A program made the translations under genes and the position numbers. Below the pieces are notes generated by a model. The model had not been told where the DNA came from. It made no database searches and worked only from the letters and a program-made list of their open reading frames with translations. Shown here in pieces: positions 1-52,500 of a DNA stretch of 52,500 bases; positions within the stretch are counted from its first letter, which is position 1, and every line of letters starts with the position of its first letter. The stretch comes from Ralstonia sp. ASV6 (lineage in GTDB: Bacteria; Pseudomonadota; Gammaproteobacteria; Burkholderiales; Burkholderiaceae): NCBI RefSeq assembly GCF_016429285.1, contig NZ_JAELUI010000019.1:1-52500 (forward strand). The letters are read 5' to 3'.

Positions 1-768
1 CGCCAGCACCGAAGGCGGCAGCTCTTGCGAGATGACCTCGCCGATCAGCGCGCGCGTCACGTCGTGATGCGGCTGCAGGAACACGTCGATCACGCGACCC
101 AACTCCACTACGCGGCCAGCATCGAGCACCGCCACGCGGTCGCACACCTGCTTGATGACTTCCATCTGGTGCGTGATCAGCACGATGGTCAGACCCAGCT
201 CGCGGTTGATCTTGCGCAGCAGATCAAGAATCGAACGCGTGGTCTCCGGGTCCAGCGCCGAGGTGGCTTCGTCCGAGAGCAGCACATCCGGCTGGCTGGC
301 CAGTGCGCGGGCAATGCCGACGCGCTGCTTCTGGCCGCCGGAAATCTGCGCCGGATAGCGATCCTTGTGCGCGGCCAGGCCAACGAGGTCCAGCAGCGGC
401 AGCACGATCTCGCGGATACGCTCGCGCGACGTGCCCGCCAACTCCAGCGGCAGCGCCACATTGTCATACACCGTGCGCGACGACAGCAGGTTGAAGTGCT
501 GGAAGATCATGCCGATCTTGCGGCGCGCCTGGCGCAGCCCGTCGGCATTGAGTGCGGTGAGTTCCTGGCCCGCCACCGTGACGGTGCCGGAGGTCGGCTT
601 GTTCAGCAGGTTGATCACACGCACCAGCGTGCTCTTGCCCGCGCCGCTGCGGCCAATGATGCCGAAGATCTCGCCGCGGTCGATGGTCAGGTCGACGTCG
701 CGCAGCGCGTGGACGTCATTGCCGCCCGCCCCCCGGAAGTGCTGCGATATCCCCTTGAGTTCAATCAT
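1..768 (-). CDS. metN: D-methionine ABC transporter ATP-binding protein MetN (partial, 3' end off the left edge)
   Basis: This is the ATPase subunit of the methionine importer MetNIQ. It is read as 256 codons from an ATG at 766-768 and stays open to base 1, so the C-terminal ACT-like (NIL) domain lies outside the window. Visible parts are the Walker [10 protein letters not shown] (about residues 38-46), the Q-loop IFQHFNLL, the signature SGGQKQR, the Walker [13 protein letters not shown] and the H-loop THQ. The stretch [20 protein letters not shown] is typical of MetN. metI and metQ would be expected just beyond the left edge. A perfect palindrome lies about 90 bases upstream of the start (855-872). 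Identity is strong; substrate assignment is by family. Confidence 0.93.
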
Positions 769-854
769 GTGTTGCATACAAAAACGGCAACTCGCCAAGC
801 CTCACGGGCTCCAGCGCGGTTGCCGTCTCTTTTATCGTTGGAATGAGGCGCTAG

Positions 855-872
855 TGTAAGGCAGGCCTTACA
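855..872. promoter_or_regulatory. 18-bp palindrome upstream of metN (operator candidate)
   Basis: TGTAAGGCAGGCCTTACA has two perfect 8-base arms around a central AG. It sits in the non-coding gap between the metN start (768) and the stop of the deacetylase gene (947). There is no T-run, so it does not look like an intrinsic terminator. Its size and symmetry suit a dimeric repressor site for metN. The regulator is not identifiable from the sequence. Confidence 0.4.
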
Positions 873-946
873 TGCGAGGAACGATTCTTTAACGATGTCT
901 TTATTACTTTTTCGAATTTTGCAGGCGATTTGTCGCCATATGACGC

Positions 947-1870
947 CTAAAGCTCAGCGAGCGCCTTGACGTGCGCCACCACGCTGCGGCCTAGCGCGCT
1001 GAGGTTGTAGCCACCCTCCAGGCAACTCACGATGCGGCCCTTGGCATGTGTGCGCGCCACCTGCATGAGCTGCTGCGTCATCCAGGCGTAATCTGCCTCA
1101 ACCAGGCCCATCTGGCCGAGGTCGTCTTCCCGGTGTGCATCGAAACCGGCAGAGATGAACAGCATCTCCGGCCGGAATGCCTCCAGGCGCGGCAGCCAGA
1201 TCGTTTCCACCACCTCGCGCACGGTCAGGCCACTCGTATAGGCCGGCAGCGGAATGTTGACCATGTTGGCCGCCACCGCTTCAGTGCCGGAATACGGATA
1301 GAACGGGTGCTGGAAGATGCTGCACATCAGCACGCGCGGCTCGTCGCGAAACGCTGCCTCGGTGCCGTTGCCGTGGTGCACGTCAAAGTCGACGATGGCC
1401 ACGCGCTGCAGCCCGTGGTACTCCAGCGCATGCCGCGCAGCCACCGCCACGTTATTGAAGAAGCAGAAGCCCATCGCACGGCCTGGCTCAGCGTGATGGC
1501 CCGGGGGGCGCACGCTGCAGAAGGCGTTCTCCAGCTCACCGGCGATCACCTTGTCGGTGGCATCCACCGCCGCACCCGCAGCCAGCACGGCGGCCATGTA
1601 GGTGTGCGGGTTCATCGAGGTGTCAGGGTCGATTGGCGTGTAGCCGGCGATCGGCACGTTGGCGACCAGTTCGCGCAAATATTCAGGCCGGTGCACGCGG
1701 CACAGTTGCACCTCCGTCGCAGGTGGTGCCTCGCAAGGCACAAGCAGATCTTCGATGCGGCTGGCGATCAGTTGATCTTCGATCGCGCGCAGACGGTCCG
1801 GGCACTCGGGATGGTGATACCCCATCTCGTGCTTGAGGAATTCGGGATGCGTGTAGAGGCCGGTCGCCAT
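947..1870 (-). CDS. Histone deacetylase family protein / acetylpolyamine amidohydrolase-like
   Basis: This 307-residue zinc-dependent deacetylase-fold enzyme would hydrolyse an acetyl-amide such as an acetylated polyamine or lysine. Visible motifs are RPPGHHAE with the catalytic His pair at 125-126, DFDVHHGNGT with zinc ligands D163 and H165, SAGFDAH with zinc ligand D244, and EGGYN near residue 288 bearing the transition-state Tyr. All key residues are present and the length is normal for the bacterial family. No signal peptide is seen, so it is probably cytoplasmic. It is divergent from mltB, with 141 bases between the starts. The physiological substrate cannot be told from sequence. Confidence 0.9.
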   Translation of the reverse strand: MATGLYTHPEFLKHEMGYHHPECPDRLRAIEDQLIASRIEDLLVPCEAPPATEVQLCRVHRPEYLRELVANVPIAGYTPIDPDTSMNPHTYMAAVLAAGAAVDATDKVIAGELENAFCSVRPPGHHAEPGRAMGFCFFNNVAVAARHALEYHGLQRVAIVDFDVHHGNGTEAAFRDEPRVLMCSIFQHPFYPYSGTEAVAANMVNIPLPAYTSGLTVREVVETIWLPRLEAFRPEMLFISAGFDAHREDDLGQMGLVEADYAWMTQQLMQVARTHAKGRIVSCLEGGYNLSALGRSVVAHVKALAEL

Positions 1871-2011
1871 GTTCGTCTTGTGTGCCCATTGGGGCTTATT
1901 CAGTGCATGTGTCTCCAGCCGCTACGTTAGCACGGCGGCGTCAAGTCGCAGGACGAGTCGATCCGGCAGAGCCATCCGCTACAATGCCCCGATCCCGTTG
2001 AAAGCCTGCCC

Positions 2012-3136
2012 ATGAGCCAATCGCCTTCTTCCCGTCGTCCCGTATTGCGCGCCCTGGTAGCGGGCGCCGCGCTCTCCGCGCTGTCCTTCCCCGGCCTGTC
2101 ACTGGCGGCCAAGAAGGCAACCAAGTCCCCCAAGCGCCGCGTCGCGGTGCATGAAGAAGAGATCGACCCAGACCGCTACCGCAACAACCCCCAAACGCAA
2201 GCCTTCGTCAACGAACTGGTCGGCCAATACAACTTCGACCGCGCCTCGCTTGATGCCCTGTTTGCCGGCACCGCCTATTCCGCTACGGTGGCGCGGCTGA
2301 TCCTGCCGCCTGCCACGCCTGCACGCCGGAGCTGGACAGCGTACCGTGGCCGCTTCATCGAGCCCATCCGCATCAACGCGGGCGTGCAGTTCTGGCAGCA
2401 GTACGGAGACACGCTGCGCCGCGCCGAAAGCGAGTTTGGCGTGCCGGCGGACGTGATCGTCGGCATCCTGGGCGTGGAAACCATCTACGGCCGCGACATG
2501 GGCAACTTCCGCGTGATGGATGCGCTGTCCACGCTGGCCTTCGATTACCCCGACACGCCCAATCGCCAAGACCGCAGCACGATGTTCCGCAACCAGCTCA
2601 AGGACTACCTGATCTGGTGCCGCGACACCGGCACGGATGCGTTCTCGGTACTGGGTTCGTATGCGGGCGCGGTGGGTATTCCGCAGTTCATGCCGACGAG
2701 CATTCGCGAGTACGCCGTCGACTACGACCATGATGGCCACATCGATCTGCGCAACAGTGCGGTGGATGCCATCGGCAGCGTCGCGCACTTCCTGCAGATG
2801 CACGGCTGGGAGCCAAATCGCCCAGTGATGTGGAACATCGCCAGCGATACCGACAGCCAGGGCATTGCCGCTGCCGCAGCCGACGGGCAGCCGTATCCGC
2901 GCATGACGCTGTCCAAGCTCACACGTGCCGGCCTGGCGCTCGCGCCCGGCGTGGATGCCACGCGCGAGCAGGAAACCGAGGTGCTGGTGGTCGACCTGCC
3001 CACGCCCGGCCAGTCAACTGAGTACCGCGTTGGCCTGCGCAACTTCTACGTGCTCACGCGCTACAACCGCAGCTTCTTCTATGCCGCAGCGGTGTACGAA
3101 CTGGGGCAAGCCGTGCGACAGGCAATGCGCGGCTGA
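2012..3136 (+). CDS. mltB: Lytic murein transglycosylase B
   Basis: MltB cleaves the MurNAc-GlcNAc bond of peptidoglycan to give 1,6-anhydro-muropeptides. The product has 374 residues. An N-terminal export signal (about 1-32, with a twin-Arg-like SRRPVLRAL) has no lipobox Cys, unlike E. coli MltB, so the protein is probably periplasmic and soluble. The SLT_2 domain carries GVETIYGRDMG with the catalytic Glu at 156, and GIPQFMPTSI further on. The gene is a single transcription unit closed by a very strong terminator at 3145-3196. The muropeptides it releases could feed the phosphatase encoded at 25692. Confidence 0.92.
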   Translation: MSQSPSSRRPVLRALVAGAALSALSFPGLSLAAKKATKSPKRRVAVHEEEIDPDRYRNNPQTQAFVNELVGQYNFDRASLDALFAGTAYSATVARLILPPATPARRSWTAYRGRFIEPIRINAGVQFWQQYGDTLRRAESEFGVPADVIVGILGVETIYGRDMGNFRVMDALSTLAFDYPDTPNRQDRSTMFRNQLKDYLIWCRDTGTDAFSVLGSYAGAVGIPQFMPTSIREYAVDYDHDGHIDLRNSAVDAIGSVAHFLQMHGWEPNRPVMWNIASDTDSQGIAAAAADGQPYPRMTLSKLTRAGLALAPGVDATREQETEVLVVDLPTPGQSTEYRVGLRNFYVLTRYNRSFFYAAAVYELGQAVRQAMRG

Positions 3137-3144
3137 TCATCAGC

Positions 3145-3196
3145 GTTCACGCAATAAAAAAGCGCAGCTTCGGCTGCGCTTTTTTATTGCGTGAAC
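3145..3196. terminator. Bidirectional intrinsic terminator between mltB and the cysM-linked secreted gene
   Basis: The hairpin has 24-base arms that are perfect complements around a TTCG tetraloop. Arm 3145-3168 pairs with 3173-3196. An A-run lies in the 5' arm and a T-run in the 3' arm, so it works as a terminator for mltB (plus) and for the converging minus-strand gene that ends at 3209. Confidence 0.93.
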
Positions 3197-3208
3197 CGCC
3201 AGTGCCAG

Positions 3209-3952
3209 CTATTTCCAGCGCGGCAGATACACCATGCGCGTGTCGCTCGACGCAGGGTCGAGGACCTTGTCGTCAATACGTATCACGGCCAGGTTCCGCC
3301 CCTGGCGCACCAGCCGCATCTGCTCGAACGGCGCCCGCCCAAGCTGTTCGATATTGTCGACGGCAAACCCAGCCAGCCGAGCCTCGGCGCGCTGCGGCGG
3401 AATATCGAACCATTGCCAGGCATCGCTGGTGCCCTTGCGGCGCAAACCCGCACGCGCCCACACCTCCGTGGCAGGCATGTCGATCTGGGCGTCGCCGTTG
3501 GGCAGGGTGACTTGGGTGACGGTCTTGCCTGAGCGCGCTTCGAACTGGACTTCCACGTCCGCCATCGGTCCTTTGCCGGGTAGCCCTACGATCGCCAGCC
3601 AAGTGCCGGCTTCCGCAGGCTTTGCGCGGACAAGCTCTTCGTCACGGAACAGGTAGAACGTCGGCTTACCGGGCGTGTAGGCCTGCAGCACGATGGTCTC
3701 ACCGTCGAACTTCCAGATGCCCTCGGCATGCTTGTCTACGCTGGACACCCAGCGCCACTCGAATCCGCCATCGTCGTGGAGCCTCAACATCGAGCCCACA
3801 TCGCGACCCGCGTCGAGGTAATACTGGTCCGCCACGGCCCGCACAGCAGCGTCCGGTTCAGCATCAGCAGCCAGTGCAAGGCTGAGCCATCCGGCCAGCG
3901 CCAGCACGACGGGCACAGCCCAAGCCCGCATGCGTGTCATTCGCATCGTCAT
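3209..3952 (-). CDS. Secreted protein of unknown function, downstream of cysM
   Basis: The product has 247 residues. An N-terminal hydrophobic signal (about 8-28, ending ALAADAEP) predicts export. The mature part is rich in beta-type segments, for example YYLDAGRDVGSMLRL, GFEWRWVSSVD and GIWKFDGETIVLQAY, and suggests a small lipocalin-like barrel; no catalytic motif is recognised. I chose the ATG at 3952 because it lies 14 bases after the cysM stop, with a GGGAG ribosome site in between. The longer frame to 4117 would overlap cysM. Co-transcription with cysM is likely. Function unknown. Confidence 0.75.
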   Translation of the reverse strand: MTMRMTRMRAWAVPVVLALAGWLSLALAADAEPDAAVRAVADQYYLDAGRDVGSMLRLHDDGGFEWRWVSSVDKHAEGIWKFDGETIVLQAYTPGKPTFYLFRDEELVRAKPAEAGTWLAIVGLPGKGPMADVEVQFEARSGKTVTQVTLPNGDAQIDMPATEVWARAGLRRKGTSDAWQWFDIPPQRAEARLAGFAVDNIEQLGRAPFEQMRLVRQGRNLAVIRIDDKVLDPASSDTRMVYLPRWK

Positions 3953-3968
3953 CGCGGCACGCTCCCGA

Positions 3969-4871
3969 TCAGGCCGGGAACACGCCTGTCGACAGGTAGC
4001 GATCGCCCCGATCGCACACCACGAACACGATGGTCGCATTCTCGACTTCTTCGGCGATCCGCAGTGCCACGCACAATGCACCGGCCGCCGAGATACCGCA
4101 AAAGATGCCCTCTTCACGTGCCATGCGACGCGCCATGTGCTCGGCGTCGGACTGGCTCACGGGTTCGGTGCGGTCGATGTATTTCGGGTCATAGATCTTC
4201 GGCATGTAGGCTTCCGGCCATTTGCGGATGCCCGGAATGCGCGAGCCTTCGGCCGGCTGCGCGCCGATGATCTGGATGGCCGGGTTCTTCTCTTTCAGAA
4301 AACGTGAAACTCCGGTGATGGTGCCCGTCGTGCCCATCGCCGAGACGAAATGCGTGATGCGGCCTTCCGTGTCACGCCACAGCTCGGGGCCGGTGGTCTC
4401 GTAGTGCGCCAGCGGGTTATCCGGGTTGGCGAACTGGTCGAGAATGACGCCCTTGCCTTCCTTTTCCATCGCGTCGGCCAGATCACGCGCATATTCCATA
4501 CCGCCTTTGACGGGGGTAAGGATGATCTCTGCGCCATAGGCAGCCATGCTCTGGCGGCGCTCCACCGAGAGGTCCTCCGGCATGATCAGCACCATCTTGT
4601 AGCCACGAATGGCCGCCGCCATTGCCAGTGCGATGCCGGTGTTGCCCGAAGTCGCCTCGATAAGCGTGTCGCCCGGCTTGATGCGGCCGCGCGTCTCAGC
4701 ATGCCTGATCATGGACAGCGCGGGGCGATCCTTGACCGAGCCAGCCGGGTTGTTGCCTTCTAGCTTGCCGAGGATAACGTTGCCGCGTCGCGCATTGCCT
4801 TCGCCTGGAATGCGTTGGAGCTGAACCAAAGGCGTGTTGCCGATGGTGTCTTCAATGGTGAGATAAGCCAT
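3969..4871 (-). CDS. cysM: Cysteine synthase B (O-acetylserine sulfhydrylase B)
   Basis: This PLP enzyme makes L-cysteine from O-acetylserine and sulfide, and in CysM-type enzymes also from thiosulfate. The product has 300 residues from the ATG at 4871. It shows GNTPLVQLQR, NPAGSVKDR with the PLP lysine at K47, the phosphate-binding loop SGNTGIALA, GTTGTITGVSR, and GISAAGA near the C terminus. The short length and the RRMAREEGIFCGIS segment fit CysM rather than CysK. The N-terminal extension of the open frame up to 4943 has no family similarity and was rejected. Confidence 0.94.
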   Translation of the reverse strand: MAYLTIEDTIGNTPLVQLQRIPGEGNARRGNVILGKLEGNNPAGSVKDRPALSMIRHAETRGRIKPGDTLIEATSGNTGIALAMAAAIRGYKMVLIMPEDLSVERRQSMAAYGAEIILTPVKGGMEYARDLADAMEKEGKGVILDQFANPDNPLAHYETTGPELWRDTEGRITHFVSAMGTTGTITGVSRFLKEKNPAIQIIGAQPAEGSRIPGIRKWPEAYMPKIYDPKYIDRTEPVSQSDAEHMARRMAREEGIFCGISAAGALCVALRIAEEVENATIVFVVCDRGDRYLSTGVFPA

Positions 4872-4946
4872 GATGCGTGGGGAAAGGGAATCTGACCATT
4901 GTAATGCAGCCTGTCTGTGGTCCGAAGGCCATGCCCGGCACATGGC

Positions 4947-4970
4947 AAAACGCCCCGCATGGGCGGGGCG
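4947..4970 (-). terminator. Intrinsic terminator after comEA
   Basis: The arms CGCCCCGC and GCGGGGCG flank a 4-base loop at 4951-4970 and are followed on the minus strand by TTTT. It lies 24 bases beyond the comEA stop and upstream of cysM, so cysM needs its own promoter. Confidence 0.8.
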
Positions 4971-4994
4971 TCGCGGGAGAACCGATCAAGGCGC

Positions 4995-5312
4995 TTACTT
5001 CTTCTTGGCGTCCTTGCCGTCTTTCTTGGCTGCAGCCGGTGCGGGCGCGGGCGCGCCGAACGTCAGCCCTTCATTTTCGAGCTTGGCGAGCGTCTTGTCG
5101 CCGATGCCGGATACGCGAGACTTGAAGTCGGCGGCATCCTTGTACGGACCATTCTTGGTGCGCTCTTCAATGATGGCCTTGGAACGCTTCGGGCCAATGC
5201 CGGACAACGTCTCCAGCCCGGCATGATCCGCGGTGTTCACATCCACCGACGCCCACGCGGCCGACAGCATGGACAGCGACATCAACGCAACGGCCAACAA
5301 TTTCTTCAGCAT
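4995..5312 (-). CDS. comEA: ComEA-family helix-hairpin-helix DNA-binding protein
   Basis: This small exported protein has 105 residues. The signal peptide spans about 1-21 (cleavage near AWA-SVDVN). Two helix-hairpin-helix motifs follow: VDVNTADHAGLETLSGIGPK and the segment with FKSRVSGIGDKTLAKL. The tail is low-complexity (APAPAPAAAKKDGKDAKKK) and strongly basic, which could add DNA affinity. Periplasmic ComEA binds incoming double-stranded DNA during natural transformation. The gene stands alone between two terminators. The family call is sure; a competence role here is inference. Confidence 0.88.
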   Translation of the reverse strand: MLKKLLAVALMSLSMLSAAWASVDVNTADHAGLETLSGIGPKRSKAIIEERTKNGPYKDAADFKSRVSGIGDKTLAKLENEGLTFGAPAPAPAAAKKDGKDAKKK

Positions 5313-5343
5313 GTGCTCCTCCTGATTCTTGGGTTCAGAGATG

Positions 5344-5371
5344 AAAAAACCGCCACATCGTGTGGCGGTTT
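5344..5371 (-). terminator. Intrinsic terminator after rfaD
   Basis: The hairpin has 11-base arms (5347-5357 and 5361-5371) with a 3-base loop and a run of Ts on the minus strand. It ends the rfaD-containing transcript before comEA. Confidence 0.85.
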
Positions 5372-5447
5372 CAACGCATCTTAAGGAGCATCACCAGGAC
5401 GCTGTGGCGCGCAAACAAAAAGTCACGCGCTGTCTGATTACTGGTGA

Positions 5448-6443
5448 TCACGCAGGCTGCTTCAGCAACCACTGGCAGTAGCGCTCCACGCCTTCCTGTA
5501 CCGTCAGGAACGGCGCCGTGTAACCCGCTGCACGCAGACGCGACTGATCGGCCTGCGTGAAGCACTGATACTTGCCGCGCAACGCATCCGGGAACTTCAC
5601 GTATTCAATCAAACCTTCCTGCGCCAGTTCCTCGGTGGAAAGCACCGGTTTGCCTTCTGCGCCGCGCAGCGTGTTCACCACCGTCGTGGCGATGTCGTTG
5701 AACGGCTGCGCACGGCCAGTGCCCAGATTGAAGATGCCCGACTTGTCAGGGTTGTCGAAGAAGAACAGGTTGACCTTCACCACGTCTTCCACCGACACGA
5801 AGTCGCGCATCTGGCCACCCTGCGGGTAGCCGTTGTACTCGCCAAACAGCTTGACGGTGCCTTCCGCGCGGAACTGGTTGAAGTTGTGAAACGCGACCGA
5901 GGCCATGCGACCCTTGTGCTGCTCGCGTGGGCCGTACACGTTGAAGTAACGGAAGCCGACGATCTGCGAGAGTGCCGTCGGCATAACGCGGCGCACGACC
6001 TGATCGAACAGCAGCTTGGAGTAGCCGTACACATTGAGCGGACGCTCGAACTCCGGCGCTTCGCGGAAGGTTTCCGACGCACCATACGTAGCCGCCGACG
6101 AGGCGTAGAGGAACTGCACGCCCTGATCCAGGCACGCACGCATCACCGCCAGCGTGTAGCGGTAGTTATTGTCCATCATGTAGCGGCCATCGGTCTCCAT
6201 GGTGTCGGAGCAGGCGCCCTCATGGAAGATCGCACGAACTTTGCCGAAATCGCCGCGCGCAAAGCGCTCGACAAATTCGGTCTTGTCTAGGTAATCGCTG
6301 ATCTGGCAGTCGACGATGTTCTTGAACTTGTCGGCGCGCGTGAGATTGTCGACGGCGATGATGTCGGTCTCGCCGCGTGCGTTCAGGCCCTTGACGATAT
6401 TGGCGCCGATAAAGCCGGCCGCGCCGGTGACGATGATGGTCAT
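5448..6443 (-). CDS. rfaD: ADP-L-glycero-D-manno-heptose 6-epimerase
   Basis: RfaD/HldD converts ADP-D-glycero-manno-heptose to the L form used in the inner core of LPS. The product is a 331-residue short-chain dehydrogenase-type protein. It has the NAD(P) loop GAAGFIG (7-13) and the catalytic pair Y139 and K143 in [25 protein letters not shown] and the [11 protein letters not shown] segment are typical of the family. It lies 18 bases after the heptose kinase gene in one operon, so two heptose steps are encoded side by side. Confidence 0.95.
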
Positions 6444-6461
6444 GATCGGTGGATCAGTTGA

Positions 6462-7394
6462 TCAGTTGAAGAGTTCTGCGTAAGTCACAACGGCCGTGCC
6501 CAGCTTGCCGACCACGATGCTGCCCGCGCGGTTGGCGTACTGCACGGCTTCCTTGAGGCTGGCGCCAGCACCCAGCATCGTGGCCAGCGTGGCGATCACG
6601 GTGTCGCCCGCACCCGACACGTCGTACACCTCACGTGCCTGGGCCGACACGTGCAGCACTTCGTGCTCGGTGTACAGCGTCATGCCCTCTTCCGAGCGTG
6701 TCAGCAGCAGCGCTTCGAGCTGCAGCTCGCGGCGCAGGTTCTGTGCACGGATCGTCAAATCCTGCTCCGACTTCCACGAGCCGACCACCTGGCGCATCTC
6801 GGCGCGATTGGGCGTGATCATGGTCGCGCCTTTGTAGCGCGAATAATCGTCACCCTTCGGGTCGACCAGCACGCGGCGGCCAGCTTGACGCGACGCTTCG
6901 ATCATCTTGCCCACATGCGTGAGGCCGCCTTTGCCGTAGTCGGACAAGACCACCACGTCATGCTGCGGCACCAGCGTGCCGAAACGATCGAGCACCGACA
7001 TCAGCACTTCGTGCGTAGGCGGGTTCTCGAAATCGACACGGATCAACTGCTGCTGACGCGCCAGCACACGCAGCTTGATCGTCGTATTGACGGCCGGATC
7101 GCGATGCAGGTGGCCCGTAACCCGGCTCTCACCGAGCAGTGTTTCAATGCTGCGGCCGGGTTCATCGTCGCCAATCACGCCCAGCATGCCCACCTGCGCT
7201 CCGAGCGCAGCGGCATTGCGCGCCACGTTGGCTGCGCCACCCAAGCGCTCGTCCGAGCGCTTGATCTGCACGACGGGCACCGGTGCTTCGGGCGAAATCC
7301 GTTCAACGTCGCCAAACCAGTAGCGGTCGAGCATCATGTCGCCCACCACGAGAATGCGGGCGGCGTTGATCTGTTCTGAAGCGAGAGCAGTCAT
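6462..7394 (-). CDS. rfaE1: D-glycero-beta-D-manno-heptose-7-phosphate kinase (single-domain HldE/RfaE1)
   Basis: This PfkB-family sugar kinase phosphorylates heptose-7-phosphate at C1. The product has 310 residues and only the kinase domain, so the nucleotidyltransferase (RfaE2/HldC) must be encoded elsewhere. Motifs are GDMMLDRYWFGDVERISPEAP near the N terminus and SGAGDTVIATLATMLGAG with the catalytic Asp near the C terminus. I chose the ATG at 7394; the frame can be extended to a TTG at 7430, which would overlap ugd. It lies between ugd and rfaD. Confidence 0.92.
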   Translation of the reverse strand: MTALASEQINAARILVVGDMMLDRYWFGDVERISPEAPVPVVQIKRSDERLGGAANVARNAAALGAQVGMLGVIGDDEPGRSIETLLGESRVTGHLHRDPAVNTTIKLRVLARQQQLIRVDFENPPTHEVLMSVLDRFGTLVPQHDVVVLSDYGKGGLTHVGKMIEASRQAGRRVLVDPKGDDYSRYKGATMITPNRAEMRQVVGSWKSEQDLTIRAQNLRRELQLEALLLTRSEEGMTLYTEHEVLHVSAQAREVYDVSGAGDTVIATLATMLGAGASLKEAVQYANRAGSIVVGKLGTAVVTYAELFN

Positions 7395-7435
7395 GGGTCT
7401 GGCGTCGGCAGCGGCCGAGGGTCGCGGCAACGTGA

Positions 7436-8800
7436 TTACGATTGGGTGGAGCGCCCGATGGCCTGGTATTCAAAGCCCGCATCGCGCATGGCTTGCGGCT
7501 CGAACAGGTTACGGCCGTCGAACACCATTGGCGTCTTCAACAGTGCCTTCACAGCGTTGAAGTCCGGGCTGCGGAACGCCTTCCACTCGGTCACGATGAC
7601 CAGCGCATCGGCGTCCTTGAGCGCGTCCATCTGACCAGCGCAGAATGTCACGCGTTCCAGCTGTTCGGCAGAAAGATCGAGCGCCAGTGCGTGACGCGCC
7701 TCTTCCATGGCGACCGGGTCATACACCTGCACACGTGCGCCGCGTGAGAGCAGCGAAGCGATCAGGATACGGCTCGGCGCTTCGCGCATGTCATCGGTAT
7801 TCGGCTTGAAAGCCAAGCCCCAGATGGCAAACGTGCGCCCCGTCAGGTCTGCACCCATGCGGTCTTCAATCTTGCCGACCAGCACTTCCTTCTGCTTGTC
7901 GTTGACGGCCTCGACGGCCTCCAGCACGTGCAGCGTCTGACCGTACTCCTGCGCAGTGCGCACCAGCGCCTGCACATCCTTCGGGAAACACGAGCCCCCG
8001 TAGCCGGTACCGGCGTAGAGGAAGCTGTAACCGATGCGCGGGTCGGAGCCAATGCCCAGGCGCACGAGTTCGATATCAGCGCCCACCTTGTCGGCGAGGT
8101 TGGCCATCTCATTCATGAACGAGATACGTGTGGCCAGCATCGAGTTGGCAGCGTACTTGGTGAATTCGGCCGAACGCACGTCCATGTAGAAGGTGCGTTC
8201 GTGGTTGCGGTTGAACGGCGCGTAGAGCGTGCGCATCATCGCCTTGGCGCGCTGGCCATCGTTGTCGGCATAGGTGCCGAGCACGATGCGGTCCGGGCGC
8301 ATGAAGTCGTCCACCGCAGCACCTTCCTTCAGGAACTCGGGGTTCGACACCACCGAGAAGCCGACATCGGACTTGCCGCGCGTGGCCAATACTTCGGCAA
8401 CGGCAGCGCGCACCTTGTCGCCGGTGCCAACAGGCACGGTCGACTTGTCGACGATCACCTTGAAGCCGTTCATGTGCTGGGCGATGTTGCGTGCAGCGGC
8501 CAGTACGTATTTCAGGTCCGCCGAGCCATCTTCATCCGGCGGCGTACCCACGGCGATGAACTGCACATCACCGTGCGCGACGCTGGCTGCCACGTCAGTC
8601 GAAAACTGGATGCGGCCGGCCGCGCGGTTGCGCTCGATCAGCTCCTTGAGCCCCGGTTCGTAGATGGGCACGCCGCCGGCGTTGAGCAGGTCGATCTTCT
8701 TCTGGTCGACGTCGAGGCAGAACACATCGTTGCCCAGCTCCGCCAGACACGCGCCGGTGACCAGACCGACATAACCGCTACCGATGATGGTGATTTTCAT
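7436..8800 (-). CDS. ugd: UDP-glucose 6-dehydrogenase
   Basis: Ugd oxidises UDP-glucose to UDP-glucuronate with two NAD+. The product is 454 residues. It has the N-terminal NAD loop [10 protein letters not shown] (7-16), the central segment [10 protein letters not shown], and the catalytic Cys271 in [15 protein letters not shown]-glucuronate could feed capsule or exopolysaccharide, or the aminoarabinose modification of lipid A. The operon with lapB and the heptose genes points to envelope polysaccharide use, though the exact product cannot be named from here. Confidence 0.95.
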
Positions 8801-8862
8801 ACGAACACTTCAAAGATTAGAAAAGCGCCGGCGCGATGGACAACCAACCGCGCCGGACTGAA

Positions 8863-10137
8863 TTACATACTGGCCCCGCCGCTGCCGCCAAGCGTCTCGG
8901 TGCGGCGCGGTGAGTAGGTTTCCCAGCGGTTGCAGCCAGGGCACTGCCAATAGAACAGGCGCGCGCGGAAACCGCATTCCTGGCACGTATAGCGCGCCAG
9001 GTTGCGTGTGCGACTTTGCAAGAGATCTCGAATGGCACCCAGATCGTGTGCACGCTGGATGTCTGCGTTGCTGCCATCCTCGACCGGATCGGCCAGCGCA
9101 CTCTCTGCCACATCTGCCGTGGCGGGCGCCTCATGACCAACCGCCTCGGAAGCGCGCGTCGCCTCGGCCTCCACCAGCCGCGTGAGCGCCATCAGCGACG
9201 GTTGACGGCGGATCTGATCACGCATCAGTGCCACGGCATCGTCGATACCGTGTACGTCCAATTCATACTTGTAGACCGTATCGAGCAGTTCCGGGCCCAG
9301 GCGCGCGTCCATCTTGGAGCGCAGCCACGCCAGCCCTTCTGCGGCACGGCCAAGTTGGGTATACGCCTTCATCAGCCGCTCGGCCACCAGCGGCAGGAAT
9401 GCTGGATTCTGCTGTTCGATACTGCGCCAGCGCTTGATTGCGCCTTCGGTATCGCCCTGCCCTTGCGCCACATCGCCCAGTTGGATGGTGGCGCGCACAT
9501 TCTTCGGGTTCTCCTGCAGCGCGCGTTCGAGCCACTCAATGGCGATCGGAACATCCTTGCGCTGCAGAGACTCCTGCGCCAACTCACAGCAGAACTGCGC
9601 GATCTGGACGGCGTAATCCTTACCCTGAAGGGTCTGCAGTTCGCGCGCTGCATCGATGGCCTTGCGCCATTCTTTTTCGACCTCGTACAGCTCTAGCAGT
9701 ACGCGCTTGGCAGGCTCGGCAAACGTGCCTTCCATCAGCATCCGCAGGGACTCTTCCGCGCGGTCCAGCAGGCCAGCGCGCAGGAAATCCTGGCCGAGTT
9801 CATACAACGCGTGATCGCGCTCGTTGGCCGGTAGATCAGGGCGGTTGACGAGGTTCTGGTGCACACGGATGGCACGCTCGGTCTCGCCGCGGCGGCGGAA
9901 CAGGCTGCCGAGCGCAAAGTGCAATTCGGTGGTTTCCGGGTCAAGGCGGGCAACCTCGATGAAGGCATCGATAGCCTTGTCCGGCTGCTCATTGAGCAGG
10001 AAATTCAGCCCCTTGAAATAAGAGCGCGGCAGCGACGACTGTTCGGTGCGCAACTGGCGGGCGTCGAGTCGCGCAGCGACCCAGCCCAAGCCAAACACCA
10101 GCGGGATGGCCAACAGCCACCAGAGATCGAAGTCCAT
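8863..10137 (-). CDS. lapB: Lipopolysaccharide assembly protein B (TPR and rubredoxin-like protein)
   Basis: LapB/YciM is an inner-membrane regulator that promotes FtsH turnover of LpxC and couples LPS synthesis to export. The product has 424 residues: one N-terminal membrane segment (about 5-20), about seven to nine TPR units (roughly 35-330), and a C-terminal rubredoxin-like zinc module with paired cysteines CQECGF and CPGCNRW. It is longer than E. coli LapB, and the extra length lies mostly between the TPRs and the zinc module. It starts 3 bases after lapA stops, so the pair is translationally linked. Confidence 0.92.
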   Translation of the reverse strand: MDFDLWWLLAIPLVFGLGWVAARLDARQLRTEQSSLPRSYFKGLNFLLNEQPDKAIDAFIEVARLDPETTELHFALGSLFRRRGETERAIRVHQNLVNRPDLPANERDHALYELGQDFLRAGLLDRAEESLRMLMEGTFAEPAKRVLLELYEVEKEWRKAIDAARELQTLQGKDYAVQIAQFCCELAQESLQRKDVPIAIEWLERALQENPKNVRATIQLGDVAQGQGDTEGAIKRWRSIEQQNPAFLPLVAERLMKAYTQLGRAAEGLAWLRSKMDARLGPELLDTVYKYELDVHGIDDAVALMRDQIRRQPSLMALTRLVEAEATRASEAVGHEAPATADVAESALADPVEDGSNADIQRAHDLGAIRDLLQSRTRNLARYTCQECGFRARLFYWQCPGCNRWETYSPRRTETLGGSGGASM

Positions 10138-10140
10138 GCG

Positions 10141-10464
10141 TCAGACCTTGGGGCCGGGAACGTGATAAGGGGAATCAGCAATGACGGGCGCAGTGGGCTC
10201 GGCCACCTCTTCCGCCTTCTTCATGCGCCCAATCTGGCGCCGCAGGCGGCTGGCGGTAAAGCGATGGCGCACCACACGCGGCGTCATCGCCAGCATGGTG
10301 AGCAGGATCCCAGCCACGAAGAATGCCAGCGCGATCAGAATCAACGGCGCATGCCAAGCCACGCCAAACGGCAACACCAGCGAGACTTCCGCCGTGTTGT
10401 GCAATGCCAGCGCAAAGAGCAGCACGAACAACAGGATGCGGATGACCCAGACGAGAAATTTCAT
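10141..10464 (-). CDS. lapA: Lipopolysaccharide assembly protein A (DUF1049)
   Basis: The product is a 107-residue inner-membrane protein with two hydrophobic helices (about 4-22 and 40-62) and a basic cytoplasmic tail with VVRHRFTASRLRRQIGRMKK. LapA/YciS acts with LapB at the membrane site of LPS assembly. The tandem order lapA-lapB is conserved. The ihfB terminator lies upstream, so lapA probably has its own promoter in the 205-base gap. Confidence 0.88.
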   Translation of the reverse strand: MKFLVWVIRILLFVLLFALALHNTAEVSLVLPFGVAWHAPLILIALAFFVAGILLTMLAMTPRVVRHRFTASRLRRQIGRMKKAEEVAEPTAPVIADSPYHVPGPKV

Positions 10465-10615
10465 GCAGACTCAGTAACAAACAGCGCGGAAACAAACGGC
10501 GGCGCAATCCAGTGAGACTGGGCAGCACTCGATTGCCGGATTGAGCCGCATTGTAGCGGATTCATATGATGGCCAGCCACGCCAAGGGCTGCGCGAAAAG
10601 CCATCGCCACAATAG

Positions 10616-10639
10616 AAAACGCCCCGGTAAAACCGGGGC
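10616..10639 (-). terminator. Intrinsic terminator after ihfB
   Basis: The arms GCCCCGGT (10621-10628) and ACCGGGGC (10632-10639) flank a 3-base loop, with GTTTTCTATT on the minus strand. It closes the rpsA-ihfB transcript about 30 bases after the ihfB stop. Confidence 0.85.
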
Positions 10640-10669
10640 GCTTCTGAAACGACCTTCTACAACCTAGGC

Positions 10670-11098
10670 TTAGCGTGACATGGCCAGCGGCACCACCGTA
10701 TCCGCCGAAAAACCGGCCGTCTGGCGATTGCACTCAGCCTGCCGCGCTGCCTTGACAGCCATCAGCGACACAGCTGGCTCACCCTCCGAAGAAGGTTCAC
10801 CTTGTTGCGCCAAGCTGCGGTCGACTCGCTCACGCAACTCCTTACCCGCCTTGAAGTGGGGCACCCGCTTTTCGGGCACCAGCACCTTCTCGCCAGACTT
10901 GGGGTTGCGACCGACGCGCGGCGGACGGCGATTCAGGCCGAAACTGCCGAATCCACGGATCTCGATGCGGTGGCCGTCCGCCAAGGCGTCGGACATCGCA
11001 TCCAGAATCGTCTTGACCGCGATGTCCGCGTCCCGCAGCAACAGCTGCGGAAAGCGGGCGGCAAGCTTCTCCACGAGTTCGGACTTGGTCATGGGCAT
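10670..11098 (-). CDS. ihfB: Integration host factor subunit beta, with a long C-terminal extension
   Basis: IHF-beta pairs with IhfA to bend DNA at specific sites. The core (about 1-100) shows [31 protein letters not shown] and the beta-arm segment [21 protein letters not shown]. The 142-residue product is about 40 residues longer than the usual 95-105; the extra tail (from [12 protein letters not shown] onward) has no recognised domain. Two ATGs lie in frame at 11098 and 11092. A GAGGA site 10 bases before the first favours 11098. It follows rpsA directly, as in many proteobacteria. Confidence 0.92.
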
Positions 11099-11144
11099 CG
11101 TGCGCTCGTCCTCGCCGTCTTGATAGGGTCGACCCGGTAGATGC

Positions 11145-12833
11145 TTACTGGTTGGTTTCGTTCAGCTTCGCCTTCAGCAGCGCGCCGAGGTTCGTCGTAC
11201 CGGCGGTGCCAGTATCTGCCGAGAACTTCTGCATCGCTTCTTGTTGGTCGGCGCTGTCCTTGGCCTTGATCGAAACGTTGATGTTGCGCGACTTGCGATC
11301 GATGTTGACGATCATCGCAGTCATCGTTTCGCCTTCCTTCAGCACGTTGCGGGCATCTTCCACGCGGTCGCTCGAGATTTCCGAGGCGCGCAGGTAGCCT
11401 TCCACGTCGTCAGCCAGCTGCACCACGGCACCCTTCGGATCAACGGTCTTGATCGTGACATTCACGATCGAACCCTTGTCGTTGGTCGACACGAAGTTGT
11501 TGAACGGATCGCCCGACAGCTGCTTGATACCCAGCGAGATGCGTTCCTTGTCGATGTCGATGGCCAGCACGACGGCTTCCACTTCGTCGCCCTTCTTGTA
11601 CTTGCGAACAGCTTCTTCGCCAGTCTCTTGCCACGACAGGTCCGACAGGTGCACCAGGCCGTCGATGCCGCCCGGCAGACCGATGAACACGCCGAAGTCG
11701 GTGATCGACTTGATCTGACCCGACAGCTTGTCGCCCTTCTTGTGGTTACGGCCGAAGTCGTCCCACGGGTTGGCCTTGCACTGCTTCATGCCCAGGCTGA
11801 TACGACGCTTGTCTTCGTCGATATCCAGGACCATGACTTCCACTTCGTCGCCCAGCTGGACAACCTTGGACGGAGCCACGTTCTTGTTGGTCCAGTCCAT
11901 TTCGGACACGTGCACCAGGCCTTCGATGCCGGCTTCGATCTCAACGAACGCGCCGTAGTCGGTCAGGTTGGTCACCTTGCCGAACAGGCGGGTGCCTTGC
12001 GGGTAACGGCGCGAGATGCCGACCCACGGATCTTCGCCCAGTTGCTTCACGCCCAGCGAGACGCGGTTCTTCTCTTGGTCGAACTTGAGGATCTTGGCGG
12101 TGATTTCCTGGCCAACCGACAGCACTTCGCTCGGGTGACGCACGCGACGCCATGCCAGGTCGGTGATGTGCAGCAGACCGTCGATGCCACCCAGATCCAC
12201 GAACGCGCCGTAGTCGGTGATGTTCTTGACGATACCGTTGACGATCGCGCCTTCCTTGAGCGTTTCCATCAGCTTCTGACGCTCTTCGCCCAGCGTGGCT
12301 TCAACCACGGCACGGCGCGACAGCACAACGTTGTTGCGCTTGCGGTCCAGCTTGATGACCTTGAATTCGAGGGTCTTGCCTTCGTACGGCGTGGTGTCCT
12401 TGATCGGACGTACGTCGACGAGCGAACCCGGGAGGAATGCACGAATACCGTTGACCATGACGGTCAGGCCGCCCTTCACCTTGCCGGTCACGGTACCGGA
12501 GATGATCTCGCCGGATTCCAGTGCCTTCTCAAGGTTCAGCCACGAAGCCAGGCGCTTGGCCTTGTCGCGCGACAGGATGGTGTCGCCGTAGCCGTTTTCC
12601 AGTGCGTCGATCGCGACCGAAACGTAGTCGCCGACTTGCACTTCCAGCTCGCCCTGGTCGTTCAGGAATTCTTCGACCGGAACAAATGCTTCGGACTTCA
12701 GGCCCGCGTTCACAACGACGAAGTTGTGGTCAATACGCACAACTTCCGCAGAGATCACTTCGCCAGCCTTCATATTGGACTTGGCGATCGACTCTTCGAA
12801 CAGGGCGGCAAAAGATTCGTTAGTTTGGGACAT
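11145..12833 (-). CDS. rpsA: 30S ribosomal protein S1
   Basis: S1 binds mRNA on the 30S platform and allows initiation on weak or structured leaders. The product has 562 residues with six S1 RNA-binding repeats. Repeated cores such as [40 protein letters not shown] and [20 protein letters not shown] mark repeats 3-5. The ATG at 12833 gives the family N terminus [15 protein letters not shown]. No Shine-Dalgarno precedes it; the start follows a short stem and a T-run, consistent with S1-dependent autoregulated translation. It lies between cmk and ihfB. Confidence 0.96.
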
Positions 12834-12861
12834 AAAAAATAGGCATCCGCAGAACATGCCT
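12834..12861 (-). promoter_or_regulatory. Stem-loop plus U-run abutting the rpsA start codon
   Basis: On the minus strand AGGCAT and ATGCCT (12856-12861 and 12841-12846) form a 6-bp stem with a 9-base loop. ATTTTTT follows, directly before the rpsA ATG. There is no purine-rich ribosome site. It could be a weak terminator or attenuator, or the structured AU-rich leader through which S1 controls its own translation. Confidence 0.4.
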
Positions 12862-12968
12862 CGCATAGCTTTCGCTCAATGGGCGAAGACACGCGCATGC
12901 GGGGTTACGAGTTGAACAACCGCCAGCGGCAACATGCCACCGGCACCGATCGGACCGGATCAGCCGAT

Positions 12969-13664
12969 TCAGTTCGCCTTGTTGGCGCTCTGCACCTGCC
13001 GGTACCAGTCCAGTACCTGCGCGACCACCTCATCGACCGTCATATCGGACGAATCCAGTTGCCGCGCATCCTGCGCCGGACGCAGCGGCGCGACACTGCG
13101 GGTGCGATCCCGCAAATCACGCGCCTCCAAGTCCTGCGAAAGACTTTCCACTGTAGCAGAAAAACCCTTTGCAATCAATTGTTTATAGCGCCGCTCGGCG
13201 CGCGCCTGCACGCTTGCCGTGAGGAACACCTTGAGCACCGCTTCGGGAAAAACCACGGTGCCCATGTCGCGGCCATCGGCTACGAGGCCGGGTGCCTCCA
13301 GGAAGGCGCGCTGACGTGCATGCAACGCCTCACGCACGGCGCCATGCACGGCAATGGCCGAGGCCTGGTTGCCGACCGACTCATGACGTAACGCCAAGCT
13401 CACATCTTCACCGTTGAGCCAGATGTGATCGGCTTTGAAGCGCACATCCAGGGTGCTGGCGATGCGCACGAGGTTCTCCACGTCGTGATCGTCGACGTTC
13501 TCGCGCATGCTGGAGAGCGCCACCAAGCGGTACAGGGAGCCGCTATCCAATAGGTGAAAGCCAAGCAAGTCAGCGACCTGATGGGCGACGGTGCCCTTGC
13601 CGGACGCAGTGGGGCCGTCGATGGTGATGACCGGATACGGCGTGGAAGCAGCGGCGTCGGACAT
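12969..13664 (-). CDS. cmk: Cytidylate kinase
   Basis: Cmk phosphorylates CMP and dCMP to the diphosphates. The product has 231 residues and begins with the P-loop [11 protein letters not shown] (17-27). The segment [10 protein letters not shown] contacts substrate, [11 protein letters not shown] is family-specific, and [13 protein letters not shown] carries the substrate-binding arginines. It stands between aroA and rpsA, the classic proteobacterial order. Confidence 0.95.
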
Positions 13665-13690
13665 GATAAGAGCTGGTGGTTAATTGCGTT

Positions 13691-14995
13691 TCAAGCGGTA
13701 ATGCCGCCGAACGCCGAGAAATATTCCGGGAACGTCTTGGCGACGCAACGCGGGTCGTTGATGCGCACCGGCACCGGGCCAAACGCGGCCAGAGAGAAGG
13801 CCATCGCCATTCGGTGGTCGTCGTAGGTATCGATGCCGCCAGCGGGCGAAGTCCATTGCGACGGGGGCGTCACACGGATGTAGTCGGCGCCCTCTTCCAC
13901 TTCGGCGCCGAGCTTACGCAGTTCGGTGGCCATGGCAGACAGGCGGTCGGTTTCCTTGACGCGCCAGCTTGCGATGTTGGTGAGCGTGGTAGTGCCGTCG
14001 GCAAACAGCGCGGCCACCGCCAGCGTCATCGCCGCGTCTGGGATGTGGTTGCAGTCCAACTCGACCGCATGCAGCTTGCCGTCGTCGCGCTCGACGCCGC
14101 GGACTTCGATCCAGTTGTCGCCCGCCATCACGTTGGCGCCCATGCGGTTGAGCGCGTCAGCAAAGCGGACGTCGCCCTGGATGCTGGACATGCCAACCCC
14201 CTCCACGCGCACCGGCCCACCACCAAGCGCGCCGGCGGCCAGGAAGTACGACGCCGACGAGGCATCGCCTTCCACGAAAATCTCGCCTGGTGCCATGTAT
14301 GCGACGCCAGTCGGCACGATGAACGATGCCCAACCGTCGCGCACAACCTGCACGCCAAAGCGCGCCATTAGGTTCAACGTGATCTCGATGTAGGGCTTGG
14401 AGATCAGCTCGCCAACCACTTCAATGGTGACGTTGCCTGCCGACTCGACCAGCGGCAGCGACATCAGCAGCGCAGTCAGGAACTGGCTGGACACATCGCC
14501 GCGCACGCGGATGGGCGCGTCAATCTTGACCGGCGCGGCATGAATCGCCAGCGGCGGATAGCCTTCGTTGCCGGTGTAGTCGATGTGCGCGCCGACCTGG
14601 CGCAGGCCGTCGACCAGATCGCCGATCGGCCGCTCGTGCATGCGCGGCACGCCGTGCAGTGTGTACTCACCGCCTTGCAGCGCCAGCGCGGCCGTCAGCG
14701 GGCGGATGGCAGTACCGGCGTTGCCCATGAACAGATCTGCGGACTTGTTCGGGAAACGGCCACCGGTGCCGGTGACGCGATAGGCGTTGTCGCCCAGACC
14801 TTCAACCGAGACACCCAGCTTGCCGAGTGCGTCCAGCATGACGCGCGTGTCATCGGAGTCGAGCAACGCGCGTACGACGGTTTCGCCCTGCGCAAGTGCG
14901 GCCAGCAGCAGCACGCGGTTGGAGATGCTCTTCGAGCCTGGCAGCTTGATGGTGCCGCGCGCCGTCTTCAGCGGACCGACGTCGAGATGTTCCAT
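13691..14995 (-). CDS. aroA: 3-phosphoshikimate 1-carboxyvinyltransferase (EPSP synthase)
   Basis: AroA joins phosphoenolpyruvate to shikimate-3-phosphate, the sixth step of the shikimate pathway. The product has 434 residues from the ATG at 14995. Motifs are [18 protein letters not shown] (substrate Lys22 and Ser23), [16 protein letters not shown], and [15 protein letters not shown] near the C terminus. The GNAGTAIRP loop has Ala where glyphosate-sensitive class I enzymes also have a small residue. The longer frame to 15061 overlaps tyrA and was rejected. It lies between tyrA and cmk. Confidence 0.96.
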
Positions 14996-15021
14996 GAATC
15001 CAGTCAGTTCAAAACAAAACG

Positions 15022-15918
15022 TTATTCGGGTTGCGTGGTTGGCGCCACGCGCTGCGGCCAAGCCAGACGGGCTTCGCTCGCGCGGCGGAACACGCGTTCA
15101 AGCGAGGCGCCATCGCGCTCGGCAATCATCGTCTTCAGACGGCCGATTGCGGCTTCGTAGGTGTTCAACTCGCGCAGCAGCGCTTCGCGGTTCGACAAGC
15201 AGATGTCGCGCCACATCTCGGGCGACGACGCGGCGATGCGCGTGAAATCGCGGAAACCGCCGCCGGCAAAGTCGAGCTTGAGCGCGCCGTCTTCGGCATT
15301 GATGATCTGTGCAACCAGCGCATACGACAGCACGTGCGGCAGGTGGCTGACCGCCGCGAACACAGCGTCGTGCTGCACGGCAGACATGATGTGGCAGTGC
15401 GCTCCCGCTACCTCCCACATCGCCTGCACGCGAGCGACATCAACGCGACGGTTTTCCTGCAGCGGACACAGCACGGTCTTTTTGCCGACGTAGAGATCGG
15501 CCAGTGCGGCCTCCACGCCATTCAATTCACGGCCAGCGATCGGGTGCGCGGGCACGAACTGGCTGACCTGATCACCCAGCGCCGTCTTGGCTGCCATGAT
15601 GACGTCAGACTTGGTGCTGCCGGCATCCGTGACGGTGGTGTCCGGGCCCAGGTGCGGCTGCATGGCGAGCAGCAACGGTAACGTCTGCGCGACGGGTGCA
15701 CACAGCACCACCATGTCGGCGCCGCGCACGGCTTCTTCCATCGGCAGCGCTTCATCGATCACGCCCAGGCGAATCGCCGCTTCAAGCGACGCGGCCGAAC
15801 GCCCGACGCCAATGATCTGCCCGACCACACCCGCGCGACGCAACGCCAGCGCCAACGAACCACCAATCAGGCCGACGCCGACAATCACCAACCGTGAACT
15901 GGAAAAAGAAGAGGCCAC
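15022..15918 (-). CDS. tyrA: Prephenate dehydrogenase
   Basis: TyrA oxidatively decarboxylates prephenate to 4-hydroxyphenylpyruvate for tyrosine synthesis. The product is about 298 residues. The Rossmann loop [17 protein letters not shown] is near the N terminus, with [14 protein letters not shown] and [12 protein letters not shown] further on. No ATG suits the start. I chose the GTG at 15918 ([14 protein letters not shown]), which has an AGGGCGG ribosome site just upstream; a TTG at 15945 is the other option. There is no fused chorismate mutase. It lies between hisC and aroA. Confidence 0.93.
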
Positions 15919-16016
15919 AACACCGCCCTGCCAGAAAAAAAGCAAAGCGGCATTGTAGCCCGATGTGCGCGGCGCCCGATGCCTGAACTAGGGCGCCGCA
16001 ACGGTTGCAACAGAAG

Positions 16017-17141
16017 TTACGCGGCGGCTTTTTCCTGCGCCAGCGCCACTTCCAGCGCCTCGATGAAGGTGGCGTTCTCTTCGCGCAGCCCGATGCTGAT
16101 GCGCAGCCATTGCGGCAGGCCGTAGTTGCTGACCGGACGCACGATCACCCCTTGCTTGAGCAACGCAATGTTCACGCGTGCACCAGCACTGTTGTCGTTA
16201 CCCACGCGCACCAGCACGAAGTTGCCAGACGACGGCACGTACTGCAGGCCGAGACGATCGAAGGCTTCAGTCAGTTGCGCGTAGCCCGCAGCGTTCAGCT
16301 CAGCCGATTGGCGCAGGAATTCCGCATCATTGAGCGCGGCCACCGCTGCGGCCTGCGCCAAGCTGTTCACATTGAACGGTTGGCGAATGCGGTTAAGCAG
16401 ATCGGTCAACTGCGGTTGTGCGATGCCGTAGCCCACCCGCAAGCCAGCCAGCCCATAGGCCTTTGAGAACGTGCGCGACACCAGCAGGTTCGGATACTGA
16501 CGCACCCATGCCGTCGAGTCGTACTGCTGTTCGGGCTTGAGGAATTCGTTGTAGGCCTCGTCCAGCACAACCACGACGGTCGGCGGCACCTTGGCCAGAA
16601 ACGCAGCGATTTCACTGGCCGACAGGAACGTGCCAGTCGGATTGTTCGGATTAGCGATGTAGATCAAACGCGTGTCCGGCGTGATGGCCGCGGCCATCGC
16701 GTCGAGGTCGTGGCCGTAGTCGCGAGCCGGCACTTCAATGGCGTGCGCACCGACTTCCTGAGCCGCCAGCGCATACACGGCAAATGAGTACTGCGCATAC
16801 ATCACGCCCTGCCCCGGTTCCACCAGTGCGCGGGCCGCCAACTCGAGAATGTCGTTGCTGCCGTTGCCCAGCGTGATCCACGCTTCGGGCACGCCAAACT
16901 TGGCATGCAGTGCGGCCTTCAGGCTGAAGCCGTTGGCATCCGGATAGCGCGCCAGCTCGTCAATGGCGGCTGCCATCGCGCTTTTGGCCGATTGCGGCAT
17001 ACCAAGCGGGTTCTCATTCGACGCCAGCTTGACGATGCGCGCGGCATCCAAGCCGAACTCGCGTGCTACTTCGGAAATCGGCTTGCCGGCCACATAGGGG
17101 GCGATGGCGCGGACATACGCCGGGCCGAACTGCAAAGACAT
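16017..17141 (-). CDS. hisC: Histidinol-phosphate aminotransferase
   Basis: This fold-type I PLP aminotransferase of histidine synthesis often also serves aromatic transamination when linked to tyrA and pheA, as here. The product has 374 residues. Motifs are KLASNENPLGMP, NPNNPTGT (about 164-171), DEAYNEF and the PLP lysine K227 in SRTFSKAYGLAGLRVGYG. The start at 17141 is preceded by a good GGAG site. Its place between pheA and tyrA suggests a role in phenylalanine and tyrosine transamination, with the main his operon elsewhere. Confidence 0.93.
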   Translation of the reverse strand: MSLQFGPAYVRAIAPYVAGKPISEVAREFGLDAARIVKLASNENPLGMPQSAKSAMAAAIDELARYPDANGFSLKAALHAKFGVPEAWITLGNGSNDILELAARALVEPGQGVMYAQYSFAVYALAAQEVGAHAIEVPARDYGHDLDAMAAAITPDTRLIYIANPNNPTGTFLSASEIAAFLAKVPPTVVVVLDEAYNEFLKPEQQYDSTAWVRQYPNLLVSRTFSKAYGLAGLRVGYGIAQPQLTDLLNRIRQPFNVNSLAQAAAVAALNDAEFLRQSAELNAAGYAQLTEAFDRLGLQYVPSSGNFVLVRVGNDNSAGARVNIALLKQGVIVRPVSNYGLPQWLRISIGLREENATFIEALEVALAQEKAAA

Positions 17142-17237
17142 GGGGTGCTCCTTTGGTATCAGCGCCCCGCCCATGCGAGGCGCGCTTTTGAATCCCTCGG
17201 GAGCGCTGCAAACCAGCGCTGGCTTGCCTCGTCCCCG

Positions 17238-18353
17238 TTAGCGTGCCGAGGGATAGGACCCCAGCACTTTGAAATACGCTGCGTCATGACGCAGCTTCTC
17301 CAGCGCGCGCGCTACTTGCGGATCACGCTGGTGGCCTTCCACATCGACGTAGAAGTAGTACTCCCACGCACCGCTGCGCGCCGGACGCGATTCGAAACGG
17401 CACATCGACACGCCGTTCTCCGCGAGCGGCGCCAGCAGCTTGTAGACTGCGCCGGCCTCGTTCGGCACCGACAGAATCAGCGACGTCTGATCACGCCCGC
17501 TCGGCTCCGTCTCATAGTTGCCAATGACGACGAAACGCGTGCGGTTATGCGGATCGTCTTCGACGTTGGCGCGCACCACATGCAGGCCGTAGCGGTTGGC
17601 CGCCTGCACACTTGCCAGCGCGGCAACCATTTCGTCTTCACCCGCCATACGAGCAGCCTCGGCGTTGCTCGACACGGCCTCGCGTGGCAGGTTCGGATAG
17701 TTCGTGTTCAACCACCGTTGGCACTGCGCCAGCGCCTGCGCATGCGCGCGCACCACCTTCACCTGCGACATGTCGCCAGTCTTGTGCAACAGATTGTGGT
17801 GCACACGCAGCGCAATCTCACCGCTGATCTTCAGCGACGTCGTCAAGAACAGATCGAGCGTGCGCGACACCACGCCCTCCGTCGAATTCTCAACCGGCAC
17901 CACACCGCAATCGACCGTGCCGGATTCCGCCGCACGGAACACCTCGTCAATGCTCGGACAAGGCATCGGCTGGATCTCATGACCGAAATGCGCGATCACC
18001 GCCTGCTCCGAGAACGTGCCCGCCGGGCCCAGGTAACCGATGCGCAGCGCCTGCTCCAGGCCGCGACACGCAGACATCACCTCACGCCAGATGGCAGCGA
18101 TGCTCTCATCATGTAGCGGACCCGAATTGCTCGACTGCATCTTGCGGATCACCTGCAGCTCGCGGTCCGGCCGGAACGCAGGCGACGAATAGCGCTTCTT
18201 CACCTCGCCCACTTCCTGCGCCACCTTGGCGCGGTCGGAGAGCAGCGTGAGCAATTGGTTATCAATGGCGTCGATCTGCGTGCGCAACGGCGCCAACTCC
18301 GCCGCCAGTGCGGCGTCCTTGTTTTGCTTCGTATCGTCTGACTGACTGGTCAT
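17238..18353 (-). CDS. pheA: Bifunctional chorismate mutase / prephenate dehydratase
   Basis: PheA turns chorismate into prephenate and then phenylpyruvate. The product has 371 residues in three parts. An AroQ-type chorismate mutase covers about 20-103 (LRTQIDAIDNQLLTLLSDR). Prephenate dehydratase begins at GYLGPAGTFSEQA (about 106) and carries the HNRTRFVVIG motif. A C-terminal ACT domain starts near GAVYKLLAPLAENG and includes FESRPARSGAWEYYFYVD, the usual phenylalanine feedback site. It stands between serC and hisC. Confidence 0.95.
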   Translation of the reverse strand: MTSQSDDTKQNKDAALAAELAPLRTQIDAIDNQLLTLLSDRAKVAQEVGEVKKRYSSPAFRPDRELQVIRKMQSSNSGPLHDESIAAIWREVMSACRGLEQALRIGYLGPAGTFSEQAVIAHFGHEIQPMPCPSIDEVFRAAESGTVDCGVVPVENSTEGVVSRTLDLFLTTSLKISGEIALRVHHNLLHKTGDMSQVKVVRAHAQALAQCQRWLNTNYPNLPREAVSSNAEAARMAGEDEMVAALASVQAANRYGLHVVRANVEDDPHNRTRFVVIGNYETEPSGRDQTSLILSVPNEAGAVYKLLAPLAENGVSMCRFESRPARSGAWEYYFYVDVEGHQRDPQVARALEKLRHDAAYFKVLGSYPSAR

Positions 18354-18440
18354 TGTAGGAATCGGGTTCGGCAATGGATTGCAAATTGCCGCGCGAAGCA
18401 GGCGCTTCGCGCAATGTTCTGCCGTGGTTGGGCGAATGCC

Positions 18441-19577
18441 TTAGGCGGACGCCCGCTCAAAGTCACGCATGAAGTCGACCAGCGCTTCCACGCCTTCCAG
18501 CGGCATCGCGTTGTAGATGCTCGCCCGCATGCCGCCCACGGACTTGTGGCCCTTGAGTTGCACCAGCCCGCGCGCGCGCGCCTGCGTGAGGAACGCCTCG
18601 TTGCGGGACTCGTCGTTGAGGAAGAAGGGTACGTTCATGCGCGAACGGCACGTCGGATGGATTTCGTTGCGGTAGAAGCTGCTCGCGTCGATAAAGTCGT
18701 ACAGCATCTTCGACTTGACGATGTTTCGCGTCTCCAGCGCTTCAACACCGCCCTGGCGCTTGATCCACTGGAACACAAGCCCAGCGATGTAGATCGCGTA
18801 CGTGGGCGGTGTGTTGTACATCGAGCCGTTCTCGGCCACGAGGCGCCAGTTGAATGCCGACGGGCACAGCGGGTGTGCATGGCCCAGCAAGTCCTTGCGG
18901 ACGATGGCGATCGTCAGGCCGGCGGGGCCGATGTTCTTCTGCGCGCCACCATACAGAACCTGATAGCCATCCCAGTCGATCGGCCGGGAGAGAATGTGGC
19001 TCGACACGTCGGCCACCACCACGCGCCCATGCGCTTGACCGACGTCGGGCGTCTCCTGGTATTCCACGCCGACGATGGTCTCGTTCGTACACAGGTGCAC
19101 GTAGGCCGCGTCATCCGAGAGATTCCAGCTCGATACGTCCGGAATCTTGTGGAAACGCTCGGCCTCGCTGGTGGCGGCGATGTTCACCTCACCGTACTTA
19201 CGCGCTTCCTGCTGAGACTTTACCGACCACGTGCCAGTGACAACGTAGTCCGCCTTGGGCGCATCGACGGATAGACGGCGCATCAGGTTCAGCGGAACGA
19301 TGGCGTTTTCAGCGATCGCACCGCCCTGCAAGAACAGGATCTCGTAGTGATCCGGCACCGCCAGCAGTTCACGCAAATCCGCAAAGGCCTGCGCAAGAAT
19401 GCTTTCGAATTCGCGGCCGCGATGGCTCATCTCCATCACGCTCATGCCGCTGCCCTGCCAGGAGAGCATCTCTTCCGCCGCCTGCCGCAGCACCTCGGCC
19501 GGCAGCACGGCTGGCCCCGCCGAAAAGTTATAGACACGTGCCTGGCTGGCTTGGATGGCGAGATCGGCTTGGCTCAT
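18441..19577 (-). CDS. serC: Phosphoserine aminotransferase
   Basis: SerC makes 3-phosphoserine from 3-phosphohydroxypyruvate, and serves pyridoxal phosphate synthesis as well. The product has 378 residues and starts [23 protein letters not shown]. The PLP lysine is K214 in [14 protein letters not shown], with HRGREFESI and the C-terminal [17 protein letters not shown] also visible. Following a terminator after the DUF2059 gene, it is the likely first gene of the serC-pheA-hisC-tyrA-aroA operon. Confidence 0.95.
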
Positions 19578-19591
19578 GAGAGGGAGGCAAA

Positions 19592-19630
19592 AGAAAAATG
19601 GCTGTCTGGGCGCGAACCCAAACAGCCATT
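19592..19630 (-). terminator. Intrinsic terminator after the DUF2059 gene
   Basis: The outer arms AATGGCTGT (19597-19605) and ACAGCCATT (19622-19630) enclose an inner CTGGG/CCCA pairing. On the minus strand TTTCTTTT follows. It separates the DUF2059 gene from serC, only 15 bases before the serC start. Confidence 0.8.
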
Positions 19631-19700
19631 ATCTACCAACTGGCGGCGCGACGGGGATTGCGCCCCGCTCGTCCACCTATATCGTCGATAGTGCGCTCAA

Positions 19701-20264
19701 TTACTTCGCTGCAGCAGCGACTTCCTTGTCAGCCATGTCGCGCATTGCCTTGCCGACTTGCGGACCGTACTTCTGCATCACGTTGCCCCACACTTCCTGC
19801 ATGGCCTTGCCTTGGTTAGCCATGAACTTCTGGCCGCTCGGCGTTTTCAGGAACGTGGTCAGATCCTTGATTTCCTGGGTCGAGTAGTACTTGCCCAGCG
19901 AATCGTAGTGAGCCTGCAGAGCATCCTTGCGGAAGGCATCCGTTTCGAACGCCTTGCCGGCGCCGTCGGTCATGCGCTGCACGGCGCCGTTCTTCTTCAG
20001 CTTGTCGACAGCAGCCTGCTTTTGCTTGTCGTTCAGCGACTTGTTCTCGACCAGCGATTGCTCCAGCACCAGCGGGGCTTCTTGCTTGGCGCCGTTTTCC
20101 AGCACTTCACCCTGACCCTTGATGGCTGCGTCAACATTCATCGTCGTCAGCAATTCCTTGATGGCAGCCGTCTTGTCTGCATCGCCGCCAGCTTGGGCGA
20201 ACGCAAACAGCGGAGCGAAACCAGCCACCACGATCAGATGTTTGAGTTTGAGACTCTTGTGCAT
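19701..20264 (-). CDS. DUF2059 domain-containing secreted protein
   Basis: The product has 187 residues. A signal peptide (about 1-25, cleaved near AFAQAGG) is followed by a charged, helix-rich body. The stretch YYSTQEIKDLTTFLKTPSGQ and the following residues to MQEVWGNVMQKYG are typical of DUF2059. The ATG at 20264 has a strong GGGAG site; the longer frame toward 20579 runs into gyrA. It is periplasmic by prediction. The family's role is not established; its position between gyrA and serC is common in this group of bacteria. Confidence 0.85.
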   Translation of the reverse strand: MHKSLKLKHLIVVAGFAPLFAFAQAGGDADKTAAIKELLTTMNVDAAIKGQGEVLENGAKQEAPLVLEQSLVENKSLNDKQKQAAVDKLKKNGAVQRMTDGAGKAFETDAFRKDALQAHYDSLGKYYSTQEIKDLTTFLKTPSGQKFMANQGKAMQEVWGNVMQKYGPQVGKAMRDMADKEVAAAAK

Positions 20265-20391
20265 TGTTGCTCCCTTGAGATAAGCGTTGCGTTTAGGCCG
20301 GAGCGTGACGCATAAGTTCCAGCCCTTGCCGCGCACAGGTCCGGCATCATGACCAGAACTGCGCGCAACGGCAAGCAAAAGTTGTTTCCAA

Positions 20392-23058
20392 TTATGACTC
20401 GGCGCTGTCATCCGACTGTGCATCGGCGTCCGGTGCGGAATCTGGCGTCTCCACACTTTCATCACCTTCCGCGTCGGACTCCACGACACGCTGCAGACCG
20501 GACAGCTTGTTGCCCTCACCCACATTGATGAGCGTGACGCCTTGCGTGGCTCGACCCATTTCGCGGATCTCATCCACACGCGTGCGGATCAGCACGCCAC
20601 CGGTGGTGATCAGCATGATCTCGTCTTCCGGCGCCACCAGCGCGGCAGCCACCACCTTGCCGTTCCGCTCGGAGGTCTGGATGGCGATCATGCCTTTGGT
20701 ACCGCGACCGTGACGGGTGTACTCCGAGATCGGAGTACGCTTGCCGTAACCGTTTTCGGTGGCGGTCAACACGCTACCGACGCTCACTTGCGCACCCTCG
20801 CCTTCGGTTTCGGTTTCAGCCGGCGCCACCAGCATGGCGATCACCTGCTGGTTCTCCTCCAGGTTCATACCGCGCACGCCACGCGCCTGGCGCCCCATCG
20901 GACGCACGTCGTTCTCATCAAAACGAACCGCCTTGCCCGCATCCGAGAACAGCATCACGTCGTGCTGACCATCGGTAATGGCAGCGCCGATCAAGAAGTC
21001 TCCCTCATCCAGGTCCACAGCGATGATGCCGGCCTTGCGCGGGTTCGAGAAATCGGTCAGCGCCGTCTTCTTAACCGTGCCCTTGGAGGTGGTCATGAAC
21101 ACGAAATGCTGCTCATCGAACTGCTTGACCGGCAGGATCACGTTGATCTTCTCGCCCGGCGACAGCGGGAACATATTGACGATCGGTCGGCCGCGCGAGT
21201 TACGGCTGCCCGCCGGCACTTCCCACACCTTCAGCCAGTACAGACGGCCACGGTTCGAGAAGCAGAGGATGTAATCGTGCGTGTTGGCGACAAATAGCGT
21301 GTCGATCCAGTCATCTTCCTTGGTGGCTGCGGCCTGCTTGCCACGACCACCACGCTTCTGCGCACGGTACTCGGAAATCGGCTGACTCTTCATATAACCG
21401 CTGTGGGACAACGTCACCACCAGATCTTGCGGCGTAATGAGGTCTTCTGTATCCAACTCGGTTGCATTGTGCTCGATCTGCGAGCGGCGCTCATCACCGA
21501 ACTCCGCGCGGATGGCGGTGATTTCCTCGACGATGATGGCAGTAATGCGCTCCGGACGCGCCAGGATGTCCAGCAGATCGGCGATCTGCGCCATCACTTC
21601 GCGGTATTCCTGGACGATTTTGTCCTGCTCCAGCCCGGTGAGGCGTTGCAGGCGCATCTGCAGGATTTCCTGCGCTTGCGTGTCCGACAGCTTGTACAGG
21701 CCGTCACCCTGCATGCCGAACGCCGGCAGCAAACCTTCCGGACGGTAAGCGTCGCGGCCACCCGCGGTTTCGCCCTCGGCACGCGACAACATCTCGCGCA
21801 CCAGGCCCGAATCCCAACTGCGGCTCATCAACTCGGCCTTCGCAACCGGCGGCGTCGGCGCAGCCTTGATGATGGCGATGAACTCGTCGATGTTGGCCAG
21901 TGCGACAGCCAGACCTTCCAGAATGTGGCCACGTTCGCGCGCCTTGCGCAGATCGAACACGGTGCGGCGCGTCACCACCTCGCGGCGGTGCAGCAGGAAG
22001 CACTCCAGCATCTGGCGCAGGTTCAGCAGGCGCGGCTGGCCATCGACCAGCGCCACCATGTTCATGCCGAAGGTGTCTTGCAGCTGCGTATTCTTATAGA
22101 GGTTGTTGAGCACAACCTCCGGCACTTCACCACGCTTGAGTTCGATCACCACGCGCATGCCGGACTTGTCCGACTCGTCGCGAATGTCGGAGATACCCTC
22201 GATACGCTTTTCCGTCACCAGCTCGGCAATGCGCTCAAGCAGCGTGCGCTTGTTAACTTGATAGGGCAGCTCGTCAACGATGATCGCCTGGCGTTGACCA
22301 CGGTCGATATCTTCAAAGTGCGTCTTAGCGCGCATCACCACGCGACCACGGCCGGTGCGATAGCCTTCGCGCACGCCCGAGATGCCGTAGATGATGCCGG
22401 CCGTCGGAAAATCCGGCGCCGGGATCAGCTCGATCAGCTCATCAACCGTTGCCTCCGGATTGTTCAGCAGATGCAAGCAACCGTCGACAATCTCATTCAG
22501 GTTATGCGGCGGAATGTTGGTCGCCATACCGACCGCGATCCCGGACGAACCGTTGACCAGCAGGTTCGGGATGCGCGCCGGCAGGACCGAAGGCTCGCTT
22601 TCGCTGCCGTCGTAGTTCGGCTCGAAATTGACGGTTTCCTTGTCGAGGTCGGCCAACAGTTCATGGGCGATCTTCGACAGGCGGATTTCGGTGTAACGCA
22701 TCGCCGCGGCGTTGTCGCCGTCGACCGAGCCGAAGTTGCCCTGGCCATCAACCAGCATGTAGCGCAGGGAGAAATCCTGCGCCATCCGCACGATGGTGTC
22801 GTATACAGCAGTGTCGCCGTGAGGGTGATACTTACCGATCACATCCCCGACGATACGTGCGGACTTCTTATAGGGACGGTTCCAGTCGTTGTTCAGTTCG
22901 TGCATCGAATACAACGCACGGCGATGCACCGGCTTGAGACCATCCCGTACATCTGGAAGGGCGCGGCCCACGATCACGCTCATGGCGTAAGCGAGGTACG
23001 AACTGCGCATTTCCTCTTCGAGCGATACCGGGAGTGTCTCTTTGGCGAATTGATCCAT
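20392..23058 (-). CDS. gyrA: DNA gyrase subunit A
   Basis: GyrA is the breakage-reunion subunit of the type II topoisomerase that adds negative supercoils. The product has 888 residues from the ATG at 23058. The catalytic Tyr is Y122 in [11 protein letters not shown]. The GyrA box [17 protein letters not shown]-like region and repeated beta-pinwheel blades fill the C-terminal half, followed by an acidic tail ([20 protein letters not shown]). The quinolone-determining region reads [12 protein letters not shown], with Thr83 and Asp87; many species carry Ser at 83. It is divergent from ompA. Confidence 0.97.
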
Positions 23059-23479
23059 TGGGCGAACGGTGAGAGGCCCCGTAGCGATCACTACGAAGCA
23101 CTGCGGTTGCGCGAATAACAGAACATTTTACCATGCCGCAAGCCCCCCTCCCCTCATGCGGGCGAGCGACGCATCCTCAACCTCGGGCACGTTCCCTGCG
23201 AAGTCGGACAAAACCCGCGACCCAGTCCCCACAAGGGTTTGCGAGCAGTTTCCTGCCTTGTTGCGTACACACCACAAGGCCGTGGTGCCCCGTTCGAATC
23301 GCTTATATTTGCTTTTTAGGAGTGCGTGCTTGTGGCACAATCCCCCAGCGAAGAGGCAGACATTGTTCGAAGTGGAGCCTTCACCACACCGAGAATGTTA
23401 TACTCCGAAGAATGTATGACTTGTTTTCGTCCCATCTGCTCGCAGTCTTCTGCGGTGATCTCATCCTGAGAGGAGAAAT
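23059..23479. other. 421-base divergent intergenic region gyrA / ompA
   Basis: No convincing coding frame is present. A TATACT -10-like hexamer lies at 23399-23404, about 76 bases before the ompA start, without a good -35 at 17 bases. AT-rich TTATATTTGCTTTTTAGG near 23302-23320 may hold another promoter element. The ompA ribosome site GAGAGGAGAA is at the right end. The gyrA promoter must also lie here. Confidence 0.5.
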
Positions 23480-24130
23480 ATGAAAAAATTTGCCAAGCTC
23501 GCGTTCGCTGCAGCTGCGGTAGCCATGGCTGCGTCCGCTTACGCTCAGTCGGTGCCCTACGAAAAGAAGGCCGTCAACGACAACTGGGGTAACGGCACGA
23601 GCGAGTGGGTCTGGAAGAACGGCACGAACGAACTGTGCTGGCGCAATGGCTTCTGGACGCCGGCAACTGCCAACGCTCAGTGCGACGGCGCTCTGGCTCC
23701 GGCAGCTGCTCCGACGGCCGCTCCGGCTACCCCGGCTGCTCCGGTTGTGTCGAGCGAGAAGGTTACGTTCGCTGCTGACACGCTGTTCGACTTCGACAAG
23801 GCTGTGCTGAAGCCGGAAGGCAAGGCTAAGCTGGACGACCTGGTCTCGAAGCTGCAAGGCATCAACCTGGAAGTCGTGATCGCCGTTGGCCACACCGACT
23901 CGTTCGGCTCGGACAAGTACAACGACCGCCTGTCGGTCCGTCGTGCTGAAGCCGTCAAGGGCTACCTGGTCAGCAAGGGCATCGAAGCCAACCGTGTTTA
24001 CACGGAAGGCAAGGGCAAGCGCCAGCTGAAGGTTGATCCGAAGTCGTGCAAGGGCGCTCGCAAGGCACAAATCGCCTGCCAGCAACCGAACCGCCGCGTT
24101 GACGTTGAAGTGGTCGGCACGCGCAAGTAA
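23480..24130 (+). CDS. ompA: OmpA family outer membrane protein
   Basis: The product has 216 residues. The signal peptide covers 1-22 (ends ASAYAQS). A short region with NDNWGNGTSEWVWKNGTNEL and two Cys comes next, then an Ala-Pro linker, then the C-terminal peptidoglycan-binding OmpA domain from about 95. That domain shows FDFDKAVLKPEGKAKL, VVIAVGHTDSFGSDKYNDRL and QQPNRRVDVEV. Unlike E. coli OmpA there is no eight-stranded barrel, so it is anchored another way. Codon use is strongly optimised (CTG, GCT, AAG), consistent with high expression. It has its own terminator. Confidence 0.94.
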   Translation: MKKFAKLAFAAAAVAMAASAYAQSVPYEKKAVNDNWGNGTSEWVWKNGTNELCWRNGFWTPATANAQCDGALAPAAAPTAAPATPAAPVVSSEKVTFAADTLFDFDKAVLKPEGKAKLDDLVSKLQGINLEVVIAVGHTDSFGSDKYNDRLSVRRAEAVKGYLVSKGIEANRVYTEGKGKRQLKVDPKSCKGARKAQIACQQPNRRVDVEVVGTRK

Positions 24131-24150
24131 TTCGGTTTCGACCGAAGGAA

Positions 24151-24180
24151 AAAGCCCAGCGAAAGCTGGGCTTTTTTTTC
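24151..24180 (+). terminator. Intrinsic terminator after ompA
   Basis: The arms AGCCCAGC and GCTGGGCT flank a GAAA tetraloop at 24153-24172. A run of eight Ts follows. Confidence 0.93.
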
Positions 24181-24310
24181 GCCTGCACACCTAGCGTTCA
24201 GCTTGGCTGGCTTATCGATCTGCGGATGACCAAGGCAGCAAAAAAGCGGTGACGCTCATGCCCCCGCCTTTTCATGCTCCAAGGTCCGGAACCCCGCTCG
24301 CCCTTCTCTA

Positions 24311-24817
24311 TTAGTAAGATGGCGTTGCCTGGTCGTTGGCGACCATGGCGCGATCACCCACGCGCAGGTTGTTCGGGTTTTGCTGCGTGACGGTAGCGAC
24401 ACGGCCATCGTCCAGACGCACGCTGATGCGGTACACGGTTTGTCCGCCCGCAGCTGCACGCTGCTCAACTTGGTTACCCGCATAGGCGCCAAGTGCAGCA
24501 CCGCCGATCGTCGCCACCGTGTTGCCTGTACCGCCGCCAACTTGGTGACCCAGGATACCGCCCGCCACACCGCCGATGATCGTGCCCAGGATGCCCGGGC
24601 TGTTAACCGGTGCTTGCATCGGCTGGATCGATTCGACCCGGCCGTACAATGCGCCCGGCTGCTGTTGTGGCTGACCGCCGTATGCTGGGGGCGGCGCATA
24701 CCCACCGCCACCACCGTAGCCGCCACCATATCCACCACCGTACCCCGGTGCGGCGCAGCCCGCCAGCACCGTCAAGCCCACAACACCGAGCCCCGCCAGA
24801 ATTCGTTTGGATTTCAT
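24311..24817 (-). CDS. Glycine zipper 2TM-domain outer membrane lipoprotein (SlyB-like)
   Basis: The product has 168 residues. The lipobox TVLAGC puts the lipidated Cys at 21. A Gly/Tyr-rich segment (GYGGGYGGGYGGGGGYAPPP) follows, then the glycine-zipper core LGTIIGGVAGGILGHQVGG...ATIGGAALGAYAGNQVE, then a small basic beta domain with RISVRLDDGRVATVTQQN. This matches the SlyB/PcP family of envelope-integrity lipoproteins. The ATG at 24817 has AAGGAGAG upstream. It is divergent from ubiG. Confidence 0.88.
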   Translation of the reverse strand: MKSKRILAGLGVVGLTVLAGCAAPGYGGGYGGGYGGGGGYAPPPAYGGQPQQQPGALYGRVESIQPMQAPVNSPGILGTIIGGVAGGILGHQVGGGTGNTVATIGGAALGAYAGNQVEQRAAAGGQTVYRISVRLDDGRVATVTQQNPNNLRVGDRAMVANDQATPSY

Positions 24818-24978
24818 TGATCTCTCCTTGAAGGAAGGTGTCGATTGGAGAAAACGCATGCGCGTTCGTTCACCTTTGTTTCAATGTGAAACCTTTTTTC
24901 CGGCGCGCCTGATTTGGTCGAGACGGCGCTTTTTGGTACATTTCCTCACCTAGCCGTTATGCCCAGGCGCAGCGCAAC

Positions 24979-25695
24979 ATGACTACCACTCACGCGAACG
25001 CCGATCCCGGCGAACTCGAAAAATTCAGCGAACTCGCCCACCGGTGGTGGGACCCGAACAGCGAGTTCAAACCCCTGCACGAAATCAATCCGCTGCGCCT
25101 CGACTGGATTCAATCCATCGCGCCGCTGGCGGGCAAGCGCGTTGTCGACATTGGTTGCGGCGGCGGCATCCTCTCTGAAAGCATGGCGCGTGCTGGGGCG
25201 AACGTCAAAGGCATTGATCTGTCACGCAAAGCATTGCGGGTTGCCGATCTGCACAGTCTGGAAGCGGGCGTTGCCGTCGATTATGAAGAGATCGCAGCAG
25301 AAGCGCTCGCAGCACGTGAGCCCAGCAGTTACGACGTCGTGACTTGCATGGAGATGCTCGAACATGTGCCCGATCCGGCGTCGGTTGTGCGCGCTTGCGC
25401 GACCTTGGTCAAACCGGGCGGTCACGTGTTCTTTTCGACCATCCATCGCAATGCCAAGGCCTACCTGCTGGCGGTAATCGGCGCGGAATACGTGCTGAAC
25501 ATGCTGCCGCGCGGCACGCATGACTACGCCAAGTTCATCCGCCCGTCGGAGCTTGCCTCGTTCGCACGCCTGGCAGGTTTGCAGCCTGAGCAGATGCGTG
25601 GGCTGGAATACAACCCGATCACCGGGCGCTACGCCCTGACGCAGGACACCAGCGTCAACTATCTGATGGCCACGCGTCGTCCGGGCAACGCATGA
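24979..25695 (+). CDS. ubiG: Ubiquinone biosynthesis O-methyltransferase
   Basis: UbiG performs both O-methylations in ubiquinone synthesis using S-adenosylmethionine. The product has 238 residues. The SAM motif [16 protein letters not shown] lies at 55-70. [21 protein letters not shown] and [15 protein letters not shown] are family hallmarks, and [20 protein letters not shown] is conserved. Its TGA overlaps the ATG of the next gene by four bases (ATGA), which implies translational coupling. Confidence 0.95.
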
Positions 25696-26381
25696 CAGCG
25701 GGCAAATTTCCGGCTCCGCTGGGCGCGGTGCTGTTCGACCTGGACGGCACGCTGGCCGACACTGCGCCAGACTTGGCGGCCGCAGCCAACAAAGTGCGCA
25801 TGGACCGCGGCCTGGAGCCGCTGGCCTACGAGGCACTGCGCCCCGTCGCCTCACATGGCGCGCGCGGGCTGCTCGGCGTGGCCTTCGGCATCGGGCCGGA
25901 GGATGTGGAATTTGAATCGCTGCGATTGGCGTTCCTCGCCAACTACGAGGCAGAGATCTGCGTGCGCACGGCGCTGTTCCCAGGCATGGCAGACGTGCTG
26001 GCTGAACTCGGCCGCGCGGGCATCCCCTGGGGCATCGTCACCAACAAGGCGGGCCGGCTGACCGTGCCCCTGGTGGCCCAGCTGACGTTTCCGGTGCCGC
26101 CGGCATGCGTTGTCGCCGGGGATACGACGCCACACGCCAAGCCCCACCCGGCCCCGCTGTTGCATGCGGCCGAATCCATCGGCGTGGAGGCGCGGCAGAT
26201 CGTCTACGTGGGCGACGACGTACGCGACATCGAAGCCGGCCGTGCCGCCGGCATGCCTACTATTGCTGCCAGTTACGGCTATTGTGGTAATGGGCCGCCG
26301 CCCTCGGAATGGCGCGCAGATGCGTTGATCGCCAACGCCGCCGAGCTGATTCCGCTGCTGCTCGCATCGCAACGCACTTAA
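25692..26381 (+). CDS. HAD-family phosphatase, Gph / MupP type
   Basis: The product has 229 residues and the haloacid dehalogenase fold: DLDGT with the nucleophile Asp near residue 16, a small helical cap, GIVTNKAGR and [15 protein letters not shown]. It would usually be called phosphoglycolate phosphatase (gph). However, it overlaps ubiG by ATGA, which is the context of MupP in Pseudomonas, a MurNAc-6-phosphate phosphatase of peptidoglycan recycling. Sequence alone cannot separate the two substrates, so no symbol is given. Confidence 0.9.
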
Positions 26382-26494
26382 GCGCGGCGCCAGGGCCGAC
26401 GCCAGGCACCTTTCAGGACCGCCGCCTTCCGCACAGAACGCGGCGGTCAACCGACTGACGAAGTACGCCACACCGTGGCCGGACCGACACCAGC

Positions 26495-29400
26495 ATGAGC
26501 ACCTCCCCCGACTCGCGTCCCGACCTGCAATCAAAGCCCAATGACTGGCGCGCACGGCTTGATCGTGTGCGCGGCACAGCCGGCTGGCAACGCGCCGCAC
26601 AGGTTGGTACGTCGCGGCGCACCAAGCGTATCGGGTTGGGTGTACTCATCTTCCTGGTGATGTTCGGCCTGCTGGGTGCTCTGGGCGGACCGCCGCTGCT
26701 GCACCACCTGGCCGAGACGCAGTTGAGCAAGGTCCTGGAGCGGCCGGTCACGGTCGGCAAGATCAGCATCAATCCGTACACACTGCGGCTCGATGTCGAC
26801 CAGCTCCACATCGCCGAGCGCGACGGCAAGACGCCATTCGTGGACGTCGGCCACCTCCACGTGAATGCCTCGTGGAGTTCGATCTTCCGCCGTGCCCCCG
26901 TCATCGAAGAACTGCGTATCGATGCGCCGCGCGTGCACATCGTGCGTACCGCCGAACAGCGCTTCAACTTCTCCGATGTCGTCGACAGGCTCACTGCGCC
27001 GGAGAACCCGCCCAAGCCGAAATCGACCGAACCGGCGCGCTTCGTGTTTGCCAACCTGCAGTTGACCAACGGCGCGATCGAGTTTGTCGATCAACCGCTG
27101 GGCGCGCAGCACAAGGTGGACAACCTGCAGATCGGCGTGCCCTTCCTGGCGAGCCTGCCGGCCGACGTGAACATCTTCGTGCAACCCCTGCTGGCAGCGC
27201 GCATCGATGGTGCTCCGCTCCACTTCACGGGTCAGACCAAGCCGTTTGCCGATTCACTGGAATCGAACTTGAACATCAAGCTCGACGGTCTGGAACTGCC
27301 CCGCTACCTCGGCTATGTGCCCGGCCCGCTGCCGGTGGCCGTGCCGCAGGGCAAACTGACGACCGACCTGACGATCGACTTCCAGAAGCCGAAAACCGGC
27401 GCTCCGGTGCTGCGCGTGCACGGGACCGCCGGCCTCGACAACCTGGAAGTAACCGACGCCAAGAAGGCTCCGCTGGTGGCCGCCAAACAGGTGCGCGCAA
27501 CGCTGACCGACGTGCGCCCGCTAGACAACGTATTCCACCTGGACGCACTGACGGTCGACGGCGTACGCGTGGATGCAGTGCGTGCTGCCGATGGGTCGAT
27601 CAACTTCGCGCAACTGGGCGGCAAGCCAGCACCGGCGGAGGCCAAGCCTGCCGCACCGGAGCCCACTGCCAACCCGAAACCTCTGGACGTTGTCATCAGC
27701 AAACTGCAGTTGGCCAACAGCACCGTGCACTGGCGCGATGCCACCACACAGCCGGCGGCGGACCTCGCGCTGGAAGACCTGCATGGCGAAGTGGCCGTAC
27801 GCACGTTGGGGGGCCCGATCACGTTTGACGTGGGGACCAAGCTGTCTCAAGGCGGCACGCTCAACGTCAAGGGCAACACCTCGCTGGAGAAAAGCAATGG
27901 CGAGTTGGAACTGAAGCTCGACGGCGTGAAGCTGGTCGGCATCGGGCCGTATCTACGCCAGGCAGGCGCACCGCAATTGCAAAACGGTGCGCTGTCGGCG
28001 GAAGGCAAGGTCGCGCTCGACTTCGGCGCCGACAAGTTCAACGTGCGCGCAGAACCGCTGACGGCCAGCCTGGCGGATCTGTCGATGGCGCCACCCGCGG
28101 GCAAGGACACGGCGCTGCGCGCCAAGCTGCTGCGCGCCGACGTGAAAAGCTTCGACCTGGCAGCCCGTACGATCGCCCTGAACGAAGTGCGTGCGGATGG
28201 CCTGCAACTCGATGCGCTGCGCAAGAAGGACGGTGCGACCACGCTGACGCTGCTCGACGGCGCACCACCCGCCGCCGCTAAACCCGCCGCTGCCGCGGCC
28301 AAGTCCAAACCGAGTGCACCGGCCGAGAAGCCCTGGGCCGTGACCGTACAGACGTTCAAGCTGGACAACGGCGCGGTCGGCTTTGAAGACCAGACCAACT
28401 CACACCCGGTGAAGGTGCGCGTTGAACCGCTGAACGTGGTCGTGCAAAACGCATCGACTGATCTCGGTAAGCCGGTCAACGTGCAGATTGGCGCCGGGCT
28501 GGGCAGCAAGGGCAAACTGGATGTGCGCGGCGACGTGGTGCCGCAGCCGCTCAAGGCTGACCTGCGCGTGAACACGCAGAATCTGTCGCTGGCGGGCTTC
28601 GATCCATACCTCGACAAGACGTTGAATGCAGCCATCACCAGCGCGCTGCTGACAATGGACGGCCGCCTGGTGCTCAACCAGGGCAAGGCGCTGACGGTCA
28701 GCTACCAGGGCAACGCGACGCTGGGCAACGTGCGCTTGCAGGATCGTGTGACTTCTGACGACTTCCTGCGCTGGCGCTCGCTTGCGCTCAACCGCATCCA
28801 GGCCAACTACGACGGCAATACGCCTCGTGTGCGCGTGGGTGCGGTGGCGCTGTCGACGTTCTATGCGCGGATCATCATCAACCCGAACGGGCGCCTGAAC
28901 CTGCAGGACATCCGCGTGCAGTCGGATGAGGAGCGCCGCTCGCTCACGCAGGCGCAGCCCGCCTCGGCTTCGGCCCCTGCTGCCGCCCCCGTCGTCAGTG
29001 CGCCGGTGGCCGTAGCTGCCGCCTCAGCACCGGTGGCCGCACCTGCGTCGGCCGTGGCAGCCACGGCACCCAAGTCTGGTGGTGCCGATTTGCGCATCGA
29101 TGCCATCACGCTGCAAGACGGCAACATCCGCTTTACCGACAACTTCGTCAAACCCAACTACACCGCCAACCTGACGGCCATTGGCGGCTCGGTAGGCACC
29201 ATCAGCACGGCCGCTAACCAGCCACCCGCCGACGTGGCCTTGCGCGGCAGTGTCGACGGCACTGCGCCAGTCGACATCCACGGCAAGATCAACCCGCTCG
29301 CACCCACCGCCTTTGTTGACCTGTCAGCCAAGGCCGACGGCGTGGAACTGACCAACCTGACGCCCTACTCCGCCAAGTACGCCGGCTACCCGATCACCAA

Positions 29401-30265
29401 GGGCAAGCTGACGATGGATCTGCACTACCTGCTGGACCAGAAGAAGCTGACCGCAGACAACCACATCTTCATCGATCAACTCACTTTCGGCGATCGCGTG
29501 GAGAGCAAGGATGCGACCAACCTGCCCGTGCGACTGGCGGTGGCGCTGCTCAAGAACTCGCGCGGTGAGATCGACGTGCACTTGCCGGTGTCGGGCTCGC
29601 TCGATGATCCGCAGTTCAGCGTCGGCGGCATCGTCATACGTGCACTAGTCAACCTGATCGTGCGTGCGGTGACAGCACCGTTCTCGCTGCTGGCCAGCGC
29701 CTTCGGCGGTGCCGGTGGTGAAGAACTCGGCTATATCGAGTTCGATCCGGGCACGTCGGTCATCGGCCCGGCGTCGATCGCAAAGCTGGACAAGTTGGCG
29801 ACCGCGCTCAAGGACCGCCCGGCGCTCAAACTCGACATTGTCGGCCGCGTCGACCCGGAATTCGACCGTGACGGCCTGCGCCGCGAAGCTGTGAACCGCC
29901 AGATCCGCGAGCAGAAACTCAAGGACGCCGGCGATGCCGCAGAGGCCGACACCTCCGTCAAACCCGAAGAAGAGAACAAGTACCTGGAGCGTGCCTACAA
30001 GGCCGCCAAGTTCCCGAAGCCGCGCAACATGATCGGCCTGGCGAAATCGCTGCCGCCGGAAGAAATGCGCAAGCTGATGGAAACCAACGTGCAGGTGACG
30101 GATGCGGACCTGCGAGAACTCGCCCAGCGCCGCGCCAACGCCGTGCATGTGGCGCTGGCCGAACGTGTGGATCCTGGACGTCTCTTTGTGGTGGCGCCTA
30201 AGCTCAACGCCGAGGGTATCAAGGACAAAGGCAAGACCACCCGGGTTGATTTCGCGCTGAAGTAG
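26495..30265 (+). CDS. DUF748 / AsmA-like large envelope protein
   Basis: The product has 1256 residues. A single membrane helix lies near 48-70 (LGVLIFLVMFGLLGALGG). Long beta-repeat stretches of AsmA type follow, where KLDGLELPRYLGY-like and VDLSAKADGVELTNLTPYSA units recur. Ala-Pro-rich linkers break them at about 380-395, 590-608 and 825-865. Near 1085 the segment GYIEFDPGTSVIGPASIAKL begins an OmpA-like C-terminal part. Large AsmA-like proteins bridge the periplasm and carry phospholipids; that role is inferred from the fold. It ends 31 bases before ssrA. Confidence 0.88.
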   Translation: MSTSPDSRPDLQSKPNDWRARLDRVRGTAGWQRAAQVGTSRRTKRIGLGVLIFLVMFGLLGALGGPPLLHHLAETQLSKVLERPVTVGKISINPYTLRLDVDQLHIAERDGKTPFVDVGHLHVNASWSSIFRRAPVIEELRIDAPRVHIVRTAEQRFNFSDVVDRLTAPENPPKPKSTEPARFVFANLQLTNGAIEFVDQPLGAQHKVDNLQIGVPFLASLPADVNIFVQPLLAARIDGAPLHFTGQTKPFADSLESNLNIKLDGLELPRYLGYVPGPLPVAVPQGKLTTDLTIDFQKPKTGAPVLRVHGTAGLDNLEVTDAKKAPLVAAKQVRATLTDVRPLDNVFHLDALTVDGVRVDAVRAADGSINFAQLGGKPAPAEAKPAAPEPTANPKPLDVVISKLQLANSTVHWRDATTQPAADLALEDLHGEVAVRTLGGPITFDVGTKLSQGGTLNVKGNTSLEKSNGELELKLDGVKLVGIGPYLRQAGAPQLQNGALSAEGKVALDFGADKFNVRAEPLTASLADLSMAPPAGKDTALRAKLLRADVKSFDLAARTIALNEVRADGLQLDALRKKDGATTLTLLDGAPPAAAKPAAAAAKSKPSAPAEKPWAVTVQTFKLDNGAVGFEDQTNSHPVKVRVEPLNVVVQNASTDLGKPVNVQIGAGLGSKGKLDVRGDVVPQPLKADLRVNTQNLSLAGFDPYLDKTLNAAITSALLTMDGRLVLNQGKALTVSYQGNATLGNVRLQDRVTSDDFLRWRSLALNRIQANYDGNTPRVRVGAVALSTFYARIIINPNGRLNLQDIRVQSDEERRSLTQAQPASASAPAAAPVVSAPVAVAAASAPVAAPASAVAATAPKSGGADLRIDAITLQDGNIRFTDNFVKPNYTANLTAIGGSVGTISTAANQPPADVALRGSVDGTAPVDIHGKINPLAPTAFVDLSAKADGVELTNLTPYSAKYAGYPITKGKLTMDLHYLLDQKKLTADNHIFIDQLTFGDRVESKDATNLPVRLAVALLKNSRGEIDVHLPVSGSLDDPQFSVGGIVIRALVNLIVRAVTAPFSLLASAFGGAGGEELGYIEFDPGTSVIGPASIAKLDKLATALKDRPALKLDIVGRVDPEFDRDGLRREAVNRQIREQKLKDAGDAAEADTSVKPEEENKYLERAYKAAKFPKPRNMIGLAKSLPPEEMRKLMETNVQVTDADLRELAQRRANAVHVALAERVDPGRLFVVAPKLNAEGIKDKGKTTRVDFALK

Positions 30266-30296
30266 CCCATCTATGGGATAATCACGTTTCTTCTCT

Positions 30297-30654
30297 GGGG
30301 CCGACCTGGTTTCGACGTGGGTTGCGAAGCAGCGGAGGGCATACCGAGGACCCGTCACCTCGTTAATCAATGGGAATGCAATAACTGCTAACGACGAACG
30401 TTACGCACTGGCAGCCTAAGGGCCGCCGTCCTCGCACTGGCTCGCTGACGGGCTAGGGTCGCAAGACTAGCGAGGTCATTTACGTCAGATAAGCTTTAGG
30501 TGAGTCACGGGCCTAGAGACGAAAACCTAGTGAATCGCCGTCGTAGAGCGTGTTCGTCCGCGATGCGGCGGTTAAATCAAATGACAGAACTAAGTATGTA
30601 GAACTCTCTGTGGAGGGCTTGCGGACGCGGGTTCGATTCCCGCCGGCTCCACCA
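30297..30654 (+). ncRNA. ssrA: Transfer-messenger RNA (tmRNA)
   Basis: The gene begins GGGGCCGACCTGG and ends CCGGCTCCACCA. The 5' GGGGCC pairs with the 3' GGCTCC region to make the acceptor stem, and GGGTTCGATTCCC forms the T arm. The tag frame at 30387-30419 reads ANDERYALAA and then TAA. tmRNA with SmpB rescues stalled ribosomes and marks the product for proteolysis. A GATAAT -10-like box at 30277-30282 is placed about right for its promoter. No integrase or attachment duplication lies at its 3' end. Confidence 0.97.
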
Positions 30655-30690
30655 AATACCGCACTCAAACGTCTCCGACGTTTGGCAACG

Positions 30691-30724
30691 AAACCCCGCT
30701 GGGCTTGGCTCTGCGGGGTTTTTT
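30691..30724 (+). terminator. Intrinsic terminator after ssrA
   Basis: The arms AACCCCGC (30692-30699) and GCGGGGTT (30713-30720) are followed by six Ts in all. A second small hairpin, CAAACGTC/GACGTTTG, sits at 30666-30684 between the tmRNA end and this terminator. Confidence 0.85.
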
Positions 30725-30983
30725 GTTGCTCTGCTCACAGCAGCCGATATCCCTTCCCGCGTCACACGCGGCCCGCCATTTCCCTGCCCTCTTACTGTTC
30801 ACGCAATGCGGACGGTGCTTGCGAGTCGCTTACGAATTGCTGGTAATACGCCAACGAAATTTCACATGGCATCAATAGCCTGCGTCCTGCCGCTACGCCA
30901 AGGGGGGGCGAATGCGCTCATGCCATGCGCGCTTGGTCGACGGCGGCGACATCCTTTCACCCGAACATAAGTTGAGATAGACA
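30725..30983. other. Non-coding stretch before the porin gene
   Basis: With the ssrA terminator this makes a 329-base gap. I see no convincing gene. The porin promoter and untranslated leader must lie here; no clear -35/-10 pair or small-RNA gene could be assigned. Confidence 0.4.
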
Positions 30984-32057
30984 GTGAAAAAAGCTCTCCT
31001 CGCAATGACAGCCATCGCTGCAGCCTGTGGCGCTTCCGGGGCATTCGCCCAAACCGCATCTGGCGTGACGCTGTACGGCCTGGCCGACATTGGCATCGAA
31101 GCCATCAATCACGTGCCGGGCAACAGCACCGGCGGTAACACCGCCGTCCGCATGAATGCCGGCAACCTGAGCGGTTCGCGCTGGGGCCTGCGTGGCACGG
31201 AAGATCTCGGCAACGGCCTGAAGGCGATCTTCACGCTCGAAAGCGGCTTCGACCTCGACACCGGTATGTCGGCCCAGGGTGGCCGCCTGTTCGGCCGCCA
31301 GGCTTACGCTGGCCTGCAAGGCAACTTTGGCGCCGTCACGCTGGGTCGTCAGCAGACCGCGCTGTACGACCTGTTCGGCGCCTATGACCCGATGGGTGCC
31401 AACCCGCGCTACTCGCTGGCCGCTGTCGACTCGGCATTCAATGGCCGCGCTGACAACGCCATCAAATACACCGGCAAGTTCGGCGGGCTGACCGCCATCG
31501 GCTTCTACAGCTTCGGTCGCGACAACAACGGCGAAGTGCCGGGCGCAGCCAAGGTGGCCCGCAACTACGGTCTGGGCTTCGCCTATGCGGCAGGCAACCT
31601 CTCGATCGGTACCGCGTATGACCAGTACCAGGGCGCCACGGTCGCGCTGCAGGACCGCAGCGCCAAGCGCGCCGCGATTGGTGCGTCGTACGCCTTTGAC
31701 GATGCCAAGGTGTTCGGCGGCTTCCGCTGGCTGCGCGACGACGGTACGGCCAGCGCCACGGCCACCATCACGCGCACCAACGTCTACTGGCTGGGCGGCC
31801 AGTACCGCGTCATGCCGGCCCTGCTGCTGACGGGCGCTGCGTACTACACGGACAACCGCAACTCGAGCGCGGATCCGTGGATGTTCGTACTGTCGGCCGA
31901 CTACTCGTTCTCCAAGCGCACCGATGTCTACCTGAACATCGGCTACGCGAAGAACAAGAACGGTTCGACGCAAGGCCTGAGCGGCTCAGGTTCGACCTTT
32001 GTTGCAGCGGGCGAAAACCAGACCGGCGCCACGATCGGCCTGCGTCACCGCTTCTAA
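30984..32057 (+). CDS. Gram-negative porin (Burkholderiales type)
   Basis: The product has 357 residues and forms a 16-strand beta-barrel, trimeric in this family. The signal peptide covers about 1-20 (GAFAQTASG). It opens VTLYGLADIGIE, then has SRWGLRGTEDLGNGLKAIFTLE and GRLFGRQAYAGLQGNFGAVT, and ends with the outer-membrane signature ATIGLRHRF with terminal Phe. The start is a GTG with only a weak ribosome site. Codon use suggests high expression. It is a general diffusion porin; the substrate range is unknown. Confidence 0.94.
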   Translation: MKKALLAMTAIAAACGASGAFAQTASGVTLYGLADIGIEAINHVPGNSTGGNTAVRMNAGNLSGSRWGLRGTEDLGNGLKAIFTLESGFDLDTGMSAQGGRLFGRQAYAGLQGNFGAVTLGRQQTALYDLFGAYDPMGANPRYSLAAVDSAFNGRADNAIKYTGKFGGLTAIGFYSFGRDNNGEVPGAAKVARNYGLGFAYAAGNLSIGTAYDQYQGATVALQDRSAKRAAIGASYAFDDAKVFGGFRWLRDDGTASATATITRTNVYWLGGQYRVMPALLLTGAAYYTDNRNSSADPWMFVLSADYSFSKRTDVYLNIGYAKNKNGSTQGLSGSGSTFVAAGENQTGATIGLRHRF

Positions 32058-32175
32058 GCCGTACGCGCCGGACGACGGCGCATCACCAAATCGTCGTCAC
32101 CCGCACCTCCCTTGCGAGGCCGCGGCGTGACGACACCACGTTCATATCGACCTTGCCTCCTTGCAGGGCTCGTTG

Positions 32176-32209
32176 GGCCGATTCTCGATTGCTGAATCGG
32201 CCTCTTTTT
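32176..32209 (+). terminator. Intrinsic terminator after the porin gene
   Basis: The arms GGCCGATTC (32176-32184) and GAATCGGCC (32194-32202) flank a 9-base loop. TCTTTTTG follows. It lies about 120 bases beyond the porin stop. Confidence 0.85.
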
Positions 32210-32307
32210 GTTTCTGCCCGTCTCCCCTGCGACCCGGCGCACGCGTGCAATCTCGTACGCCGTCCGCGTTGCGCCACGTCCCAAACCACATCGTATCGAC
32301 GCTGTAC

Positions 32308-32952
32308 TCAGCGCGTTGCTCGCCCCGCAGGGTTGACTGGCGGGCCCGTGGCTTCTGGCCTGTGGCGGATCATGGAAACGCTCAGCATCAACGCACCGAC
32401 AGCCAGCCCTGCCAGATGGGCAGCAGCAAGGGGCGGTGCACCAAGCCAGGCCACAGCATCCATGTTGACGCCACCGAGCCACTGCCAGACGGCACGGCCG
32501 ACAAGCGCGGCCAGCACAACGGCGGCAATCGCTTCGCGACGCGCACGTGGCAGCAGCGCCAGCACAGCAAGGCCGTAGTTGATGCCGGAGAACCCGGCAT
32601 AGAACTGCAGCCCAGGCAGGGCCGCAAAGAGAATCAGACCGATCAGCGTGGCGAGCACCATGCAACGGCGCCAGGCACACAGCGACGCGGGCAGGATGGC
32701 CGCGAGTGCGGTCAAACCACCCACGTTGAGCAGGCAGTGCGCCCAGGTGAGGTGGACGAGGTGACCGGAGACCAGCCGCCACACCTCGCCATTGATGATG
32801 GCGGCGCGGTCATAGCACAAGGCATCAACCACCGTTGCTCCGCCCGCCTGCAGCGCAAGCATCAGCAAGGCGGCCGCCAGGAAGCCCGGATGCACCGGGC
32901 TGTGCGACCGCCAGTCAGGCCGGCGGTGTGTCCAGGTGCTCAGGCGCGCCAC
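32308..32952 (-). CDS. rrtA: Rhombosortase (rhomboid-family intramembrane serine protease)
   Basis: The product has about 214 residues and six or so membrane helices. Rhomboid features are HLTWAHCLLN (H72 and N76), the catalytic serine S122 in AGFSGINYG, and the catalytic His179 in LAAAHLAG. The compact size and the INYG after the serine motif suit the rhombosortase subfamily, which cleaves GlyGly-CTERM tails. The gene starts inside the end of the nuclease gene that encodes such a tail. I chose the GTG at 32952; a GTG at 33000 is also in frame. Neither has a good ribosome site, so coupling to the nuclease is likely. Confidence 0.85.
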   Translation of the reverse strand: MARLSTWTHRRPDWRSHSPVHPGFLAAALLMLALQAGGATVVDALCYDRAAIINGEVWRLVSGHLVHLTWAHCLLNVGGLTALAAILPASLCAWRRCMVLATLIGLILFAALPGLQFYAGFSGINYGLAVLALLPRARREAIAAVVLAALVGRAVWQWLGGVNMDAVAWLGAPPLAAAHLAGLAVGALMLSVSMIRHRPEATGPPVNPAGRATR

Positions 32953-35414
32953 GAACGACGGCGTGCCAGGGCGACCATGCCGGCCGTCAGCGTCAGCCAC
33001 ATCAGCGGGTCCAGCGAGCCCGAGCCCGAATCACCCACGTTGTTGCTGCCGCCGGGTGTGCCCGTGCTGCCTTCCGGGGTCGTGCTGCCGGTGCCCGGGG
33101 TGCCGCCCGTCGCTTGCGTATTGAGCGCAAAGTCAACCAGCACCGGATCGTGGTCCGAAGAACGGTAGGCATCCGGCGCATAGTACGTCTGCTGCTGCTC
33201 GGCGCTCTTGTAAGCGAACGAGTATTCCAGCGCGATCGGCTCGTCGGCATTGATGTGCCATTCATGCACGGCGCGCACGCGATCCGCCAGGCCGGACGTC
33301 GCCAGCGCGTGGTCGATGTAGCCGGACTCACCACCAAACACATAGCTGTACGCGTCCTTGCCGACGAACTTGGCAACCATGTCGGCGTAGCCCCTCTGCG
33401 CGAACAACAGCACCGGGTCTTCCTTGGCGTAGCTGTTCAGGTCACCAATCAGCAGCTTGCCCACGTCGGCCACGCCCGTCGGCGAGGTGGCGAGCCAATC
33501 GGCGATCAGGCCCGCGGCGCGCAGGCGGGTGGGGTTCCAGCAGCTCTGGCCATCGCCCTGGTCGGCGTCCTTGCCGGTGGCACCGGTACAACCCTTGGAC
33601 TTCAGGTGATTGACCACCACGGTGAAGTTCTGCGTGCCACCAATACGGCGGAAACTGCGAGCCAGCGGCTGGCGGTTCTTGTCGTCAATCGCCAGCGTTG
33701 CGACTGTGCCAACCGGTTCCACCGTGCGGCTGTTGTAGATGATCGCCACCGTGATCGCGTCGCCGCCCAGCTTGGGCACGCCCGGATCAACGAAGCGCCA
33801 GTCGGCACCCAGTTGGCTGGTCAGGCGGCGGATAGCACTCAGGTCACCATAGCCATCGTTCTCGATCTCCATCAGGCCAACCACATCGGCGTTGATGGCG
33901 CGGATGGCCGCAACGATCTTGGCTTCCTGCCGCTCGAACTCGGCCTGCGTCTTGGCGCCGCGGTTGTTCGGATCGTCGAAGCCGGCACCCTTGCCGTCGC
34001 CATTGAAATAGTTGAGCACGTTGAACGAAGCTACGCGCACGTCTGCCTGTGCGTGACGCGCGGGCGCACCGGTGCGCGGGTTGCCGGCAGCGTTGAAGAC
34101 CGGCGCAGCAGCACCAGGCACCGGTTGCAGACGCCACGCGTTGTAGCGCATCTCCAGCACGCCCTGCACACCGCTCACCGTGTAACCGGCGCGCACCGGG
34201 TTGGCGGCGGACAGACCCGGCGCTGGATACGGCACCGTACCTGGGTTCTGCTGGTTGGAGCCATCATCGAGTACCAGGCGGTTGAGCGCATTGGCCGCAG
34301 CCTGCGCAGCCGCACCGTTCGCAGCTGGGGCCACGTTGGTCGGCAGTGGCAGACGACCGTTGCTGAGCAGCACGCTGCCATAGCGGCCAAGCTCGTACGT
34401 CTCGCTCACGGTGAGCGTCTGCGGCAGGCGCACCAGCATGCCTTCATAAGCTGACAGCGACTTAGCATCGGCCAGAGGTAGCGTCACATCCACCGGCGTC
34501 ACGCGGTTGCCACTGGAGCAGCTTGCAAGGCCATTCGTGGCCAGTGTCAGTTGGGTCTGGCCGTACTTCTCTTCGACCTTGCCGACGATGTGAACCAGAT
34601 CGCCGGCACGCGCGGTCACGCCGGGCGCATAGATGAACAGGCCCTCAGATACGCCTGCCAGCTTGCGGCGCTGCGCGTCGGGCTGCTGCACGAAGAAGCC
34701 GTTGAAGCCGTTGGTGCCGCTGTAATCAGCCGTCACCACGGCCTCGATCTCAACGTTCTGGCCGGCCAGCGGCGACGTTGCCCCTGCGCCCTGCACATCT
34801 GCGATATGCGTGGCCGCCGCGCCGCACACGGGCAGCACCGGCGGCGGCGTTGGCGTACCGCCCTGGCCGTTGTACAGGCCGAGATCGGAGAAGTCGTCGA
34901 CATTGAACGCATCCCATTGCACAGCCGGATCGAAGACTGCGGAGATGTTCGTATCGCCTTGCTTTACCGTGCTCTTGCGGCGCAGTGTGTGGTCCATGGT
35001 GCCGGCCGTGGCCGTACCCCAGTAGCCCACTGCAGGCCGGTAGCCGACTTGGCCGATGTGGTCCACCACCGTGCCGGAGCGCGTGAGGGTGATGGCATCG
35101 TCGCCATTGAAGGTGAACGCCGCAGTCTGGTTGACCTTGGAGCCGAGCACACCAGCCAGCGTGCTGTGGGCCATCACGTACACCGCGCCCGGGGCAAGCT
35201 TGCCGGTGAGCGCGAAGGACGTGGTCGGCGTCGCGGCACCGTTGTTGTATTGCTCGACCTTGTAGAGCGACAGATCGACCTCGGTGCTATCGGGGTTGTA
35301 GATCTCGAGCGCCTTGTTGTTCGATGTGCCTTCAACGTATTCGCTGAAGATGAGCTCGGCATGGGCTGGCAACGCCATGGAGAGCACGATGGGAAGGATG
35401 TAATGCAAACGCAT
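32940..35414 (-). CDS. ExeM/NucH-type extracellular endonuclease with GlyGly-CTERM-like tail
   Basis: The product has 824 residues. A signal peptide (1-20, ends ALPAHA) is followed by a lamin-tail domain (about 20-130, ELIFSEYVEGTSNNKALEIYN). An OB-fold-like region comes next (about 205-300), then an endonuclease/exonuclease/phosphatase domain (about 460-770) with LMEIENDGYG, VVNHLKSKG, IGDLNSY and SSDHDPVLVDF. A Gly/Thr/Ser linker leads to SGSGSLDPL, a hydrophobic helix and ARRRSWRA. That end has the layout of GlyGly-CTERM, the rhombosortase signal. It should degrade external DNA or RNA. It follows the 5'-nucleotidase gene by 103 bases. Confidence 0.9.
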   Translation of the reverse strand: MRLHYILPIVLSMALPAHAELIFSEYVEGTSNNKALEIYNPDSTEVDLSLYKVEQYNNGAATPTTSFALTGKLAPGAVYVMAHSTLAGVLGSKVNQTAAFTFNGDDAITLTRSGTVVDHIGQVGYRPAVGYWGTATAGTMDHTLRRKSTVKQGDTNISAVFDPAVQWDAFNVDDFSDLGLYNGQGGTPTPPPVLPVCGAAATHIADVQGAGATSPLAGQNVEIEAVVTADYSGTNGFNGFFVQQPDAQRRKLAGVSEGLFIYAPGVTARAGDLVHIVGKVEEKYGQTQLTLATNGLASCSSGNRVTPVDVTLPLADAKSLSAYEGMLVRLPQTLTVSETYELGRYGSVLLSNGRLPLPTNVAPAANGAAAQAAANALNRLVLDDGSNQQNPGTVPYPAPGLSAANPVRAGYTVSGVQGVLEMRYNAWRLQPVPGAAAPVFNAAGNPRTGAPARHAQADVRVASFNVLNYFNGDGKGAGFDDPNNRGAKTQAEFERQEAKIVAAIRAINADVVGLMEIENDGYGDLSAIRRLTSQLGADWRFVDPGVPKLGGDAITVAIIYNSRTVEPVGTVATLAIDDKNRQPLARSFRRIGGTQNFTVVVNHLKSKGCTGATGKDADQGDGQSCWNPTRLRAAGLIADWLATSPTGVADVGKLLIGDLNSYAKEDPVLLFAQRGYADMVAKFVGKDAYSYVFGGESGYIDHALATSGLADRVRAVHEWHINADEPIALEYSFAYKSAEQQQTYYAPDAYRSSDHDPVLVDFALNTQATGGTPGTGSTTPEGSTGTPGGSNNVGDSGSGSLDPLMWLTLTAGMVALARRRSWRA

Positions 35415-35517
35415 GGGATGGGGTCGGAAAAGCGGTGCGATGGCGCACCTGTGGTTGTTGTATTGAGGCTGGAGCGTGCCGCGCCATAGGCGAGACATGC
35501 TCCAGCCCGACTGCGGG

Positions 35518-37419
35518 TCAGGGCGTTTCGATGTAGCTCTGCGTGCTGTAGTCCGCCACCGGCAGCTTGTTGAGCTGCTTGGTGGTGCCGGGCAGGCCAT
35601 CCACATAGGTGAGGAAGGCTTCGGCGTAGTCGAGGCCGACTTCGGTACGGCGTGCACCGGTCACGCTCTTCATCGTGGTGTAGCCGTCCTGGCCATCCGC
35701 AAGGAAGTTGATGGTGACCACGCTGTAGGTCTTGGCCAGGTCCAGCGGCACATAGCCCGAGGCGGTCTTCACTTCGAGCTGGCTCAGGCGCGAGCCGGCG
35801 GCCTGGTTCAGGTCCACCTTCCAGCGCAGGCCACCGGTGTAGGGATAGGAGCCGGTGTTATTGGCGACCACCGATGCGATGGCATCCTCCAGCGTGGCCT
35901 TCACTTCGGCGCCCGTCATCTTGAGCTGCACCAGCGTGTTCTTGAACGGCAGCACGCTGTAGATGCCACCCACGGTCACGTTGCCGGCCGGCAGATCAAC
36001 ACGCACACCACCCCCATTCTGAATGGAGATGTCGGCGTTGAAGAAGGCCTTGCCGCGCTCCAGGAACGCCTGGGCCACGAGCTGCTGCACATCGCCGCCA
36101 TGGGCGATGACATCGGCGTCTTTGTTGCAGACGTCGCCCAGCGTGGAGCGCGTGGCGTCCCGCTTGGTGCCGGGTACGCGGCGCAGGCACAGGTTGGTCG
36201 GCGCGGTGGCCACGACCTTCTTGCCCAGCGCGTCCTTGTCAGCCTTGTAGCCGGCCAGCTTGGCGGCCGCAGCAGTATCCGGCGTAGTGACGCGCAGCAC
36301 GCCGCTGGCGGCGATGTCCTGGCGAATGGCGGCGGCGTCAGCATCGGACACCGCCACCGTGCCACGCTTGAAGGTGTCGCCAATCAGCACGTGCGGCGTG
36401 CCCTGGCAGTTGACGACATCGCCGTTCTTGTCGAAGTCCACCTTCAGCTCACCGACCACGTAGCTGTACTGCCACGCCTGCACCACGCAGACGGGCTTGC
36501 CGTCCTTGTCAGTGGTGCGGGTCGGGTAGTCGCCTTCCGGGGTCAGGCCCAGCGGCTGCATGGTGGCCTTGGGCCCGAGCAGCGTGTGCGAATCTGCCCC
36601 CACAATCACGTCGACACCGCTGAGCTGTTTGGCCAACGCCAGCTCGCCGGTGTAGCCCACGTGCGAGGCAATCACGATCTTGTTGATGCCCTGGGCGCGC
36701 AGGCGGTTGATCTCGGCCTGCGCGGCCACGGCTTCGTTGTCGAACGTGGTGCCCGCATCCGGGCGCGAAGAATTCTTGGTCTTGTCAGCGATGGTCAAGC
36801 CGATGATGCCGATCTTCTGCCCGTCGCGCTCCACCACGGTCGAGGCCTTCACCGGGCCCTTGGCCAGCGCGGAGGTGGCCGCAAACTTGGCGTTGGCACT
36901 CAGCACCGGTGTCTTGCAATTGCCTGCATGCAGGTAGTCGATGAAGGTCTTCAGGCCGCTATCGGTGTTGTCGAACTCGTGGTTGCCCAGCGTGAACGCA
37001 TCAAAGCAGACCGTGTTCATCATCTCCGCATCGGCCTTGCCGTTGCTGAGGTTGAAGTACAGGTCTCCGGTGACGGCGTCCCCCGCGTGAATCTTCACCA
37101 CGTTGCGCGAAGCACTTGCCAGCGACTGGATGGCGGACGTCACGCGCGCGAAACCGCCGTACTCCACGTCGATCGGCTCACGCTTGCCCGCAGCCGTCAT
37201 CAGGTTGAGCTTGACCGACTCCGCATCGAGATGGGAGTGGTGATCGTTCACGTGCAGAAGCGTCAGCGACAGCGGCTTGGCTTCGGCGGGCTGCGCCGTT
37301 GTGGGCGGTTGGGTGGATGCGGTTGTGTCGTCACCGCCGCCGCAAGCGGCCAACGAGAACAGCGTCGAAATCAGGACGAGCGAATACGCGCCCGCCTGAC
37401 GTTTGGAATGGCGTGCCAT
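35518..37419 (-). CDS. 5'-nucleotidase / metallophosphatase lipoprotein (UshA/NutA family)
   Basis: The product has 633 residues. The lipobox SLAAC puts the lipidated Cys at 26, followed by GGG rather than Asp, so outer-membrane placement is expected. The metallophosphatase domain shows LTLLHVNDHHSHLD, GDAVTGDLYF, LGNHEFDN, ASHVGYTGE and VGADSHTLLG. The C-terminal nucleotidase domain carries NGGGVRVDLPAGNVT and GYVPLDLAKTYSVVT. It would remove phosphate from nucleotides at the cell surface. Upstream of the nuclease on the same strand, the two likely act in series on nucleic acid. No Pho box was found upstream. Confidence 0.9.
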   Translation of the reverse strand: MARHSKRQAGAYSLVLISTLFSLAACGGGDDTTASTQPPTTAQPAEAKPLSLTLLHVNDHHSHLDAESVKLNLMTAAGKREPIDVEYGGFARVTSAIQSLASASRNVVKIHAGDAVTGDLYFNLSNGKADAEMMNTVCFDAFTLGNHEFDNTDSGLKTFIDYLHAGNCKTPVLSANAKFAATSALAKGPVKASTVVERDGQKIGIIGLTIADKTKNSSRPDAGTTFDNEAVAAQAEINRLRAQGINKIVIASHVGYTGELALAKQLSGVDVIVGADSHTLLGPKATMQPLGLTPEGDYPTRTTDKDGKPVCVVQAWQYSYVVGELKVDFDKNGDVVNCQGTPHVLIGDTFKRGTVAVSDADAAAIRQDIAASGVLRVTTPDTAAAAKLAGYKADKDALGKKVVATAPTNLCLRRVPGTKRDATRSTLGDVCNKDADVIAHGGDVQQLVAQAFLERGKAFFNADISIQNGGGVRVDLPAGNVTVGGIYSVLPFKNTLVQLKMTGAEVKATLEDAIASVVANNTGSYPYTGGLRWKVDLNQAAGSRLSQLEVKTASGYVPLDLAKTYSVVTINFLADGQDGYTTMKSVTGARRTEVGLDYAEAFLTYVDGLPGTTKQLNKLPVADYSTQSYIETP

Positions 37420-37581
37420 GATTAACTGCTGTGGGTTGGGTAAGACGCAGACTTTCAGCAATGCGGATGACGTACACATTGCGGGCCGCCATGGTTCTTT
37501 CAGCGATCCCTAAGCTACCTTTTTGTTTGCTTTATCTGCACCAGGCACATCCACTCGATTGACGCTGCTGCACCCAAAAAG

Positions 37582-37614
37582 AAAAAACCCGCGATGCTTT
37601 CGCAGTCGCGGGTT
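37582..37614 (-). terminator. Intrinsic terminator after the RcnB-like gene
   Basis: The arms AACCCGCGA (37586-37594) and TCGCGGGTT (37606-37614) flank an 11-base loop. The minus strand then has a run of six Ts. Confidence 0.85.
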
Positions 37615-37638
37615 CTTGTTGATCAACGAATGTGCGCG

Positions 37639-37980
37639 TTATCCGCCGATGGTCACGTTGAGGACGACACCGCTCGGTTGCACGAGGTAATAACCGCCGT
37701 TGACACCAATCCAGTGGGCTCCGCGCGGCGGCGGTGCCAGATGATGGTCACGCCAGTTGTCGATGATGTATTGGCGATCGCGGTACTCTGGTGGAATCCG
37801 TTCGCCACGGTTCCAGCGGTGGGCCATCTCGCGATCGGCACGGCGGTCGACATCGACACGCTCTTCGTGACGGTCGCGATCCCCACGGTGGTCACGGTCA
37901 TGGTCTTGTGCGTGGCTCGCGAGCGGCACCAGCGCAGAGACCGCCAGCATCAAGGAAATCAGAATCTTGGCTTTCTGCAT
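37639..37980 (-). CDS. RcnB-family secreted protein
   Basis: The product has 113 residues. The signal peptide covers about 1-24 (ends ASHAQDH). A His/Asp/Arg-rich segment (HDRDHRGDRDRHEERVDVDR) follows, then a compact C-terminal domain with YRDRQYIIDNWRDHHLAPPP and GYYLVQPSGVVLNVTIGG. This is the pattern of RcnB/DUF3315 periplasmic proteins linked in E. coli to nickel and cobalt balance. The His-rich part could bind metal; no metal exporter gene is next to it. Confidence 0.82.
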   Translation of the reverse strand: MQKAKILISLMLAVSALVPLASHAQDHDRDHRGDRDRHEERVDVDRRADREMAHRWNRGERIPPEYRDRQYIIDNWRDHHLAPPPRGAHWIGVNGGYYLVQPSGVVLNVTIGG

Positions 37981-38300
37981 CGATCTTCTCCTATGGAACG
38001 TCCGGTCAGTGCCGGACCTTGCTTCCAGTCTAGGCTTAAGGAGGCCTGAAGGCTGTGACGAACACGGTTAAGGATGTAACGGAAGATTATTGTGCGTCAC
38101 TCGCAGGCTTGCGCCGTGTCAGTTCAGCGCGTCGTTGCTGGGCTGCCGTCTGTTTCCGCAGCAATCGTTTTCCACGTCTGGGATAACCGAAGCCCTGCCT
38201 CGAAACCCGACCGAGCCGGCCATGTACGCAATGCACAACATGGCGATCCTGCGTTGCTGCGGCATGCGCTCACGCCCAAGATCCTGACCGGGCAGCTCAT
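37981..38300. other. Gene-poor stretch before the MFS relic
   Basis: These 320 bases hold no frame I can assign. Short open frames on both strands lack family features. The RcnB-like gene's promoter is in the left end. The right part leads into a decayed transporter sequence and may itself be debris from the same deletion. Confidence 0.35.
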
Positions 38301-38543
38301 GTCGACATCCTGTTTGCGTATCTCACGCCGTATCTGCAAGCGCGCCTGAACACCCCACCGGCCGCCGGGCGGAACTTCGCCCTCTTCCTGCCGGCGATGA
38401 TGGTGTGGGCGGGCCTGAACTGGTCGATCTCGCCCATCGTGCGGAACTACCTGATGCACAGTGCGCCGGACCAGGCGGATGCGAGCCTTGGGATCAACGT
38501 CTCGGCCATGCACCTGGGCGTGGCGCTGCCTGCGGATGCCTGA
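38301..38543 (+). pseudogene. MFS transporter C-terminal relic
   Basis: Read from 38301, the frame gives VDILFAYLTPYLQARL, then FALFLPAMMVWAGLNWSISP and IVRNYLMHSAPDQADASLGI, then INVSAMHLGVALPADA and a stop. This resembles helices 8-11 of sugar-efflux or arabinose-efflux type MFS proteins, where a helix with a GxxxW is followed by a loop and a LN(T/V)S helix. No start codon or first half is present, and the frame upstream shows no transporter features. It is therefore a truncated remnant. It ends 10 bases from the convergent araC-type gene. Confidence 0.6.
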
Positions 38544-38553
38544 AGCCTGACGC

Positions 38554-39423
38554 TCAGCGCATCTCGAACTGCTTGCGCCAATCGCGTGGCGACAGCCCGG
38601 TGCGCTCCTTGAACACACGCGACAACGCCGACGGCCCGGCATAGCCCAACTCTTCGGCCAGCAACTGGATGGGCCGGCCTTCGCGCAACCGCGTCTGTGC
38701 AAGCGAGACGCGCCAATCCGCCACATAGTCCGCCGGCGTCTGCCCGACGATCTGCTTGAAGGCTGCTGCAAACGCACTGCGCGACATGCCAGCGCGGGCC
38801 GCCATGGTGTCGAGCGTCCACGCTGCGCCGGGCGATTCATGCACGGCCACCATCGTGCGGGCCAGGCGCGGGTCTGACAGCCCGGCGATCAACCCCGGCT
38901 GGACGCCGGCGTCCTCGGGGTGATCGACCAACCAGCGCAGCAGCTGGATGCAGACCACGTCGAACAGTCGGTCAGCCAGCACGCGCTGGCCGCAGCGCAC
39001 GCGATCCGTCTCAGCGAACAGCAGGGCCAGTGCCGCATCCAAGCCTTCTACTTTCTCTAGCGGCAAGACGATCAGCGCAGGCAGGCCGCGCGCTAGCGGG
39101 TTGAGCGCACCCCCATCGAAGTCGAGCGTGGCGCAGGTGAAATCCGATCCGTCGACAGGCGGATTGTGAAAGCAGTGCGCCACCGGACGCGGATAGAACA
39201 GCACGGCCGGCGCCTGCACACGAAGGTGTGTCGGCAGGCCGTCCACTGCATCTGGATGCGTGAGTTCCAACTCGCCACGCCGCAGCACATGCAGAAACCC
39301 CTGCCCAGCATCCGGCGCGAACTGCGTCACACCGCACAGTGGCCCCGAATGGAACAGACGTGCCCGCACGCGAAAGCGCTCCAGCAGGCCGGATAGACGA
39401 TCCAGTGGATTCACCGCACTCAT
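38554..39423 (-). CDS. AraC-family transcriptional regulator (cupin sensor)
   Basis: The product has 289 residues. An N-terminal AraC cupin-type sensor region (about 10-180) is followed by two helix-turn-helix motifs in the last 100 residues: LDTMAARAGMSRSAFAAAFKQ and IQLLAEELGYAGPSALSRVF. The C terminus ERTGLSPRDWRKQ is typical. It is divergent from the AhpD-like gene, with direct repeats in the shared promoter region, so it probably controls that gene. The inducer is not known. Confidence 0.9.
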   Translation of the reverse strand: MSAVNPLDRLSGLLERFRVRARLFHSGPLCGVTQFAPDAGQGFLHVLRRGELELTHPDAVDGLPTHLRVQAPAVLFYPRPVAHCFHNPPVDGSDFTCATLDFDGGALNPLARGLPALIVLPLEKVEGLDAALALLFAETDRVRCGQRVLADRLFDVVCIQLLRWLVDHPEDAGVQPGLIAGLSDPRLARTMVAVHESPGAAWTLDTMAARAGMSRSAFAAAFKQIVGQTPADYVADWRVSLAQTRLREGRPIQLLAEELGYAGPSALSRVFKERTGLSPRDWRKQFEMR

Positions 39424-39450
39424 TGGACGAATTGGTATGAAATTGAAACG

Positions 39451-39466
39451 AAATCATCCAAATCAT
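39451..39466. promoter_or_regulatory. Direct repeats in the AraC / AhpD-like divergent region
   Basis: AAATCAT occurs twice with a 9-base period (39451-39457 and 39460-39466), 28 bases from the regulator start. AraC proteins usually bind direct half-sites, so this is a reasonable operator candidate. Confidence 0.35.
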
Positions 39467-39555
39467 ACATCCCCCGCCGCCATACTGCTTGCACGTCGAC
39501 GGCGTACCCCACGCGCCCGGCGCTCCGATCCAACCCATCCATGAGGAGTGTTTCC

Positions 39556-40104
39556 ATGACTGCCCGCGTTCCCCTGCATGACCGCACCAGCGCCCCCATC
39601 GACAGCAAGGCCGTGCTCGATCAGATCCAAGGTGCATTTGGCGCAACGCCCAATATGTTCCGCGCCGTGGCCAATTCACCGGCAGCGCTCACGTCGATGT
39701 GGGCCGCGTTTGGTGCACTCGGCCACGGGCGCATTCCGGCCGTGCTCGGCGAGAAGATCGCCGTGGCGGTAGCCGACCGCAACCGTTGCGAATACTGTCT
39801 GGCCGCCCATACGGCGCTCGGCAAGAAGGCCGGCGTCTCCGGCCACGACATGGCCGAAGCCCAGGCCGGCCGCGCCGCCGATGCAAAGACGGCCGCCGCG
39901 CTCGGCTTCGCACTCAAGCTCGTCGAGCAACGCGGCCGGATCGCAGATGCCGAGGTGCAGGCCCTGCGTACGGCCGGTTTCGATGACGGTGAAATCGTCG
40001 AAATCCTGGCGCACGTGGCGTTGAACCTGTTCACCAACTATGTGAACGTGGCCTTCAACGTGCCGGTGGATTTTCCGGGCGTGAAGCTGCTGGCCGCAGC
40101 CTGA
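39556..40104 (+). CDS. Carboxymuconolactone decarboxylase / AhpD-like protein
   Basis: The product has 182 residues of all-helical AhpD-like fold. The redox motif is NRCEYCLAAHT, with Cys78, Cys81 and His85, and an upstream Glu66 that completes the AhpD proton relay. The start at 39556 has GAGGAG eight bases upstream; the frame also opens at 39541 but without support. Such proteins act as peroxidase or disulfide reductase partners. The divergent AraC gene suggests it is induced by a specific signal. The precise substrate cannot be read from sequence. Confidence 0.88.
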   Translation: MTARVPLHDRTSAPIDSKAVLDQIQGAFGATPNMFRAVANSPAALTSMWAAFGALGHGRIPAVLGEKIAVAVADRNRCEYCLAAHTALGKKAGVSGHDMAEAQAGRAADAKTAAALGFALKLVEQRGRIADAEVQALRTAGFDDGEIVEILAHVALNLFTNYVNVAFNVPVDFPGVKLLAAA

Positions 40105-40156
40105 TCGGCCCGAGCGGCGGGAGACGCGCCACGCAACGTGCCTCCCATTTATGCGT

Positions 40157-40186
40157 TCTTTACACCGCGAGAGATCTCTTTACACC
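40157..40186 (+). promoter_or_regulatory. Two 10-base direct repeats at 20-base spacing upstream of the stress-protein gene
   Basis: TCTTTACACC occurs at 40157-40166 and 40177-40186, exactly 20 bases apart, with GAGATCTC palindromic between and overlapping. A TATAAC -10-like box lies at 40206-40211. The layout suggests tandem activator sites on one face of the helix. Confidence 0.4.
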
Positions 40187-40309
40187 ATCTTTGCGGCGCA
40201 CTCCGTATAACGAAATCAAGCCGTATGCCCTCGCAACGGCGCCGCCCGGCCACCGCAGGTGAACCCGACCCAGCCTGCCGCCGCCCGATCAACGTGCAAG
40301 GAACACGCA

Positions 40310-40735
40310 ATGCTCAAACTCCTCGTCCCCGTCAATGGCTCCCGGCATGCGCTGGATGCCGTGCGCCATGCAGCCTTCCTGTATCGGGATCGCTGCGCGT
40401 CCGACATCGTGCTGCTCAACGTGCAGGAGCCGATCGAGGGCGGCCGCGCCAGCGCCTACCATCCGCTGGAGATGCTACGCAGACTCGAAGAACAAAGCGG
40501 GGAAGAGGCACTTCGCCCGGCGCGCAGCATTCTGGATGATGCCGGCGTCAACTACACCGCTCAGGTCAAGATCGGGCGCGTCGCCGAGACCATTGCGCAA
40601 ATGGCCGCCGCCAACCAATGCGACATGATCGTGATGGGCACGGCCGGGCGCACCGCTGTCGGTTCGCTCATGTCGAGCCGGTTGTCCAACCGGTTGATCC
40701 GTCTGTCGTCGATTCCGGTGACGCTGGTGCGGTAA
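40310..40735 (+). CDS. Universal stress protein (UspA family)
   Basis: The product has 141 residues and a single Usp domain. It begins MLKLLVPVNGSRHALDAVRHA and ends IVMGTAGRTAVGSLMSSRLS followed by NRLIRLSSIPVTLVR. The loop near the C terminus resembles the ATP-binding Gx2G-type motif but lacks the second Gly-Ser at the canonical distance, so nucleotide binding is uncertain. The ATG at 40310 has AAGGAA upstream. It is monocistronic by layout. Confidence 0.9.
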   Translation: MLKLLVPVNGSRHALDAVRHAAFLYRDRCASDIVLLNVQEPIEGGRASAYHPLEMLRRLEEQSGEEALRPARSILDDAGVNYTAQVKIGRVAETIAQMAAANQCDMIVMGTAGRTAVGSLMSSRLSNRLIRLSSIPVTLVR

Positions 40736-40852
40736 CGCGTTCAGCCAGACCAATACAGAAGCCGTCGATTTTTTGAACTTCTGTACCTGTCGGGCCATTC
40801 CCGGTGGGTGCTAGCCTGCAAGCTCATCTTTTCTCCGCTCGCAGGCTTCATC

Positions 40853-41485
40853 ATGCCAACACTCACCAACCTGCTCACCTTTGCCCTGGTCGCGCTCGGC
40901 ATGGTGCTGACGCCCGGCCCGAACATGATCTACCTGATCTCACGTTCGATCTGCCAGGGGCGCAATGCGGGGTTGGTATCCCTGATGGGCATTGCTACGG
41001 GGTTCGTGTTCTACATGCTGTGCGCGGCGTTCGGCATCACGGCGCTGCTGATGGCGGTACCGTTTGCCTATGACGCCCTGCGCTTTGGCGGCGCGATTTA
41101 TCTGCTGTATCTCGCCTGGCAGGCCGTGCGCACCGGTGGCCGCGCGCCGTTCCAGGTGCGCGAGCTGCCGGTGGACAGCCCGCGCAAGCTGTACACGATG
41201 GGCTTGCTGACCAGCATGCTCAATCCGAAGGTGGCGGTGCTCTATCTATCGCTGCTGCCGCAGTTCATCGAACCCGCGCACGGCAGTGTGCTGGTGCAAT
41301 CGGTCTGCCTCGGCCTCACGCAGATCTGCGTGAGTGTGACCGTCAACTCGATGATTGCCGCCACGGCCGGCAGCATTGCCGCATTTCTGTCCCGCAAGCC
41401 GAGCTGGCTGTCGATCCAGCGCTATTTGATGGGAACGGTGCTGACCAGCCTGGCACTGCGCATGGCAATGGAAGCGCGCAAGTAA
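40853..41485 (+). CDS. LysE-family amino acid exporter
   Basis: The product has 210 residues and about six membrane helices. The family signature GMVLTPGPNMIYLISRSICQGRNAG is at about 16-40 (positions given; the core is TPGPNM). LLTSMLNPKVAVLYLSLLPQF lies in the middle. RhtB/LysE proteins export amino acids such as homoserine, threonine or lysine. The substrate cannot be set, and no regulator gene is adjacent. Confidence 0.9.
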   Translation: MPTLTNLLTFALVALGMVLTPGPNMIYLISRSICQGRNAGLVSLMGIATGFVFYMLCAAFGITALLMAVPFAYDALRFGGAIYLLYLAWQAVRTGGRAPFQVRELPVDSPRKLYTMGLLTSMLNPKVAVLYLSLLPQFIEPAHGSVLVQSVCLGLTQICVSVTVNSMIAATAGSIAAFLSRKPSWLSIQRYLMGTVLTSLALRMAMEARK

Positions 41486-41600
41486 GCGCTCGATAGGGCG
41501 CGGTCACTGCGGCGCACCATCCTCACCGTCGACAACCCTGATTGACACGGCTGCCGCCATGTCCTTGGATACCGTGAGGTGACTCCAAGGAGACGACGGC

Positions 41601-42851
41601 ATGCACCCAGACGATCCGCAGCAACGCGCCCGGCGGCGCGGCGTACTCAAGGCGCTTGGCACGCTCGGTGCCGGCACCGCGCTTAGCCACCCGGCGTTGA
41701 CGGCGCTGGCCGCCACCACAAGCAGCGTCACCCTGCCCTTCGACAACGGCGTGCGCGAACTGGTGGCCTTTCCCCAGAAGCGCCCGCTGATTCTGTTGAC
41801 CAGCCGTCCGCCTCAGTTGGAAACACCGTTTGCGGTGTTCAACGACGGTGCCATCACGCCCAACGACGCCTTCTTCGTGCGCTACCACTGGGCCGGTATT
41901 CCCACCTCGATCGATCCCGCAACGTATCGCCTGCAAGTGGGCGGCAACGTCAACACGCCGCTGGACCTATCGCTGGCAGACCTGAAGGCGCTGGGCGAGC
42001 CGCGCGAGATCGTGGCCGTCAACCAGTGCTCGGGCAACGGGCGTGGCTACTTCCAGCCGCGTGTTGGCGGCGGGCAGCTTTCCAACGGGGCGATGGGCAA
42101 TGCACGCTGGACGGGTGTACCGCTCAAGCAGGTGCTGGAGAAGGCCGGCGTGCGCGCGGGCAGCGTGCAGGTGGTATTCGATGGCCTGGACCACCCGCCG
42201 CTGGCCGACGCCAAGAGCCCCGATTTCATCAAGGCGCTGGAGATCGACCACGCGCTCGACGGCGAAGTCATGATCGCCTGGGCCATGAACGGCGCCGACC
42301 TGCCCATGCTCAACGGCTACCCGATCCGACTGATCGTGCCTGGCCATTACGGCACGTACTGGGTCAAGCACCTCACGAACATCCAGGTCGTCGATAAGAC
42401 ATTCGATGGCTTCTGGATGCGCACGGCCTACCGCATTCCGGACAACACCTGCGCATGCACAGCGCCGGGCACCGCGCCTGCAAAAACGGTGCCGATCGGC
42501 CGCTTCAATGTGCGCTCGTTCATCACCAGCCTGACCGATGGCGCGACCGTTGCGGCCGGGCGTGAACACATCGTGCGCGGCATCGCCTTTGATGGCGGCT
42601 ACGGCATCACCGAGGTGGCATTCTCTGCCGATGGCGGGCGCACGTGGGTTGAAGCACAGTTGGGTGAAGACCTGGGCAGATACTCATTCCGAGAATGGCG
42701 CGCACCGTTCAAGCCCACGCGGCGCGGGGCGTACGAACTGAAGGTGCGGGCCATCAACCGCATCGGCCAGAGCCAGCCGATGACGGCGCTATGGAATCCG
42801 CCCGGCTACATGCGCAACGTGGTGGAAACCACGCGCGTGACCGTTGCGTGA
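41601..42851 (+). CDS. sorA: Sulfite dehydrogenase molybdenum subunit (SorA-like)
   Basis: The product has 416 residues. A twin-arginine signal (ARRRGVLKALG, 10-20) predicts folded export of the molybdopterin enzyme. The sulfite oxidase fold shows FFVRYHWAGIP, the molybdenum ligand Cys143 in NQCSGNGRG, GHYGTYWVKHL and, near the C terminus, the dimerisation domain with GITEVAFSADGGRTW. It oxidises sulfite to sulfate in the periplasm. The next gene encodes a c-type cytochrome, as in SorAB. An AAGGAG site precedes the ATG. Confidence 0.92.
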   Translation: MHPDDPQQRARRRGVLKALGTLGAGTALSHPALTALAATTSSVTLPFDNGVRELVAFPQKRPLILLTSRPPQLETPFAVFNDGAITPNDAFFVRYHWAGIPTSIDPATYRLQVGGNVNTPLDLSLADLKALGEPREIVAVNQCSGNGRGYFQPRVGGGQLSNGAMGNARWTGVPLKQVLEKAGVRAGSVQVVFDGLDHPPLADAKSPDFIKALEIDHALDGEVMIAWAMNGADLPMLNGYPIRLIVPGHYGTYWVKHLTNIQVVDKTFDGFWMRTAYRIPDNTCACTAPGTAPAKTVPIGRFNVRSFITSLTDGATVAAGREHIVRGIAFDGGYGITEVAFSADGGRTWVEAQLGEDLGRYSFREWRAPFKPTRRGAYELKVRAINRIGQSQPMTALWNPPGYMRNVVETTRVTVA

Positions 42852-42861
42852 GGAGGCCGAC

Positions 42862-43206
42862 ATGCTCGATCACAGAATGCTGCGCACCAGCCTCGCACTC
42901 GCAACGCTGCTCGGTGCCGCAGCCGCGCACGCGCTGGACGTCACGCTGCCGCCCGAAACCGCGCAATACAAGCCGAGCGACCTGCCCGGCTATCGGCTCG
43001 TGCTGCAGAACTGCATGATCTGCCACGCTGCACAGTACGTGCAGACGCAACCGCCCACGCTGCCGCGCAGCTACTGGGAAGCTACCGTCAAGAAGATGAA
43101 GGCGCCGTTTGGCGCCCCGTTTCCTGAGGAAGACATCCCGACGATGGTCGACTACCTGGTGAAGACCTACGGTGCAGAACGCTCACAAGCCAGTCCCGCC
43201 AAATGA
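42862..43206 (+). CDS. sorB: Sulfite dehydrogenase cytochrome c subunit (SorB-like)
   Basis: The product has 114 residues. A signal peptide covers about 1-25 (ends AAHALDV). The heme site is CMICH (Cys51, Cys54, His55), and MKAPFG supplies a likely Met axial ligand. It takes electrons from SorA and passes them to the respiratory chain. The start at 42862 lies 10 bases after the sorA stop with GAGGAGG between, so the two are co-expressed. Confidence 0.9.
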   Translation: MLDHRMLRTSLALATLLGAAAAHALDVTLPPETAQYKPSDLPGYRLVLQNCMICHAAQYVQTQPPTLPRSYWEATVKKMKAPFGAPFPEEDIPTMVDYLVKTYGAERSQASPAK

Positions 43207-43210
43207 CAAG

Positions 43211-43241
43211 CGGGGCGATCCGGCCAAACCGGATCGCCCCG
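43211..43241. terminator. Shared hairpin between sorB and the convergent tusA-like gene
   Basis: Arms of 13 bases (43211-43223 and 43229-43241) pair perfectly around CCAAA. The T-run is poor on both strands, so it may act as a weak bidirectional terminator or a transcript-end stabiliser. Confidence 0.6.
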
Positions 43242-43263
43242 TTGTCATCACCGCGCTACCGAA

Positions 43264-43491
43264 TCAGCGGCGGCGCATGTAGAACGTAAAGACCTTGTCG
43301 TGCTCGCTGTGCTCCAGCAGTTCGTTGCCGGTCTGCTTGGCGAACGCCTGGAAATCGCGCGTGGCGCCAGGGTCAGTAGCGACGATCTTGAGCACATCGC
43401 CGCTCTGCATATCGGCAAGCGCCTTCTTCGTGCGCAGGATGGGCAGCGGGCAGTTCAGGCCACGTGCGTCAATTTCCTTCTGGAACTCCAT
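43264..43491 (-). CDS. TusA/SirA-family sulfur carrier protein
   Basis: The product has 75 residues. The family motif DARGLNCPLPILRTKKAL holds the sulfur-accepting Cys14. It ends FTFYMRRR. The ATG at 43491 has a strong GAGGAAG site and matches the usual TusA size; the frame stays open to 43575 but that extension is unsupported. It could pass persulfide sulfur for tRNA thiolation or sulfur oxidation. It converges on sorAB. Confidence 0.9.
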   Translation of the reverse strand: MEFQKEIDARGLNCPLPILRTKKALADMQSGDVLKIVATDPGATRDFQAFAKQTGNELLEHSEHDKVFTFYMRRR

Positions 43492-43538
43492 GTCTTCCTC
43501 TGGGTTTCGAGCGAACAGCTTGGCACTGCTCGCGTCAG

Positions 43539-44120
43539 TCATTCCGCTATTGTAACGAGCCGCGTGGGTTGCCACCGGCGCGGTGGCGGCTCGGCCGGCT
43601 CGCCGGTGCGGATGTCGATATAGTTCACAGGCAAGCCACGAGCCGTCAGGAAGTCAGCCACCGCATATCCGGTGCCGGCCGTCCACGGGCGCACCTTTTC
43701 AAACGGCTTCAGGCGGTACTCGGCCAACTCTTCCGACAGCGCGATCTCACCATCAGCCACCACGTGGTAGGCAATGATCAGCTCGTTCTTGCGGATGAAC
43801 TCGTACACACCGATCAGCGAGATCGATTGCGCGTCGAGATTGGTCTCTTCCTTCAGCTCGCGTGCGATGCCCTCTTCGGGCGTTTCGTCACGCTCCATGA
43901 AACCGGTGACGAGCGCGAACATGCCTTCGGGCCACAACGCGTTGCGCGCCAGGAACATCTGCCCACGATATTCGACCACCGCTGCCAGCACCGGCAGCGG
44001 ATTGTTCCAGTGGACAAAGCCACAATCCGGCACAGGACAAGCGATGCGCAGGCGGCCGGCGTTGTGCTGCTCGGCGAGCGGCGTGGCGCACTGCGGGCAG
44101 AAGCGGTAGTCGAAGCTCAT
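43539..44120 (-). CDS. NUDIX hydrolase with zinc ribbon (NudC-like)
   Basis: The product has 193 residues. An N-terminal zinc ribbon (CPQC near residue 8 and CPVPDCGF near 28) is followed by a NUDIX box, GFMERDETPEEGIARELKEE, with the metal-binding REL-KEE. The box ends TNL, so the usual final Gly is replaced by Asn. It resembles the catalytic half of NudC NADH pyrophosphatase, but the family-specific SQPWPFPxS motif is not seen, so the substrate is open. Confidence 0.85.
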   Translation of the reverse strand: MSFDYRFCPQCATPLAEQHNAGRLRIACPVPDCGFVHWNNPLPVLAAVVEYRGQMFLARNALWPEGMFALVTGFMERDETPEEGIARELKEETNLDAQSISLIGVYEFIRKNELIIAYHVVADGEIALSEELAEYRLKPFEKVRPWTAGTGYAVADFLTARGLPVNYIDIRTGEPAEPPPRRWQPTRLVTIAE

Positions 44121-44149
44121 GGTGGTGAGATGGGCGGGTTGACGATGAA

Positions 44150-45187
44150 TCAGGCGGCTTGTTCGCAGGCGAGGCGGATGTCGGCGGCAAAGGCTTCCAC
44201 CGTCTCGGGCCGCACATCCCACGAGCACATCAGGCGGCAGCCGCCTGCACCGATGAACGTGTAGAACTTCCAGCCGCGTGCGCGCAGCGTTTCGATGGCC
44301 GCCAACGGCAGCTCGGCAAACACGGCGTTCGATTCGGTCGGGAACATGATGCGCACGCCAGGCACATCCACGATGCGTGAGTGCAGCAGTTGCGCCATCG
44401 CGTTGCCGTGGCGCGCATTGCGTAGCCACACGTCGTTCTCCAGCAGGCCCAGCCACGGTGCGGAGATAAAGCGCATCTTCGAAGCAAGCTGCCCCGCCTG
44501 CTTGACGCGATACGCAAAATCCTCAGCGAGTCGGCGATCGAAGAAGACAACCGCCTCGCCCACCGGCAGGCCGTTCTTCGTGCCGCCAAAGCACAGCACG
44601 TCCACCCCTGCACGCCAGGTGATCTCTGACGGATGCACACCGAGCGACGCCACCGCATTCGCAAAACGCGCGCCATCCATATGCACACGCAACTGGCGGC
44701 GCTTGGCGATGGCGGCAATCGCGCGCACCTCTTCCACCGTATAGACCGTCCCTACCTCGGTCGACTGCGTGAGCGAGACAACCTTGGGTTTCGGGTAGTG
44801 GATATCGGAGCGGCGCGTGACCAGCGCTTCCACCGCATCGGGCGTGAGCTTGCCGTTCTCGCCCTTGGCGGTCAGCAGCTTGGAGCCGTTGGAGAAGAAC
44901 TCCGGGCCGCCGCACTCGTCCGTCTCGATATGCGCCAGCTCGTGACAAATAACGGAGTGGTATGACTGGCACAGCGATGACAGCGCCAGCGAATTGGCCG
45001 CCGTGCCGTTGAAGACGAAGAAGACTTCGCAGTCGGTCTCGAACAGGTCACGAATGCGATCGCACACGCGCTGCGTCCAGGAGTCATCGCCATACGCGGG
45101 CTCGTGGCCGCTACCGTTGGCTTCCAGGAAGTACTTCAGCGATTCCGGGCAGAAGCCCGCGTAGTTGTCGGAGGCGAAATGTTGCAT
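44150..45187 (-). CDS. ltaE: Low-specificity L-threonine aldolase
   Basis: This PLP enzyme splits threonine and allo-threonine to glycine and acetaldehyde. The product has about 345 residues. It shows HFASDNYAGFCPE, NGTAANSLAL, SLTQSTEVGTVYT, HMDGARFANAV (Asp171 contacts the PLP ring) and the PLP lysine K204 in CFGGTKNGLPVGE. Two ATGs lie in frame at 45187 and 45196; the shorter fits the family N terminus. It is in a minus-strand run with the NUDIX and tautomerase genes. Confidence 0.9.
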   Translation of the reverse strand: MQHFASDNYAGFCPESLKYFLEANGSGHEPAYGDDSWTQRVCDRIRDLFETDCEVFFVFNGTAANSLALSSLCQSYHSVICHELAHIETDECGGPEFFSNGSKLLTAKGENGKLTPDAVEALVTRRSDIHYPKPKVVSLTQSTEVGTVYTVEEVRAIAAIAKRRQLRVHMDGARFANAVASLGVHPSEITWRAGVDVLCFGGTKNGLPVGEAVVFFDRRLAEDFAYRVKQAGQLASKMRFISAPWLGLLENDVWLRNARHGNAMAQLLHSRIVDVPGVRIMFPTESNAVFAELPLAAIETLRARGWKFYTFIGAGGCRLMCSWDVRPETVEAFAADIRLACEQAA

Positions 45188-45227
45188 GGGCTGCATCGCG
45201 GGCCGGCGGCGTAATTGGGGAAAGGCG

Positions 45228-45416
45228 TTACTTCTGTTCAGACCAGAGCACGCCGCCGGTCGCCCAGTTCTCGCGCTTGACATCGTTGATGATGATGTCG
45301 ACGGCGCCCGGCGCACAGCCCAGGGTTTCGCAGGTGACGCGCGTCACTTCTTCGACGAGCTTCTTCTTCTGCTCAACGGTGCGGCCTTCAAACATCTCGA
45401 TATGGAAAGTCGGCAT
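45228..45416 (-). CDS. 4-oxalocrotonate tautomerase-family enzyme
   Basis: The product has 62 residues, the usual size. Pro2 becomes the N-terminal catalytic base after Met removal (MPTFHIEMFEGRTVEQKK). The Arg in VKRENWATGG and the nearby Trp fit the active site of the family. It acts as a small hexamer-type tautomerase. The substrate is unknown, and no aromatic-ring cleavage genes are near. Confidence 0.9.
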   Translation of the reverse strand: MPTFHIEMFEGRTVEQKKKLVEEVTRVTCETLGCAPGAVDIIINDVKRENWATGGVLWSEQK

Positions 45417-45445
45417 GGTGTCTCCGGTGTGAGTGATTCGCGTGT

Positions 45446-46231
45446 TCAGTCGCGATAAGAGGCGTCAATTTTATCCAGTTTGCGCAGTAGGGCCGGCCAC
45501 TCCATCACGCCTTCGATGGCGCCGCCGTCTTCCAGCTGTTCGGCAGCGCGATCGGCCAGGTGCGGTACGGGTGAGACCACCTCGCCGCCCGTCAGCGCCT
45601 GAATCTGGATCTCGCATGCCTTGATGAGCGTGGCCATCAGCACATGGGCTTCTGCCACGGTGCGGCCGATGGTGAGCGTGCCGTGATTGCGCAGCAGCAT
45701 GGCGAATTGAGCCCCAAGCGACGCAGTCAGGCGGGTGCCCTCTTCCGGCGTAAAGGCCAGGCCCTCGTAGTCGTGATACGCCATGCGCTTGTGAAAGCGC
45801 AGTGCGTGCTGCGACAGCGGCAGCAAGCCGTGCTTCTGCGCGGACACAGCAATGCCGGCCGTGTTGTGCAGATGGATCACGCAATGCGCATCGGGGCGCG
45901 CCGCATGCACAGCAGCGTGCAGCGCAAAGCCTGTGACGTTCACCAACGGCCGTGTTGCAGCGTCGGGCCAATCGCCAACGAGCTGGCCCGCACCGTTGAT
46001 CTTGACCAGGTTGGACGCGGTGATCTCGTCAAACGCCAGACCGAAAGCGTTGATGAGGAAGTGATCCGGCTCACCCGGAACGGTGGCCGACAGGTGGGTG
46101 TAGATCAGATCATCCCAGCCGTTGAGCGCAGCCAGTCGATAGGCGGCTGCCAGGTCGACACGTACCGCGCGCTCGGCTTCGCTGATCTCGCCCCCGGGCA
46201 CAACGGCACCGGGGCGCAGGGCAAAAGACAT
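45446..46231 (-). CDS. Class II aldolase/adducin family protein
   Basis: The product has 261 residues. Zinc-site histidines lie in VIHLHNTAGIAVSAQ and the later LLRNHGTLTIG. DLIYTHLSATVPGEPDHFLIN and the FDEITASNLVKI stretch are conserved in this family. It probably cleaves a sugar-phosphate or a related hydroxy-acid, but the family is broad. The ribosome site GGAGGAG lies inside a 7-bp hairpin just upstream (see the next feature), which is unusual. Confidence 0.88.
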   Translation of the reverse strand: MSFALRPGAVVPGGEISEAERAVRVDLAAAYRLAALNGWDDLIYTHLSATVPGEPDHFLINAFGLAFDEITASNLVKINGAGQLVGDWPDAATRPLVNVTGFALHAAVHAARPDAHCVIHLHNTAGIAVSAQKHGLLPLSQHALRFHKRMAYHDYEGLAFTPEEGTRLTASLGAQFAMLLRNHGTLTIGRTVAEAHVLMATLIKACEIQIQALTGGEVVSPVPHLADRAAEQLEDGGAIEGVMEWPALLRKLDKIDASYRD

Positions 46232-46235
46232 GGGG

Positions 46236-46252
46236 CTCCTCCAATGGAGGAG
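46236..46252 (-). promoter_or_regulatory. Hairpin that hides the Shine-Dalgarno of the class II aldolase gene
   Basis: On the minus strand CTCCTCC, ATT and GGAGGAG lie directly before CCCC and the ATG at 46231. The 7-bp stem covers the whole ribosome site with only a 3-base loop. Translation would need the stem to open, by heat, a protein or a ligand, or by co-transcriptional timing. Confidence 0.5.
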
Positions 46253-46318
46253 GCATTCTAGAACGTACGTGCCGCATGAGCGAGATGCGGCGCGGCGACC
46301 TGCGCTACATGCAGTCCA

Positions 46319-47557
46319 TCACGCACGTACGGGCGAGAGGGGCGAAGCACGCCTGACCGCAATGAAGATGGCCACGCCCACCACTAGCGACACCGCCGCC
46401 ACCGCCAGCGATGCACTGAAGCCACCCGTGGCTGCAAACAACCGATTGGCCAGCGGCGGCCCAGCAATCTGACCAATGCCATAGGCAGCCGTCATCAGCC
46501 CCATCAGGCGCGGTGCGGCGTGCGGCCACAGACGGCGCGCCTCGCGCATGGCAAACAGCGTGATCGCCGTAAATGGCAGGCCAAGCAGCGTGCTCGACAA
46601 CGCCAGCCCCGCCACCGTCGGCCAGACGATGCTGACTGCCACGGCAATCGCCTGCATGGCATACGCCGTGGCGAGCAGCGAACGGTTGTCGCGCGCAAGG
46701 CTGATCCGTGTGGAGAGGAACGCGCCCAGCGCCACCCCCGCGCCGAACATCGGCCAGAACAGATCGGGCCAGATCGAGCCCGCCGGCAGCACCTTGCGCG
46801 CGATCACCGGCAGGAAGGTGGCCGTGATGATGTAGCCGAAGCCGGCCAGACCGTAGGCCAGAGTAACGGCCGTGGTGGCTGCATCCAGAGGTGGTACGCC
46901 GCCGATTGCAGCAGCGGGCGCGGCCGCATGCGCGTGGGGTTCGGGACGAATGGTCGACCACACCGCCGCTGTCAGCATCGCCGACAGCACACCAAACGCA
47001 ATCCACGCCGACGTTGCATGCCAACCCAGTGCCACCATGCCACTGGCCGCCAGCCCCGGAATGGCAATGCCGAGCCCAGGCCCACAGAAGATGATGCCGC
47101 CCAGCGCCGCGTGCCCCAGCTCCGTCAGCTTGTGCAGGCACCACCCCGCGGTGAACACGAACACCAGCGCGCTCGCCATGCCGGCCGCAAAGCGCAGCCC
47201 AAGCCACGCCGGCTGCCCTTGCAGCACGCCCATCCCCGCTGTGAGCAGCACCGTGGCGATCAGGCCAATGCGGATCAGCCGCGCCGCATCGCCCCGCACC
47301 GCCATGCAAGCCAGCGCGCCCAGGAAATAGCCCAGGTAGTTGCCCGTTGCCAGCCAGCTCCCCTGCGCCAGCGACAGGCTGCCGTCGTGCAGCATCATCG
47401 GCAGGATCGGGGTGAAGGCGAAGCGGCCGATGCCCATTGCCACGGACAACGCGACCATGCCGGCAATCGCGACGCGCCAGGCCACGCCGCGCGCGTCATG
47501 CGCGGCAGACAACGAAGAGGAAGAGGAGGAGGACGGGGACGACAGCGCGGATTGCAT
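46319..47557 (-). CDS. MFS transporter, YbfB/YjiJ family
   Basis: The product has 412 residues with 12 predicted membrane helices. The N terminus is Ser-rich (MQSALSSPSSSSSSSLSAAH), then IAGMVALSVAMGIGRFAFTP, the family signature at the first helix. FLVP-type sequences and paired GxxxG helices follow. The ATG at 47557 is chosen over a longer frame. The divergent LysR gene probably controls it. The substrate is unknown. Confidence 0.9.
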   Translation of the reverse strand: MQSALSSPSSSSSSSLSAAHDARGVAWRVAIAGMVALSVAMGIGRFAFTPILPMMLHDGSLSLAQGSWLATGNYLGYFLGALACMAVRGDAARLIRIGLIATVLLTAGMGVLQGQPAWLGLRFAAGMASALVFVFTAGWCLHKLTELGHAALGGIIFCGPGLGIAIPGLAASGMVALGWHATSAWIAFGVLSAMLTAAVWSTIRPEPHAHAAAPAAAIGGVPPLDAATTAVTLAYGLAGFGYIITATFLPVIARKVLPAGSIWPDLFWPMFGAGVALGAFLSTRISLARDNRSLLATAYAMQAIAVAVSIVWPTVAGLALSSTLLGLPFTAITLFAMREARRLWPHAAPRLMGLMTAAYGIGQIAGPPLANRLFAATGGFSASLAVAAVSLVVGVAIFIAVRRASPLSPVRA

Positions 47558-47603
47558 GGTGGTGCCCAGACGGGGAGATCGGTACCTCATCGTACGCAAC
47601 GCG

Positions 47604-47623
47604 ATTCATTCCGAAAAATGAAT
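47604..47623. promoter_or_regulatory. Inverted repeat between the MFS and LysR genes
   Basis: ATTCATT and AATGAAT flank six bases (CCGAAA), so the site is a 20-base interrupted palindrome. It lies 46 bases from the MFS start and 36 from the LysR start. LysR proteins bind such sites, so it is a good operator candidate. Confidence 0.5.
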
Positions 47624-47659
47624 TATATTGAACGAATCTATTAGCAATTGAGATGCATC

Positions 47660-48568
47660 ATGGATCTGGCCTCGCTCGAAATCTTCCGGACCGTCGTGCG
47701 CGAAGGCGGCGTCACACGGGCGGCTCAGCAATTGCACCGGGTGCAGTCAAACGTGACCACGCGCATCCGTCAGCTGGAGACCTCGCTAGGGGTGCAGCTA
47801 TTTGTGCGCGAGGGCAAGCGCATGGTGCTTACGCCGGCCGGCCAGACGCTGCTGACCTATGCGGACGACATCCTCCGCCTTGCCGCCGAAGCCCGACAGG
47901 CCGTGCAGCCACGTGAGCCGCACGGGCGCCTGCGCATCGCCTCGATGGAAAGCACCGCTGCCAGCCGCCTCCCCGGCCTGCTCGCCACGTTGCACCAGCG
48001 CTGGCCGCGCGTGCAGCTGGAGCTGGTGACCATGCCGACGCGCCAGTCGATCCAGGCGCTGTCGAACTTTGAAGTCGATTGCGCCTTCGTTGCGGAAACC
48101 GCCTGCCTGACCAATACGCGCGCTGCGCTCACGACCCTGCCAGCGTTTGCCGAAGCGCTGGTGCTGATCGCCCACCGCTCGCATCCACCCATCCGCCGCG
48201 CGGCCGATGTGCAGACACCTGCCTTGCTGGCCTTCGAGGCGGGCTGTGCCTATCGGCAACTGATCGAAGACTGGTTTGAGGCCGGTGGCGTGGCGCCGTC
48301 GCGCGTGCTGGAGCTGGGTTCGTATCACGCCATCATCGCGTGCGCAGCGGCGGGGATTGGCGTGGCGCTGGTGCCGCGCTCGGTGCTGGAGCTGTACACG
48401 AACGCGCCGGACATCAGCATCCACGCGCTCGACAAACCCGGCCGCGTCGACACCATCCTGGCGTGGCATCGCGACATGGCAGGGCCGGCGCTGCAAGCAC
48501 TCGTGCAGGTGCTGAGCGAGCCGCATGCCACGGCAGACGTGCCCACCGCTGAAGCCATCGCCGCCTAA
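47660..48568 (+). CDS. LysR-family transcriptional regulator
   Basis: The product has 302 residues. The winged helix-turn-helix covers 1-60 (FRTVVREGGVTRAAQQLHRV, then QSNVTTRIRQLETSLGVQLF). The effector domain follows, with ASMESTAASRLPGLLA and the later AIIACAAAGIGVALVPRSVL. The ATG at 47660 gives the standard N terminus MDLASLEIF; the frame also opens at 47648. It is divergent from the MFS exporter, which is the usual target for such a regulator. Confidence 0.93.
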   Translation: MDLASLEIFRTVVREGGVTRAAQQLHRVQSNVTTRIRQLETSLGVQLFVREGKRMVLTPAGQTLLTYADDILRLAAEARQAVQPREPHGRLRIASMESTAASRLPGLLATLHQRWPRVQLELVTMPTRQSIQALSNFEVDCAFVAETACLTNTRAALTTLPAFAEALVLIAHRSHPPIRRAADVQTPALLAFEAGCAYRQLIEDWFEAGGVAPSRVLELGSYHAIIACAAAGIGVALVPRSVLELYTNAPDISIHALDKPGRVDTILAWHRDMAGPALQALVQVLSEPHATADVPTAEAIAA

Positions 48569-48642
48569 ACTGGGTAGAACAGCTGGATACACAGACCCCG
48601 CCGCCGGTCTAACAAGAAAGGCGGTCACAAACGGAGGCTGTC

Positions 48643-50031
48643 ATGCGACGGTCGTCTCGTACAGCGCAGTGCATGGCATGGATGGCGGGCGTGCTGACCG
48701 CCGCATGGAGCTGCCTGGCACTGGCATCTGCGCCGGTCGTGGTGCTGCCGCTCACAGGGGCCATCGGACCGGCCAGTGCAGCCTACGTCGTGCACGGACT
48801 GGAAGACGCGCACAAGCAAGGCGCACAACTCGTCGTGCTGGAAATGGATACACCGGGTGGGCTGGATGCGTCGATGCGGCAGATCATCCAGGCCATCCTG
48901 GCCTCTCCGGTGCCGGTGGCAGGCTATGTGGCGCCGGGGGGTGCACGCGCAGCCAGTGCTGGCACCTACATTCTCTACGCCTGTCATGTTGCCGCGATGG
49001 CGCCGGCCACCAATCTGGGGGCGGCATCGCCGGTGTCCATCGGCATCGGCGGGCATGCGCCGTCCGGTCCCACGCCAAACCCTGGTGATACCGCCAAGCC
49101 GGCCAGCGCCCCAGCAGCCGCCTCCAGCAACGAAGACACGCTCGCCCGCAAGCAGATGCACGATGCTGCGGCCTACATCCGGGGCCTGGCACAACTGCGT
49201 GGCCGCAACGCAGCATGGGGCGAACGCGCCGTCCGCGAAGCCGTGAGCCTGGACGCGTCCGAAGCCGCCAACCAGCGTGTGATTGACCTCATCGCCAACG
49301 ACGTGCCCGACCTGCTCAAGCAGGTGGATGGCCGCACGCTGCGCACTGCCACCGGCACGGTCACGCTACACACCGCCGATGCGCAGGTCCAGACCCTCGA
49401 GCCTGGCTGGCGCAATCATTTCCTCGCCGTCATCACCGACCCGAGCCTGGCGTTGTTGCTGCTGACGGTGGGCGTGTACGCGTTGATCTTCGAGTTCTCC
49501 ACGCCGGGCATGGTGGTGCCGGGCCTCCTGGGGGCGATGTGCATTCTGGTGGCGCTCTACGGGCTGCAGATGCTGCCGATCAACTACGCGGGGCTGGCGT
49601 TGATCTCGCTCGGCCTGGGCTGCATGGTGGCCGAGGCGTTCCTGCCGACCTTCGGCGCGCTGGGCGTGGGCGGCATCGTCGCGTTCATCCTGGGCGCGGT
49701 GATGCTGATCGATACGCAAACACCGGGCTTTGGCGTGCCGCTGCCGTTGATCGTGTCGATGGCCTTTGTGAGCCTGACGGTGATCCTGCTGCTCTCAAGC
49801 ATGGCGGTACGTGCACGACGTCGGCCGAAGGTGACCGGCGGCGACACCATCATCGGCATGACGGGTGAACTGCTCGAACTCGATCCGACCGACCCCCGAG
49901 ACCCGGCTGCCGGCTGGGTGCAGGTCCACGGCGAGCGCTGGCGCGTGCATTGCGACGGCCCACTCGCACGTGGCGATCGTGTGCGTGTGACCGCAAGGCA
50001 CGGGCTCACGCTCAATGTCGTGCCGGCCTGA
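48643..50031 (+). CDS. NfeD-family membrane serine protease (stomatin operon partner)
   Basis: The product has 462 residues. A signal or first helix (about 11-29) is followed by a ClpP-like protease domain: [12 protein letters not shown], then [10 protein letters not shown] with the nucleophile Ser105, and Lys170 in [10 protein letters not shown] as the probable base. Four or more membrane helices follow (about 265-385). The C-terminal NfeD OB-fold domain (about 395-462) starts near GMTGELLEL. The next gene, 20 bases on, encodes a slipin, the classic partner. Confidence 0.9.
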
Positions 50032-50051
50032 GCTTCTCAAGGAGAAGAAAA

Positions 50052-50801
50052 ATGCTCTATGGATTCTTCAGCGCAGGCGGCCTGATGTTTCTGGCTGTGC
50101 TGCTGATCATCTCGTCGTTTCGCGTACTGCGCGAGTACGAGCGTGGGGTGGTGTTTCTGCTGGGCCGTTTCTGGCGTGTGAAAGGGCCAGGGCTGGTGCT
50201 CATCATCCCGGCAGTGCAGCAGATGGTGCGTGTGGACCTGCGTACCGTGGTGATGGACGTACCGCCGCAAGACGTGATCTCGCACGACAACGTGTCAGTC
50301 AAGGTCAACGCGGTGGTGTACTTCCGCGTGGTCGATCCGGAGCGCGCCATCATCCAGGTCGCCAACTTTCACGAGGCGACCAGCCAGCTTGCGCAGACCA
50401 CGCTGCGCGCCATTCTCGGCAAGCACGAGTTGGACGAAATGCTGGCCGAGCGCGAGAAGCTCAACCTCGACATCCAGAAGGTTCTCGACATCCAGACCGA
50501 CCCGTGGGGCATCAAGATCGCCAACGTGGAGATCAAGCACGTCGACCTGAATGAATCGATGATCCGCGCGATTGCGCGTCAGGCCGAAGCTGAACGCGAA
50601 CGCCGGGCCAAGGTCATCCATGCAGAGGGTGAATTGCAGGCCTCGGAAAAACTGCTGGAAGCCGCGCGTATGTTGGCGCAGCAGCCCGAAGCCATCCAGT
50701 TGCGCTATCTGCAGACCCTGACGCAGATTGCGGGCGACAAGAGTTCCACAATCGTCTTCCCGCTGCCGATGGAAGCGCTAGGGGCGTTGAAGAAGGCTTA
50801 G
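50052..50801 (+). CDS. Slipin (stomatin/SPFH family) membrane protein
   Basis: The product has 249 residues. An N-terminal membrane helix (about 4-22) precedes the SPFH domain, seen in [40 protein letters not shown] and [19 protein letters not shown]. The C-terminal part is a charged coiled coil ([20 protein letters not shown]). It starts 20 bases after the NfeD gene with AAGGAGAAG between. The pair would form a membrane scaffold with a protease; NfeD relatives are known to cleave stomatin C termini. Confidence 0.92.
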
Positions 50802-50974
50802 TGGATGGATTGACCGTTGTGGGTGCATCCGTGGTTTCGCCCCCCGGCCAGGGCCGACTCACTTCCTTTGTCTTGCCAGAGAAAGTCAGCAAAGAATGTC
50901 GCCACATCAGGGACGAACGGTCGCACCACTGGGGCGCAGGTGGTTATGCCCAGGCGCGTTTGGTTTGGCTTGTT

Positions 50975-51682
50975 TCATTTCCCTCCAGCAGCAGCCCAGT
51001 CGATGGCCGCATCGAACAGTGTGCGACCTGTCGACGTGAGGTTCGGGAAGGTTTCGTTGTCGAGGAAGAAGAACACGCGGCGGGCGGGGGCCAGCGTTTC
51101 ATAGTCCATCGTCGCGCCTTTCTCGTAGCCGAAGATGGTTGCCTTGGTTGGGTCACCCGCCACGCTGGCGATGATGTTCGCACCCAGGCCCGGCTTGCCC
51201 CAGCCCATCGGGGCGTCCTTGGCGTAGCCCACGGCCACGCCTGCCGGCATGCCGCCCGAGAGTGGGTGCGGTGCGTTGACCATCCACAGGTAGTGCTCCT
51301 TCTCGACCATGCCGAAGTCAGTGCCGAGGCGCTTGCCCGTCATCGCCAGGTCGTCGAGCAGGTCGTTCTCCCATGTCATCAGCGGCACGGGCACGTTGCG
51401 ATAGGCACCCAGCAGGTCGCGCGAGCGCACGGTAGACGACAGCACAACGAGGTCGAAATCCTTCGCGCGCTCTGCCGGCTGGTATTGGTCGTACAGCGTG
51501 ACGGCATAACCTCGCGATTCGAGATGCGCGACGATCTGCTTGTCGATGGGCAGGCTCTTGCCTTGCATGCGGACGACCATCAGGACCGTCTTGCCGGCGC
51601 CTGGTTGCGTATCTGCGGCAGCGGGTTGGGTGAAAGCGAATGCCATCAATGCGACGGCAAGGAAACGAAGCAGCGATTGCAT
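50975..51682 (-). CDS. Secreted protein of unknown function, possibly ThuA/GATase-like fold
   Basis: The product has 235 residues. The signal peptide covers about 1-23 (AFTQPAAADTQ). The body has alternating beta and alpha segments, with KTVLMVVRMQGKSLPIDKQI, FDLVVLSSTVRSRDLL and VPVPLMTWENDLLDDLAMTG, like a flavodoxin or glutamine-amidotransferase type fold. The match to a ThuA-like group is weak. I chose the ATG at 51682. It is 23 bases downstream of the TonB-dependent receptor gene, so a role in uptake of the same substrate is likely but unproven. Confidence 0.7.
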   Translation of the reverse strand: MQSLLRFLAVALMAFAFTQPAAADTQPGAGKTVLMVVRMQGKSLPIDKQIVAHLESRGYAVTLYDQYQPAERAKDFDLVVLSSTVRSRDLLGAYRNVPVPLMTWENDLLDDLAMTGKRLGTDFGMVEKEHYLWMVNAPHPLSGGMPAGVAVGYAKDAPMGWGKPGLGANIIASVAGDPTKATIFGYEKGATMDYETLAPARRVFFFLDNETFPNLTSTGRTLFDAAIDWAAAGGK

Positions 51683-51705
51683 GGGTTGCACTCCTGAAAA
51701 CATCA

Positions 51706-52500
51706 TCACAGGTCAATCTTCATGCCGAGCTTGAACAGGCGCGGCGCACCCATCGACAGACGGTTGTTGCCAGCGCCGGCCCAGTAGCGCTTGTCAGTCA
51801 GGTTGTCGACGTTGAACTGCAGCGTGGTGCGCTTGCCCGAGATGCGCGTGACATAGCGCACGCCAGCGCTAAACAGCGTGGTGCCGCCCAGCTCTGCCTG
51901 GTTGGCATCGTTCACGGGGCGCGGGCCGAGGTAGTACGCGCCCGCGTTGAACGACACGGAGCGCAACGTCGGCAGCGTGTACTCCGCAAACAGGCTGGCG
52001 GTGCTGCGCGGCGTGTTCTCGGGCGTGTTGCCGTTCAAGCCATTGCCAACGCCTCGGAACTTGGCATCGGTCCACCCGGCGGAGGCCAGCAGCGACAGAT
52101 CTTTCGTGACGCGGCCCTGGGCGGTCAGCTCAACACCGCGAATGCGCTCGCGGCCGTCCTGCACAAAGATGTTTGCGTTGTTGGTGTAGCTCGCGGCGCG
52201 GTCGATGTCGTAGACGGCGGCGGCAAGCTGCGTGCCGGCCGGCGTTTCATAGCGCACGCCCACTTCCTTCTGTTCGGACAGCGCAGGCGGCATCGCCACG
52301 TTGGCGTTGGCGGCGGTATTCGGTGCGCGTGCGCCGGCCTCAAGCCCCTGTGCATACGACGCGTAGGCCGACAGCGTGGGCGTGAACTTGTAGATGACGG
52401 CGCCCAGCGGCGTGGTCTTGCTGGCCTCGTAGCGGTTGGGGGCCTGCGTGCTGGTGTAGCTCGTATAGCGTAGGCCAGCAATCACCTGCCAGTGCTCCGA
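51706..52500 (-). CDS. TonB-dependent (siderophore-type) outer membrane receptor, 3' part only
   Basis: The frame is open to the right edge, so only the C-terminal part of about 264 residues is seen. Beta-strand signatures are HWQVIAGLRYTSY, GAVIYKFTPTLSAYASYAQG, KEVGVRYETPAGTQLAAAVY, SRV-type RIRGVELTAQGRV, and TLQFNVDNLTDKRYWAG near the C terminus. These are typical of TonB-dependent siderophore receptors. The last residues are KIDL, not the common aromatic. The plug and TonB box are outside the window; the substrate is unknown. Confidence 0.88.
   Translation of the reverse strand, partial: SEHWQVIAGLRYTSYTSTQAPNRYEASKTTPLGAVIYKFTPTLSAYASYAQGLEAGARAPNTAANANVAMPPALSEQKEVGVRYETPAGTQLAAAVYDIDRAASYTNNANIFVQDGRERIRGVELTAQGRVTKDLSLLASAGWTDAKFRGVGNGLNGNTPENTPRSTASLFAEYTLPTLRSVSFNAGAYYLGPRPVNDANQAELGGTTLFSAGVRYVTRISGKRTTLQFNVDNLTDKRYWAGAGNNRLSMGAPRLFKLGMKIDL

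Follow-up and report, generated by a model that had tools for sequence, protein, structure and literature searches.

The locus analysed here raises the question of whether three neighbouring genes of Ralstonia sp. ASV6, encoding a 5'-nucleotidase-family lipoprotein, a nuclease and a rhombosortase, form one unit for the scavenging of nucleic acids or a rhombosortase–target pair next to a third gene. The window is a stretch of 52,500 nucleotides, which is one contig of a 5.9-Mb assembly in 718 contigs. The initial annotation described a self-contained cassette with its own sorting protease. The explanation that is probably correct is a local rhombosortase–target pair, made up of the nuclease and the adjoining rhombosortase (rhombosortase B), in which B is accessory, a second rhombosortase (A) belongs to a parallel system and the nucleotidase stands outside. 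The nuclease–B pair of the proposed cassette is retained, but a second rhombosortase in the genome and a nucleotidase that is not conserved speak against its being self-contained. The main value of the result is corrective: the locus holds a pair of a known type and a gene that is next to it by chance, and does not amount to a new three-gene pathway. Statements on the cited papers refer to the parts of those papers covered here.

Organization of the locus

The three adjacent genes are all on the minus strand. The lipoprotein is encoded at 35518–37419, the ExeM/NucH-family nuclease (824 aa) at 32940–35414 and rhombosortase B (214 aa) at 32308–32952. Pfam and NCBIfam searches confirm the families given by the initial annotation. 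The start of the nuclease was set by eye, and its length counts from the Met of a signal-peptide-like start. The start of rhombosortase B, also set by eye, is a GTG that overlaps the nuclease stop, so that the two genes share 13 nt; a second GTG, upstream at 33000, is also open. Scans of positions 32000–37800 are uninformative for both promoters (0 found, 0.7 expected) and terminator-like elements (5 found, 3.6 expected).

A tmRNA gene (tag ANDERYALAA) lies at 30297–30654 on the plus strand, just upstream of a porin gene beside the three-gene locus. A plus-strand frame of 1256 aa at 26495–30265 is presumably AsmA/DUF748-like, judging by its look.

The nucleotidase

The nucleotidase matches the Pfam domains 5_nucleotid_C (2.7e-34) and Metallophos (1e-8), and a lipobox (LAAC) was identified by eye. 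Its best NCBIfam model is nadN (TIGR01530), with 369.1 bits against a cut-off of 436, which falls short of a NadN assignment. Its sequence is assignable to the 5'-nucleotidase family only.

When the window protein is used as a query (E up to 1e-60), the nucleotidase is found in two of 16 genomes of the genus. The second copy is 97% identical and again adjoins the nuclease. The initial annotation's proposal of a single functional operon for nucleic-acid scavenging is compatible with the shared strand, the 103-nt gap between the nucleotidase and nuclease genes and a plausible chemistry. It is nevertheless very unlikely, as the nuclease is present in 11 of the 16 genomes, and the nucleotidase does not lie beside it in the G003, G005, G008 and G014 loci or in two Cupriavidus loci (BIS7 and CH34). 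A conserved three-gene unit is rejected on the count of two in 16, and the nucleotidase is not a conserved part of such a unit. It appears to be a lineage-specific local neighbour, which could act on the products of the nuclease.

The nuclease and its C-terminal tail

The nuclease matches the NCBIfam ExeM/NucH model (NF033681) with 669.7 bits, above the curated cut-off of 300, and contains the Pfam domains LTD (lamin-tail) and Exo_endo_phos (EEP nuclease). A signal-peptide-like start is followed by the lamin-tail domain, the EEP nuclease domain, a Gly/Ser linker and the C-terminal tail. An identity with NucA and NucB of R. solanacearum was considered and dropped: those proteins are given as ~30 and ~15 kDa (PMC4919084), sizes that mark them as nucleases different from the 824-aa protein.

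The predicted sorting tail, DSGSGSLDPLMWLTLTAGMVALARRRSWRA, is encoded at 32943–33032 on the minus strand. It consists of a Gly/Ser stretch, a hydrophobic helix and Arg, without a literal GG directly before the helix. The nuclease thus has the layout of GlyGly-CTERM proteins, in which an exported protein ends in a Gly/Ser motif, a helix and a basic C-terminus; its export signal was recognised by eye. In the TIGR03501 search of the genome the tail is not reported and so does not reach the curated cut-off, and with an E limit of 1 no NCBIfam tail model, MprA_tail included, matches the nuclease. The silence of TIGR03501 means little, since this model also misses the MprA-type tails of the genome. 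The name used by the initial annotation, GlyGly-CTERM-like, fits the layout, and the tail is to be named only in this way.

The tail is also recognised by a B-type tail profile, which was built from 13 tails and used to score 150 of 241 candidates in the genome. Only the nuclease, which is itself a training row, falls below an E value of 1, and the next best candidate has an E value of 1.01. Among the 150 scored candidates, rhombosortase B has no other recognisable target.

Rhombosortase B and its active site

The TIGR03902 score of rhombosortase B is 112.1 bits when the genome is searched and 111.1 bits by hmmscan (curated cut-off 84), and the protein matches the Pfam Rhomboid domain at 1.4e-7. 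The Ser/His dyad of the family, GxSG in TM4 and AHxxG in TM6, is present as GFSG and AHLAG. The predicted catalytic residues are Ser122 (codon 32587–32589, minus strand) and His179 (codon 32416–32418, minus strand), numbered from the GTG start chosen above. Both residues are in place, with the same numbering, as the initial annotation had stated. The Ser is shared by 113 of 113 aligned relatives.

A 2011 survey reported a His near the catalytic Ser in virtually all rhombosortases, as part of the signature SGxLH (Haft and Varghese, PMC3237569). In contrast, B has Tyr126 at this position, four residues after the Ser (codon 32575–32577, minus strand). The His is a feature outside the curated definition of TIGR03902. 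Among the 113 sequences, which are weighted to low scorers, this residue is His in 52, Tyr in 26 and another residue in 35. The sample comprises 46 TIGR03902 matches, seven loci from a search with a B alignment and 60 places picked mainly among low scorers, and several of its sequences are below the TIGR03902 cut-off. Within the B clade the residue is Tyr, with Cys in one Ralstonia. As Tyr runs through the clade and residues other than His are common among the 113 rhombosortases, the Tyr is best read as a feature of the clade and not as damage.

In the rhombosortase tree, all B-alignment loci group with B (98/98 support) and A falls in a separate group of 29 rows (90/90). The deeper backbone is without resolution. 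The possibility that B is a recent Ralstonia copy of A is ruled out, as B groups with enzymes of the Comamonadaceae and A is apart from them. The AlphaFold model of B has a mean pLDDT of 49.2, too low for it to be used, and a sequence search against solved structures gives only a weak match, to the GlpG homologue 2nr9 (E 0.026).

A second rhombosortase in the same genome

The second rhombosortase, A, is on contig C574 and outscores B in the TIGR03902 search (138.9 bits). Three genes beside it have tails that pass the cut-off of MprA_tail (TIGR03867), a model with no further match in the genome. The two of the three that were run against Pfam are S8 proteases. MprA_tail is a form of GlyGly-CTERM first seen in Ralstonia (PMC5300114). 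The A group resembles the nuclease–B pair as a linked rhombosortase–target arrangement in the same genome, but differs from it in the protease family of the targets, in tails of the GGGG[AT][VIL]PL type and in a His-type active-site motif. Two linked rhombosortase–target pairs in one cell offer a clean setting for the study of substrate choice by an intramembrane sorting protease.

The initial annotation held that B was the nuclease's own, dedicated protease and that many other GlyGly-CTERM proteins in the genome would argue against this. The second statement applies in part, as there are three others, which have their own enzyme A. The tail profile points to the nuclease only, and B adjoins the nuclease in all five genomes of the genus that carry it; yet A exists, and elsewhere the tail persists without B. 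B is not the sole sorting protease of the genome, given that the higher-scoring A sits beside three other tailed genes.

A third TIGR03902 match in the genome, with 27 bits, is not taken as a rhombosortase. The TIGR03501 search of the genome gives three matches, all below the cut-off. One is within a permease-like frame, one is in a frame of doubtful coding, and the third falls at the end of a frame with multiple helices, which we take to resemble Lnt. GspD is found over its cut-off at one place in the genome, and a type II system is therefore likely.

Distribution in the genus and apparent loss of rhombosortase B

Across the 16 genus genomes, A is present in all 16, the nuclease in 11 (called at E up to 1e-40) and B in five. 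The adjacency of B and the nuclease in all five, together with two Cupriavidus records, is more than chance. The remaining six nuclease-bearing genomes have the nuclease and A and no B. The same histidine-kinase gene lies downstream of the nuclease with or without B. In two B-bearing genomes the alignable downstream DNA begins 610 or ~780 bases past the nuclease stop, compared with 112–127 bases in the six genomes without B. The stretch that replaces B is alike in all six, which fits one deletion, and the absence of B is apparently the result of a clean deletion. Two losses are possible, since the nuclease tree does not settle one of its forks. Loss appears likelier than gain, since the B-bearing rows include early branches and Cupriavidus; the drawn root is a midpoint root.

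All six genomes without B keep the nuclease tail, with GGAGAVDP followed by the helix and Arg. The pN/pS of the tail, a rough value that is based on 37 columns, is 0.29 in these six. Three of the B-bearing Ralstonia give 0.30, and the full set of six B-bearing rows gives 0.40. For the core of the nuclease, pN/pS is 0.12–0.13. The retention of the tail under similar constraint without B indicates that the tail still matters in these genomes and does not depend on B. A strict dependence, as implied by the initial annotation, is not supported, given these six genomes. The genus thus supplies a natural case in which one enzyme is deleted and the tail of its target retained.

A change before the motif, from SGAG to GGAG, coincides with the loss of B in the six genomes. 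This position is P4, which is insensitive in VesB of V. cholerae (PMC11389362), and the change is therefore not pressed as a consequence of the loss.

The six genomes bear on the explanation that A serves the nuclease too, as one general enzyme, and that B is a redundant passenger. That six of the 11 nuclease-bearing genomes have A and the tail without B is in its favour, as is the near-equal constraint on the tail in these six and in three B-bearing Ralstonia. It is nonetheless unlikely. The A-type tails are mostly GGG followed by [AT][VIL]P, whereas the nuclease tails are SG[AS]G or GGAG followed by [AS][VL]DP, and MprA_tail does not match the nuclease. B itself is also kept open and conserved in five genomes.

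In four Ralstonia loci (L068, L071, L083 and L084), the nuclease, with B where present, is followed by a hybrid histidine kinase with a solute-binding domain (Pfam, run on one of them). Beyond the kinase are genes that by eye resemble those for chaperone-usher pili.

Related loci in Cupriavidus and the Comamonadaceae

The search of the genome collection with the B alignment returns 12 loci: four from Ralstonia, one from Cupriavidus sp. BIS7 and seven from Variovorax, Pseudacidovorax, Xenophilus (two records of one strain) and a MAG. A tailed gene adjoins the rhombosortase in all 12, one of which (L095) looks like a copy of another (L094). In Cupriavidus sp. BIS7 the same nuclease is beside B and has the tail SGAGSLDPLM.

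The megaplasmid of C. metallidurans CH34 carries the nuclease–B pair as well (NC_007974.2, about 1665846–1669042). The CH34 nuclease is 89.6% identical over residues 1–767 and has the tail NSGAGSMDPFTWLTLAAGVAALARRR. The rhombosortase downstream overlaps it and is of the B type (GFSGVNYG). Unlike the window, the frames read around the CH34 pair include no nucleotidase.

In the seven loci from other taxa, the rhombosortase belongs to the same clade and converges on a gene for a 931–997-aa protein, in contrast to the same-strand arrangement in Ralstonia. These proteins have tails of the form GG[SA]LDxGDL, or GGSLGTGDL in Xenophilus, and are glycosyl hydrolase family 10 (GH10) proteins by Pfam in the two of seven loci run. 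None of the NCBIfam tail models is above its cut-off on the two GG[SA]LD tails tested. As the B-type tails of the nuclease and the GH10 proteins are not covered by the models tried, such surface proteins may be under-annotated. The new detail, from the tree and alignments, is that B belongs to a Tyr-type clade in which the Comamonadaceae enzymes lie next to GH10-like proteins, and that the tails of these proteins are similar to that of the nuclease. The B-clade rhombosortases that converge on GH10-like proteins are those of L090 and L093–L098, with a further one in L266, a Variovorax paradoxus plasmid record.

Comparison with known systems and proposed processing

Linked rhombosortase–target pairs are already known, and the Ralstonia nuclease–B pair is a further example. 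In the 2011 survey, the rhombosortase lies within one gene of its target in 16 of the 21 genomes with a single target, and R. pickettii and R. solanacearum are given in Table 3 with a target within one gene (PMC3237569). The same survey reports two rhombosortases in CH34 with one target next to each, and the CH34 nuclease–B pair is, we infer, one of these two. The adjacency that the initial annotation took as unusual had therefore been published for single-target genomes, along with a genome with two rhombosortases. No description of this Ralstonia pair was found in the titles and abstract openings of the open-licence PMC papers retrieved on rhombosortases and on GlyGly-CTERM in Ralstonia.

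A comparison for its function is offered by RssP of V. cholerae, which acts on VesA, VesB, VesC, Xds and others. It shares the family, the Ser/His dyad and the three-part tail, and Xds is also a DNase, like the Ralstonia nuclease. RssP differs in having many scattered targets and an SGGS motif. It cuts VesB after the second Gly, and the cut protein receives a glycerophosphoethanolamine-containing group and is then exported by the type II system (PMC6219818, PMC11389362, PMC13393428).

By analogy with VesB and RssP, B most likely trims the tail of the nuclease. The nuclease would be exported through the inner membrane and held there by its C-terminal helix, with the Gly/Ser motif outside. B would then cut near the Gly before SLD with Ser122 and His179. 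The trimmed nuclease might be joined to a phosphoethanolamine lipid, as VesB is, and would be passed to the type II system, displayed on the surface and able to cut extracellular DNA. A and its three MprA-type genes would form a parallel system, and B would be an accessory enzyme, carried along with the nuclease and open to loss. In genomes that have lost B, its role probably falls to another protease (A or GlpG) or to simple membrane anchoring.

Several observations count against the pair as the explanation: the six genomes with the tail and without B, the lack of the published His in B, and the results for ExeM of Shewanella oneidensis. Cutting by B also meets a difficulty in the tail itself. 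With a cut before SLD, P2 would be Ser and P3 would be Gly, and such changes left VesB with 5% and about nil activity, respectively (PMC11389362). The A-type tails of Ralstonia likewise depart from the VesB rules, at P3 and P1'.

S. oneidensis resembles Ralstonia in that its genome encodes a rhombosortase (SO_2504) and an ExeM-family nuclease whose tail is of the GlyGly type. It differs in that the rhombosortase is not needed for ExeM activity: its loss, or a GG-to-AA change, altered the activity little (PMC6085458). A linked ExeM–rhombosortase pair is not described in the parts of that paper covered. As ExeM is mostly retained at the inner membrane and is active in the absence of the rhombosortase (PMC6085458), and as GlpG is able to cleave the tail of VesB at a different site (PMC11389362), the Ralstonia tail could be mainly a membrane anchor or be handled by GlpG, with rhombosortase processing marginal for this nuclease. 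This is quite improbable, given that B repeatedly adjoins tailed genes of two unrelated families. The local pair with an accessory B remains the preferred explanation.

Tail motifs in the wider rhombosortase sample

The acidic third residue after the Gly motif raises a further possibility, in which the B clade has its own recognition code and the nuclease tail has been re-wired to another protease in the six Ralstonia without B. The proposed code is that a non-His active site (Tyr or another residue) reads an acidic third residue, as in G[SA]-[LVM]-D, and that a His-type active site reads a non-acidic one. The code and the re-wiring taken together are doubtful, though conceivable. If true, they would provide a natural test of enzyme–target re-wiring.

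Tails were assigned by hand for 55 of the 113 rhombosortases, with one tail used where a genome had two or three. The third residue is acidic for 3 of 18 His enzymes and for 27 of 37 non-His enzymes (p 1.2e-4). After thinning by hand, which handles relatedness only roughly, the counts are 3 of 12 and 13 of 19 (p 0.029). The pattern was noticed first and tested afterwards on the same data, and the code may be regarded as a lead only, worth a proper test. Clear exceptions are three His enzymes with Asp (G197, G226 and G600) and the Tyr enzyme with Gly in Xenophilus. Two candidates were dropped before the count, one as ambiguous (G461a) and one as implausible (G516). The 113-sequence analysis was made without L137–L192, the near copy L095, and G087, G091 and G096 (53–57 bits).

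Three further groups of loci were observed. In L125, L126, L129, L131, L135 and others, proteins of ~280–330 aa with GGGS[ML][ED]-type tails adjoin distant, non-His TIGR03902 matches. L245 (G844) contains two tandem TIGR03902 matches, both just below the cut-off. In L193, L195, L197, L198, L201, L205, L207 and L210, proteins of ~680–740 aa have a common region before the tail (QP[ML][YF]...), and the rhombosortases that adjoin them form a clade with Asn at the His position.
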